A DNA stretch of 43,531 nt from Peptococcaceae bacterium (GTDB lineage: Bacteria > Bacillota > Desulfotomaculia > Desulfotomaculales > Pelotomaculaceae). Positions within the stretch are counted from its first letter, which is position 1. Each line of letters starts with the position of its first letter. The position numbers and the translations under genes were made by a program. The notes below the pieces were generated by a model, which made no database searches, was not told the DNA's origin, and saw only the letters and a list, made by a program, of their open reading frames with translations. Of this stretch, positions 1 to 43,531 are shown piece by piece. Location of the stretch: contig JAAYRI010000099.1 of assembly GCA_012518875.1 (NCBI GenBank), positions 1 through 43,531 on the forward strand, in the 5' to 3' direction.

Positions 1-148
1 CCACCATGTTGAAGGATGCCTCCGGGGAAACCATAAAGCTGAACCCGGCAAATCCGGCTAGAGCCATCGCGATGGAAATGGGCATCCGCAAGGCAACCAG
101 CCCTAGAAAAAACAGTATGCCGATTAAGCCAATAGTCAGTGATGTCAT
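1..148 (-). CDS. dctM: TRAP transporter large permease (DctM), N-terminal part, truncated by window edge
   Basis: Reverse-strand translation MTSLTIGLIGILFFLGLVALRMPISIAMALAGFAGFSFMVSPEASFNMV is hydrophobic and DctM-like; ATGA overlap with the stop of the dctQ gene. Confidence 0.8.
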   Translation of the reverse strand, partial: MTSLTIGLIGILFFLGLVALRMPISIAMALAGFAGFSFMVSPEASFNMV

Positions 149-636
149 TTGTTATTAGCCGCCTTAATAAAAAACTCGATAGACCTTACCAACAAAACCA
201 GGCTATAGACCAACACACCCAGGGCAATCAGGTAGACAAAAGGGTAAATCGGCGCCTGGGTTGTGGATGTTACCATACCGCTGTCCATTATGCTCCCGGC
301 ATATACCCCCACATACCAGGCGGAAACAGCCAGGAAAAATGCTGCTATAATGTTTATACATCCACCGGCCACATGCCGCCACCTGGTGGGGAACAAACCC
401 ACCACCAGGCTGACGTCAATGTGTGCCTTCTGGATGCCACAGTAAGCCAGAGACAGGCCGATGATCAGGGCCATCAGTAGACCCACATACTCATAGGCGC
501 CAAAAACAGGGGCCTTAAAAACCACGCGCAACAATATATTCGCCACAATAAGTACCATTGTGACCACCAGGAAAAATGCCGCCACCTGATCCAGCACCCG
601 GCTGAAACCGGTAACCAAGCCCGAAAACCATCTCAT
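145..636 (-). CDS. dctQ: TRAP transporter small permease (DctQ)
   Basis: 163 aa, four hydrophobic segments, DctQ-like; lies between dctP and dctM; GGAGG upstream of ATG. Confidence 0.85.
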   Translation of the reverse strand: MRWFSGLVTGFSRVLDQVAAFFLVVTMVLIVANILLRVVFKAPVFGAYEYVGLLMALIIGLSLAYCGIQKAHIDVSLVVGLFPTRWRHVAGGCINIIAAFFLAVSAWYVGVYAGSIMDSGMVTSTTQAPIYPFVYLIALGVLVYSLVLLVRSIEFFIKAANNK

Positions 637-657
637 CTGCCAGTTACCTCCACTAGC

Positions 658-1746
658 TTATTTGTACAACTGATTATATTTAACGGCCAAATCCTTGACT
701 GTATCTAATATTTGCCGGCCGGGAATGCCTTTTTCCTCCATGTTGGCTACATATTCTTCCTGGATGGGCTCAACCAGGGAAATCCAGCAGTCCGCCTCCT
801 CCTTGGGCAGGGTGAGAAGTTCCATGCCATGCTCATCAACTGCATACCGAAGGGCCGCCTCATTCTGCTTATCCCACAAGCCCATAGCCACCTTTGCAAA
901 ATACTCCTCATTGACCTGTTCAATGGCTCGCTGTATTTCCGGGGATAGGGAATGCCATTTATCCAGGTTCATGGTCATAAAGAACAGGGTATTGTAAAGG
1001 AAAGGTGTTTTTGTGATATATTGGGTGACCTCGGCCTGTTTCCAACCCTGCAGCACTTCGATGGGACTGAGGTTACCCTTGACCACCCCTTTGGACAAGG
1101 ATTCATAAGCATCGGACTGGGGCATGGCCACTGGGCTGGCTCCCAGCACCTTTAGTGTTTTGGCGCTGAGACCGGTGGCCCTTAGTTCCAGGCCATTTAA
1201 ATCCGCCAGGGTTTGCACCGGAACCTTTGTAAACAAATCCCCCGAGCCGGTGGTCAACACCATCATCAGTTTGGTATCCTGCACCTCTTGAGGGTTGAGC
1301 TGTTTGATGCCCTCCCAGGCCACCTTGCTGGCCACCTGGGAATTATTATAAGTAACACCGGGCAGTTCAAAGGCCTCTAGGGCAGGGAAGCGCCCCCTGG
1401 TGTAGGAAAAACAGGATAGGCCAATATCGGCGATCCCATTGACTACTCCATCATAGATTCCATCCGCCTTCAGCAGTGTTTCCTGGGGATAGCTAATCAC
1501 CTTTACCTGTCCATTAGTGGCCTCTTCAACAGCCTGGGCCCAGGGTTGAACCAGTTCCTTTTCCGCTGGGTGGCTGCCGGGGAAAAAATGGGCCAGCTTA
1601 AGCTCGATCACCCCCTGTTTTTGTACCTGGGCAGATGATTGGGATGAACAACCGGTCACATTCACCAGCACTGCTGTGGCCAGCAGCAGCAGGATCACCA
1701 CCGTGGCTAACATCCGCCCTCCACTGCCTAAACTAAGTCTTTTCAT
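658..1746 (-). CDS. dctP: TRAP transporter solute-binding lipoprotein (DctP)
   Basis: Lipobox-like VNVTGC; DctP-family features (KLAHFFPGSHPAEKELVQPWAQAVEEATNGQVKV, ELRATGLSAKTLKVLGASPVAMPQSDAYESLSKGVVKG). Confidence 0.9.
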   Translation of the reverse strand: MKRLSLGSGGRMLATVVILLLLATAVLVNVTGCSSQSSAQVQKQGVIELKLAHFFPGSHPAEKELVQPWAQAVEEATNGQVKVISYPQETLLKADGIYDGVVNGIADIGLSCFSYTRGRFPALEAFELPGVTYNNSQVASKVAWEGIKQLNPQEVQDTKLMMVLTTGSGDLFTKVPVQTLADLNGLELRATGLSAKTLKVLGASPVAMPQSDAYESLSKGVVKGNLSPIEVLQGWKQAEVTQYITKTPFLYNTLFFMTMNLDKWHSLSPEIQRAIEQVNEEYFAKVAMGLWDKQNEAALRYAVDEHGMELLTLPKEEADCWISLVEPIQEEYVANMEEKGIPGRQILDTVKDLAVKYNQLYK

Positions 1747-2111
1747 TTTTTTCCCTCCTATAAATCGTTTTAAAAAAACAAAAAAACCCCATAGGAGTTT
1801 TAGGCAAGCAAAAATCCATATTACTAGATCAGTAATATGAAATAATATTCCCTTCGCCTACCGTATTACCATCCTACGCCACTACATCAACCAACCATAC
1901 CTACTTGTAAAACTACCATACTACACTACCAAATCTACAATTCTTCCTGGGGATGACCTCACCACGCTTTCTCAATTACCATAATATTATCTTATTCTAC
2001 ATTAAAAAGAAATTCCCTTTTGCCGGCAAAAATTTTTATTCTAAAAACATATTAACCATATTATGCCTGCCAACCAATGGATCCCTATCGCCTTTTTTGA
2101 TACAGGGCTAC

Positions 2112-3296
2112 TCATGGTGATCTCCTCATCTCAGGCTGCCAAAATTTTCTGGCGCCCAGAAGAAATACCGGCAGGTAGCCTAACAGCACTATGCCGTAGA
2201 GCCCAAATAAATTCCTCAACCCCAGCACATCCACAAAAGCACCACCAGCCAGGGGACCGATGATATAGCCCAGGGAGAAGGCAGTGTTATACAAACCAAA
2301 GGCAGCCCCATAGCTGGTTGGCCCTTTTTGCTCACTTACGGCATCGGCCAGTAGCGGAGCGCTGGGGGCCGTCATAAGGCCAAAGGTAATACCTATCCCA
2401 CCCATCACCAGCATAGTGGTCTTGATGGTCGGGGCAAAAGTGAGCAGGGGCAAGACACCCGCCGTGAGCAACATACCCGATATAATTATCGGCACGCGCC
2501 CCAATTTGTCTGACAAAGCACCGAACAAGGGCTGAGCGATAATGCTTGTGGCTGAAATGGCCCCAAACATGATGCCGATAATCAGCGGCGTGGCCGCAAA
2601 CTTTCCGTGAAGGTAGCCAGGCAACAAGGGATCAATAAAACCAAAGCCTATGGAGGCCACCAGTATCACCCCACCGCTGACCAGCAGGGTTTGATTTCGC
2701 AACAGCATAGGCAAATTGGTTTTTTCCGGTAGATCATCGCGGGCAGGTTCCTTAATGATGAGTACAATAGCTACCAGCACCAGCACCACAATCACAGCAG
2801 CGGTGAAAAAGGGCGCCCGGTAGCCGCCCCAGTCATATAGAAAACCGCCCACCGCTGGACCGACAAGAAACCCAAAGTTGTTGCCGGCCATTGCCAGACC
2901 CATTTTCCCACCCCGCTCCCGGGGCGGGTACATATCAGCCACCAGAGCGGGACCCACCACCCAGGTAACCGCCGCTGCCACGCCCTGGAGGTAACGGGTA
3001 GTAAGCAAAGTAATAAAGGTGGTAGAAAAAGCAAAGCAGATGGTGGTAATAGCTAAACCCGACATCCCGGCCACCATCACCCTTTTTTTCCCGTAGCGGT
3101 CCGAAATAATGCCAATGGGAATGGATAGCAACAGCAGGGCCACAGAATAGACGGAAAAAAGCACTCCCAACTGAAACGAGGAAAAGCCCAAACCTTCACT
3201 ATATATAGGTAGCACCGGCACAATAATACCAAATATAAAGGCATCCACAAAAATGGTTAGTGCCACCACCAGCAGCGCCCGGCTGCGGTAAGCCAT
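2112..3296 (-). CDS. MFS transporter (drug-efflux type)
   Basis: About 12 hydrophobic segments; MFS motif GIISDRYGKKRVMVAG; start moved to the ATG at 3296 behind GGGAGAGGGG. Confidence 0.85.
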   Translation of the reverse strand: MAYRSRALLVVALTIFVDAFIFGIIVPVLPIYSEGLGFSSFQLGVLFSVYSVALLLLSIPIGIISDRYGKKRVMVAGMSGLAITTICFAFSTTFITLLTTRYLQGVAAAVTWVVGPALVADMYPPRERGGKMGLAMAGNNFGFLVGPAVGGFLYDWGGYRAPFFTAAVIVVLVLVAIVLIIKEPARDDLPEKTNLPMLLRNQTLLVSGGVILVASIGFGFIDPLLPGYLHGKFAATPLIIGIMFGAISATSIIAQPLFGALSDKLGRVPIIISGMLLTAGVLPLLTFAPTIKTTMLVMGGIGITFGLMTAPSAPLLADAVSEQKGPTSYGAAFGLYNTAFSLGYIIGPLAGGAFVDVLGLRNLFGLYGIVLLGYLPVFLLGARKFWQPEMRRSP

Positions 3297-3446
3297 AAAA
3301 AAAACCCCTCTCCCCACACTATGCTAGTATAGTACCTGAACCCGGGCAAAACAATAGGACCCAGTGCCGGGCCCTTTTTATTCCTTAACGAAAATGGAAA
3401 AGTGTGCATTTTTCTCAGTATTGTTAACAAGAATGCCTGGCCCCAT

Positions 3447-4142
3447 CTATGGATTTTCTCCATCCCCCACAAGGGCTGCCGTAAGTTCCAATGGTGCCAT
3501 AACCCGGCCGTCTTTATAAACACGCATGTTACCAGATGAGATTTCGTCTATCAGCATTACCCGGCCAACCCTGTCCAGGCCAAATTCCAATTTGATATCA
3601 TACAGTTCTAAGCCCTTTTCCTGTAGGAGATCACTAATCAAAGCAGTGATTTTTTGGGTACTTTTTTTGATTTCCGCAAATTGCGCGGCAGACATAATGC
3701 CTAAAGCCTCCAAACCCTCCAGGGTAACTAAAGGATCCCCTCTTTGATCATCCTTTAATGTGGCCTCAACATAGGCGTTGAGCTTGTCCCCTTCCTGCAC
3801 ATAGGCACCGTAACGGCGCAGAAAACTTCCCACTGCCCTATAGCGGCAGATAATCTCCAGACCCTGGCCGAAGGCCTTGGCCCCCTTCACGTCCATAGTA
3901 CCGTTTTTTATATTGGCGCTAATATAGTGGGTTGGGATACCGGCCTTTTTCAGCATTTCAAAAAACATAGTGGACACCCTGAGATTTCCTTTTCCTATCC
4001 CCTTAATAGTGAGACCCACTGTGTTAGCCCCGGGGTCAAAAACACCATTTTCACCCGTTACATCATCCTTGAATTTCAAGCGGAAGTTCCCATCTTCCAG
4101 AGCAAATACATCCTTTGTTTTTCCCTCATATAATTTTCTCAT
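3447..4142 (-). CDS. purC: Phosphoribosylaminoimidazole-succinocarboxamide synthase
   Basis: Strong family match by eye: [13 protein letters not shown]..., [42 protein letters not shown]. Confidence 0.95.
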
Positions 4143-4337
4143 AGCTTGATCCCTTCCTATTTCTGTTTCCCCATTTGCTATTGCAATATTATAACAGCCA
4201 CTTGCTAATCTGTATATTCATTTATTTATCCCAGGCGAACGCTTATCACCAACCACAAACCACTAACCACTAATTACTAACGGATAAACCACCATTTATC
4301 TGCAGTTCAAAGCAAACTGCAGCCTTTTCCAGTATAT

Positions 4338-4370
4338 GGTGGGACGAGGTACCTGTCCCCCCGTCCCACC
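4338..4370. repeat. GGGAC...GTCCC hairpin repeat, copy 1
   Basis: ggtgggacg-aggtacctgtccccc-cgtcccacc; 9-bp perfect stem. Confidence 0.7.
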
Positions 4371-4410
4371 CCCGTCCCATTTTTAGATTCATGCATAAAC
4401 AGTCCACCCC

Positions 4411-4554
4411 TTAAACCACCAGTTTTTTGGCCTTCCTGTCGATAATGCCGGCTGCCGGCACTACATTATGGACATCAATGGCAATATTGCATTTTTCTAC
4501 CTCATTCGTCAAAATCCTGCCTAATGTATTCAAGCGGGGATGGTTCCTGAACAT
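4411..4554 (-). CDS. Possible unlisted small ORF (47 aa) or gene remnant
   Basis: Translation MFRNHPRLNTLGRILTNEVEKCNIAIDVHNVVPAAGIIDRKAKKLVV*; the frame stays open further upstream; no clear RBS. Confidence 0.25.
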   Translation of the reverse strand: MFRNHPRLNTLGRILTNEVEKCNIAIDVHNVVPAAGIIDRKAKKLVV

Positions 4555-4743
4555 GAATTCCACTAAATAACAATGGTTGGCGCATTGATAGCGCCGGGGC
4601 CGCTACCGGGATCGGCATGTATTGGCTATTGGTTAAGGGTTAGGGGGGTGGTTCAGGGGGACAAGAACGAGAGGGATATGGACAAAAGGCAACCTTTGTC
4701 CCAGGCTCTGTCCCCCCACCCGATCTATTTTTTTGTTCCCTGC

Positions 4744-6021
4744 CTATCTATTATCCAACATTTCTAGGAAAGCTTCTACCCTGGTCTTAATTTGTGCTGT
4801 ATCTTCCTGCCCATAATCTGTTTCCAGATCCAAAAGGGGGATGTTTTCTTCTTGGAGCCTTTTGGCCACCCGGTTGGCCTCCACCAGATAGGGGTCACAG
4901 AAAGCCAGGTTGCAGTTAATAACCCCGTCTGCCTTCATTTCCCTGGCCAGACGCACTATATCTTTCATCCTGCCCTCATTGGGGGTAAAGCAGGCACAGT
5001 TGATGTCCAGATAGCGAGCGGCAATAGCCTCCACCATTTGCTCTACAGTTTCCCCATCTTCCGGCACCAGGTTCTCAAAATAGCGCAGCCCCGTGCACAT
5101 TTCTTCAGCCACAATCACCGCGCCGCTGGTTTCGATCACGTGAGGCACCTTCCAGTTGGGCAAAGCCATCGGGGTCCCCGAAAGAACCAGGCGAGGTGCA
5201 CCAGCTGCAGCAGCCCCTTTTCTGGTCATTACCCGGGCCTCAAGCTCATCGCAAAGGGCATTCACCTGAGCAGTAAACCGGGGTACATCATCATACATGG
5301 AGATTTGCTCAATCAATAGACAATCTTTGCCGCTAATCGGGGCAGGGTCGTGCCGGCGCAGCTCATTTAAACGCAGGAGTGCCCTGCGCTTGGCATTGGT
5401 GTCCTTAATCGCTTGACTCAACGATTCTGCTGTCACCTTATTGCCCGTAAACTCCACCAATGCGGCCAAAAAATCCTGCACCTCACTCAACCATAATGCC
5501 TTGTCTTTTTCCCGCTTCATCTGAGGTACTTCCATCACATGCACCGGCACATAGTCGTTTAATATTTCAAAAGCCTTCTTTTTCCCATCACATGTAGTTT
5601 CCCCCACAACCATATCGCAGGTTTCAAAATAAGGGCAAACCTTGCCTAGCTTAAAGCCCATGAAGGATTTAATCAGGGGGCAGATGTTTCGGGGCAGCAC
5701 CTTTTCCGCCTGGGCTGTGCCAATCTCCACCCCGGAACAGAGACCCACCTGGATCCCACCTGCGGCCCGCACAATTTCTTCCGGCACATATACACAAAAA
5801 GCACCGACCACCTTGCCTCCCTCTGCTTTGTGGTCCTGCAGCTCCTGAATGCGCTGGCCGTGGACCTCGCTGACTACAAAGTCAAAATACTCCATCCCCT
5901 CCGGCCTATTTTCCTGGTTCATGTACACGCTGCCATAAGAAATGGGCAACACATCCATCAACTGGTCGTGTGATGCCAAATCCAGCCCCAGGGACTGCCA
6001 CATTTTCCGGTGATCTGCCAT
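4744..6021 (-). CDS. 2-hydroxyacyl-CoA dehydratase/BcrB-HgdB family protein, probably a double-cubane-cluster-type reductase
   Basis: 425 aa; Cys pattern FCVYVPEE, NICPLIKSF, KVCPYFETCDMVVGETTCDGKKK; divergent to its activase; AAAGGAGG RBS. Confidence 0.85.
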   Translation of the reverse strand: MADHRKMWQSLGLDLASHDQLMDVLPISYGSVYMNQENRPEGMEYFDFVVSEVHGQRIQELQDHKAEGGKVVGAFCVYVPEEIVRAAGGIQVGLCSGVEIGTAQAEKVLPRNICPLIKSFMGFKLGKVCPYFETCDMVVGETTCDGKKKAFEILNDYVPVHVMEVPQMKREKDKALWLSEVQDFLAALVEFTGNKVTAESLSQAIKDTNAKRRALLRLNELRRHDPAPISGKDCLLIEQISMYDDVPRFTAQVNALCDELEARVMTRKGAAAAGAPRLVLSGTPMALPNWKVPHVIETSGAVIVAEEMCTGLRYFENLVPEDGETVEQMVEAIAARYLDINCACFTPNEGRMKDIVRLAREMKADGVINCNLAFCDPYLVEANRVAKRLQEENIPLLDLETDYGQEDTAQIKTRVEAFLEMLDNR

Positions 6022-6334
6022 TGCAGTTTTCCTCCTTTAAAATTTACTCATTTAAATTTAATTAGTCACTCTATTTGCCATGCAAAAGGGCCCTAAAAAC
6101 AATATTTAATATAAAATTTGACACCAGGTATAAAACCCCTTTATTGCCCCTATTTATTATTTTTATCACCAGGGCCCGATTAATAAGGCAACCTAATACC
6201 GGCAAAGACCCCGGTACCATTGATAAACAAGCATTATGCAAGCCCATTGATAGATAAAATTATTTTATATAACCCATCAGTTATGCTTATGGCATTATAA
6301 TAGAAGGAGTAGGGTTTAATAGAGGGATTTACCG

Positions 6335-6496
6335 ATGGCATTCTGGATCAGTGTTGGTTGGGGACGAAAAAATGGAAGCAGCTGCGGTAGACGCCTGAGA
6401 ATAATAAAAAAACCCCGGCCATGCCCCGTGTCATACAGTTGCTATCGAGGGGTTAGCAAGGTTTTAGCTGCAAGGGATGCCAGGGATATATTTTAA
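6335..6496 (+). CDS. Possible 53-aa leader or small ORF upstream of the activase
   Basis: ATG behind GAGGG; translation MAFWISVGWGRKNGSSCGRRLRIIKKPRPCPVSYSCYRGVSKVLAARDARDIF*. Below the length cutoff of the ORF track. Confidence 0.2.
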   Translation: MAFWISVGWGRKNGSSCGRRLRIIKKPRPCPVSYSCYRGVSKVLAARDARDIF

Positions 6497-6544
6497 AAGG
6501 GTTTCAAAGGTTTCAAGCATTTCACAACGGGAGGGGAACCTGTT

Positions 6545-7306
6545 ATGTATACAGTTGGACTGGATGTGGGGTCGATGATGACCAAAGGGGTACTGCTCAA
6601 TCGGGGTGTCTGGCAAAGCGTGGTTATACCTACAGGCTACAGCCCCCGCCAGGCTGGGGAACAGGCTTTTGAAAAACTGCTCCGCAAAGCTGGCCTGAGC
6701 CGGAAAAATGTCGACGTGGTTATTGGTACCGGATACGGCCGGGTAGCCCTTTCTTTTATTGATCGGGCAGTTACTGAGATTACCTGCCATGCTAAAGGTG
6801 CCCATTACCTGGTGGAAGGAACGGATATGGTGATCGATATCGGCGGCCAGGATAGTAAGGTGATTCTTACGGATGGGCGGGGAAATGTGACCAATTTTGT
6901 CATGAACGACAAGTGTGCCGCAGGCACCGGGCGGTTTTTACAGGTGATGGCTGCGGCTCTGGGCTGTGATGTCAGCGAACTGGCCGATCTGGCAGATAAT
7001 AGCCCACCAGCCCAAATCAGCAGCATGTGCACTGTCTTTGCAGAGTCGGAGGTGATTGGCCTGCTGGTTCAGGGCGTCAGCAAGGCCCGGATTATCGCCG
7101 GCATCCACCGTTCTGTGGCCACCCGGGTAGCAGCAATGGCCGCACGTTTGGGCTGCGGACAGCAGATTACCTTCACCGGCGGTGTAGCAAAAAACGCGGG
7201 CATCAAGCAGTGCCTGATCGCTGAGCTGAACCAGCCCATCACCACCGTACCAGAGTCCCATCTGGCCGGTGCCTTGGGGGCAGCCCTGATTGCCCAGGGT
7301 AATTAA
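6545..7306 (+). CDS. CoA-substrate-specific enzyme activase (HgdC/BadF/BcrA family)
   Basis: YTVGLDVGSMMTKGVL, VIDIGGQDSKVI, NDKCAAGTGRFLQVMA, FTGGVAKNAGI motifs; GGGAGGGG RBS. Confidence 0.95.
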   Translation: MYTVGLDVGSMMTKGVLLNRGVWQSVVIPTGYSPRQAGEQAFEKLLRKAGLSRKNVDVVIGTGYGRVALSFIDRAVTEITCHAKGAHYLVEGTDMVIDIGGQDSKVILTDGRGNVTNFVMNDKCAAGTGRFLQVMAAALGCDVSELADLADNSPPAQISSMCTVFAESEVIGLLVQGVSKARIIAGIHRSVATRVAAMAARLGCGQQITFTGGVAKNAGIKQCLIAELNQPITTVPESHLAGALGAALIAQGN

Positions 7307-7345
7307 AACATAATATACCCCAGGCTCTGTGGCAGGGATTCCCCA

Positions 7346-8488
7346 TCACAGCCCTGAACATGTAGTGGAATCCGTCCCAACATCCCGGGACAGTTCCCTT
7401 ACCTTAAATTCCAGCATCTCACCTGTATGGGCATCAATTTCTACCTCATATTTCTTGTCGTCCTTTTTAACTTCCACCTCATATTCGTAGCGGCCCTGTT
7501 CTTTCTCCAGCACAAATTCCACCACCTGACCGCCACCAGTCCTAGTCAGGGCAATCTCCAGGGCCTTCTCCATGCCCAACAACAGCCCTGGTTGAACATT
7601 TCTGCCTGGATGGCCATCTCTTCTCTCTTTAAACTCCAGCACCTCACCTGTATGGGCATCAATTTCTACCTCATATTTCTTGTCATCCTTTTTAACCTCC
7701 ACCTCATATTCATAGCGGCCCCGTTCTTTTTCCAGCACAAATTCCACCACCTGACCACCGTCAGTCCTGGCCAGGGCAATCTCAAGGGCCTTCTCCATAT
7801 CCAGCAACGGGCCCATGCCCACTGTCCTGGAAGCTTCTACTTCCTCTTTTCCCGTACCGCCATCCAGGTCAGCAGCAACATTTTTTACCTGGACAAATAA
7901 CTCCTCTGGTTTAATGTCCAACCCTGCCGCCAGTGTCAAAATTCCCTGCAAACTAAGAGGGGCCAGCTCCTCAATAGACAAACTGCTGTCCACTGCTGTG
8001 AGTTTTTTAATAACCGCCAATTTTCCGGGAGATATACCCTTATCGGTAGCAATTGTCCGTATCTCTTTGCTGTATGTGATGGTCTGACCAAGCAATCTAG
8101 CTTCAACCTGCTTATTCTGCAAACTTTCCTCTATAAGTTGGCCTGCTTGCTCAAGAAGTGTGGGATGGGCATTGTTGTCGTTGGCTGTAATCATGATTAG
8201 GTTGTTTTTTTCAGCAGAAATATGACCTGTTAAAACCATTAAATCTACCAGTTCATTGACTACACCATCAAAGTCCCGATCCCCAACAGAAAAGCCCTCT
8301 AACACCTTTTTTGCCTCTTTATCTAAAGGACTTACAGAAAGAACATTGTTCAACCTGTTGGTGGTAATCTCTATGCCTGGGTTAACATCCAGGGTGATGC
8401 TATTGGCCGGCCGGGAAGAAAATACAAACACAACCAAGGCAATAAGAAACACCCCAGCCCACAAAATACCGAGCTTTTTCTTCTTCAC
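7346..8488 (-). CDS. RsgI-like extracytoplasmic domain protein with two tandem PepSY domains
   Basis: One N-terminal TM segment, then SITLDVNPGIEITTNRLNNVLSVSPL (RsgI mid-domain-like), then two near-identical ~75-aa PepSY units; GTG start at 8488 behind AGAGAGGTG. Confidence 0.75.
   Translation of the reverse strand: MKKKKLGILWAGVFLIALVVFVFSSRPANSITLDVNPGIEITTNRLNNVLSVSPLDKEAKKVLEGFSVGDRDFDGVVNELVDLMVLTGHISAEKNNLIMITANDNNAHPTLLEQAGQLIEESLQNKQVEARLLGQTITYSKEIRTIATDKGISPGKLAVIKKLTAVDSSLSIEELAPLSLQGILTLAAGLDIKPEELFVQVKNVAADLDGGTGKEEVEASRTVGMGPLLDMEKALEIALARTDGGQVVEFVLEKERGRYEYEVEVKKDDKKYEVEIDAHTGEVLEFKERRDGHPGRNVQPGLLLGMEKALEIALTRTGGGQVVEFVLEKEQGRYEYEVEVKKDDKKYEVEIDAHTGEMLEFKVRELSRDVGTDSTTCSGL
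7394..7815 (-). repeat. Intragenic tandem duplication, period 225 bp (75 aa), PepSY units
   Basis: Near-identical blocks containing acctgtatgggcatcaatttctacctcatatttcttgtc at about 7421 and 7646. Confidence 0.9.
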
Positions 8489-8618
8489 CTTTAACACCTC
8501 TCTTTTTTTACTCTTGGGCCTCTTGGGCCACAAGGACAGAGACAAGCCCGCTACCCCACCCTACAGGTGATCTTATCCTGAGTTTCTATCTTGTTCAATG
8601 GGCTCCTAAATAAAACAT

Positions 8619-8658
8619 AAAAAAATGGGACGTGGGGTCAGGTCCCTTGTCCCATTTT
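8619..8658 (-). terminator. GGGAC-family hairpin acting as a putative intrinsic terminator for the ferredoxin gene
   Basis: Minus strand AAAATGGGAC-AAGGGACCTGACCCCAC-GTCCCATTTTTTT: perfect 10-bp stem followed by a T tract. Confidence 0.65.
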
Positions 8659-8750
8659 AGAGTGCACATATTAATCCCGGGTACACACCCTATCAACCTG
8701 CACTAGTTTACGCAGAACTTATCACAGTGATTATTGGTTTTTTAGATCCA

Positions 8751-9212
8751 TTAATGCTCCTGATAGATGGCCCCCGCGGGACAGAGCTTGATACAAGATC
8801 CACATTTTGTGCAGATCTGATTATCGATTACTGCTTTGTTTTCAACTAATGAAATAGCCCCTGCCGGGCATGTTTCTACGCATAACCCACAACCAACACA
8901 GCTATCATCGATGTATATTTTCCCGGCCGCCTTATTTTTTGGCAAAGCTTTTTTTATGGTTGTTTGTTCATAATTATAGTTGGTCTTTACGTCAGATCTT
9001 AAACCCTGGCCTAGCCCCCGACCTCGGCCCAAGCCCCTTCTGGAAGTAGGGGTCTCAATACCTCTACAGGCGCCGGAACCCCGGCCATAAACTGGTGTTG
9101 TTTTTCTGCAGGCACCAGAGCCCTTTCCCGCCATTGCCCCCATACCCGGCTGGCAGCTTCTATTTTTTCTAGACATTTTGTTCACCCCCTGATTATCTAC
9201 CCGATATGCCAT
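8751..9212 (-). CDS. 2x[4Fe-4S] ferredoxin-type protein with Gly/Arg-rich N-terminus
   Basis: Two CxxCxxCxxxCP motifs (CVGCGLCVETCP, CTKCGSCIKLCP); N-terminal PGMGAMAGKGSGAC...GRGSGACRG. The start is more likely at the internal MSRKNRS. Confidence 0.85.
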   Translation of the reverse strand: MAYRVDNQGVNKMSRKNRSCQPGMGAMAGKGSGACRKTTPVYGRGSGACRGIETPTSRRGLGRGRGLGQGLRSDVKTNYNYEQTTIKKALPKNKAAGKIYIDDSCVGCGLCVETCPAGAISLVENKAVIDNQICTKCGSCIKLCPAGAIYQEH

Positions 9213-9473
9213 TTACTGCTTTATTATAATGACCATTTAGGGCATATGTCAATAACTATTTTATGATCCCCTTTGGATCTGGATAAGCTAAAAAGCAAGC
9301 TAGTTTTCCTTTAGGGGGCAAATACCGGAGCAAGGGGTGAACTGCCAATAGAAACGAACCGGGCCAACATTGCCTGTCTTGACGTTTATTACCATGCTGA
9401 ATATGCCCATGCTTGTGGCATCATTTTCCAAACAACACCTTGTGAGAAAATTATTTCTAGATACTGTGTAAAA

Positions 9474-9944
9474 GTGAAACCATTTCAGGCTTATGTGCCG
9501 GGGGAGTTTTACAAGAGAGAATTACCCTGTCTATTACAAGTTTATGCCCAAATTAAGGAAATAATCAACATCATCATTATTGATGGTTACGTAATGTTAG
9601 GAAAAGAAAGGAAGGGACTTGGTGGATATTTGTACGAAGCCCTGGACAAAAAAATCCCCATCATTGGGGTAGCCAAGACCTTCTTTAAAAACTGTGTGCA
9701 TTACACTGAGGTTTACAGGGGTAAAAGCACCAGGCCCCTGTATGTGAGCAGCATTGGACTGGACCTGGACTTTTCCGCCGCCTTAATCTGTAACCTGGAA
9801 GGCCCATACAGAATACCAACAGTGCTTAAGGCAGTGGATCGTCTAACCAGATTGGGACAGGGGGGGACAGGGGGGGACAGGGGGACAGGTCCCTTGTCCC
9901 ACCAGATAATGGAGGTGCTTGCCGCTTTGTGTAAATCCAGATAA
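9474..9944 (+). CDS. Endonuclease V-like protein (short form); the frame is open upstream to about 9315
   Basis: IACLDVYY, YVPGEFYKRELP, IIIIDGYVMLG, IPIIGVAKTFF, RIPTVLKAVDRLTR correspond to EndoV-like landmarks. The IACLDVYY block lies upstream of the listed start. Confidence 0.6.
   Translation: MKPFQAYVPGEFYKRELPCLLQVYAQIKEIINIIIIDGYVMLGKERKGLGGYLYEALDKKIPIIGVAKTFFKNCVHYTEVYRGKSTRPLYVSSIGLDLDFSAALICNLEGPYRIPTVLKAVDRLTRLGQGGTGGDRGTGPLSHQIMEVLAALCKSR
9854..9903. repeat. GGGAC...GTCCC repeat, copy inside the EndoV-like ORF, with tandem GGGGGGACAG units
   Basis: gggacag-ggggggacag-ggggggacag-ggggacaggtcccttgtcccacc. Confidence 0.75.
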
Positions 9945-9963
9945 AGAAAAAAAGAAATTCAAT

Positions 9964-10262
9964 TTATAGCAGATATAGCCAAACCAGTTACCAGCGTCTT
10001 TGGGGTATTCCTTTGGGATCAGTTGGAAAGTAGAAAGCAGAAAGCTGAAAGTAGAAGGCAGAAGGGTTGGACAGGGTTGAGGGGGCTAGGAGATAATCCC
10101 CTACCTTTAATCATAGGTTAATTAATTTATGCAGGTATAGCCGAACAAGTTGCGAAAACAGGGGAGCGGGGGCAAAGTCTCCGAAGTATTCCTTTGGGGT
10201 CGTTGGAAGGCGGAAAGGGGAAAGCTGAAGGCGGAGGCGGTAAGGTTGGTCAGTTTGGAGCC
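9964..10262. repeat. Two diverged copies of a ~130-bp repeat (about 9964-10090 and 10127-10262)
   Basis: Shared blocks: ttat.gcag.tatagcc.aac.agtt ... gtattcctttggg.tc.gttggaa.g..gaaag ... aaagctgaa.g..ga. Confidence 0.75.
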
Positions 10263-10290
10263 CGGCTTTATGCTTGGTTATGTCCCTCGG

Positions 10291-10443
10291 GGGAGCGGGG
10301 ACAAAGCCTTGTTTGGGGCCTAGCTTTGTAGCCCCTTTTTCAAGAAACTCGCATATGTATGAGTTACCCAGACAGGGGAACGGGGACACAGCTCTGTTTG
10401 GGGATTGGCTTTGCAGCTGAGTTATGTCCCCGATTATGTCCCC
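10291..10443. repeat. Two copies of the CGGGGACAMAGCY...GGCTTTG...TTATGTCCCC module
   Basis: gggagcggggacaaagccttgtttggggcctagctttgtagcc and gggaacggggacacagctctgtttggggattggctttgcagctgagttatgtcccc. Confidence 0.75.
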
Positions 10444-10586
10444 GATTGTTTGACACCGAGAAATGTTCCCAAACCTGAAAATCTGGCGGGCTGGCAAATG
10501 CGGGCGACCTCGCGCCCGCATTCAAAGAGCGAATAAACCCACAAGACGAACAAAGGCGCTGCTTGAAGTGCCCAGCACCATACCCC

Positions 10587-13500
10587 CTATTGCAAGATAA
10601 CCTTATTGACCTGGGGTATTACCCGTTCTGCCAGCTCCACCAAGCTCAAGTGGTGGGTAAAGAATAGTACTTGAGTTTTTCGAGCAAATTCACCCAGAAC
10701 CTTCATCGTTTCCGCCGCCCGCACGTCATCAAAATTCACCAGCAAGTCATCAAGAATAAAAGGCAGCGGTTCATTTTTGGCCAAATATCTTCCCAGGCTG
10801 GCCAGGCGCAAGCTAAGGAAAAGCTGATCTAGGGTACCGTCGCTCATGGCCTCCACAGTAACCTCTTCCCCTGTCGAGCGCAGGCCCAGCAGCACCGGGT
10901 TGTCCCGCTGATCAAAATCAACCTTTAGATCAACAAATGCACTCCCGGTGAGAAGGGCAAACAGTTCCCCTGCGGCCCTAATCACAGGGCTCTGATTTTC
11001 CTCCCGATAACGCTCAATGCTGCGGCGCAGGACAATGGCACCCAGGCGTAGGCGCAGGTACTCCTCAGTCCTGCCCCTCATCCGGGCCAGCACCCCTTGA
11101 GCCTCTTCTGCGGCATCCGCTGCAGTTGTTGAAGCACCCTCTATTTTGTCCATGTATTCCTTTTTTGTGACCCCAAAAATCTGATTCAACTCATCCTGCT
11201 TCTGGCGGTTGGCCGCCAGCTGCTTTTGCACCTCTGCCAGCTCCCCAGGCAGGCTATCCCCATTAACACCGCTGGTTTCAGCTATAATTTCTTTCAAGGA
11301 CAACCCACTTCCTAGAGAAAGCAAATGCTCCTCCAAACCGGCTGCTTTTTTTCCCAGTTCGGCCAGGCGGGCCGCTTTTTCCATCACCTGAGGCAACTGG
11401 GACTCCTCAGTGCAGCCGGCAACAGCCATCAAGGCTTCTAATTCCTCCCCGGCTTCTTTAGCCCGCTCAGTTGACTGCTGATCAGTTTTGTCTATTTTCC
11501 CGATCTGTTTCACCAGGCTTTCCCGCCGGTCTAGATCCCGCTGGGCGTTGACCACCCGCTCCTGGAGCTGCACAGCCCCATCCTCAACCCCCAGGTCCAA
11601 CAGGTCAGGAGCAAGCTTTACCAGCAAGTCCTTGAGTTTTTTCTCGAATCCCTCCACATAGTTCTTCATTTTGTCGTGAACTACTTGCCGGCTATCCCTC
11701 TCTTCTTTTTTGCTCAGCACTTGCTCCAGCAGGTTCAGATGCTCCAAAGCAGCCTTGCAGGATATCCCGGGGGGCAACCCGGCCTGGGACAGGGCCCGGG
11801 TCCATTTACCCTTCCATTGCTCCAGTGCAGTCTTAGCTTCAGATTTCTGGTTTTGGGCCTCGACCAGGCTTTCTTCTGCCCGCTTGTACATTTTTTTAAC
11901 AGTCTGCAGCCGGTTGGCTTGGTTCTGGTATTCTTCCCATACCTCCTGGGCCCTTTCCAGAAGCTCTTCCAAAGACTCCTCTTCCCCATCCCCAGTTTCA
12001 CCCAGGTTTTGCAATTCTCTGCCCACCTGCTCCCGGTGTTTGCCAATCTGCTGAACCAGATCGTTTGCATTTCGGCGCTGTTCGTTTAACTGCTCCAGGC
12101 CCGCTATTATTTTCCCACAGCGCCCCAGCCAGGACAGCATTTCCGCCGGGGTCAAGGGGGTAATCCCGGCATTTTCCCAGACCCCATGCCATTCCTGCTC
12201 CAGCGCTTGATACTCGCCCTCGAATTTAGCCTGTTTTTCCAGCAGCGCCGTGATTTCCACTTTTCTGTCCCAGATCTCCTGCCCAAGAAACTTCTTGCGC
12301 TCCACCCGCTGGGCCTCACGACGCATAGCATCAGCCAGATCATCAGCCTGAATCACACTTGCTTCATAAGCTTCGGCCAGGGGTTTTTCGGCATGAAAAG
12401 CCTGCTCCTGTACCGGGTCGCGCTGGCCCTCGAGCCAGGCCCGGCGCACCAACTGCCAGCCAACCTGGCGATGGGTCCTGGCTACCTTTAGATGTTCCTC
12501 TGTGGGCACCTCACCGGTTAATTCCAGCTCCTGCAGTTCTTTCTGACCGTTTTTCAAGCTGTTCTTTCCCTCAGCCAGCTTGTCTTTCAGTTTCTGCAAC
12601 CGATCCTTTATATCTTTAAACCGCTCTTCAAAGACACGCACAGTCTCCTCCAAGGGCAAGGGCAACTGCTCCAGTTGCTCCAGGGTACCGGCCCAATGAC
12701 CGAGGGCCTGTAGTTGGTTGGTTAACCTTTCCTCCAGGGCCTTCACCTGGGAGCGGGCCTTCCTTAAGTGCTCTTCCAGGGAACCTGGTTTGCGGGCACT
12801 GGCCAAAACCCTTTTAAGCCCGCCGGCATCCCGCAGTTCACCAATCCCTCTTTTCTCTTCAGCCAATTTCTCTAAAGAACGCCAGGCCTGTTGTGCCTGG
12901 CTCTGAGCGTTGCTATATTCTTTCTCCAACAGTGGATGGTCGGCACCCAGGAGCTTTATTTCCTCCATCAGGGCTTGAGGCAAACGTAGCTTTTCCGCCT
13001 CTTCCACTTTGGTGCAGGCTGGTTCCAAACGGCGTAGCAGGGCTAGGGTTTCTTGCTGTAGTTCGGATATTTCCCCTTCCACAGTGGGGATCTCCTGCCG
13101 GTAGTCCCGGTATGTGCCCAGGCTTTGTTGTAAGGCCTTGATCCGTTCAGCATGCTCCAACAGCCCTGGCGGGATGACCAGTGTTTCCTTTTCTTTCACC
13201 ATGTTTTCCCTGTCTATACGCGCCTTTTTTACTGCCTCCTGCTCCCGATCACGGGTACCCATCTCCCGGGAAACCTTTTCCTTAAAATTCGGAGGCAGGA
13301 CGGGCACATCCCCCAGCAATTGCATATTTTCAAGGTATTCCTGGCGGCGGGCCACCAGAGGAAGGGTCTTTGCTAACCGTTCCAGACGGGCTAAATTTTG
13401 GCCCAGTCCACCTTCCTCTTTTTTTAGTGTCTCCATCTGAGCTTTCTGCTCTTGATAATCCTTCTCCAGGGCCTGCCATTTGCGCGGTGCCAGAGAGGAC

Positions 13501-14090
13501 TGACTAATTGTCTTTCGCAGTTCATTGTAATAGGCCATGTCTTGATTAATCAGGGGCCTGGAACCACTGGGTTTAAAAAGGTCGCCGGCTTCCCGGTCCA
13601 ATTCCCCAAGAAGCTCCCGCAGCCCACCGATTCCGGAAGCAGCAGCAAAAAGTGCTTCCCCCAGGGCACCCTGCCCCTGGAGCAGATCAGTGCCTCCTTT
13701 GCGCAGGCTGTGGTGATCCATGCCGAACATCAGACCGAAGGACTCCCGGTCAATAGCGCCCAGCAGAGAACCCAGAATATTCTCATCCACCGGCTGCCCA
13801 TCCTGATCCAAAAGGGTATTTTTCCGCCCTTTGCGGCGGGTTAGCACCAGCTGGGCCCCATCTTTTGTTTCCAGCAGGGCCTGAATCCGCAGCTTGTGAG
13901 TAGGATGAAGATGAGCATCCGGACAACGTTCCGGCATGCCGTAAAGAAAGTCCCGGATGGCCCGGAGCAACGTGGTTTTACCGGCTTCATTTAAGCCGTA
14001 AATAAGATTGAAGCCGCACCGGCCGTCAAGGTTGATTTCATAGTCACTAAAGGGGCCAAAGGCCAGTAAATTTAATTGTTTAATTTTCAA
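10587..14090 (-). CDS. YhaN-like/SbcC-like AAA ATPase with long coiled coil
   Basis: MKIKQLNLLAFGPFSDYEINL, YGLNEAGKTTLLRAIRDFLYG (Walker A), coiled-coil body, LFLSLRLA and PFILDDLLVNFDDVRA (signature and Walker B). Confidence 0.9.
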   Translation of the reverse strand: MKIKQLNLLAFGPFSDYEINLDGRCGFNLIYGLNEAGKTTLLRAIRDFLYGMPERCPDAHLHPTHKLRIQALLETKDGAQLVLTRRKGRKNTLLDQDGQPVDENILGSLLGAIDRESFGLMFGMDHHSLRKGGTDLLQGQGALGEALFAAASGIGGLRELLGELDREAGDLFKPSGSRPLINQDMAYYNELRKTISQSSLAPRKWQALEKDYQEQKAQMETLKKEEGGLGQNLARLERLAKTLPLVARRQEYLENMQLLGDVPVLPPNFKEKVSREMGTRDREQEAVKKARIDRENMVKEKETLVIPPGLLEHAERIKALQQSLGTYRDYRQEIPTVEGEISELQQETLALLRRLEPACTKVEEAEKLRLPQALMEEIKLLGADHPLLEKEYSNAQSQAQQAWRSLEKLAEEKRGIGELRDAGGLKRVLASARKPGSLEEHLRKARSQVKALEERLTNQLQALGHWAGTLEQLEQLPLPLEETVRVFEERFKDIKDRLQKLKDKLAEGKNSLKNGQKELQELELTGEVPTEEHLKVARTHRQVGWQLVRRAWLEGQRDPVQEQAFHAEKPLAEAYEASVIQADDLADAMRREAQRVERKKFLGQEIWDRKVEITALLEKQAKFEGEYQALEQEWHGVWENAGITPLTPAEMLSWLGRCGKIIAGLEQLNEQRRNANDLVQQIGKHREQVGRELQNLGETGDGEEESLEELLERAQEVWEEYQNQANRLQTVKKMYKRAEESLVEAQNQKSEAKTALEQWKGKWTRALSQAGLPPGISCKAALEHLNLLEQVLSKKEERDSRQVVHDKMKNYVEGFEKKLKDLLVKLAPDLLDLGVEDGAVQLQERVVNAQRDLDRRESLVKQIGKIDKTDQQSTERAKEAGEELEALMAVAGCTEESQLPQVMEKAARLAELGKKAAGLEEHLLSLGSGLSLKEIIAETSGVNGDSLPGELAEVQKQLAANRQKQDELNQIFGVTKKEYMDKIEGASTTAADAAEEAQGVLARMRGRTEEYLRLRLGAIVLRRSIERYREENQSPVIRAAGELFALLTGSAFVDLKVDFDQRDNPVLLGLRSTGEEVTVEAMSDGTLDQLFLSLRLASLGRYLAKNEPLPFILDDLLVNFDDVRAAETMKVLGEFARKTQVLFFTHHLSLVELAERVIPQVNKVILQ

Positions 14091-15353
14091 CTAGTCCGCC
14101 TCCTTTGGGCAAAGCCGGGAAAGGATCAACTCTTCTACCTGGGGCAAAAGTTCCCCCAGGTACTGGGGATCACCCGGATCCAGTTCCCCCTCCTGAAACA
14201 AATCCCCGGGAAGGGTATTTCGCTCCCGCTCCAATGCAGACACCAGCTCTTCCAAAAAGGTATCATCTGTCCCCAATTCAGCCATAAACCAGCGCAGGGT
14301 ATCCACGGGGCCACCCGCCAAAAGCCCCCCTGCCCTGGTCTGGGGGCGGGTTTGGAGCCGCACCTTCTCTATCCAGATGCTCTCCGGCCCCTGTTCTGTG
14401 GCCAGAGCCCTCAGGTCATTATCCAGCCCTTGCCTGTTCACCTGCAGCTGCCGGTGGATGGGGCATGCACCACTTAACACCAGACGCAAGGCCAAAAGAT
14501 GCCCCTCCCTCAGTTCCGGCACTGCCCCGATCTCACTTTTCGCCCGTTCCAGCAACTCACCGTAGGATGCACAACTAGCAGCATCTACTTTGCACAAGTG
14601 CCAGCGCAACACATCCAGGGTCTGGGGCCTCACCTCCTGTACCCGGCCGTCCTGTACCCGCACCAGGGTACAACCTTTGGGCCCAGACTCCCTAATGTGG
14701 CGTCCCTGGATATTCCCGGGAAAGATAATCCAGGGCTCCCTGCTCAGCTCCTCCCTGTTATGCACATGGCCCAGGGCCCAGTAGTCGTAGCCCTTGTTTT
14801 TCAAATAGTCGACGTCACAGGGGGCATAATTGCCATGCCCCTCCCGCCCGGTGGCACAGGTATGTAAAAGACCGATATTGAAGTGGCCCGTAAGTGGCGC
14901 AGGATATTGTTTGGACAGATCCTCAGACACATCCCGGGTGGGAAAACCCTGACCGTGAATGGCCACAGCCAGTTCTTCGATCACCTTTGTCTCCGGCTTC
15001 CTGGTAGAAAAGTCATAAACATTATCGGGCAAGCGCAGCTGGCGGGTGATCTGGCTGGCAGCATCATGATTGCCGCGGACCAGATAGATTGGAATACCCG
15101 CCTGGCGAAGCAGCCCCGCTTGAGCAGCAAAAAAAAGCCCCGTGTTGTAGTCCCGCCAGTCACCATCATAGAGATCCCCGGCAATGAGCACAAAGTTAAC
15201 CTTCTCTTCCAGGGCTAGCTGCACCAGGTTACGAAAAGCCTGGCGGGTCGCGCCCCGCACATATTCCACGGGAGCCCCCTCATAGCGTTCCAGCCCCACA
15301 AGGGGGCTGTCCAGATGGATATCGGCGGCGTGAATAAAGGTAAAATCCATCAC
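14091..15353 (-). CDS. YhaO/SbcD-like DNA repair metallophosphoesterase
   Basis: FIHAADIHLDSPL, LIAGDLYDGDWRDYN, VRGNHDA, YWALGHVHNRE motifs; adjacent to the YhaN-like gene. Confidence 0.92.
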   Translation of the reverse strand: MMDFTFIHAADIHLDSPLVGLERYEGAPVEYVRGATRQAFRNLVQLALEEKVNFVLIAGDLYDGDWRDYNTGLFFAAQAGLLRQAGIPIYLVRGNHDAASQITRQLRLPDNVYDFSTRKPETKVIEELAVAIHGQGFPTRDVSEDLSKQYPAPLTGHFNIGLLHTCATGREGHGNYAPCDVDYLKNKGYDYWALGHVHNREELSREPWIIFPGNIQGRHIRESGPKGCTLVRVQDGRVQEVRPQTLDVLRWHLCKVDAASCASYGELLERAKSEIGAVPELREGHLLALRLVLSGACPIHRQLQVNRQGLDNDLRALATEQGPESIWIEKVRLQTRPQTRAGGLLAGGPVDTLRWFMAELGTDDTFLEELVSALERERNTLPGDLFQEGELDPGDPQYLGELLPQVEELILSRLCPKEAD

Positions 15354-15524
15354 CTAAGCCTCCTAGTTAATGAAATTATTTTCAAAAAATCAAAACGCCC
15401 ATCAATTTACATAATTCGCGGAGCCGGTGAAAAATTCCTTTGTTTATAATGGGGGCTATTGAGGCCGCTAAAAAGCAAAAACCGGGCTTTAACCCGGCTT
15501 TATCATTAGAGAATCAAAAAAACC

Positions 15525-15548
15525 CTTGACTCACAAGGGTTTTGGTTG
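15525..15548. terminator. Putative intrinsic terminator downstream of tRNA-Arg
   Basis: aaaacccttg-actca-caagggtttt inverted repeat with flanking A/T tracts. Confidence 0.7.
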
Positions 15549-15554
15549 CTTGAC

Positions 15555-15630
15555 TGGTGCGCCTGGCAGGAATCGAACCTGCGCTCCCGGCTCCGGAGGC
15601 CGGTGCTCTATCCCCTGAGCTACAGGCGCC
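15555..15630 (-). tRNA. tRNA-Arg (anticodon CCG), CCA encoded
   Basis: Minus strand GGCGCCTGTAGCTCAGGGGATAGAGCACCGGCCTCCGGAGCCGGGAGCGCAGGTTCGATTCCTGCCAGGCGCACCA; anticodon loop CTCCGGA; cloverleaf arms pair. Confidence 0.95.
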
Positions 15631-15791
15631 TTTCGCCCACTAGGGTTACTATTCTATTATATCGAAATCACTAGTTATTGCAAGGTTAGATTTTGTGTGC
15701 AGGTTACAGTTTGCATTACAGGTTTAATTGTCCAGCCTTGTTACCAGTTGTGTCTATGTCATTTTCCAGTTGGTAAACACCTACCAGCTAG

Positions 15792-16124
15792 TTAGTGAGT
15801 ATAATCCAATATTCTGATCCCTGGGCCCAGTTTGTTTTCTATAGCCGCCCTAATCTGTTTGGCGTTAGGGCAGGGAAAACCAATGGGGTTACCCCTGGTA
15901 ATACATGAGGTCAACACTATGGTATCCGCTCCTCGTCTGACCATATCTGCTGCTCTGGTGACCGCCTTTTTACCCGGACAACCCCCACAGGTAACCATGC
16001 CGATTATTTCAATTTCCTCTTCTACACCGGCAAAGGCCCCTTTCCTTTCCCGGATTATTTTAAAATCTGTTGTCCCCGGGCACATGTCCTCCGTCTGCCG
16101 GCATCTGATTAAGCCCACCTTCAC
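15792..16124 (-). CDS. CGGC domain-containing protein
   Basis: VKVGLIRCRQTEDMCPGTTDF..., GMVTCGGCPGKKAVTRA, VLTSCITRGNPIGFPCPN; GTG start chosen at 16124. Confidence 0.8.
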   Translation of the reverse strand: MKVGLIRCRQTEDMCPGTTDFKIIRERKGAFAGVEEEIEIIGMVTCGGCPGKKAVTRAADMVRRGADTIVLTSCITRGNPIGFPCPNAKQIRAAIENKLGPGIRILDYTH

Positions 16125-16215
16125 CACAACACAACCTTTCCTGTTTTCATTAGGTAATTCCACGTTTCTAGTCCACTTCCTGCACATGAAAATCATTATC
16201 ACTATTGTTGGGTGA

Positions 16216-16731
16216 TTAAACACGGGGTCCCGGCTGCCTCTGGTCAAGCCCATTAGCAGGAAAAAGCTTGAAATCCCCCTTCTGCAGGTTATCCTTCCAC
16301 ATGATGATCGCATCCTCATTGTTGTCCTCATAGTAGCCTTTCCGCCGACCTCTATCTGTAAAACCCAAACCCTGGTAAAGTCCCCTGGCGATGATGTTGG
16401 ACGGGCGGACCTCCAGGGTCATGCTTTTGGCCCCCTTCAGTATCGCCTGCTGGATGATTTCCAACATTAGGGCCTTGCCAATGTTGCGGCCGCGGAAATC
16501 TGGGCGCACGGCCACATTGGTGATGTGGGCCTGATCTAGAATCAGCCACATGCCGCCATAGCCGATCACAACGTCATCATAAAGGGCCACAAGATAAAGG
16601 GCGAAGTCATTTTGTAGGATTTCGCCCAAAAAGGATGTTTTAGACCAGGGTGCAGGAAAAGAAACGTTTTCAATTTCCAAAACCTGATCCAGGTGTTCTA
16701 AACCCATCTTCTCGAAGGTAACGGCCATCAT
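16216..16731 (-). CDS. rimI: Ribosomal protein S18-alanine N-acetyltransferase
   Basis: GNAT motifs; ITNVAVRPDFRGRNIGKALMLEII, LEVRPSNIIARGLYQGLGF; adjacent to tsaB. Confidence 0.92.
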   Translation of the reverse strand: MMAVTFEKMGLEHLDQVLEIENVSFPAPWSKTSFLGEILQNDFALYLVALYDDVVIGYGGMWLILDQAHITNVAVRPDFRGRNIGKALMLEIIQQAILKGAKSMTLEVRPSNIIARGLYQGLGFTDRGRRKGYYEDNNEDAIIMWKDNLQKGDFKLFPANGLDQRQPGPRV

Positions 16732-16732
16732 T

Positions 16733-17440
16733 TCAACCCCCGGGGCTATTTTTTTTCTGCCAAACTACCTCTGCCTGGGAAGGCCTGATATACTCGGGGC
16801 GCAGGCCCGCCGGAGCCACACCCCGGTCTGCCTTAAAGGCGGCCAAACCCAATTCGGCCACAGCAGCTCCCCGGGGAAAATTAGACATGGCCGGGGCAAA
16901 CAAGGCCAGTTTTCCCAGCCCATCCTCCAACAATTGTCTGTACTGGGATACACCATCCCCAGCAAAAAGCACCGGACTCTTCAGCTCCAGCAGCATATCC
17001 ACTATCTTATCGGGTGGCACCGCCAGCGGGCCGGCCAAACAGGATAAGGTATTCTTATTATCATACACGGCTGTATAGACCTCGTTTTTACGCGCGTTTA
17101 ATACCGGGCACACAAAGGAACTGCGCCCGGCCAGGGGATAAGCCAAGGATGTAAGGGTGGATATACGAGTTACCGGTAGATCCAGGGCTTGGGCCAGACC
17201 TTTGGCTGTGCTCATGCCGATACGCAAGCCGGTGAAGGAACCTGGCCCACCTGACACAGCAATACCGCCCAGACCCTTTTTCCCTACCCCGGATTCTTCC
17301 AGCACAGCTTTTATCATCGGCAGCAGGTTGACAGAGTGGGTCCGTTTGTTGAAGACCATTCTCTCGGCCAAAATTACCCCCTCACCGGCCACCGCTACTG
17401 CCGCCACCGGTGTGGCTGATTCAATCCCCAGGACATACAC
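16733..17440 (-). CDS. tsaB: tRNA threonylcarbamoyladenosine biosynthesis protein TsaB
   Basis: [46 protein letters not shown]. Confidence 0.95.
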   Translation of the reverse strand: MYVLGIESATPVAAVAVAGEGVILAERMVFNKRTHSVNLLPMIKAVLEESGVGKKGLGGIAVSGGPGSFTGLRIGMSTAKGLAQALDLPVTRISTLTSLAYPLAGRSSFVCPVLNARKNEVYTAVYDNKNTLSCLAGPLAVPPDKIVDMLLELKSPVLFAGDGVSQYRQLLEDGLGKLALFAPAMSNFPRGAAVAELGLAAFKADRGVAPAGLRPEYIRPSQAEVVWQKKNSPGG

Positions 17441-17906
17441 TATCCATCAGCTCCTCAACAAAACGGGGGGATATTTCTCCTCTGGGCCACAGGTTAACCT
17501 GACGCCGATCCTCATCCTCTGCGGTGGCCACCCGATCGATGGTTATATCCAGCCTGTCCGGCGGCAACAAATCCTTTATTTTTTCCGCCCATTCGATTAA
17601 GGTCACACCACCATCATAAAAATATTCTTCATAACCCAGATCCGCCATTTCCGCGCTGGAATCCAGGCGGTAGGCATCCATATGAAAAAAAGGCAATCGG
17701 CCGTAGTATTCATTGATCAAAGTGAAGGTAGGACTGGTTACCCTATCTTCTATATCCAACCCCCGGGCCACCCCCTGGGCAAAAGTGGTTTTGCCCACAC
17801 CCAGTTCCCCGTAAAGGCAGATTATGTCCCCCGGACCCAACAAAGAGCCCAGTTTTTCACCCAATTGGCCGGTTTCTTGTGCAGATGAGGTTTCAATTGT
17901 AAACAA
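17421..17906 (-). CDS. tsaE: tRNA threonylcarbamoyladenosine biosynthesis ATPase TsaE
   Basis: [40 protein letters not shown]. Confidence 0.95.
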
Positions 17907-17998
17907 TAGGCTCCCCCCGTATGTATTATAACCTCTTGCCGGCTAAAGATAAAACCTGCCGACAACAACAGTCTGATTATATCAAAAAATAAGCAACC

Positions 17999-18024
17999 TA
18001 AAAAACCCCCTTTAAAAAGGGGGT
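17999..18024 (-). terminator. Intrinsic terminator downstream of the response regulator
   Basis: Minus strand ACCCCCTTTTTAAAGGGGGTTTTTT. Confidence 0.8.
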
Positions 18025-18032
18025 GAAAATAA

Positions 18033-18440
18033 TTATTGAAAACCTGAGGCCCTGGCCCTTCCACAAAAATACTCATTAATGAAAACACCCAGCAGTTCTT
18101 TAACCCTGTTCACATCAAAAGGTTTGGCCATGTAGCACCAAGCACCTTTTGCCAGGGCATCGGTAACAGTCTGTTCCGAACCATAGGCAGTCATAATGAT
18201 CACCTCTATCGCCGGGTTGGTCTGCTTGATTTCCCCCAGTGCCTCCAGCCCACCATATAAAGGCATCCGCACATCCATAAAAACCAAATCAGGTTCCTTT
18301 TCCCGAGCCATTGCCACTGCCTGCAACCCGTTTTCCGCCAGATAGGTCTCATGTCCGCACTCCCTGACCACAATGTCTAATAAATAGCGGACCCCAGGCT
18401 GATCATCTACAATTAGCACCTTTAGTTTCTGTCGTTTCAT
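18033..18440 (-). CDS. Orphan CheY/Spo0F-like receiver-domain protein
   Basis: KVLIVDDQPGVRYLL, LVFMDVRMP, IIMTAYG, YMAKPF; no output domain; start at ATG 18440 behind GGAGGG. Confidence 0.88.
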   Translation of the reverse strand: MKRQKLKVLIVDDQPGVRYLLDIVVRECGHETYLAENGLQAVAMAREKEPDLVFMDVRMPLYGGLEALGEIKQTNPAIEVIIMTAYGSEQTVTDALAKGAWCYMAKPFDVNRVKELLGVFINEYFCGRARASGFQ

Positions 18441-18582
18441 TCGACACCCTCCGACAAATATCAACATAATGGAATATTAGTATATGTTAACCAGATATTG
18501 TATTCGACCTATCTTTATTAACTCCTTTTAAATTCCTAAAAGAAAACCATAATTATTGTTTTTTATTACATATTATTTAATA

Positions 18583-19710
18583 TTATGGCAGAACCATTTT
18601 CCCCCCTATATAGACCCGGGTGACACGGGCAGATATATCCAGGGGGTGACCATCCCAGATCACCAGGTCGGCATCCTTCCCCGGTTCAATACTGCCCAGG
18701 CGTTTTTCCAAACCTAAAATTTTGGCGGCATTAATGGTAACACATTGCAGGGCTTTGTCCGGAGACAACCCCCCCTTAACAGTCAAAGCGGCAGATGCAG
18801 CCAAATACTGGATGGGAACAACAGGGTGATCAGTCATAATAGCCAACAAAACCCCACTCTCATCCAGAATTCGGGCAGCAGCCAGGGTTAGTTCCTTCAT
18901 TTCAACCTTAGCCCGATTGGTAATTATGGGACCAACCACCGCCGGGATATTTTTCATTGCTAATTTTTGTGCTACCAGATGTCCCTCCGTACAATGTTCA
19001 ATTACTAGATCAAGGGCAAACTCATCTGCAATCCGCACTGCCGTCATAATATCGTCAGCACGGTGGGCATGTACCCGCAGAGGCACCTCCCGCCTCAAAA
19101 CCCGGGCTAGGGATTCCTTCTTAAGGTCCCTTTCCGGTGCTTTTTCCCCCAGGTAATTCAAACCCTGGATTAACGCCTCCCTAATCAGGGCTGCTGCAGC
19201 CATCCTGGTAACCGGAGATTTTTTTTCTTTACCATAGGTACGTTTGGGGTTTTCCCCCAATGCCGCCTTTAAACCAGCCGGGTGCCGAACAATCATATCG
19301 TCAACAACTGTGCCGCTGGTTTTCATCACTACCATTTCACCGCCGATAGCATTGGCACTGCCTGGACCCGTAAGCACTGTGGTTACGCCGCCAGCCACGG
19401 CATCAGCAAAAGCCGGATCCATTGGGTTGATGGCGTCTATGGCCCGGAGATGGGGAGTTACAGGCTCGGTGGTCTCATTGACGTCGTCCCCTTCTTCCCG
19501 AAATATCTCTTCTGCAATTCCCACATGGGTGTGGCAATCTATCATTCCGGGCATAACGATTAGTCCAGTAGCATCAAATATTTCCCCATCGGCAGGTACA
19601 TTGATGTTCCTACCCACCTGAACAATTTTATCCCCGTCTACAAGCACTGTTCCCCGGTCAATGGGGGGACCCACCATAGTTAAAATTTTACCACCGGTAA
19701 TAGCCAGCAT
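18583..19710 (-). CDS. Amidohydrolase (imidazolonepropionase-like)
   Basis: GLIVMPGMIDCHTHVGIAEE, IMTDHPVVPIQYL, GSIEPGKDADLVIWDGHPLDISARV. Confidence 0.88.
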   Translation of the reverse strand: MLAITGGKILTMVGPPIDRGTVLVDGDKIVQVGRNINVPADGEIFDATGLIVMPGMIDCHTHVGIAEEIFREEGDDVNETTEPVTPHLRAIDAINPMDPAFADAVAGGVTTVLTGPGSANAIGGEMVVMKTSGTVVDDMIVRHPAGLKAALGENPKRTYGKEKKSPVTRMAAAALIREALIQGLNYLGEKAPERDLKKESLARVLRREVPLRVHAHRADDIMTAVRIADEFALDLVIEHCTEGHLVAQKLAMKNIPAVVGPIITNRAKVEMKELTLAAARILDESGVLLAIMTDHPVVPIQYLAASAALTVKGGLSPDKALQCVTINAAKILGLEKRLGSIEPGKDADLVIWDGHPLDISARVTRVYIGGKMVLP

Positions 19711-19736
19711 TTGGTCCTTCCTTTCTAGACGTATTT

Positions 19737-21878
19737 TTACCCGTCCTTTTTAGCAGACGGGTTTTTACTAATCAGTATAGCCACACTCTGGGGTGCAGCC
19801 CGGTAAAAACGCCCGGGTAGCGCTACTGCCTCCTCCATAGCCAGCAAATCCTGACCATAAGGCATGGCAGTGTCCAAAATTCTGTAGTAAACGGTACCTA
19901 ACCCCGTCCAGGGTAGGCTAACAATCCTTTCGGACTGTTGAGCGTTAAGGATCACCAGCACATCCCATTTCCTTTCCCTTGCTGCTACCCCCTTTAGTTC
20001 GCTACCCTGAATTAGAAAAGCCAGAAAACCCTTTCCCTGTTTGTGCCAGTCAGGTGGTCCCAGATCCGCCCCATACCAATTGATGTCCCTGATTGTGTCC
20101 AGGTTACTATCCCGGCCGCTAAAAAATTTTTCTTGACGAAAATGGGGAAAACGCTTTCTCAAGGCAACCATTTTGCGAACATAATCAATCATCTGCCGAT
20201 GGGCACCGGCCAGAGACCAATCAAAATAACTAGTTTCATTATCCTGGCAGTAGGCATTGTTGTTCCCTTTCTGGGTCCGCAAAAATTCATCCCCACCCAG
20301 AAGCATGGGGGTTCCCTGGGATATCAGCAGCAAGGTGAAAAAATTTTTAATATTTTTTTTCCTCATTTCTATAATCTTCGGATTGGTGGTTTCTCCTTCC
20401 CAACCGCAGTTAAAGGAATGGTTATCATCCACACCATCCCTGTTGTTTTCCAAATTGGGCTCATTATGCTTCCGCTCATAGGAAACTAAATCATGGAGGG
20501 TAAAACCATCATGGCAGGTAATAAAATTGATACTGCTAAAAGGTGTCCGTCCCACACCGGCAAAAAGATCAGGGCTACCTGTTAAACGGTGCCCCATTTC
20601 CGGCAACACCCCGGGGATTCCTTTAAAAAATTTTCTTACACAGTCCCGGTAGGCACCATTCCATTCCGCCCAGCCCGTCGGGAAATTTCCCAACTGATAG
20701 GACCCATGGGTAGCATCCCAGGGCTCCGCAATCAGCTTCACAGGGGCCAAAACGGGATCCTGGTGCAGAGCTTTGAAAAGCCCGGCCCGTGGGGAATAGG
20801 TGCCTTTTTCTCGCCCCAGTATGGTGGCCAGATCAAACCTGAAACCATCCACATGCATCTCCTGGACCCAATAACGCAGGGAATCCATCACCATCTGCAC
20901 CACCTGAAAGCGATCGAAGTTCAGGGTGTTGCCACAGCCGCTAAAATCCCGGTAATATCTCTTATTCTTGCCCAGCTGGTAATAGGTGATGTTGTCGATG
21001 CCGCGGAAAGAAAGAGTGGGGCCACGCTCGTCGCCTTCACAGGTATGATTATAAACCACATCCAGGATCACTTCCAGGCCAGCCTTGTGTAGCTCTTTAA
21101 CCATCTGTTTAAATTCCTGCACCTGACAGCCCGGATAAAGACCCGTGCTGAACCGGCTATCGGGTGCAAAGAAACCCAGGGTGTTATAACCCCAGTAGTT
21201 GGTGAGGCCTTTTTTCTGCAGCAAATCCTCTGAGTGACAGTGGTGTACCGGTAAAAACTCGATTGCTGTCACGCCCAGGCTTTTTAAATAGGGTATTTTT
21301 TCAATGACCCCCAGGTAGGTACCCGGGTGTCGGACGCCGGAGGTGGCGTGAGCCGTCAACCCCTTTAAGTGCACTTCATAAATGATTGTTTCCGCCAAAG
21401 GGGTACGCGGTGGCGTAACCCCTTCCCAATCAAACTGGTTGTCAATAACCACACATTTTGGCGCCCCGCCAGTGTTGGGCAGCTCATTAAATGATAGATC
21501 AGCCAGGGGTGAGGAAGGATCGTAGCCCAGGTGACATACACCAGGCACAAATTTGCCTGTAATCGCCCGGGCATAAGGATCAATCAACAAGCGGTAGGGG
21601 TTAAAGCGCAGGCCTTCTTGGGGCCGATAGGGACCCCACACCCGATAGGCGTAAAGCTGTCCTGGCGCCAGACCCTCTACAAAACAATGCCAGACACAGT
21701 GGGTGCGATGCTCAAAAGGGATGATCCGCACCGGGGTGGCGTCTAGGGGATGGGCAAAAAGCAACAGGTCCACACCCTGGGCATGTTTTGAATAGAGGGC
21801 AAAATTAACCCCCCCGGCAACCGGTGTAGCCCCCTGGGGGTAAAAACTGCCCTTTCTGACACCTATTTCCATAGCCAA
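19737..21878 (-). CDS. glgX: Glycogen debranching enzyme GlgX
   Basis: IIYEVHLKGLTAHA, EVILDVVYNHTCEG, VDGFRFDLATILGRE, FITCHDGFTLHDLVSYERKHNEPNLENNRDGVDDNHSFNCGWEG. Confidence 0.95.
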   Translation of the reverse strand: MAMEIGVRKGSFYPQGATPVAGGVNFALYSKHAQGVDLLLFAHPLDATPVRIIPFEHRTHCVWHCFVEGLAPGQLYAYRVWGPYRPQEGLRFNPYRLLIDPYARAITGKFVPGVCHLGYDPSSPLADLSFNELPNTGGAPKCVVIDNQFDWEGVTPPRTPLAETIIYEVHLKGLTAHATSGVRHPGTYLGVIEKIPYLKSLGVTAIEFLPVHHCHSEDLLQKKGLTNYWGYNTLGFFAPDSRFSTGLYPGCQVQEFKQMVKELHKAGLEVILDVVYNHTCEGDERGPTLSFRGIDNITYYQLGKNKRYYRDFSGCGNTLNFDRFQVVQMVMDSLRYWVQEMHVDGFRFDLATILGREKGTYSPRAGLFKALHQDPVLAPVKLIAEPWDATHGSYQLGNFPTGWAEWNGAYRDCVRKFFKGIPGVLPEMGHRLTGSPDLFAGVGRTPFSSINFITCHDGFTLHDLVSYERKHNEPNLENNRDGVDDNHSFNCGWEGETTNPKIIEMRKKNIKNFFTLLLISQGTPMLLGGDEFLRTQKGNNNAYCQDNETSYFDWSLAGAHRQMIDYVRKMVALRKRFPHFRQEKFFSGRDSNLDTIRDINWYGADLGPPDWHKQGKGFLAFLIQGSELKGVAARERKWDVLVILNAQQSERIVSLPWTGLGTVYYRILDTAMPYGQDLLAMEEAVALPGRFYRAAPQSVAILISKNPSAKKDG

Positions 21879-21909
21879 CCATCCTTAAAAATAATATTGT
21901 CCAAATATT

Positions 21910-21946
21910 AAAAAACCTTGCTCGGCTAACCGGGTGAAGGTTTTTT
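21910..21946 (-). terminator. Intrinsic terminator between the MazF-type gene and glgX
   Basis: aaaaaacctt-gctcggctaaccgggtg-aaggtttttt: 10-bp perfect outer stem with inner CTCGG/CCGGG. Confidence 0.8.
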
Positions 21947-21979
21947 CCATCAAACTGTACCCTATTTTTTTCCTTGTCT

Positions 21980-22327
21980 TTAGAGATCCACCAAACCCAG
22001 GCTAATTTCCACAGCCTGGTTTACTTTGGACATAGTACCGCTATCCAGGGCATGTACCTTTTCCAGCAGCCTGCTCTTGTCAATAGTCCTAATTTGCTCC
22101 AGTAGGATCACCGAGTTTTTTTCTAACCCGCCGGAGGTTACCGGCAGGGACACATGGGTGGGCAACTTTGGCTTATCAATCTGTGAGGTGATTGCCGCCA
22201 CTATCGTGGTGGGACTGTATTGGTTACCAATGTCGTTTTGAATGATCAACACTGGCCTGGTCCCACCTTGTTCACAACCGACAACCGGGCTGAGGTCTGC
22301 ATAGTAGATATCCCCCCGATGGATCAT
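21980..22327 (-). CDS. MazF/PemK-family endoribonuclease toxin (NdoA/EndoA-like)
   Basis: [46 protein letters not shown]. Confidence 0.95.
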
Positions 22328-22329
22328 GC

Positions 22330-22605
22330 CTATTTTACCTCCGGCAGGGGCAGCCCGTAGAGCTCATGCACCTCTGATTCCACACGGTAGTGCTCCACCA
22401 CCAAATCCAAGTTAATTTTGGCCATTTCCAGGTAACCCTTCTTCATCTGTTCACGCAAAAGGCGCCGCTTACATTCGGTAACATAATAACTCATGGCCTT
22501 CCGTATAAACTCACTACGGTTTAGCTGATCAGCCGCAGCAATACCATCCACCTCTGCTAAAAGTGAATCCGGCAGGCTAATCATGATCCTTTTATTACCT
22601 GACAC
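22330..22605 (-). CDS. Ribbon-helix-helix antitoxin (MazE/NdoAI-like)
   Basis: [39 protein letters not shown]; 2-bp gap to the toxin gene. Confidence 0.9.
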
Positions 22606-22775
22606 GGGTAGGTCCCCCCTGCATAGCAGTTCTAGTAATTTTTGTACATACTATTATATATATACGTTTGCAATATAAATGTCAATGATACCAAAGATAC
22701 ACAAACATAGGTACCCCATTGTTTTTTTAGAACCAGCGCATCACTATCAGTACCTGCACGAGTGCACCAATTCAT

Positions 22776-23273
22776 CTAGTTGATTTGCTTTACTGCCTGG
22801 GGTTTTCTAGAGAGGGCCACTTTTCCTGTTCGCACCATTTCCACAATACCGTAATCATCGAGTACCGCACAGAAGGCATTTATTTTTTGCGCATCACCAA
22901 GGACCTCTATAATCATCGTCTCTTTATTGACGTCGATAATATTGGCCCTGAATACGGAAACCAGGTTAACAATATCCGATCGCCGATTATTTTTGGCGAT
23001 TACCTTGACCAGGGCCAGTTCCCGTTCCACAGAATCCCCCACGTTTAGCTTCACAATTTTAATCACATCAATCAATTTAGAAAGTTGCTTGATCACCTGT
23101 TCCAGGGACTGTTCATCACCCTTAACTACCAGAGTTATGCGGGTCACATCCGCCTCTTCCGTATAACCGGCGGCAATGCTTTCAATATTTACTACCCGCC
23201 TGCTGAGCAGGCCGGATATGCGTGCCAGCACACCGGGTTTATTCACCACCAGCACAGCCAGTGTGTTTTTCAT
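22776..23273 (-). CDS. ilvN: Acetolactate synthase small (regulatory) subunit
   Basis: ACT domain: NTLAVLVVNKPGVLARISGLLSRRVVNIESIAAGYTEEADVTRITLVV. Confidence 0.92.
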   Translation of the reverse strand: MKNTLAVLVVNKPGVLARISGLLSRRVVNIESIAAGYTEEADVTRITLVVKGDEQSLEQVIKQLSKLIDVIKIVKLNVGDSVERELALVKVIAKNNRRSDIVNLVSVFRANIIDVNKETMIIEVLGDAQKINAFCAVLDDYGIVEMVRTGKVALSRKPQAVKQIN

Positions 23274-23510
23274 GGTTACCACCCTCTCCTCTCACAATCT
23301 ATCAAAATTTTATCACATATTAGATTTCTGTCTATCCTTTTTATAATATGGTTTTCCTTTATTAATACAACTTAAAACTAGTATTTTGCACCAGTATTTC
23401 CCTAAAGGTTTTCGCTGAAAAATTATATTTTGAAGGATTTAGAGAATGCTATGCCGAAAAAGAGCTATACTTTGATGTATCTTTATTCAGTTAATTCGGG
23501 GGCTTTTTAA

Positions 23511-23768
23511 ATGCTGGTTATTCAGGTGTGTGTTGGTAGCTCGTGTTTTTTGCGCGGGTCCAAGAACGTCATTGCAGAAATTGAAAACCTCATCGATCAC
23601 TACCGACTTGATGATGTTGTTACCCTTAAAGGGATCTTTTGCCTGGAATGTTGCTCCGATGGTGTCACTGTGATGATTGGTAAAAAGGTTTTTACAAAGG
23701 TGACCAAAGAAAATGTGGTCGGGTTGTTTGAAAATGAGGTTTTCACCGCCTTATACGGGAAGAAATAG
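23511..23768 (+). CDS. Thioredoxin-like [2Fe-2S] ferredoxin (NuoE/HndA C-domain-like)
   Basis: VCVGSSCFLRGSKNV...GIFCLECCSDGVTVMIG: Cys pair plus CxxxC-type arrangement. Confidence 0.82.
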   Translation: MLVIQVCVGSSCFLRGSKNVIAEIENLIDHYRLDDVVTLKGIFCLECCSDGVTVMIGKKVFTKVTKENVVGLFENEVFTALYGKK

Positions 23769-23867
23769 CTACTGCCTGGGTTTAATGCCGGATATTTGGG
23801 GGTAACGCTCGCGAAAACCAGATGGCCAACTGGCTGAGCTAATGACAGTGTAGAAAGGAAAAGGCAA

Positions 23868-25019
23868 ATGTCACTCTACCTTGACATTGGCATATCACAG
23901 TTGAACAAAAAAGGGGAGGAGCTCTGCGGCGACTCCATTGAAGTGCTGCAATCCCCCGAGTCATCAGTAATTGTCCTGGCCGACGGTCTGGCCAGCGGGG
24001 TAAAAGCCAATATTCTCTCCCGTATTACCGCTAAGACTGCCGCCACCATGTTAAAAATGGGTAGCCATATCGGTGAGGTTATTGAAACAATGGCCAACAC
24101 CCTGCCTGTGGACAAGGTAAGAAACCTGGCCTACAGTACCTTTACCATATTACAGATTTTCCCTGATGGACACTCATATCTGGTGGAATTCGACAACCCG
24201 GAGTCCTATTTCGGTTACCGGGATACATTACAATGTTTGCGGCGCATCACAAGAAATATCGGTGGGAAGGAAATTAAAGAGGCCCATTTTACCTTAAAGG
24301 CCGGCAACTGGCTGGTGATGCTCAGCGATGGTGTACTGCACGCCGGTATGGGCGGAATCTGGAATTTCGGCTGGGGTGAGGTACAAGTAGGCAGGTATAT
24401 AAAAAAACTTGCTTCCCTGGGTTACGAGGCTGCGGACCTGGCCACTGATATTACCACCCAGTGCAACCTGCTTTATGGCGGTGAACCTGGTGATGATGTG
24501 AGCATAGTGGTGGTCAAAGCCAGAAAGGCACGGAAACTGACGGCACTAATCGGGCCCCCCCGGGAACCGGAAAAAGACACCTGCACAGTAGAAAAACTAG
24601 TTCGGGCTGCCGGCGTCAAGGTAGTATGCGGCGGCTCTACCAGCCTGATGGTCAGCCGGATCCTGGATCGGGAAATAGCTGTGGACCTGGAGTCAGACAG
24701 CAGTACGGTACCACCTACCGGTATTATTGAGGGCATTGATCTGGTAACGGAAGGGGCCATTACGATTTATTACGCCCTGCAGCACCTGCGGGACAAATGC
24801 AAGCTGAGGGATCTGGAAAAGGCCAAAGACGGTGCCGGTCGCCTGGCCGCTGCACTGCTCCGGGCAGATGAAATTCACTTCATGGTCGGGCTAGCCATCA
24901 ACCAGGCTGTCCATTACCCAGGATTTCCCATCTCCTGCGTCATAAAAAACCAAACTGTAAGGGATATTGCTGAAATATTATCATCCCTTGGTAAAAAAAC
25001 CACCATCGAGTATCTGTGA
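23868..25019 (+). CDS. SpoIIE/PP2C-family serine phosphatase
   Basis: VIVLADGLASGVKANILSRITAKTA, LVMLSDGVLHAGMG, GGEPGDDVSIVVVKAR. Confidence 0.88.
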   Translation: MSLYLDIGISQLNKKGEELCGDSIEVLQSPESSVIVLADGLASGVKANILSRITAKTAATMLKMGSHIGEVIETMANTLPVDKVRNLAYSTFTILQIFPDGHSYLVEFDNPESYFGYRDTLQCLRRITRNIGGKEIKEAHFTLKAGNWLVMLSDGVLHAGMGGIWNFGWGEVQVGRYIKKLASLGYEAADLATDITTQCNLLYGGEPGDDVSIVVVKARKARKLTALIGPPREPEKDTCTVEKLVRAAGVKVVCGGSTSLMVSRILDREIAVDLESDSSTVPPTGIIEGIDLVTEGAITIYYALQHLRDKCKLRDLEKAKDGAGRLAAALLRADEIHFMVGLAINQAVHYPGFPISCVIKNQTVRDIAEILSSLGKKTTIEYL

Positions 25020-25032
25020 TACTGCTATTTTC

Positions 25033-26364
25033 CTAATATTTAGACAGGTATTCCACCGTCTCCCAGGGGTGGACCTGAACCCGATACCTGTCCCACTCAA
25101 TTCTCTTTGCCGCTATGTATCTTTCGAAAACATGATCACCCAGAGCTTTTTTCAGCACCTGATCTTTCTCCAACTCCTGCACCGCCGCCTCCAGGCTTTG
25201 GGGCAGGCTTTCGATACCAAACTGCGACCGCTCCGCCGGGGTCATCTCATAAATATTACGATTGCATTGTTCCGGCGGTAGAATTTTATTTCTGATTCCG
25301 TCCAAGCCGGCCTGCAGACATACAGCAAGGGTCAGATAAGGATTGCAGGTGGGATCAGGACTGCGCAATTCAATGCGGGTGGACATACCCCTTTTGGCTG
25401 GAATCCTAATCAACGGGCTTCTGTTGCGTCCCGACCAGGCAATATACACTGGGGCCTCAAAACCAGAAACCAGGCGTTTATAGGAATTAACCGTCGGGTT
25501 GGCAATGGCGGTAATCCCCTTGCTGTGTCTCATTAAACCACCCACATAATACCGGCATTCCCGGCTCAACCCGTCGGATTCGCCCGGATCATAAAAGGCA
25601 TTCTCCTCGTTTTTTATCAATGACTGGTTGATGTGCATACCGGAACCAGCCATCCCATACAAGGGTTTGGGCATGAATGTGGCGTGTAGACCATGCCGCT
25701 GGGCAGTAGTACGCACCACAAATTTGAACGTGGCTATTTTATCCGCTATATCCAAAGCATCCGAGTATTTAAAGTCAATCTCATGCTGGCCGCTACCCAC
25801 CTCATGGTGGGAAGCCTCTATTTCAAAACCCATTTGCTCCAACATTAAAACCATATCCCGGCGGGCATTCTCCCCAAGGTCCACGGGAGCCATATCAAAG
25901 TAACCGGCCCGATCATGGGTAATTGTGGTTGGCTTACCTTCTTCATCCAGGTGAAAAAGAAAAAACTCCAGTTCAGGCCCGGCGTTCATCATGTAGCCCA
26001 TCTGGCGGGCTTCCTGCACAGCTCGGCGCAAAACATGACGCGGGTCCCCTGAAAAAGGGGTACCATCGGCATTATAGACATCACAAATCAATCTGGCCAC
26101 ACCGCTCTCCCGCGGTCGCCAGGGGAAAAGGGCAAATGTGGAGGGATCCGGGCGCAGGTACATGTCCGATTCCTCAATGCGGACAAAGCCGTCGATAGAT
26201 GAACCGTCAAACATCATTTCCCCCTCCAAGGCTTTATCTAACTGCTCAACTGTTATGGCCACATTTTTAGGGATGCCGAAGATGTCGGTAAACTGGAGCC
26301 GGATAAATTTAACCCCCCATTCCTTAGCAAGATCACGCACATCATTGTTGGTATATTTAGCCAT
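25033..26364 (-). CDS. glnA: Type I glutamine synthetase
   Basis: [80 protein letters not shown]; start set to the MAKYTN ATG. Confidence 0.96.
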
Positions 26365-26387
26365 GCCTATAACACCCCTCATTGTTT

Positions 26388-26435
26388 AAAAAAGGGGCCT
26401 TGCACACAGTCGTAAAAACCTGTCCGTCCGGCCCC
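26388..26435 (-). promoter_or_regulatory. Terminator-like hairpin in the glnA 5' leader (possible attenuator)
   Basis: Minus strand GGGGCC(30-nt loop)GGCCCCTTTTTT ends about 24 nt before the glnA ATG; the loop GGTTTTTA (26413-26420) complements leader TAAAAACC (26478-26485). Confidence 0.5.
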
Positions 26436-26554
26436 ATTACCCCATTTTCTGGAGATACCGTACTATGTTCCCTCATTGGTTTTTAATCAAACATACCACA
26501 AGTATACCATAGAAACCCACAAATGAAATATGTCTTTAATTTGGCCTTTGTTGC

Positions 26555-27958
26555 TTATTTATGAGCCAGGTAGGCATCTATGGCCCTGGCTGCAGTTTTT
26601 CCCGCTCCCATAGCCAAGATCACCGTGGCAGCACCGGTGACTACGTCACCGCCAGCAAATATTCCCGGCAAAGAAGTGGCTCCTGTTTCCCCATCGGCAA
26701 TAATATTGCCCCTCCGGTTACAGGCCAGTCCTTCAGTAGTCCGGGGTACCAGGGGGTTGGGCCCCTGTCCGATGGCCACCACCACTGTATCCACATCAAT
26801 GACAAACTCAGAGCCTTTTATCGGCACCGGGCGCCGCCGCCCCGATTCGTCCGGTTCTCCCAGTTCATACTCCAGGCATTCCATGCCGGTAACCCAATAA
26901 TCATCATTATACAAAATGCTGGTGGGGCTGGTGAGAAATTTGAACTGCACCCCTTCTTCCGCTGCGTGCTCCACTTCCTCATGGCGAGCCGGCAGCTCCA
27001 CCCTGGAACGCCGGTAGACAATCCAGGACTCCTCCGCTCCCAACCGCAGGGCAGTGCGGGCCGAGTCCATGGCCACATTGCCACCCCCCAGCACGGCTAC
27101 CTTCCGGCCGATGCGGATGGGCGTATCATACTCGGGAAACAAGTAGGCTTTCATCAAATTGGTGCGGGTCAAAAACTCGTTGGCTGAATATACCCCACAG
27201 GCATTTTCCCCCGGTATGTTCATGAAATATGGCAACCCGGCACCGGTACCGATAAAAACGGCGTCAAAACCGAACTCCTTCCGCAACTCATCAACTGTAG
27301 CAAATTTGCCCACCACGGCGTTTACCTGGATGTCTACCCCCAGTTTTTTCAGGTTTTGCACCTCTGCCTGCACTACAGCTTTGGGCAAACGAAATTCCGG
27401 AATGCCGTACATCAGCACGCCACCCGCTACATGCAGGGCTTCAAAAATGGTCACCTGATAGCCACGTTTGGCCAGGTCAGCAGCACAGGTCAGACCAGAG
27501 GGACCGGACCCAACAATGGCTACCTTTTTATCTTTTGGCGCACTGGTTTCTGGGATCGGGGCCCCGTGGGCCAGTTCCCAGTCAGCACAGTAGCGCTCAA
27601 TACGGCCGATGGCTACAGGTTCATGTTTTTTGCCCAGGGTACAATATTTTTCGCACTGGTTTTCCTGGGGACAAACCCGGCCGCAAACACCAGGCAAAGC
27701 GTTTTTCTCTTTTATTTTCCCAATCGCCCCTTTAAAATCCCCCTGGGCGGCCAGCTTGATAAAAGCAGGGATATCGATTTCCACCGGGCAACCCTGCCGG
27801 CAAGGCTCATTTTTACAGTGCAGACAACGGTTGGCCTCCGCTACCACCGCCTCCTCACTGTAGCCCAGGGCCACCTCATTGAAATTACCCGCCCTTACTG
27901 AGGGATCCTGGGTAGGCATTGGATTTTTAGTAGATACAATTCTCTTTTTTTCCGTCAT
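26555..27958 (-). CDS. nfnB: NADPH-dependent glutamate synthase small-subunit-like/NfnB
   Basis: CLHCKNEPCRQGCPVEIDIPAFI, CGRVCPQENQCEKYC, VAIVGSGPSGLTCAADLAKRGYQVTIFEA, FAGGDVVTGAATVI; paired with nfnA. Confidence 0.88.
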   Translation of the reverse strand: MTEKKRIVSTKNPMPTQDPSVRAGNFNEVALGYSEEAVVAEANRCLHCKNEPCRQGCPVEIDIPAFIKLAAQGDFKGAIGKIKEKNALPGVCGRVCPQENQCEKYCTLGKKHEPVAIGRIERYCADWELAHGAPIPETSAPKDKKVAIVGSGPSGLTCAADLAKRGYQVTIFEALHVAGGVLMYGIPEFRLPKAVVQAEVQNLKKLGVDIQVNAVVGKFATVDELRKEFGFDAVFIGTGAGLPYFMNIPGENACGVYSANEFLTRTNLMKAYLFPEYDTPIRIGRKVAVLGGGNVAMDSARTALRLGAEESWIVYRRSRVELPARHEEVEHAAEEGVQFKFLTSPTSILYNDDYWVTGMECLEYELGEPDESGRRRPVPIKGSEFVIDVDTVVVAIGQGPNPLVPRTTEGLACNRRGNIIADGETGATSLPGIFAGGDVVTGAATVILAMGAGKTAARAIDAYLAHK

Positions 27959-27960
27959 TT

Positions 27961-28821
27961 CTATTCACCCCCGCCACAACAATGACATTTTTGGCTGCCT
28001 TTTTTATTATACAGATTCAAAGCCGCCTGTTCCTGGGGTTTATAGATTACCGACCGCCGGGCCATTTCGTCAAAATCCACCAAATGACCATCAAACTCCG
28101 GCCCATCCACACAGGTAAACTTGGTTTCCCCACCCACATTAACCCGGCAACAGCCACACATACCGGTACCGTCCACCATTAATGAATTTAAACTGACGAT
28201 GGTTTTCAGATTGTATTGTCTGGTCAGGTTGGCCACGGCCCGCATCATCGGCGGCGGCCCAATGGCAATACACAGAGCAATGTCACCTTTCTTTTCGATC
28301 ACTTCCTGCAGCACATCAGTAACAAACCCTTTACGGGCATAAGACCCGTCGTCAGTGGTTACCTGCAGTTCACTACAAGCGGCTTTCATCTTATCCTCCC
28401 AGAAGACCAGATCCGCTGTCCGCGCCCCCATCACACCAATAACCTCGTTCCCTGCTTCCCTCAGAGCCCTGGCAATAGGATAGACAGGTGCCACACCAAC
28501 ACCACCACCCACACAGACAACCCGGCCATAATTATCAATCTGGGAAGGAACCCCCAGGGGCCCTACAAAGTCCTGGACGCAATCTCCCTCATTCAAGGCG
28601 CCCAGCTCCCAAGTAGTCTTTCCCACCTCCTGGAAAACACAGGTGATCAGACCTTTTTCCCGATCAAAATCGGCAATGGTCAGAGGAATCCGCTCCCCCC
28701 GGGCATGGACCCGCAAAATAATAAACTGCCCGGCCATGGCCTTTCTAGCCACCAGGGGCGCCTCAATCTGAAAAAGTTTTATGGACGGCGCCAGGATTTC
28801 TTTTTTTAAAACCTTGTACAT
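27961..28821 (-). CDS. nfnA: NfnA: ferredoxin-NADP+ reductase subunit alpha-like (DHOD electron-transfer type)
   Basis: GQFIILRVHARGERIPLTIADFD, GGGVGVAPVYPIARAL, CGCCRVNVGGETKFTCVDGPEFDGHLVDFDE. Confidence 0.9.
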   Translation of the reverse strand: MYKVLKKEILAPSIKLFQIEAPLVARKAMAGQFIILRVHARGERIPLTIADFDREKGLITCVFQEVGKTTWELGALNEGDCVQDFVGPLGVPSQIDNYGRVVCVGGGVGVAPVYPIARALREAGNEVIGVMGARTADLVFWEDKMKAACSELQVTTDDGSYARKGFVTDVLQEVIEKKGDIALCIAIGPPPMMRAVANLTRQYNLKTIVSLNSLMVDGTGMCGCCRVNVGGETKFTCVDGPEFDGHLVDFDEMARRSVIYKPQEQAALNLYNKKGSQKCHCCGGGE

Positions 28822-29125
28822 AAAATCATAACACTCCCCTACAACGATTTATACTGAGGTATATGGCAATCTGTATGGCGGCAACCCGGGCCCCACCTAC
28901 GGCACCCGTATATTCAAACAGTGTCTAGCTGGTTTCATTGATCATAACATCTATTTTAGCACGCTTTTTTAAAAAGGGGTATAATTTTGCAGAATAATCA
29001 GATGAACATATTACTACAATTACAACATATATTTTATAGTGTAGCAGTTGACCAAAGAACACCTAATCCCAGTAGCTTTATTGATCTCTCTTCATGTTTT
29101 TAGGTAATTATTGGGAGGCGACATT

Positions 29126-30241
29126 TTGAGCAGAGGAAAATCAATCAAGGTATTCCCTGGCGGCAATACCGCCCGTGGCTTTCATTCCTTCTATAACCAG
29201 ATCATTGACCAGGATGCAGCCCACTTATTTATTTTAAAAGGCGGCCCCGGCGTCGGCAAGTCAACATTTATGCGCAAAATCGCAGAAACCCTGCTGGAAA
29301 GGGGCTATGATCTAGAGTTCCATTGCTGTTCCTCGGATAACAGCTCACTTGATGGCATTTGCGTACCCGCCCTGGGCGTGGCCATGCTCGATGGGACAGC
29401 CCCCCATGTGGTAGACCCGCAAAACCCAGGTGCCTTTGACGCCATTATTAACCTGGGTGATCACTGGAATGAGCAAGGTATCCGAGGTCACAAAAAAGAA
29501 ATACTGGCCCTAAACAAGGAAGTGGGGCGGCTCTTTAAAAGAGCCTATTCCTATTTGAGAGCGGCAAAACTGTTTCTGGACGAAGTAGAATCCTATTATA
29601 ATGAAAGCGGCGCATTTAACCTATCGGCCTTCAACAGGCTGGTAATCAATCTCACCCATGAAATCTTTGCCGAACAACCGGTGATGAACGGCTGCCCCCG
29701 AATCCGACATCTTTTTGCAACAGCTATTACACCAGATGGATCCGTTAGCCACCTGGACACAGTAACCAGCAGTCTTAGTAAACGCTATATTATTGAAGGT
29801 GATGACGGTACCGGCAAGACTACACTGGTCAGCCGACTGATGGAAGCAGCAATGGCCAGAGGCTACCAGGTCACAGCTTTCCACTGCGCCCTCAGTCCAG
29901 ATCATATCGATCACCTAATCATCCACGACCTGGATCTGGCTGTGATCAACAGTATTGAACCACACGTCTACCGGCCCAGAGCAGACGACCATGTTGTAGA
30001 CACCATGACCTGCGTGGACCCGGTAATCAATGAAGCCTATCTGGCGGAAAAAGGCGCCGCCCGGGGCATGTACCGCCAGTGTATGGAGCAGGCCATTGCC
30101 TTTATTGGTAGAGCTAAAAGGGTCCACGACGAAATGGAAGGCTATTACATTCCCTTTATGGACTTTGAAGCCATAAACGCCCGCCGGGAAAAAACACTGA
30201 GCAAAATTTTAGCGCTGGCAGAAGAGAAAGGGAAACACTAA
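29126..30241 (+). CDS. Tandem P-loop ATPase of unknown function (PRK06851-like)
   Basis: Two Walker A motifs (LKGGPGVGKSTFMRKIA, IEGDDGTGKTTLVSRLM); TTG start at 29126 behind GGGAGGCGAC. Confidence 0.75.
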   Translation: MSRGKSIKVFPGGNTARGFHSFYNQIIDQDAAHLFILKGGPGVGKSTFMRKIAETLLERGYDLEFHCCSSDNSSLDGICVPALGVAMLDGTAPHVVDPQNPGAFDAIINLGDHWNEQGIRGHKKEILALNKEVGRLFKRAYSYLRAAKLFLDEVESYYNESGAFNLSAFNRLVINLTHEIFAEQPVMNGCPRIRHLFATAITPDGSVSHLDTVTSSLSKRYIIEGDDGTGKTTLVSRLMEAAMARGYQVTAFHCALSPDHIDHLIIHDLDLAVINSIEPHVYRPRADDHVVDTMTCVDPVINEAYLAEKGAARGMYRQCMEQAIAFIGRAKRVHDEMEGYYIPFMDFEAINARREKTLSKILALAEEKGKH

Positions 30242-30257
30242 ACCACATACCCCATCC

Positions 30258-30286
30258 AACCGCCCACCAGGCGGTTTTTCTTTTTT
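30258..30286 (+). terminator. Intrinsic terminator after the tandem P-loop ATPase
   Basis: aaccgcc-cacca-ggcggtt followed by tttcttttttg. Confidence 0.85.
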
Positions 30287-30424
30287 GACACAATTCAAGC
30301 CGGGGACGGTTTGAGGTGACCCTCTAAAGGTAGACACCTTGGGTACGGTTGGATATCATTGTTTTTTCACACACACAGCCGTGTTTCTTTGTAGGCTCTT
30401 GGGGGCATGCCCAGGATGAAACGC

Positions 30425-30456
30425 GGGGACAGGTCCCTCGTCCCACCAGATGTTGG
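30425..30456. repeat. GGGACAGGTCCCTCGTCCCACCAGATGTTGG repeat copy
   Basis: Matches ggggacaggtcccttgtcccaccagataatgg at about 9880-9911. Confidence 0.8.
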
Positions 30457-30517
30457 CAAAAGCTACTAGCTGTCCCAACTGGGGTTAGTCTTCTGGAAAA
30501 AGGCCCCGTCAAGGGGT

Positions 30518-30572
30518 CGGTTGGAAAGTGGAAAGTGGAAGGTGGAAAGCGGAAGGCGGAAGGCGGAGGGTA
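30518..30572. repeat. Purine-rich GGAAAGYGGAAGGYGG-type low-complexity module
   Basis: ggttggaaagtggaaagtggaaggtggaaagcggaaggcggaaggcggagg; related blocks at 10021-10070 and 10201-10250. Confidence 0.75.
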
Positions 30573-30629
30573 GATGTGGCTACCGTTTGAGCTGCGATGT
30601 AGCTGGTGGATCAAACTGAGATACTAGGG

Positions 30630-30688
30630 CAGAGGAACGGGGACACAGCCCTTTTTGGGTCCGGGCTTTGATGCCGGGTTATGTCCCC
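30630..30688. repeat. CGGGGACACAGCCC...GGCTTTG...TTATGTCCCC module, third copy
   Basis: gaacggggacacagccctttttgggtccgggctttgatgccgggttatgtcccc; compare 10377-10432. Confidence 0.8.
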
Positions 30689-30736
30689 AGACGCGTGGTG
30701 CTGTTAGCCTTGCGGATAGATGGCAGTTGGCAGTCA

Positions 30737-30850
30737 GTGATTAGTGGTTGGTGGTTGGTGGTTGGTCGCTGGGGTTTTCCCCTGCAAACAGCCCATGCCA
30801 ATATTTGGTGGGACAAGGAACCCGCCCCCCTGTCCCCCGGAATGTCCCCA
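30737..30850. repeat. TTAGTGGTTGGTGGTTGGT module followed by a GGGACAAGG..TGTCCCC module
   Basis: Related modules at 4248-4281 (first part, inverted) and 4309-4370 (second part, same orientation). Confidence 0.7.
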
Positions 30851-30909
30851 GGTTGTATTTTAAACAAAAAAATGGAGGATATTAAAAGAATAATCTCGAA
30901 TAATTATGA

Positions 30910-32319
<1,410 letters not shown>

Positions 32320-32347
32320 AAAAGCATTCTACAACATAACCAATGCT

Positions 32348-32384
32348 AAAAAGACAGAAGCCTTATGGCCTCTGTCTTTTTTCT
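32348..32384. terminator. Intrinsic terminator after gdhA (possibly bidirectional)
   Basis: aaaaagacagaagccttatggcctctgtctttttt. Confidence 0.8.
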
Positions 32385-32408
32385 CTTCAAACACCTATGC
32401 AAATGCAC

Positions 32409-33695
32409 CTAGCAGGGCAAACCCTGAACGCCAGCGGTAGCATGGTCATCTAAAAGCTCACCTGTTTTTATGGGTGCAGGAGGCCTCAGCACGGCAACAA
32501 CAGCTAGTGCCACGCAAGCCAGCAGGGCGGCCAGAATAAACCCAACCGCGTAACTACCATACATATCCCTTAAAAAGCCTCCACTGAAAGGGCCAAAGAA
32601 ACCAGCAATACCCCAGGCAGTAAAGAGCAGGCCATAGTTGGAACTTTGGGCACTATTACCATAGTATTGCACACAATACGTAGGGAAAATAGTAAATATA
32701 GCCCCATAGTTCCAGCCAATGAGTGCCGCGTTAGCCCATAGTAACAAGGAGCTTCTACCAGAGGCAAACAAGGTTAGCATCATTACCACCTGGAGGGCGG
32801 AAATAACAATAAAATATTTTTTAATGCCGATTTTATCAGTTAGTGCACCAGAGCCAACACGCGTGGCTGCATTCATCGCTGTAAGGGCACTAACGGCACC
32901 GGCCGCCTGGATCAAGCTCAAGCCGCTGTCCTGACCAAAGGCGGCAATATGCCCTGTGACAAGCAACCCAGCAGAAGAGGCGCAAAAATAGGCCAGATAC
33001 AATAGCCAAAATTGCTTGGTTTTGATCGTTTCCTCATAGGAATAGTCACGATACAAAGCCCTTGTTTGTCCACCTGTAACTGCCAGGGCTGGATTTTTCC
33101 ATCCCGGCGGAGACCAGCCCTTTGGTGGAGGAGCCAGAAAACAACCAGAAATACAAGCCATCAACCCCATTGCAATACCGCAATATTGGAACACATAACG
33201 CCAACCCAGTGATTTAATAATCACGGTAGCAATAGGGGCCATGAAAAATGAACCCATGCCCAGACCGAGAACAATGATACCAGTGGCCAGAGCGCGCCTA
33301 TCGGGCCACCACCTGGGAGCAAGGGCCACTGGCGGTAGATAAATCATCCCTGCACCCGCACCGGCCAATAAACCATATGTGAGATAAAGTTGGGCCTTTG
33401 ATTGAATGAACCCAGTGCAAATAAACCCGGTACCAAGCAGCAAACCACCGACAATAACGACCACCTTGGGACCATAATGATCACTGAGCCTGCCGGCTAC
33501 AAAACTAACTGCCCCGTAAGTAAGACAGCAAATGGAAAAAGCTAGGGCAATTTCCGTTCTGGTCCAACCAAACTCCGTGTTCAAGGGTTGAATGAAAATA
33601 CTCCAGGAATAGGTGGTCATGCCCACCGCTGCGTTAATAAAAAATCCAAGCAGCAACGGGACCCAGCGGGGGTATGGTAGTTTAATGTTTTCCAT
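32409..33695 (-). CDS. MFS transporter, OFA (oxalate/formate antiporter)-like family
   Basis: 12 hydrophobic segments; TTYSWSIFIQPLNTEFGWTRTEIALAFSICCLTYG, AGRLSDHYGPKVVV; OFA-like N-terminus. Confidence 0.85.
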   Translation of the reverse strand: MENIKLPYPRWVPLLLGFFINAAVGMTTYSWSIFIQPLNTEFGWTRTEIALAFSICCLTYGAVSFVAGRLSDHYGPKVVVIVGGLLLGTGFICTGFIQSKAQLYLTYGLLAGAGAGMIYLPPVALAPRWWPDRRALATGIIVLGLGMGSFFMAPIATVIIKSLGWRYVFQYCGIAMGLMACISGCFLAPPPKGWSPPGWKNPALAVTGGQTRALYRDYSYEETIKTKQFWLLYLAYFCASSAGLLVTGHIAAFGQDSGLSLIQAAGAVSALTAMNAATRVGSGALTDKIGIKKYFIVISALQVVMMLTLFASGRSSLLLWANAALIGWNYGAIFTIFPTYCVQYYGNSAQSSNYGLLFTAWGIAGFFGPFSGGFLRDMYGSYAVGFILAALLACVALAVVAVLRPPAPIKTGELLDDHATAGVQGLPC

Positions 33696-33781
33696 GTGGA
33701 TCCCCCCATTTGGTTTTAGTGGGTGGGCTACAACCCCCTGGAAGGTGTTCTAGCCCCCCATCAATGTTGACGAAGGAATAT

Positions 33782-34774
33782 TTATTCTTCCTCCTCTTCA
33801 CAATTTCCCGGATCACAGCAGGGAACACCGTTTTCATAAATATAGGTAGCCTGCGGGGCCTCATTAACCTTCAACTGCAAAACATCCGGGCGGGTGTAAT
33901 GCCCCACTACATCAAAGTCAAAGCGTGTTTCCTCCACCTGGCCCAGATCCAGTTCAGCATAAGCAACGCCCTCCCCATCCCAGATCGGCCCAGCAAGGTA
34001 TTCACCATAGGGATTGATCACTGCAGAACCGCCCCGGTGCAGCACCTCAGGCTGATCAGCCAGCTCCTCATAGCAGCACAAATCTGTGGGGTAGGCAGAC
34101 TTGGTCAGGTACTGGTTGCAGGTAATCACAAAGCAATGACCCTCCAGGGCGATATGCCGCATGGAAATCTGCCAGCTGTCCCGGGCATCAAAGGTAGGAG
34201 CGAGATAAATACGTACCCCCTTACCATACATGGCAGCCCTGAGCAACGGCATGTAGTTCTCCCAGCAAATGACCGCCCCTATTTTACCGTAGGGAGTATC
34301 AAAAACAGGTAGTGTACTGCCGTCACCTTCGCCCCAGATATATCTTTCGCCAGCGGTGGGCTTAATTTTACGGTGTTTGCCCAGGATTGTGCCGTCCGGG
34401 CCAAAGAACAATGCCGTGCAATAAACAGTGGAACTATCCTCTTCCTTTTCGATCACACCAAGGACCACATAAGCGCCGGCCTGAGCCACAGCCCGGCCGA
34501 TTTCATCTGTCTCCGGGCCAGGTATGAGGATGGCATTATCATGATAACGCCGGTAATCCTTTCTTCCTTCTACACTCCTCATTCCCACACGCACACCAAG
34601 GTACATACCTTTAGGATACCCACCGACAAATGCTTCCGGAAACAGCATCAGTTTGGCGCCGTTAGCTCCCGCCTCCTTAATTAGCGCACAAGCCTTCCGG
34701 ACAGTGGCGGGGGTGTCAAACATGGCCGGGGTGGCCTGGACAATGGCTACCTTTACTGACCTTTCTTTGGACAT
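33782..34774 (-). CDS. Nitrilase (branch-1 carbon-nitrogen hydrolase)
   Basis: Glu-Lys-Cys triad contexts LMLFPEAFVGGYPKG, LGKHRKIKPTAGER, GAVICWENYMPLLRAAMY; C-terminal CCDPGNCEEEEE. Confidence 0.92.
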   Translation of the reverse strand: MSKERSVKVAIVQATPAMFDTPATVRKACALIKEAGANGAKLMLFPEAFVGGYPKGMYLGVRVGMRSVEGRKDYRRYHDNAILIPGPETDEIGRAVAQAGAYVVLGVIEKEEDSSTVYCTALFFGPDGTILGKHRKIKPTAGERYIWGEGDGSTLPVFDTPYGKIGAVICWENYMPLLRAAMYGKGVRIYLAPTFDARDSWQISMRHIALEGHCFVITCNQYLTKSAYPTDLCCYEELADQPEVLHRGGSAVINPYGEYLAGPIWDGEGVAYAELDLGQVEETRFDFDVVGHYTRPDVLQLKVNEAPQATYIYENGVPCCDPGNCEEEEE

Positions 34775-34942
34775 AAACATAACCTCCCATAATTATATTT
34801 GGGGAAAAAAATAATAAGCCGGCGGCAATAATGCCTTTCACAGCCTATTATCATATATGTCACAGAACAACCTATACAACGGTCTACTATACCTGGCAGA
34901 ATATATCTGCGAATATTTTAGCACCTTCAAAGCTGGTTAGGT

Positions 34943-34978
34943 AGCGGTAATATGTGTTTGTATATTACCACCGCTAGC
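34943..34978. other. Strong inverted repeat downstream of the UxaA-like gene
   Basis: tagcggtaatat-gtgtttgt-atattaccaccgcta: 8-bp perfect inner stem plus outer TAGCGG/CCGCTA. Confidence 0.6.
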
Positions 34979-35016
34979 AAAATCACCAAACCTTGTCAAA
35001 ACCCCTTCCAGGAAAA

Positions 35017-36192
35017 CTAGACGATTAAACCACTGGTTGAAATGCCCATAAAGGAGTGGTAGCGATTTATTTCCGACTTGGTCATTTTGCCATTTATAAC
35101 ATCAATCATTTCCTCAAAAATCAGCTTGCTGGACTGTTCCAGATCAAATAAGCCCTCAGTTACATATGAAATATCCAGGTCTATGCAATCCGCCAGCCGG
35201 TGGGCTGTTTGTTCATTAGAGGTAATTTTGATGATTGGCATAAAGGGAAACCCATGTGGATCCCCAATGCCTGTTGTGAGCAAAACCAGCTGACAACCCG
35301 CCGCAGCTAATGCAGTTAAGGCCTCCGGTTCCCGACCCGGGAAATCTACCAGAATTAGCCCTTTTTCCGCCACCCTTTCCCCGTAACAACACACCTGTTC
35401 TATTTTTTGGTTGCCGCATTTGGAAATAAAACCGAGCGCCCTCTCCTCAATGGTGGTCAAGCCAATGTCGTGATTGAGCAGGGCCTTTTGTTCATTTTTA
35501 TAATTACTGTCGTTCTGATTGATCTTTTCTTTGGTGCCCTTGATTAACGCCCGTATTTCTGCGCAAACAGCATCAGTTACTCCTCTTTTGGAAATAAGAT
35601 TCTTGGCATAAATGAACTCAGATATTTCCCCGAATACTGTAACCCCGCCTTCTTCTATGATTTTATCAGATACCATGCCAATAGAGGGATTGGTAATTAG
35701 ACCGGAGGTGGAATCTGAGGCTCCGCATTTCAAACCGATTTTTAGGTCGGATAGCGACACTTCTACCCGTCTCACCCGGGAGGCATCCCCAACCATCTTT
35801 TGTCCTAGGAATACCCCCTGAGACTTGCTGATAGTCAGCCCCCCTTCAGCCCAAATACTAATATGACCCACTGGTTTACCAGATTGCTTGGCACTATATA
35901 CAATGTGATCCACATCAATATTCTCACAACCCAAACTAACGAAAATCACACCATATAAATTTGGGTTATAGGCCAATGATATCAGGGTCCTGGCTACGAT
36001 TTTCAAGTCCTCATTTAATTGGCAGCAGCCCTGATTATGAGTAAATGCTACGGCCCCATTCAAACTTTCCGCTATCCTTGTAGCCAGTTCATTGGCGCAT
36101 ACAGAGCAAGATATAATTCCTAGATAATTCCTGATACCTATGGAATTATCGGGCCTTTTATAACCATAAACAGTCACATCACTACCCTCCAT
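35017..36192 (-). CDS. UxaA-family dehydratase large (catalytic) domain protein
   Basis: GYKRPDNSIGIRNYLGIISCSVCANELA, FTHNQGCCQLNED, GLKCGASDSTSGLITNPSIGMVSDKIIEEGGVTVFGEISEF. Confidence 0.88.
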   Translation of the reverse strand: MEGSDVTVYGYKRPDNSIGIRNYLGIISCSVCANELATRIAESLNGAVAFTHNQGCCQLNEDLKIVARTLISLAYNPNLYGVIFVSLGCENIDVDHIVYSAKQSGKPVGHISIWAEGGLTISKSQGVFLGQKMVGDASRVRRVEVSLSDLKIGLKCGASDSTSGLITNPSIGMVSDKIIEEGGVTVFGEISEFIYAKNLISKRGVTDAVCAEIRALIKGTKEKINQNDSNYKNEQKALLNHDIGLTTIEERALGFISKCGNQKIEQVCCYGERVAEKGLILVDFPGREPEALTALAAAGCQLVLLTTGIGDPHGFPFMPIIKITSNEQTAHRLADCIDLDISYVTEGLFDLEQSSKLIFEEMIDVINGKMTKSEINRYHSFMGISTSGLIV

Positions 36193-36230
36193 TGGACATT
36201 ATCCTCCATTGCACATTTTTTAGTTTTCTA

Positions 36231-37286
36231 CTAGAATCCCAGCAGGTTTGAAATTTTTTGCCAATCACAGTGCTGTTCAATATTTTCCACCATGATGGTA
36301 ATCCCTTCTGTGTCTCCCGGGCGGATACGCCGGGAAACCTCAGACATCTTTTCGATAGTAGAATAGGTATCCCGGTGGACTAATATTACAGGTACCCCTT
36401 TTTCTGCTGCGCTGGCTACCACCTTGACATCGGGATACAGCCCCCCCGTGAGGATTAGTGCTGAGGTGCTGGTCTCCAGAGCCGCCACAGCAATATCGGC
36501 CCGGTCACCACCAATTACTACAGCCTTGTTAGCTGAGCGACGCATGTATTTTATAGCGCTGTCTGTGGTCATGGCCCCAACAATCACCTCTTCCACCAAA
36601 AGACCCAACCGATCCTCACCGGTGAGCAGCTCACCGCCCAGGGCCTCATAATATTCAGAAACTGTGGGAGAAGCGATTTCCGAACGAATGGGAATGATCC
36701 CCAGGGTATCGCAGCCCATTTTGCCCAGTAGGGGTGCAAATATGCCTTCAGTTTTGGAAAATAGTTGCCGTGGAACATTATTGAAAATGTGACCAGCCAT
36801 GTGCAGCCCCTTAGCCACAAAATAGTTATTCAAAAAAATGGCTTGATCCACACTGAAGTCATTTTCCAGCTTGATGATGTTTAGAACGGAGGCATCCAGC
36901 AGGCCGGCCAAGCTGACCACATCCAGTCCATAGGCAGCCCCCACATGGGTAAAGGCTGCACCATCAATGATCACCAGATCGGCCCCCAGGGACACTGCAC
37001 GAAATGCCTCCTGGATGTTGTCAAGGGCGGACTCCTGGTTTTTCAACCCGGAAAGGTAGGAAGTGCCGGCAACGAAAGGCACTATTTTTTTAATATCCAC
37101 ATCCATGCCTAAAAGCTCCCGCATCAAAATGGCGTCTTTATCCTCCCCGCCAATAAATTTTGACCTATTTCCTACCGGTTTAAAATAGCTGACGTTGTAT
37201 CCTTCCTTCTTAAACTTCAGGGCAATGCCCATTGCAATGGCCGTTTTACCACTCCCGGCCACACCCGTAATATATAGACTCTTCAT
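36231..37286 (-). CDS. BioD-like P-loop plus DRTGG-domain protein (phosphotransacetylase N-terminal-like, COG0857-type)
   Basis: MKSLYITGVAGSGKTAIAMGIALKFKKEGYNVSYFKPVGN; C-terminal half is DRTGG-like. Confidence 0.75.
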   Translation of the reverse strand: MKSLYITGVAGSGKTAIAMGIALKFKKEGYNVSYFKPVGNRSKFIGGEDKDAILMRELLGMDVDIKKIVPFVAGTSYLSGLKNQESALDNIQEAFRAVSLGADLVIIDGAAFTHVGAAYGLDVVSLAGLLDASVLNIIKLENDFSVDQAIFLNNYFVAKGLHMAGHIFNNVPRQLFSKTEGIFAPLLGKMGCDTLGIIPIRSEIASPTVSEYYEALGGELLTGEDRLGLLVEEVIVGAMTTDSAIKYMRRSANKAVVIGGDRADIAVAALETSTSALILTGGLYPDVKVVASAAEKGVPVILVHRDTYSTIEKMSEVSRRIRPGDTEGITIMVENIEQHCDWQKISNLLGF

Positions 37287-37295
37287 TGTTTCACC

Positions 37296-39392
37296 TCAGG
37301 ATAGTGTTATTTTAACGTCTAGGGCAGATACCCCGCGCTCATAAGCAAATATAGGATTGATGTCCACATCCACAATCTCCGGAAAATCAGTCACAAGCTG
37401 GGCCAAACGGCTGATAACCCCACATACGGCTTCCATATCTACAGGTTTGTCACCACGAAAGCCTTTCATAAGGGAATATGCCTTGGTCTCAGCAATCATC
37501 TCCTTTATTTCACCTAGTGTAAGCCCATGGGCCAATCTAAAGGAAACGTCCTTGAGCAGGTTAACATAAATGCCTCCCAGCCCAAAGGCAATCATGGGAC
37601 CAAACTGTACATCCCTGGTCATGCCGACAATCAGCTCTACACCCTTTGGCGCCATTTTCTGAACCTCAATACCGTGGGGCACCACGGCGGGCAGGTATTT
37701 GTGCACACTTTCCATGATATTTACGTAGGCACTTTTTACTTCATCGGCTGTTTTTATGCCAATCTTCACCCCGCCCACATCGGTTTTGTGCAGTATTTTT
37801 GGTGAGGCCACCTTCAACACCACCGGGTAACCCATTTCGTTGGCCACTGCCGCCGCCTCTTCAGGGCTCTGGGATAATCTAGTCGGGGTAGCCGATACAC
37901 CATAAGCAGCTATCACCTCTGCCGCCTCACTACCGAGCAGGCTGAGACGGTTGTCTCTTTTTACATCATAAAATACTGCTTTGACCGTTTTTAAATCCGG
38001 CTGATAACCATTGTCTTTTTTGTTCAGGCTGCTGACCCTGACTTCCCCATAGGTGGACATCCCGGCGAGGGCACCTATAGCCGGCTCTGGCATGGCAAAG
38101 GTGGGAATACCGCTTTCACTGAGCATTTTTGTCCCTTCCTCCAGGGATGGGCCCCCCATATAAGAAGCAATCAAGGGTTTGTCGGGGTAAGCCTTATTTA
38201 ACTCAATCATTGCCCGGGCCGTTTCCACAGGCTGGGTAACTGCCACCGGACATAATAACACTACTACACTGTCTACATTTTCATCTTGAAGAACCTTTTC
38301 CAGGGCAAACTGAAAACGGTCCGCTTTAGCGTCACCTAACACATCTACCGGGTTGTAGATACCAGCTTCTGAAGGCAGGTTTAACCGCAGTTCATCAATG
38401 GTTTCCTTAGTAAAACGGGCCATCGAAAGGCTGGATTCCTCAATTTTATCAGTAGCAATGATCCCCGGTCCGCCAGCATTGGTGATCACTGCCACCCTCT
38501 TGCCCCTGGGAATGGGTTGGTTAACGAAAAGGGAGGCCAAGTCAAAAAGTTCAGACATACTATTGGCCCGCAACACACCACACCGTTTAAAAGCTACGTC
38601 ATAGGCCAGCTCGCTGCCGGCCAGGGCCCCGGTATGAGAGGAAGCAGCCTGAGCACCTGCTTGACTGGTACCGGATTTCAATACTATTACCGGCTTTTTG
38701 CGTGTCACCTCTGCTAAAACCCTTAAAAACTCCGAGCCGCAAGCAACGTCTTCCAGGTAACAAATGATCACCTTTGTATTGGGATCCGCCGCCGCCTCTA
38801 CAATACAATCCACTTCATTTATATCAGCCTTATTTCCCAGACTATATATTTTACTGTAACCGATACCAGCTGCCATGCTCCAATCCAGTACTGCTGCCAG
38901 CATGGCTCCACTTTGGGAAACAAAGGCGATGCCCCCCTTAGCAGGAAATCCCTTGAGGAAAGTGGCATTGATCGGGGTATGGGTATCAACGAAACCAACA
39001 CAGTTGGGACCCAGCACCCGCATGTCGTACTGGCGGCAAAGGGCCAAAAAGCTTTTTTCCAACTCGGCTCCCTCTCGGCCCGTTTCCTTAAAACCAGCCG
39101 TCAGCACAACCAGGTTTTTTACACCCTTGCGGCCGCATTCCTCAGCTATATCCAGGACCTTAGCAGCAGGTACCGCAAATACAGCTGTTTCCACCTTATC
39201 AGGGATTTTTTCTACAGCCGGGTAGCAGGCAATTCCCAGTATCTCTTTTGCTTTGGGGTGCACAGGGTAGATTTTTCCCTGATAGCCGCTCTTAATCAAA
39301 TTATCTACTAGGACATAGCCAATTTTCCCCGGGGTCTGGGAAGCCCCGATTACGGCCAGGGATTTTGGCGCTGAAAAACTATTTGTAACCAC
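37296..39392 (-). CDS. ADP-forming acetate/acyl-CoA ligase, fused alpha-beta
   Basis: SLAVIGASQTPGKIGYVLVDNLIKSGYQGKIYPVHPKAKEILG, ASSHTGALAGSELAYDVAFKRCGV (phospho-His region), ATP-grasp GYPVVLKVASPKILHKTDVGGVKIGI. Confidence 0.93.
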   Translation of the reverse strand: MVTNSFSAPKSLAVIGASQTPGKIGYVLVDNLIKSGYQGKIYPVHPKAKEILGIACYPAVEKIPDKVETAVFAVPAAKVLDIAEECGRKGVKNLVVLTAGFKETGREGAELEKSFLALCRQYDMRVLGPNCVGFVDTHTPINATFLKGFPAKGGIAFVSQSGAMLAAVLDWSMAAGIGYSKIYSLGNKADINEVDCIVEAAADPNTKVIICYLEDVACGSEFLRVLAEVTRKKPVIVLKSGTSQAGAQAASSHTGALAGSELAYDVAFKRCGVLRANSMSELFDLASLFVNQPIPRGKRVAVITNAGGPGIIATDKIEESSLSMARFTKETIDELRLNLPSEAGIYNPVDVLGDAKADRFQFALEKVLQDENVDSVVVLLCPVAVTQPVETARAMIELNKAYPDKPLIASYMGGPSLEEGTKMLSESGIPTFAMPEPAIGALAGMSTYGEVRVSSLNKKDNGYQPDLKTVKAVFYDVKRDNRLSLLGSEAAEVIAAYGVSATPTRLSQSPEEAAAVANEMGYPVVLKVASPKILHKTDVGGVKIGIKTADEVKSAYVNIMESVHKYLPAVVPHGIEVQKMAPKGVELIVGMTRDVQFGPMIAFGLGGIYVNLLKDVSFRLAHGLTLGEIKEMIAETKAYSLMKGFRGDKPVDMEAVCGVISRLAQLVTDFPEIVDVDINPIFAYERGVSALDVKITLS

Positions 39393-39457
39393 CAGATTGT
39401 ATCGCCCCTTACCATCTATAAGTAATTGATTGAATACTTAAAAAACATTATATTAGA

Positions 39458-39510
39458 AAAACTCCACCACCAAATGTAAGCTGTTTAAGCTAACATTTGA
39501 TGATGGTATA
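39458..39510 (-). terminator. Strong hairpin terminator between the MoeA-like and acyl-CoA ligase genes
   Basis: Minus strand CCATCATCAAATGTTAGCT-TAAAC-AGCTTACATTTGGTGGTGGAGTTTTTC; about 17 of 19 positions pair, followed by a T tract. Confidence 0.75.
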
Positions 39511-39541
39511 AAAATGGAGAGGAAACTATAATAATTTTACA

Positions 39542-39559
39542 CTATCTAATATTAGATAG
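39542..39559. other. Perfect 18-bp palindrome (candidate operator)
   Basis: ctatctaatattagatag is identical to its reverse complement. Confidence 0.6.
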
Positions 39560-39575
39560 GTTGCAAAACATATTT

Positions 39576-40628
39576 CTATCCCCTGCAAAAATAGCAATTA
39601 GGATATTTGCAGGTTTTGCAAGCCTGACACAAGCCACCTTCACCCATGCGAATGAAGTCTTCTTTCGTCATCGGATCCTGGGCAAAAACCCGGGCCAGCA
39701 CCACATCAAAAATGGATGTAGTAAAATACATCACTCCACCGGGTAGGCCCATCATAGTTACCGATCCCAATCGAGCCATCATGAACATGTTACCAGGGTT
39801 CACTGGTATACCGTAGGTAATTACCTCGGCACCTGTCATACGAATAGCTGAGGGGGTGGCATCATCCGGGTCAACAGACATGCCGCCGGTTAAAATAACC
39901 AGATCCGCCCCGGCATCTATGAATTTATTGATTTCACCGGTGATCCTTGTGGGATCATCCGGGCAAAATACCTGATCCATGAATTCGCCACCATAGGCTT
40001 TTAATTTTTTCCTAATCAATGGGCCAAAGCTATCCTTGACTAACCCCTTATAAACCTCGTTACCTGTAGTCACTACTCCAGCCTTAAGTTTGACAAAAGG
40101 CTTTATGGAAAAAACCGGGCCCCTCTCAGCAGTTAGGCGTTCTGCCTCCTGTAGAACATCTTCCTCTACAAAAAGGGGCACAACCCTGGCGCCGGCGATC
40201 CTTTGCCCTTCCGTTACCGGAAAATTGTTGGGCAAGGTGGCAATGGAAATGTCCTTTACCGAATTAATGTCGTACAACAAAGGGCTGTTGATTTTTAACA
40301 AGCCACGCTTTGTAGACTTGAGCATAGACTTACCCTCGGAGGGCTCAGTATATTCTATGCTTTCGCCAGACACCGCTTTGGCCAGCCTGAGGGCAGCAAA
40401 ATCCTCATGTACATTTTGGCCATCATCAGGCTCCAATACAAAAATGTGCTCTTTACCAATTTTCAACAGGTCGTCAATGTCTTCCGGCCTAATTACATGG
40501 CCTTTCTTAAAAGCCCTGCCTTTATACTCCTTTGGCACTATTTTTGTCAGATCGTGTACTAAAACCATCCCTATCGCGTCGTTAACAGCAACCTTTTTCA
40601 ACAGCAACAGCTCCCTTAATTCGAACAT
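39576..40628 (-). CDS. MoeA-like molybdopterin-binding-domain protein with C-terminal Cys cluster
   Basis: AGVVTTGNEVYKG, DLVILTGGMSVDPDDATPSAI, MMGLPGGVMYFTTSIFDVVLARV; C-terminus CQACKTCKYPNCYFCRG. Confidence 0.85.
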   Translation of the reverse strand: MFELRELLLLKKVAVNDAIGMVLVHDLTKIVPKEYKGRAFKKGHVIRPEDIDDLLKIGKEHIFVLEPDDGQNVHEDFAALRLAKAVSGESIEYTEPSEGKSMLKSTKRGLLKINSPLLYDINSVKDISIATLPNNFPVTEGQRIAGARVVPLFVEEDVLQEAERLTAERGPVFSIKPFVKLKAGVVTTGNEVYKGLVKDSFGPLIRKKLKAYGGEFMDQVFCPDDPTRITGEINKFIDAGADLVILTGGMSVDPDDATPSAIRMTGAEVITYGIPVNPGNMFMMARLGSVTMMGLPGGVMYFTTSIFDVVLARVFAQDPMTKEDFIRMGEGGLCQACKTCKYPNCYFCRG

Positions 40629-40691
40629 TTACTCCAATGTACCGGTTTTTTCGGCATAAAGCAACAATTTATTTTGAATTAAGCTGTTCCT

Positions 40692-41720
40692 TCAGGCAGT
40701 TTCCTCAACAGCGGAAACATCTATCCTACATTTATCCCCCTGAGCGTAACGAACAGCGCTGTATATGACCGCCAGGGCCACAATAGCAGCAGCTATATAT
40801 TCCATTTCATAAACGCCTTTAGGTATCAGCGTCATCAGTACAAACGAGATAGAGGCAATTGCAGTTGCCGGGGGATCCACGTGGGTATCACCATAACAAT
40901 AGAAGGTACGGGCAAAAAAGTCACCGGCAAAAGAAGCCGCCACTGCCGCCGCAAAGCCCCACCAGACACTACCGCCACTGGCCACAACCGCATAGGAAGC
41001 ACAGATGGTGATATGGTGTGTAACAGGTATGTCCTGACCCAGGTAAAGCCAAATTAGTGTTATCGCCGAGATACAAAAGCCAACAAAGGCGGCTACCGGG
41101 GCAGTTTCCGGATTTTGCAGCATCAAATAGGTTAAATAAACTGACACGCCCCCGGCACTAATGCCGATTATTGTTTTATCACAGGGTAGAGTGGCATAAG
41201 GCAGCCATACGTTGGAACAACGCAGGCAATAGCGGCCACCGATTCTTTTAATATCCTCCGGCACACTTCCGAATATCTCACCAAGCCCCGTGTTACCAAA
41301 GGCAATTTTGGCAATGATCGCCAGAATAAAAACAGTCAATGCTACTGTGTCCAGCTTAATCGCCGACTGAGAGGCCAGACCGACATTAATGGCATAGCCC
41401 ATCATACCGAAAATGCCACCCACAATTAGCACCTCCGGCTTTTTCAACCCGGTTAATCCTTTCAGGATGTCTTTCCCAGATTCCATATAGCCCATTTTCC
41501 TGGCAAAAGCAGCGGCTGCTACACCACCGGCAAAAGCAATGTGGGGGCCAAAATAAGGACCAAATGCAACATTACCCAAAAAATCAAAACCAACTCCGGA
41601 CACGGCCATTGCGATGCCAATCAGTCCGGCAAAACCAGTAAAGACAAAGGCTGCCAGTGCACCGATAGAGGCACCAAAAGCACCGCCGCAAAATGCTATC
41701 ACTAGCGCTAAATAGTCCAT
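40692..41720 (-). CDS. Uncharacterised polytopic membrane protein with cytosolic-type Cys loop
   Basis: About 8-10 hydrophobic segments; loop RYCLRCSNVWLPYATLPCDK; GDTHVDPPATAIA near the C-terminus; RBS AAGGAGG. Confidence 0.75.
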   Translation of the reverse strand: MDYLALVIAFCGGAFGASIGALAAFVFTGFAGLIGIAMAVSGVGFDFLGNVAFGPYFGPHIAFAGGVAAAAFARKMGYMESGKDILKGLTGLKKPEVLIVGGIFGMMGYAINVGLASQSAIKLDTVALTVFILAIIAKIAFGNTGLGEIFGSVPEDIKRIGGRYCLRCSNVWLPYATLPCDKTIIGISAGGVSVYLTYLMLQNPETAPVAAFVGFCISAITLIWLYLGQDIPVTHHITICASYAVVASGGSVWWGFAAAVAASFAGDFFARTFYCYGDTHVDPPATAIASISFVLMTLIPKGVYEMEYIAAAIVALAVIYSAVRYAQGDKCRIDVSAVEETA

Positions 41721-41790
41721 TACATCTCCTCCTTGCAAACAGCTTTCCCTATGCAGTTTTTACCTGAAGATGCCCAATGCTGTTACTCAT

Positions 41791-42876
41791 CTATACCTTG
41801 ATCGCGCTAATAATGGGTATCAGTTTCGATTTGTCCAGGCCAACTTCCAGGAGGTCTACCTCTTTAGCCAGCTGCTCGCGCATATCTGAGGGTGTGCCTC
41901 CTCCCAACACAACAAAACTGCCCTTTACTGGTTCAAGAATCGTGTAGGAGGCATTAATATTGGCCAATCGTTCCCAGATCAGTGATTGATCTGCATTCAT
42001 ATCATCCTTTATAAAATCGACAACCAAATCTGGCCGGCAAATCTTTTCCCCATCAGCCACTAGTGAAATATCTTCTGCCTGATCAGCAATATAGATTAGT
42101 AAATCCGGTTTTAAGGTAATAAGGCCATATTCCTCTACCAAGGTCTCAATCTCATACCATTCCCTTTTTTCACTATAACTGTCGGCTTTCCACATGGCAC
42201 TGTTAAAATTCGTTCTAAAAGCCACATATTTATCCAGAAGTGTAGAATGAATGATGGCATCAGGAGACAGTAGCGGTTGCCTATGTCCAACCTCAAAAGC
42301 AAATCTTTTTGTTTCTATGGGTAATGGCAGCGTTTCCCTGGCTAAAGCGGAATGCTTGATAATCTCTTTGTTTCCCGGGGTCCGAAGAGGAACATAAAAA
42401 AGTTTGTCTGGTGCAAATAATTGCAACAAAGAAAACACTGCCCATTTTTCATAACCTTCTTGATATAGACGTCGAAAGGATGAGTTTACATCAGCAGCTG
42501 TCTCTAAAACAAATCTTTGCTCGTCTATTGTGCCCCCAAGCAGATCAAACAATGGATCAAATATTTCACGTCTGAGCTGATTTAGAGGCCGATGAAGAAA
42601 TCTCTCCACATCATTGGGCATGAGAATATCCTTTAGGTCCATGTTTTTTGTTATTTCCGCTACAATATCTAGATAAGCTGTGCTTAAGCCTTCAGCCACC
42701 TTGAGCAACGGGGAAAATTCTTCTAGAATATAAGCCTCTCTAACCCGGTCGAAAATAGTATAGAATGCCGGTTGTTTGGCCCTGGGTATGTCGATTAGAT
42801 TTTCCTGAACACGCACATCCTGATTTTCGGCCACATATTTTTTTAATTCGCTGTAAATTTCCTTCCATCTTGGCAT
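41791..42876 (-). CDS. Uncharacterised soluble protein (~361 aa)
   Basis: Long ORF with coding-like composition and no recognisable family motif; same strand as its neighbours. Confidence 0.65.
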   Translation of the reverse strand: MPRWKEIYSELKKYVAENQDVRVQENLIDIPRAKQPAFYTIFDRVREAYILEEFSPLLKVAEGLSTAYLDIVAEITKNMDLKDILMPNDVERFLHRPLNQLRREIFDPLFDLLGGTIDEQRFVLETAADVNSSFRRLYQEGYEKWAVFSLLQLFAPDKLFYVPLRTPGNKEIIKHSALARETLPLPIETKRFAFEVGHRQPLLSPDAIIHSTLLDKYVAFRTNFNSAMWKADSYSEKREWYEIETLVEEYGLITLKPDLLIYIADQAEDISLVADGEKICRPDLVVDFIKDDMNADQSLIWERLANINASYTILEPVKGSFVVLGGGTPSDMREQLAKEVDLLEVGLDKSKLIPIISAIKV

Positions 42877-43087
42877 CGCTCCAGAGCACCTCCTATAATC
42901 CATAATCCGTGTTGTACTGCCAATTCAAATTTGCTACAATATAGCCGAAAACTTCTTATAGTAGGGTACTGGCGCCAGCACTTTTCCGGGGAGGAATACT
43001 GCACAGCCGGTACTCTATTTTTCCATAAACCGGGCCTCAACCTTAGTTTACACTGTTTCTTCCATTGGGCATTGGTTTTTTTATAGA

Positions 43088-43531
43088 CTATGTGGTCTTT
43101 AATGCCTCAATCAAAGCAGGCACAATTTCATTTAGATCAGCCTGAATACCCAGATCGCATGCCTCAAAAATAGGAGCCTGTGGGTCCTTATCAATGGCAA
43201 TCACATATTTGGCCTTTTGGAAACCGCAGCTGTAATGAGCAGCCCCACTGGCACCAATGCTGATGAACAGCTTGGGACTGACCGTCTTGCCGCTGGAACC
43301 GATTAAATTGTCTTCCACCACCCACTGGGCATCCCGGGCCGGCCTGGTGCCGCCTACGGCAGCGCCGAGCACCTTTGCCAATTCCTGGATCAGCTTAACC
43401 TCGTCTTCTGATTTGACTCCCTTGCCACCGGATACCACGATGGCCGCTCCTTCTACCGGTGTGGCCGCAGGTTGCTTCTCTACCATTTCGATGGTTTGAA
43501 TTTTCAGGTCGTCTTCCGTTGCTTGATAATC
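43088..43531 (-). CDS. etfA: Electron transfer flavoprotein alpha subunit, C-terminal part, truncated by window edge
   Basis: AAIVVSGGKGVKSEDEVKLIQELAKVLGAAVGGTRPARDAQWVVEDNLIGSSGKTVSPKLFISIGASGAAHYSCGFQKAKYVIAIDKDPQAPIFEACDLGIQADLNEIVPALIEAL; frame open to the window end. Confidence 0.95.
   Translation of the reverse strand, partial: DYQATEDDLKIQTIEMVEKQPAATPVEGAAIVVSGGKGVKSEDEVKLIQELAKVLGAAVGGTRPARDAQWVVEDNLIGSSGKTVSPKLFISIGASGAAHYSCGFQKAKYVIAIDKDPQAPIFEACDLGIQADLNEIVPALIEALKTT

Follow-up and report, generated by a model that had tools for sequence, protein, structure and literature searches.

What does a divergent pair of genes for a dehydratase-like protein and an ATP-dependent activase do in a Peptococcaceae bacterium? 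The question is raised by a 43,531-bp stretch of its DNA (hereafter, the window), which is contig 222 of an assembly (G000) that has 227 contigs and is 80% complete. A reading made from the letters of the window (the sequence-only reading) had proposed the pair as a candidate double-cubane-cluster reductase system. The double-cubane cluster resembles the cofactors of nitrogenase. The natural role of the reductases that carry it has been an open question since 2018, and the interest of the present locus lies mainly in a lead to selenium. The characterized double-cubane-cluster protein (DCCP) reduces acetylene, hydrazine, and azide, and the biological function of DCCPs was still called unknown in 2025 (PMC11971306).

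Both genes that the sequence-only reading had placed here are in the list of open reading frames of the window, at the coordinates given in Table 1. The genes are divergent, and the gap between them is 523 bp. Plausible ribosome-binding sites were found for the DCCP gene (AAAGGAGGA at 6038-6030) and for the activase gene (GGGAGGGG at 6529-6536). The same gene pair is carried by a relative of the same genus, G005, in which about 100 bp of the intergenic region are missing relative to the window. A promoter and terminator scan of the intergenic region gave nothing above shuffled background, and an Rfam scan of the window found only a tRNA. The closest named relative is Candidatus Syntrophopropionicum ammoniitolerans MAG 62 (L124), and the next matches are mostly from Pelotomaculum-type genomes.

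Table 1. Coordinates of the gene pair, its intergenic region, and the codons of aligned or expected cluster ligands in the window.
Feature	Position	Strand	Remarks
Double-cubane-cluster protein (DCCP), long type, 425 aa	4744..6021	-	ATG start 6021-6019; NF040772, 6ENO, AlphaFold2/Foldseek
ASKHA-type ATP-dependent activase (putative DCCP reductase role), 253 aa	6545..7306	+	TIGR00241; BcrAD_BadFG PF01869; PDB relatives HadI, MbdQ, CHY DCCP-R 7yyl_E; clade of short-DCCP/SAO activases
Shared intergenic region with both 5' ends, 523 bp	6022..6544	.	DCCP-proximal part conserved with G005
Codon of C76, [8Fe-9S] ligand position equivalent to BzdN C36	5794..5796	-	invariant in 65/65; absent in HadC, MbdN
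Codon of C114, ligand position equivalent to BzdN C73	5680..5682	-	invariant in 65/65
Codon of C144, ligand position equivalent to BzdN C100	5590..5592	-	invariant in 65/65
Codon of C309, ligand position equivalent to BzdN C263	5095..5097	-	invariant in 65/65; absent in HadC, MbdN
Codon of C342, probable ligand, BzdN C293 one alignment column away	4996..4998	-	invariant in 65/65
Codon of C375, ligand position equivalent to BzdN C327	4897..4899	-	invariant except one gapped row
Codon of activase C124 (NDKCAAGTG), expected ligand of inter-subunit [4Fe-4S] cluster	6914..6916	+	motif common to HgdC, HadI, CHY DCCP-R
Codon of activase C162 (SSMCTVFAESEV), expected second ligand	7028..7030	+	motif common to HgdC, HadI, CHY DCCP-R

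No conserved third partner for the pair was found in the window. An ABC operon of the phosphate type, which lies downstream of the DCCP gene in G009, G014, and G017, was considered together with other neighbours, and these candidates were set aside because they look like local synteny. In G009 and G014 (L035 and L036; G009:C57 and G014:C299), a long DCCP about 90% identical to that of the window has no adjoining activase and is followed by the apparent phosphate-type ABC transporter operon. Three other regions of the window were recorded. The gene at 7346-8545 (minus strand) encodes an RsgI-like anti-sigma central domain and then two nearly identical PepSY repeats. The product of 8751-9212 (minus strand) is ferredoxin-like, with two [4Fe-4S] motifs after a Gly/Arg-rich N-terminal part and a weak DUF5320 match. 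Positions 35017-39392 (minus strand) hold galactarate-dehydratase-like, phosphate-acetyltransferase N-domain-like, and ADP-forming acyl-CoA ligase genes, among which only the ligase alpha domain met its cut-off.

The larger protein was identified by its model scores, fold, and tree position. It scored 494.6 bits with the equivalog model NF040772, 'double-cubane-cluster-containing anaerobic reductase' (cut-off 350, E = 1.7e-148), and only 83-115 bits with the models for HadC, BzdN, and BcrC (94.7 for BzdN). Pfam places it in the HGD-D superfamily. With phmmer, it aligned end to end with the Carboxydothermus hydrogenoformans DCCP 6ENO (E = 3e-151). An AlphaFold2 model, built from an input of 26 window and locus sequences, had a mean pLDDT of 93.4. 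In a Foldseek search, 6eno and the DCCP:DCCP-R complexes were its top PDB matches (TM 0.96/0.97, 1.4 A); BzdN and HadC came next and fitted much less closely (TMq 0.77-0.78). In a tree with its kin, the window DCCP and 6ENO fell together in a clade of the long type, with BzdN, MbdN, and HadC placed elsewhere, although the outgroup branches are long. The protein groups with the DCCPs, outside the subunits of dehydratases and benzoyl-CoA reductases.

The ligands of BzdN (C36, C73, C100, C263, C293, and C327; PMC11971306) were mapped by alignment onto the window DCCP, and ligand conservation was judged over 65 DCCPs. The six positions C76, C114, C144, C309, C342, and C375 are invariant in these 65 proteins, except for one gapped row. 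The cysteines listed by the sequence-only reading were partly the right ones. C76 (FCVYVPEE), C114 (NICPLIKSF), and C144 (TTCDGK) are at ligand positions, but C129 and C135 (KVCPYFETCD) lie outside the positions that align with ligands, and the conservation of C135 does not extend to short-type DCCPs. The remaining ligand cysteines, C309, C342, and C375, are in the C-terminal half and were missing from that list. The six-cysteine double-cubane set is present, and two of its members have no equivalent in HadC or MbdN.

The smaller protein scored 262.2 bits with TIGR00241 (cut-off 125.4) and matched Pfam BcrAD_BadFG (PF01869). The proposal of a divergent ATP-dependent activase held, and the protein is of the acyl-CoA-dehydratase activase type, with both C124 and C162 present. 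Its best PDB scores were to HadI and MbdQ, and then to C. hydrogenoformans DCCP-R. The resemblance to the Carboxydothermus double-cubane pairs was borne out by the 6ENO alignment, the shared fold, and the ASKHA activase alongside. The larger gene almost certainly encodes a DCCP with a complete [8Fe-9S] cysteine set and the smaller an ASKHA activase with the two inter-subunit [4Fe-4S] cysteines, as judged from the sequences and the predicted structure. These results indicate that the pair is a well-supported further member of the known DCCP/activase kind.

The pairing of this DCCP with this activase is unusual. DCCPs occur over the cut-off in 47 of the 60 genomes of the order and are of two types, long (~425 aa) and short (~385 aa). 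In L118 and L119 (G018:C135 and G006:C34), short-type DCCP genes lie close together in groups of two or three and are ~32-38% identical to the DCCP of the window. Among the loci fetched, long DCCPs whose adjoining activase is 38-53% identical to that of the window have it in tandem. Non-tandem activases were found in the window and G005 (divergent), in L134 (divergent), and in G023 (convergent), and these are 71-100% identical to the window's. The window activase is of the type that usually partners short DCCPs, with 67-80% identity to those activases. One of 68% identity stands in tandem behind a short DCCP in L141 (G018). SAO is a selenocysteine-assisted organometal system, and short DCCPs in many kin adjoin the SAO genes SaoE, SaoC, SaoX, SaoB, SaoP, SaoA, SaoD, and SaoT (NCBIfam names). 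The phylogeny of the activases nested the window protein in the short-DCCP/SAO activase clade, with support of 85/96 in the more careful reconstruction. A topology that moves it to the clade of the tandem activases, which accompanies most long DCCPs of the order, was rejected by the AU test (p-AU = 2.3e-5). The genome of the window and G005 have one DCCP each, and the former has two further activases (G000:C70 and G000:C167). We infer from these comparisons a partner exchange in this genus, in which the long DCCP of the window would be served by an activase type that elsewhere serves short DCCPs. The exchanged activase offers a natural test of the specificity of the activase-DCCP interface.

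Since selD was present in 57 of the 60 genomes of the order, the order-level test of selD against DCCP was uninformative, and wider samples were used. The phylum sample comprised 160 genomes, of which 55 had DCCP and 111 had selD over the cut-off; the incomplete assembly of the window's own genome was left out of the test, giving 159. All 54 DCCP-positive genomes had selD compared with 57 of the 105 DCCP-negative genomes (p = 1.7e-11), a co-occurrence that is a correlation among genomes that are related and not independent. PFOR is a marker of anaerobic metabolism (fermentation), and its presence was independent of DCCP (26/54 DCCP-positive vs 49/105 DCCP-negative, p = 0.87). When only PFOR-positive genomes were counted, selD was present in 26/26 with DCCP and in 24/49 without (p = 1.4e-6), and the difference persisted after collapsing to families (18/18 vs 13/28, p = 8e-5). 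The 120 Spirochaetota genomes gave a similar result: DCCP was matched in 25 of them (24 over the cut-off), every one of which had selD, compared with 38 of the 95 without a match (p = 6e-9). A separate collection added 13 DCCP-positive genomes, all with selD. Among 14 control genomes, E. coli and M. jannaschii alone passed the cut-offs, and they did so for both DCCP and selD. About half of the selD-positive genomes in the phylum sample had no DCCP, so DCCP is not required for selenium use.

The window's own genome carries selA (Sec synthase; G000:C194, E = 3.1e-184), and no selD match over the cut-off was found in its 80%-complete assembly. As G005 of the same genus has selD, the missing gene is probably an assembly gap. 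In the 43.5-kb window itself, no selenium genes were recognized, and in-frame TGA read-through of the open reading frames gave no convincing selenoprotein.

Selenium genes are found beside DCCP genes elsewhere. In the MAGs of Ca. Oleimmundimicrobium and an Actinomycetota bacterium (L149 and L150), the order is tusA-yedE-DCCP-activase-yedF-cysteine desulfurase/Sec-lyase-like-DUF3343. The YedE and YedF of L149 were over the NCBIfam cut-offs, and its DUF3343 protein corresponds to Pfam Se_S_carrier; the aminotransferase passed TIGR01977 and failed the SclA model. A DUF3343 gene directly follows the DCCP gene in seven Clostridia loci. In L042 and L043 (G010 and G018), SelD is encoded at a distance of two genes from the DCCP, and YedE and TusA are beside the DCCP in L070 (G058). 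In Tepidibacter and other Clostridia (L151, L153, L154, L156, L157, and L159), DUF3343 (Se_S_carrier) was observed between the DCCP and activase genes in the same orientation. Small open reading frames beside the DCCP in L040, L042, L047, and L116 had been suspected to be DUF3343, and no likeness was found.

Previous reports provisionally linked DCCP to selenium (PMC10418091) and listed an activase and subunits of a dehydratase close to the selenium genes of Slackia (PMC5322559), so the selenium idea is not new. What is added here is the strict co-occurrence of DCCP and selD, and no such count was found in the literature searched. A ygfI mutant of E. coli shows lower expression of yjiM and yjiL along with the genes for formate hydrogenlyase (PMC9068703). 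This observation was set aside as too indirect.

We put at about 60% the probability that the locus encodes a two-component ATP-driven double-cubane reductase with a physiological job in selenium metabolism and a DCCP served by a short-type activase. By analogy with the C. hydrogenoformans system, the homodimeric activase would take an electron from a low-potential donor and bind ATP. It would dock on the DCCP dimer, where ATP would power the transfer of the electron to the [8Fe-9S] cluster, and the cluster would reduce a small substrate. Comparative genomics suggests that the most likely job of the pair would be to supply SelD with selenide, made or freed from a selenium compound that is more oxidized or is alkylated; selenite-derived, elemental, and alkylated sources are candidates that the data do not tell apart. 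The selenium role is derived from the co-occurrence with selD and from the selenium-gene neighbours in several lineages, and it is limited by the correlation being one across related genomes, by the window having no selenium genes, and by the many selD-positive genomes without DCCP. A wider proposal, which we make tentatively and would not bet on, is that in anaerobes that use selenium, double-cubane reductases may perform the ATP-driven step by which selenide is made or released for SelD, and that the reduction of acetylene, azide, and hydrazine may be side reactions of this chemistry. In two phyla, every genome with DCCP also had selD while the converse did not hold, and this pattern, together with the neighbouring selenium genes, turns a vague 'small-molecule reduction' into a specific hypothesis, testable in laboratory E. 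coli, where the homologues are yjiM and yjiL.

The pair could instead be a general ATP-driven reductase that scavenges or detoxifies small molecules like azide, hydrazine, and acetylene, with the selenium link as a by-product of a shared lifestyle. The substrates of the characterized DCCP (PMC11971306) and the drop in expression in C. maritimus under CO (PMC7306483) are consistent with this. However, DCCP was unlinked to PFOR and strictly linked to selD, also within PFOR-positive genomes, and selenium genes are its operon neighbours in several lineages. We consider such a general role rather doubtful. A component of a 2-hydroxyacyl-CoA dehydratase or benzoyl-CoA reductase is a reading that shares the HGD-D superfamily and has BzdN and HadC as the next structural neighbours. 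It can be regarded as ruled out for practical purposes by the scores (94.7 bits for the BzdN model vs 494.6 for the DCCP model), the separate tree position, and the two ligand cysteines that HadC and MbdN lack. In addition, a search of the genome with the DCCP model (E <= 0.001) gave one match, so no second dehydratase-type subunit was seen in the 80%-complete assembly, in agreement with the single subunit that had been pointed out earlier. The flanking open reading frames, as read, likewise agree with the earlier remark that no CoA-transferase or acyl-CoA dehydrogenase adjoins the pair, and its neighbours are not those of CoA metabolism.

The remaining alternatives arise from the type of the activase. 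It may be a leftover of a lost short-DCCP/SAO cluster, with the DCCP using another activase. In favour of this, the gene belongs to a clade that serves short DCCPs, two further activases are encoded in the genome, and the ~90% identical DCCP of G009 and G014 has no activase next to it; yet the gene is intact with a ribosome-binding site and is kept beside the DCCP in G005 at 92% identity, and similar non-operonic pairs occur in L134 and G023. A leftover is unlikely. A role for the pair in handling organometals or metalloids, as the SAO transporter system does, seems very unlikely. It would fit the SAO neighbours of the short DCCPs and activases of kin and the 67-80% identity to the activases of SAO clusters, but long DCCPs are mostly without SAO genes. 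SaoE had no match in the window's genome and none over the cut-off in G005, which has the same pair. SAO membership of the window pair was dropped, as its genome lacks SaoE. In L042, L033, L047, and L113, a molybdopterin oxidoreductase of ~710 aa was observed beside a long or short DCCP and SAO genes. These oxidoreductases are 75-77% identical to the L042 copy and met no listed equivalog cut-off.

Compared with known systems, the reductase proposed here shares its fold and activase type with HadBC, the (R)-2-hydroxyisocaproyl-CoA dehydratase. HadBC differs in having two subunits and a CoA-ester substrate, and C76 and C309 have no counterparts in HadC. In class I benzoyl-CoA reductase (8S02), BzdN carries a six-cysteine [8Fe-9S] cluster, of which five ligands align exactly with the window DCCP and the sixth is one column off. 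In contrast to the window DCCP, it is the electron-transfer/storage subunit of a heterodimer that acts on a CoA ester (PMC11971306), and it is set apart by its low sequence score and tree position. The SAO clusters of Pelotomaculum-type genomes (for example, L042, L043, and L115) have a short DCCP with an activase 67-80% identical to the window's, whereas the window DCCP is of the long type, ~40% identical to the short one, in a genome without SaoE. The DCCP/DCCP-R system of C. hydrogenoformans (6ENO, 7YYL, 7YZM, and 7YZQ) is unlike the present pair in that the window activase is divergently transcribed at 523 bp and scores higher to HadI and MbdQ than to DCCP-R. It is alike in its full-length DCCP, which is 52% identical in the structural alignment, and in the same fold (TM 0.96/0.97), the same six cysteines, and an ASKHA activase.
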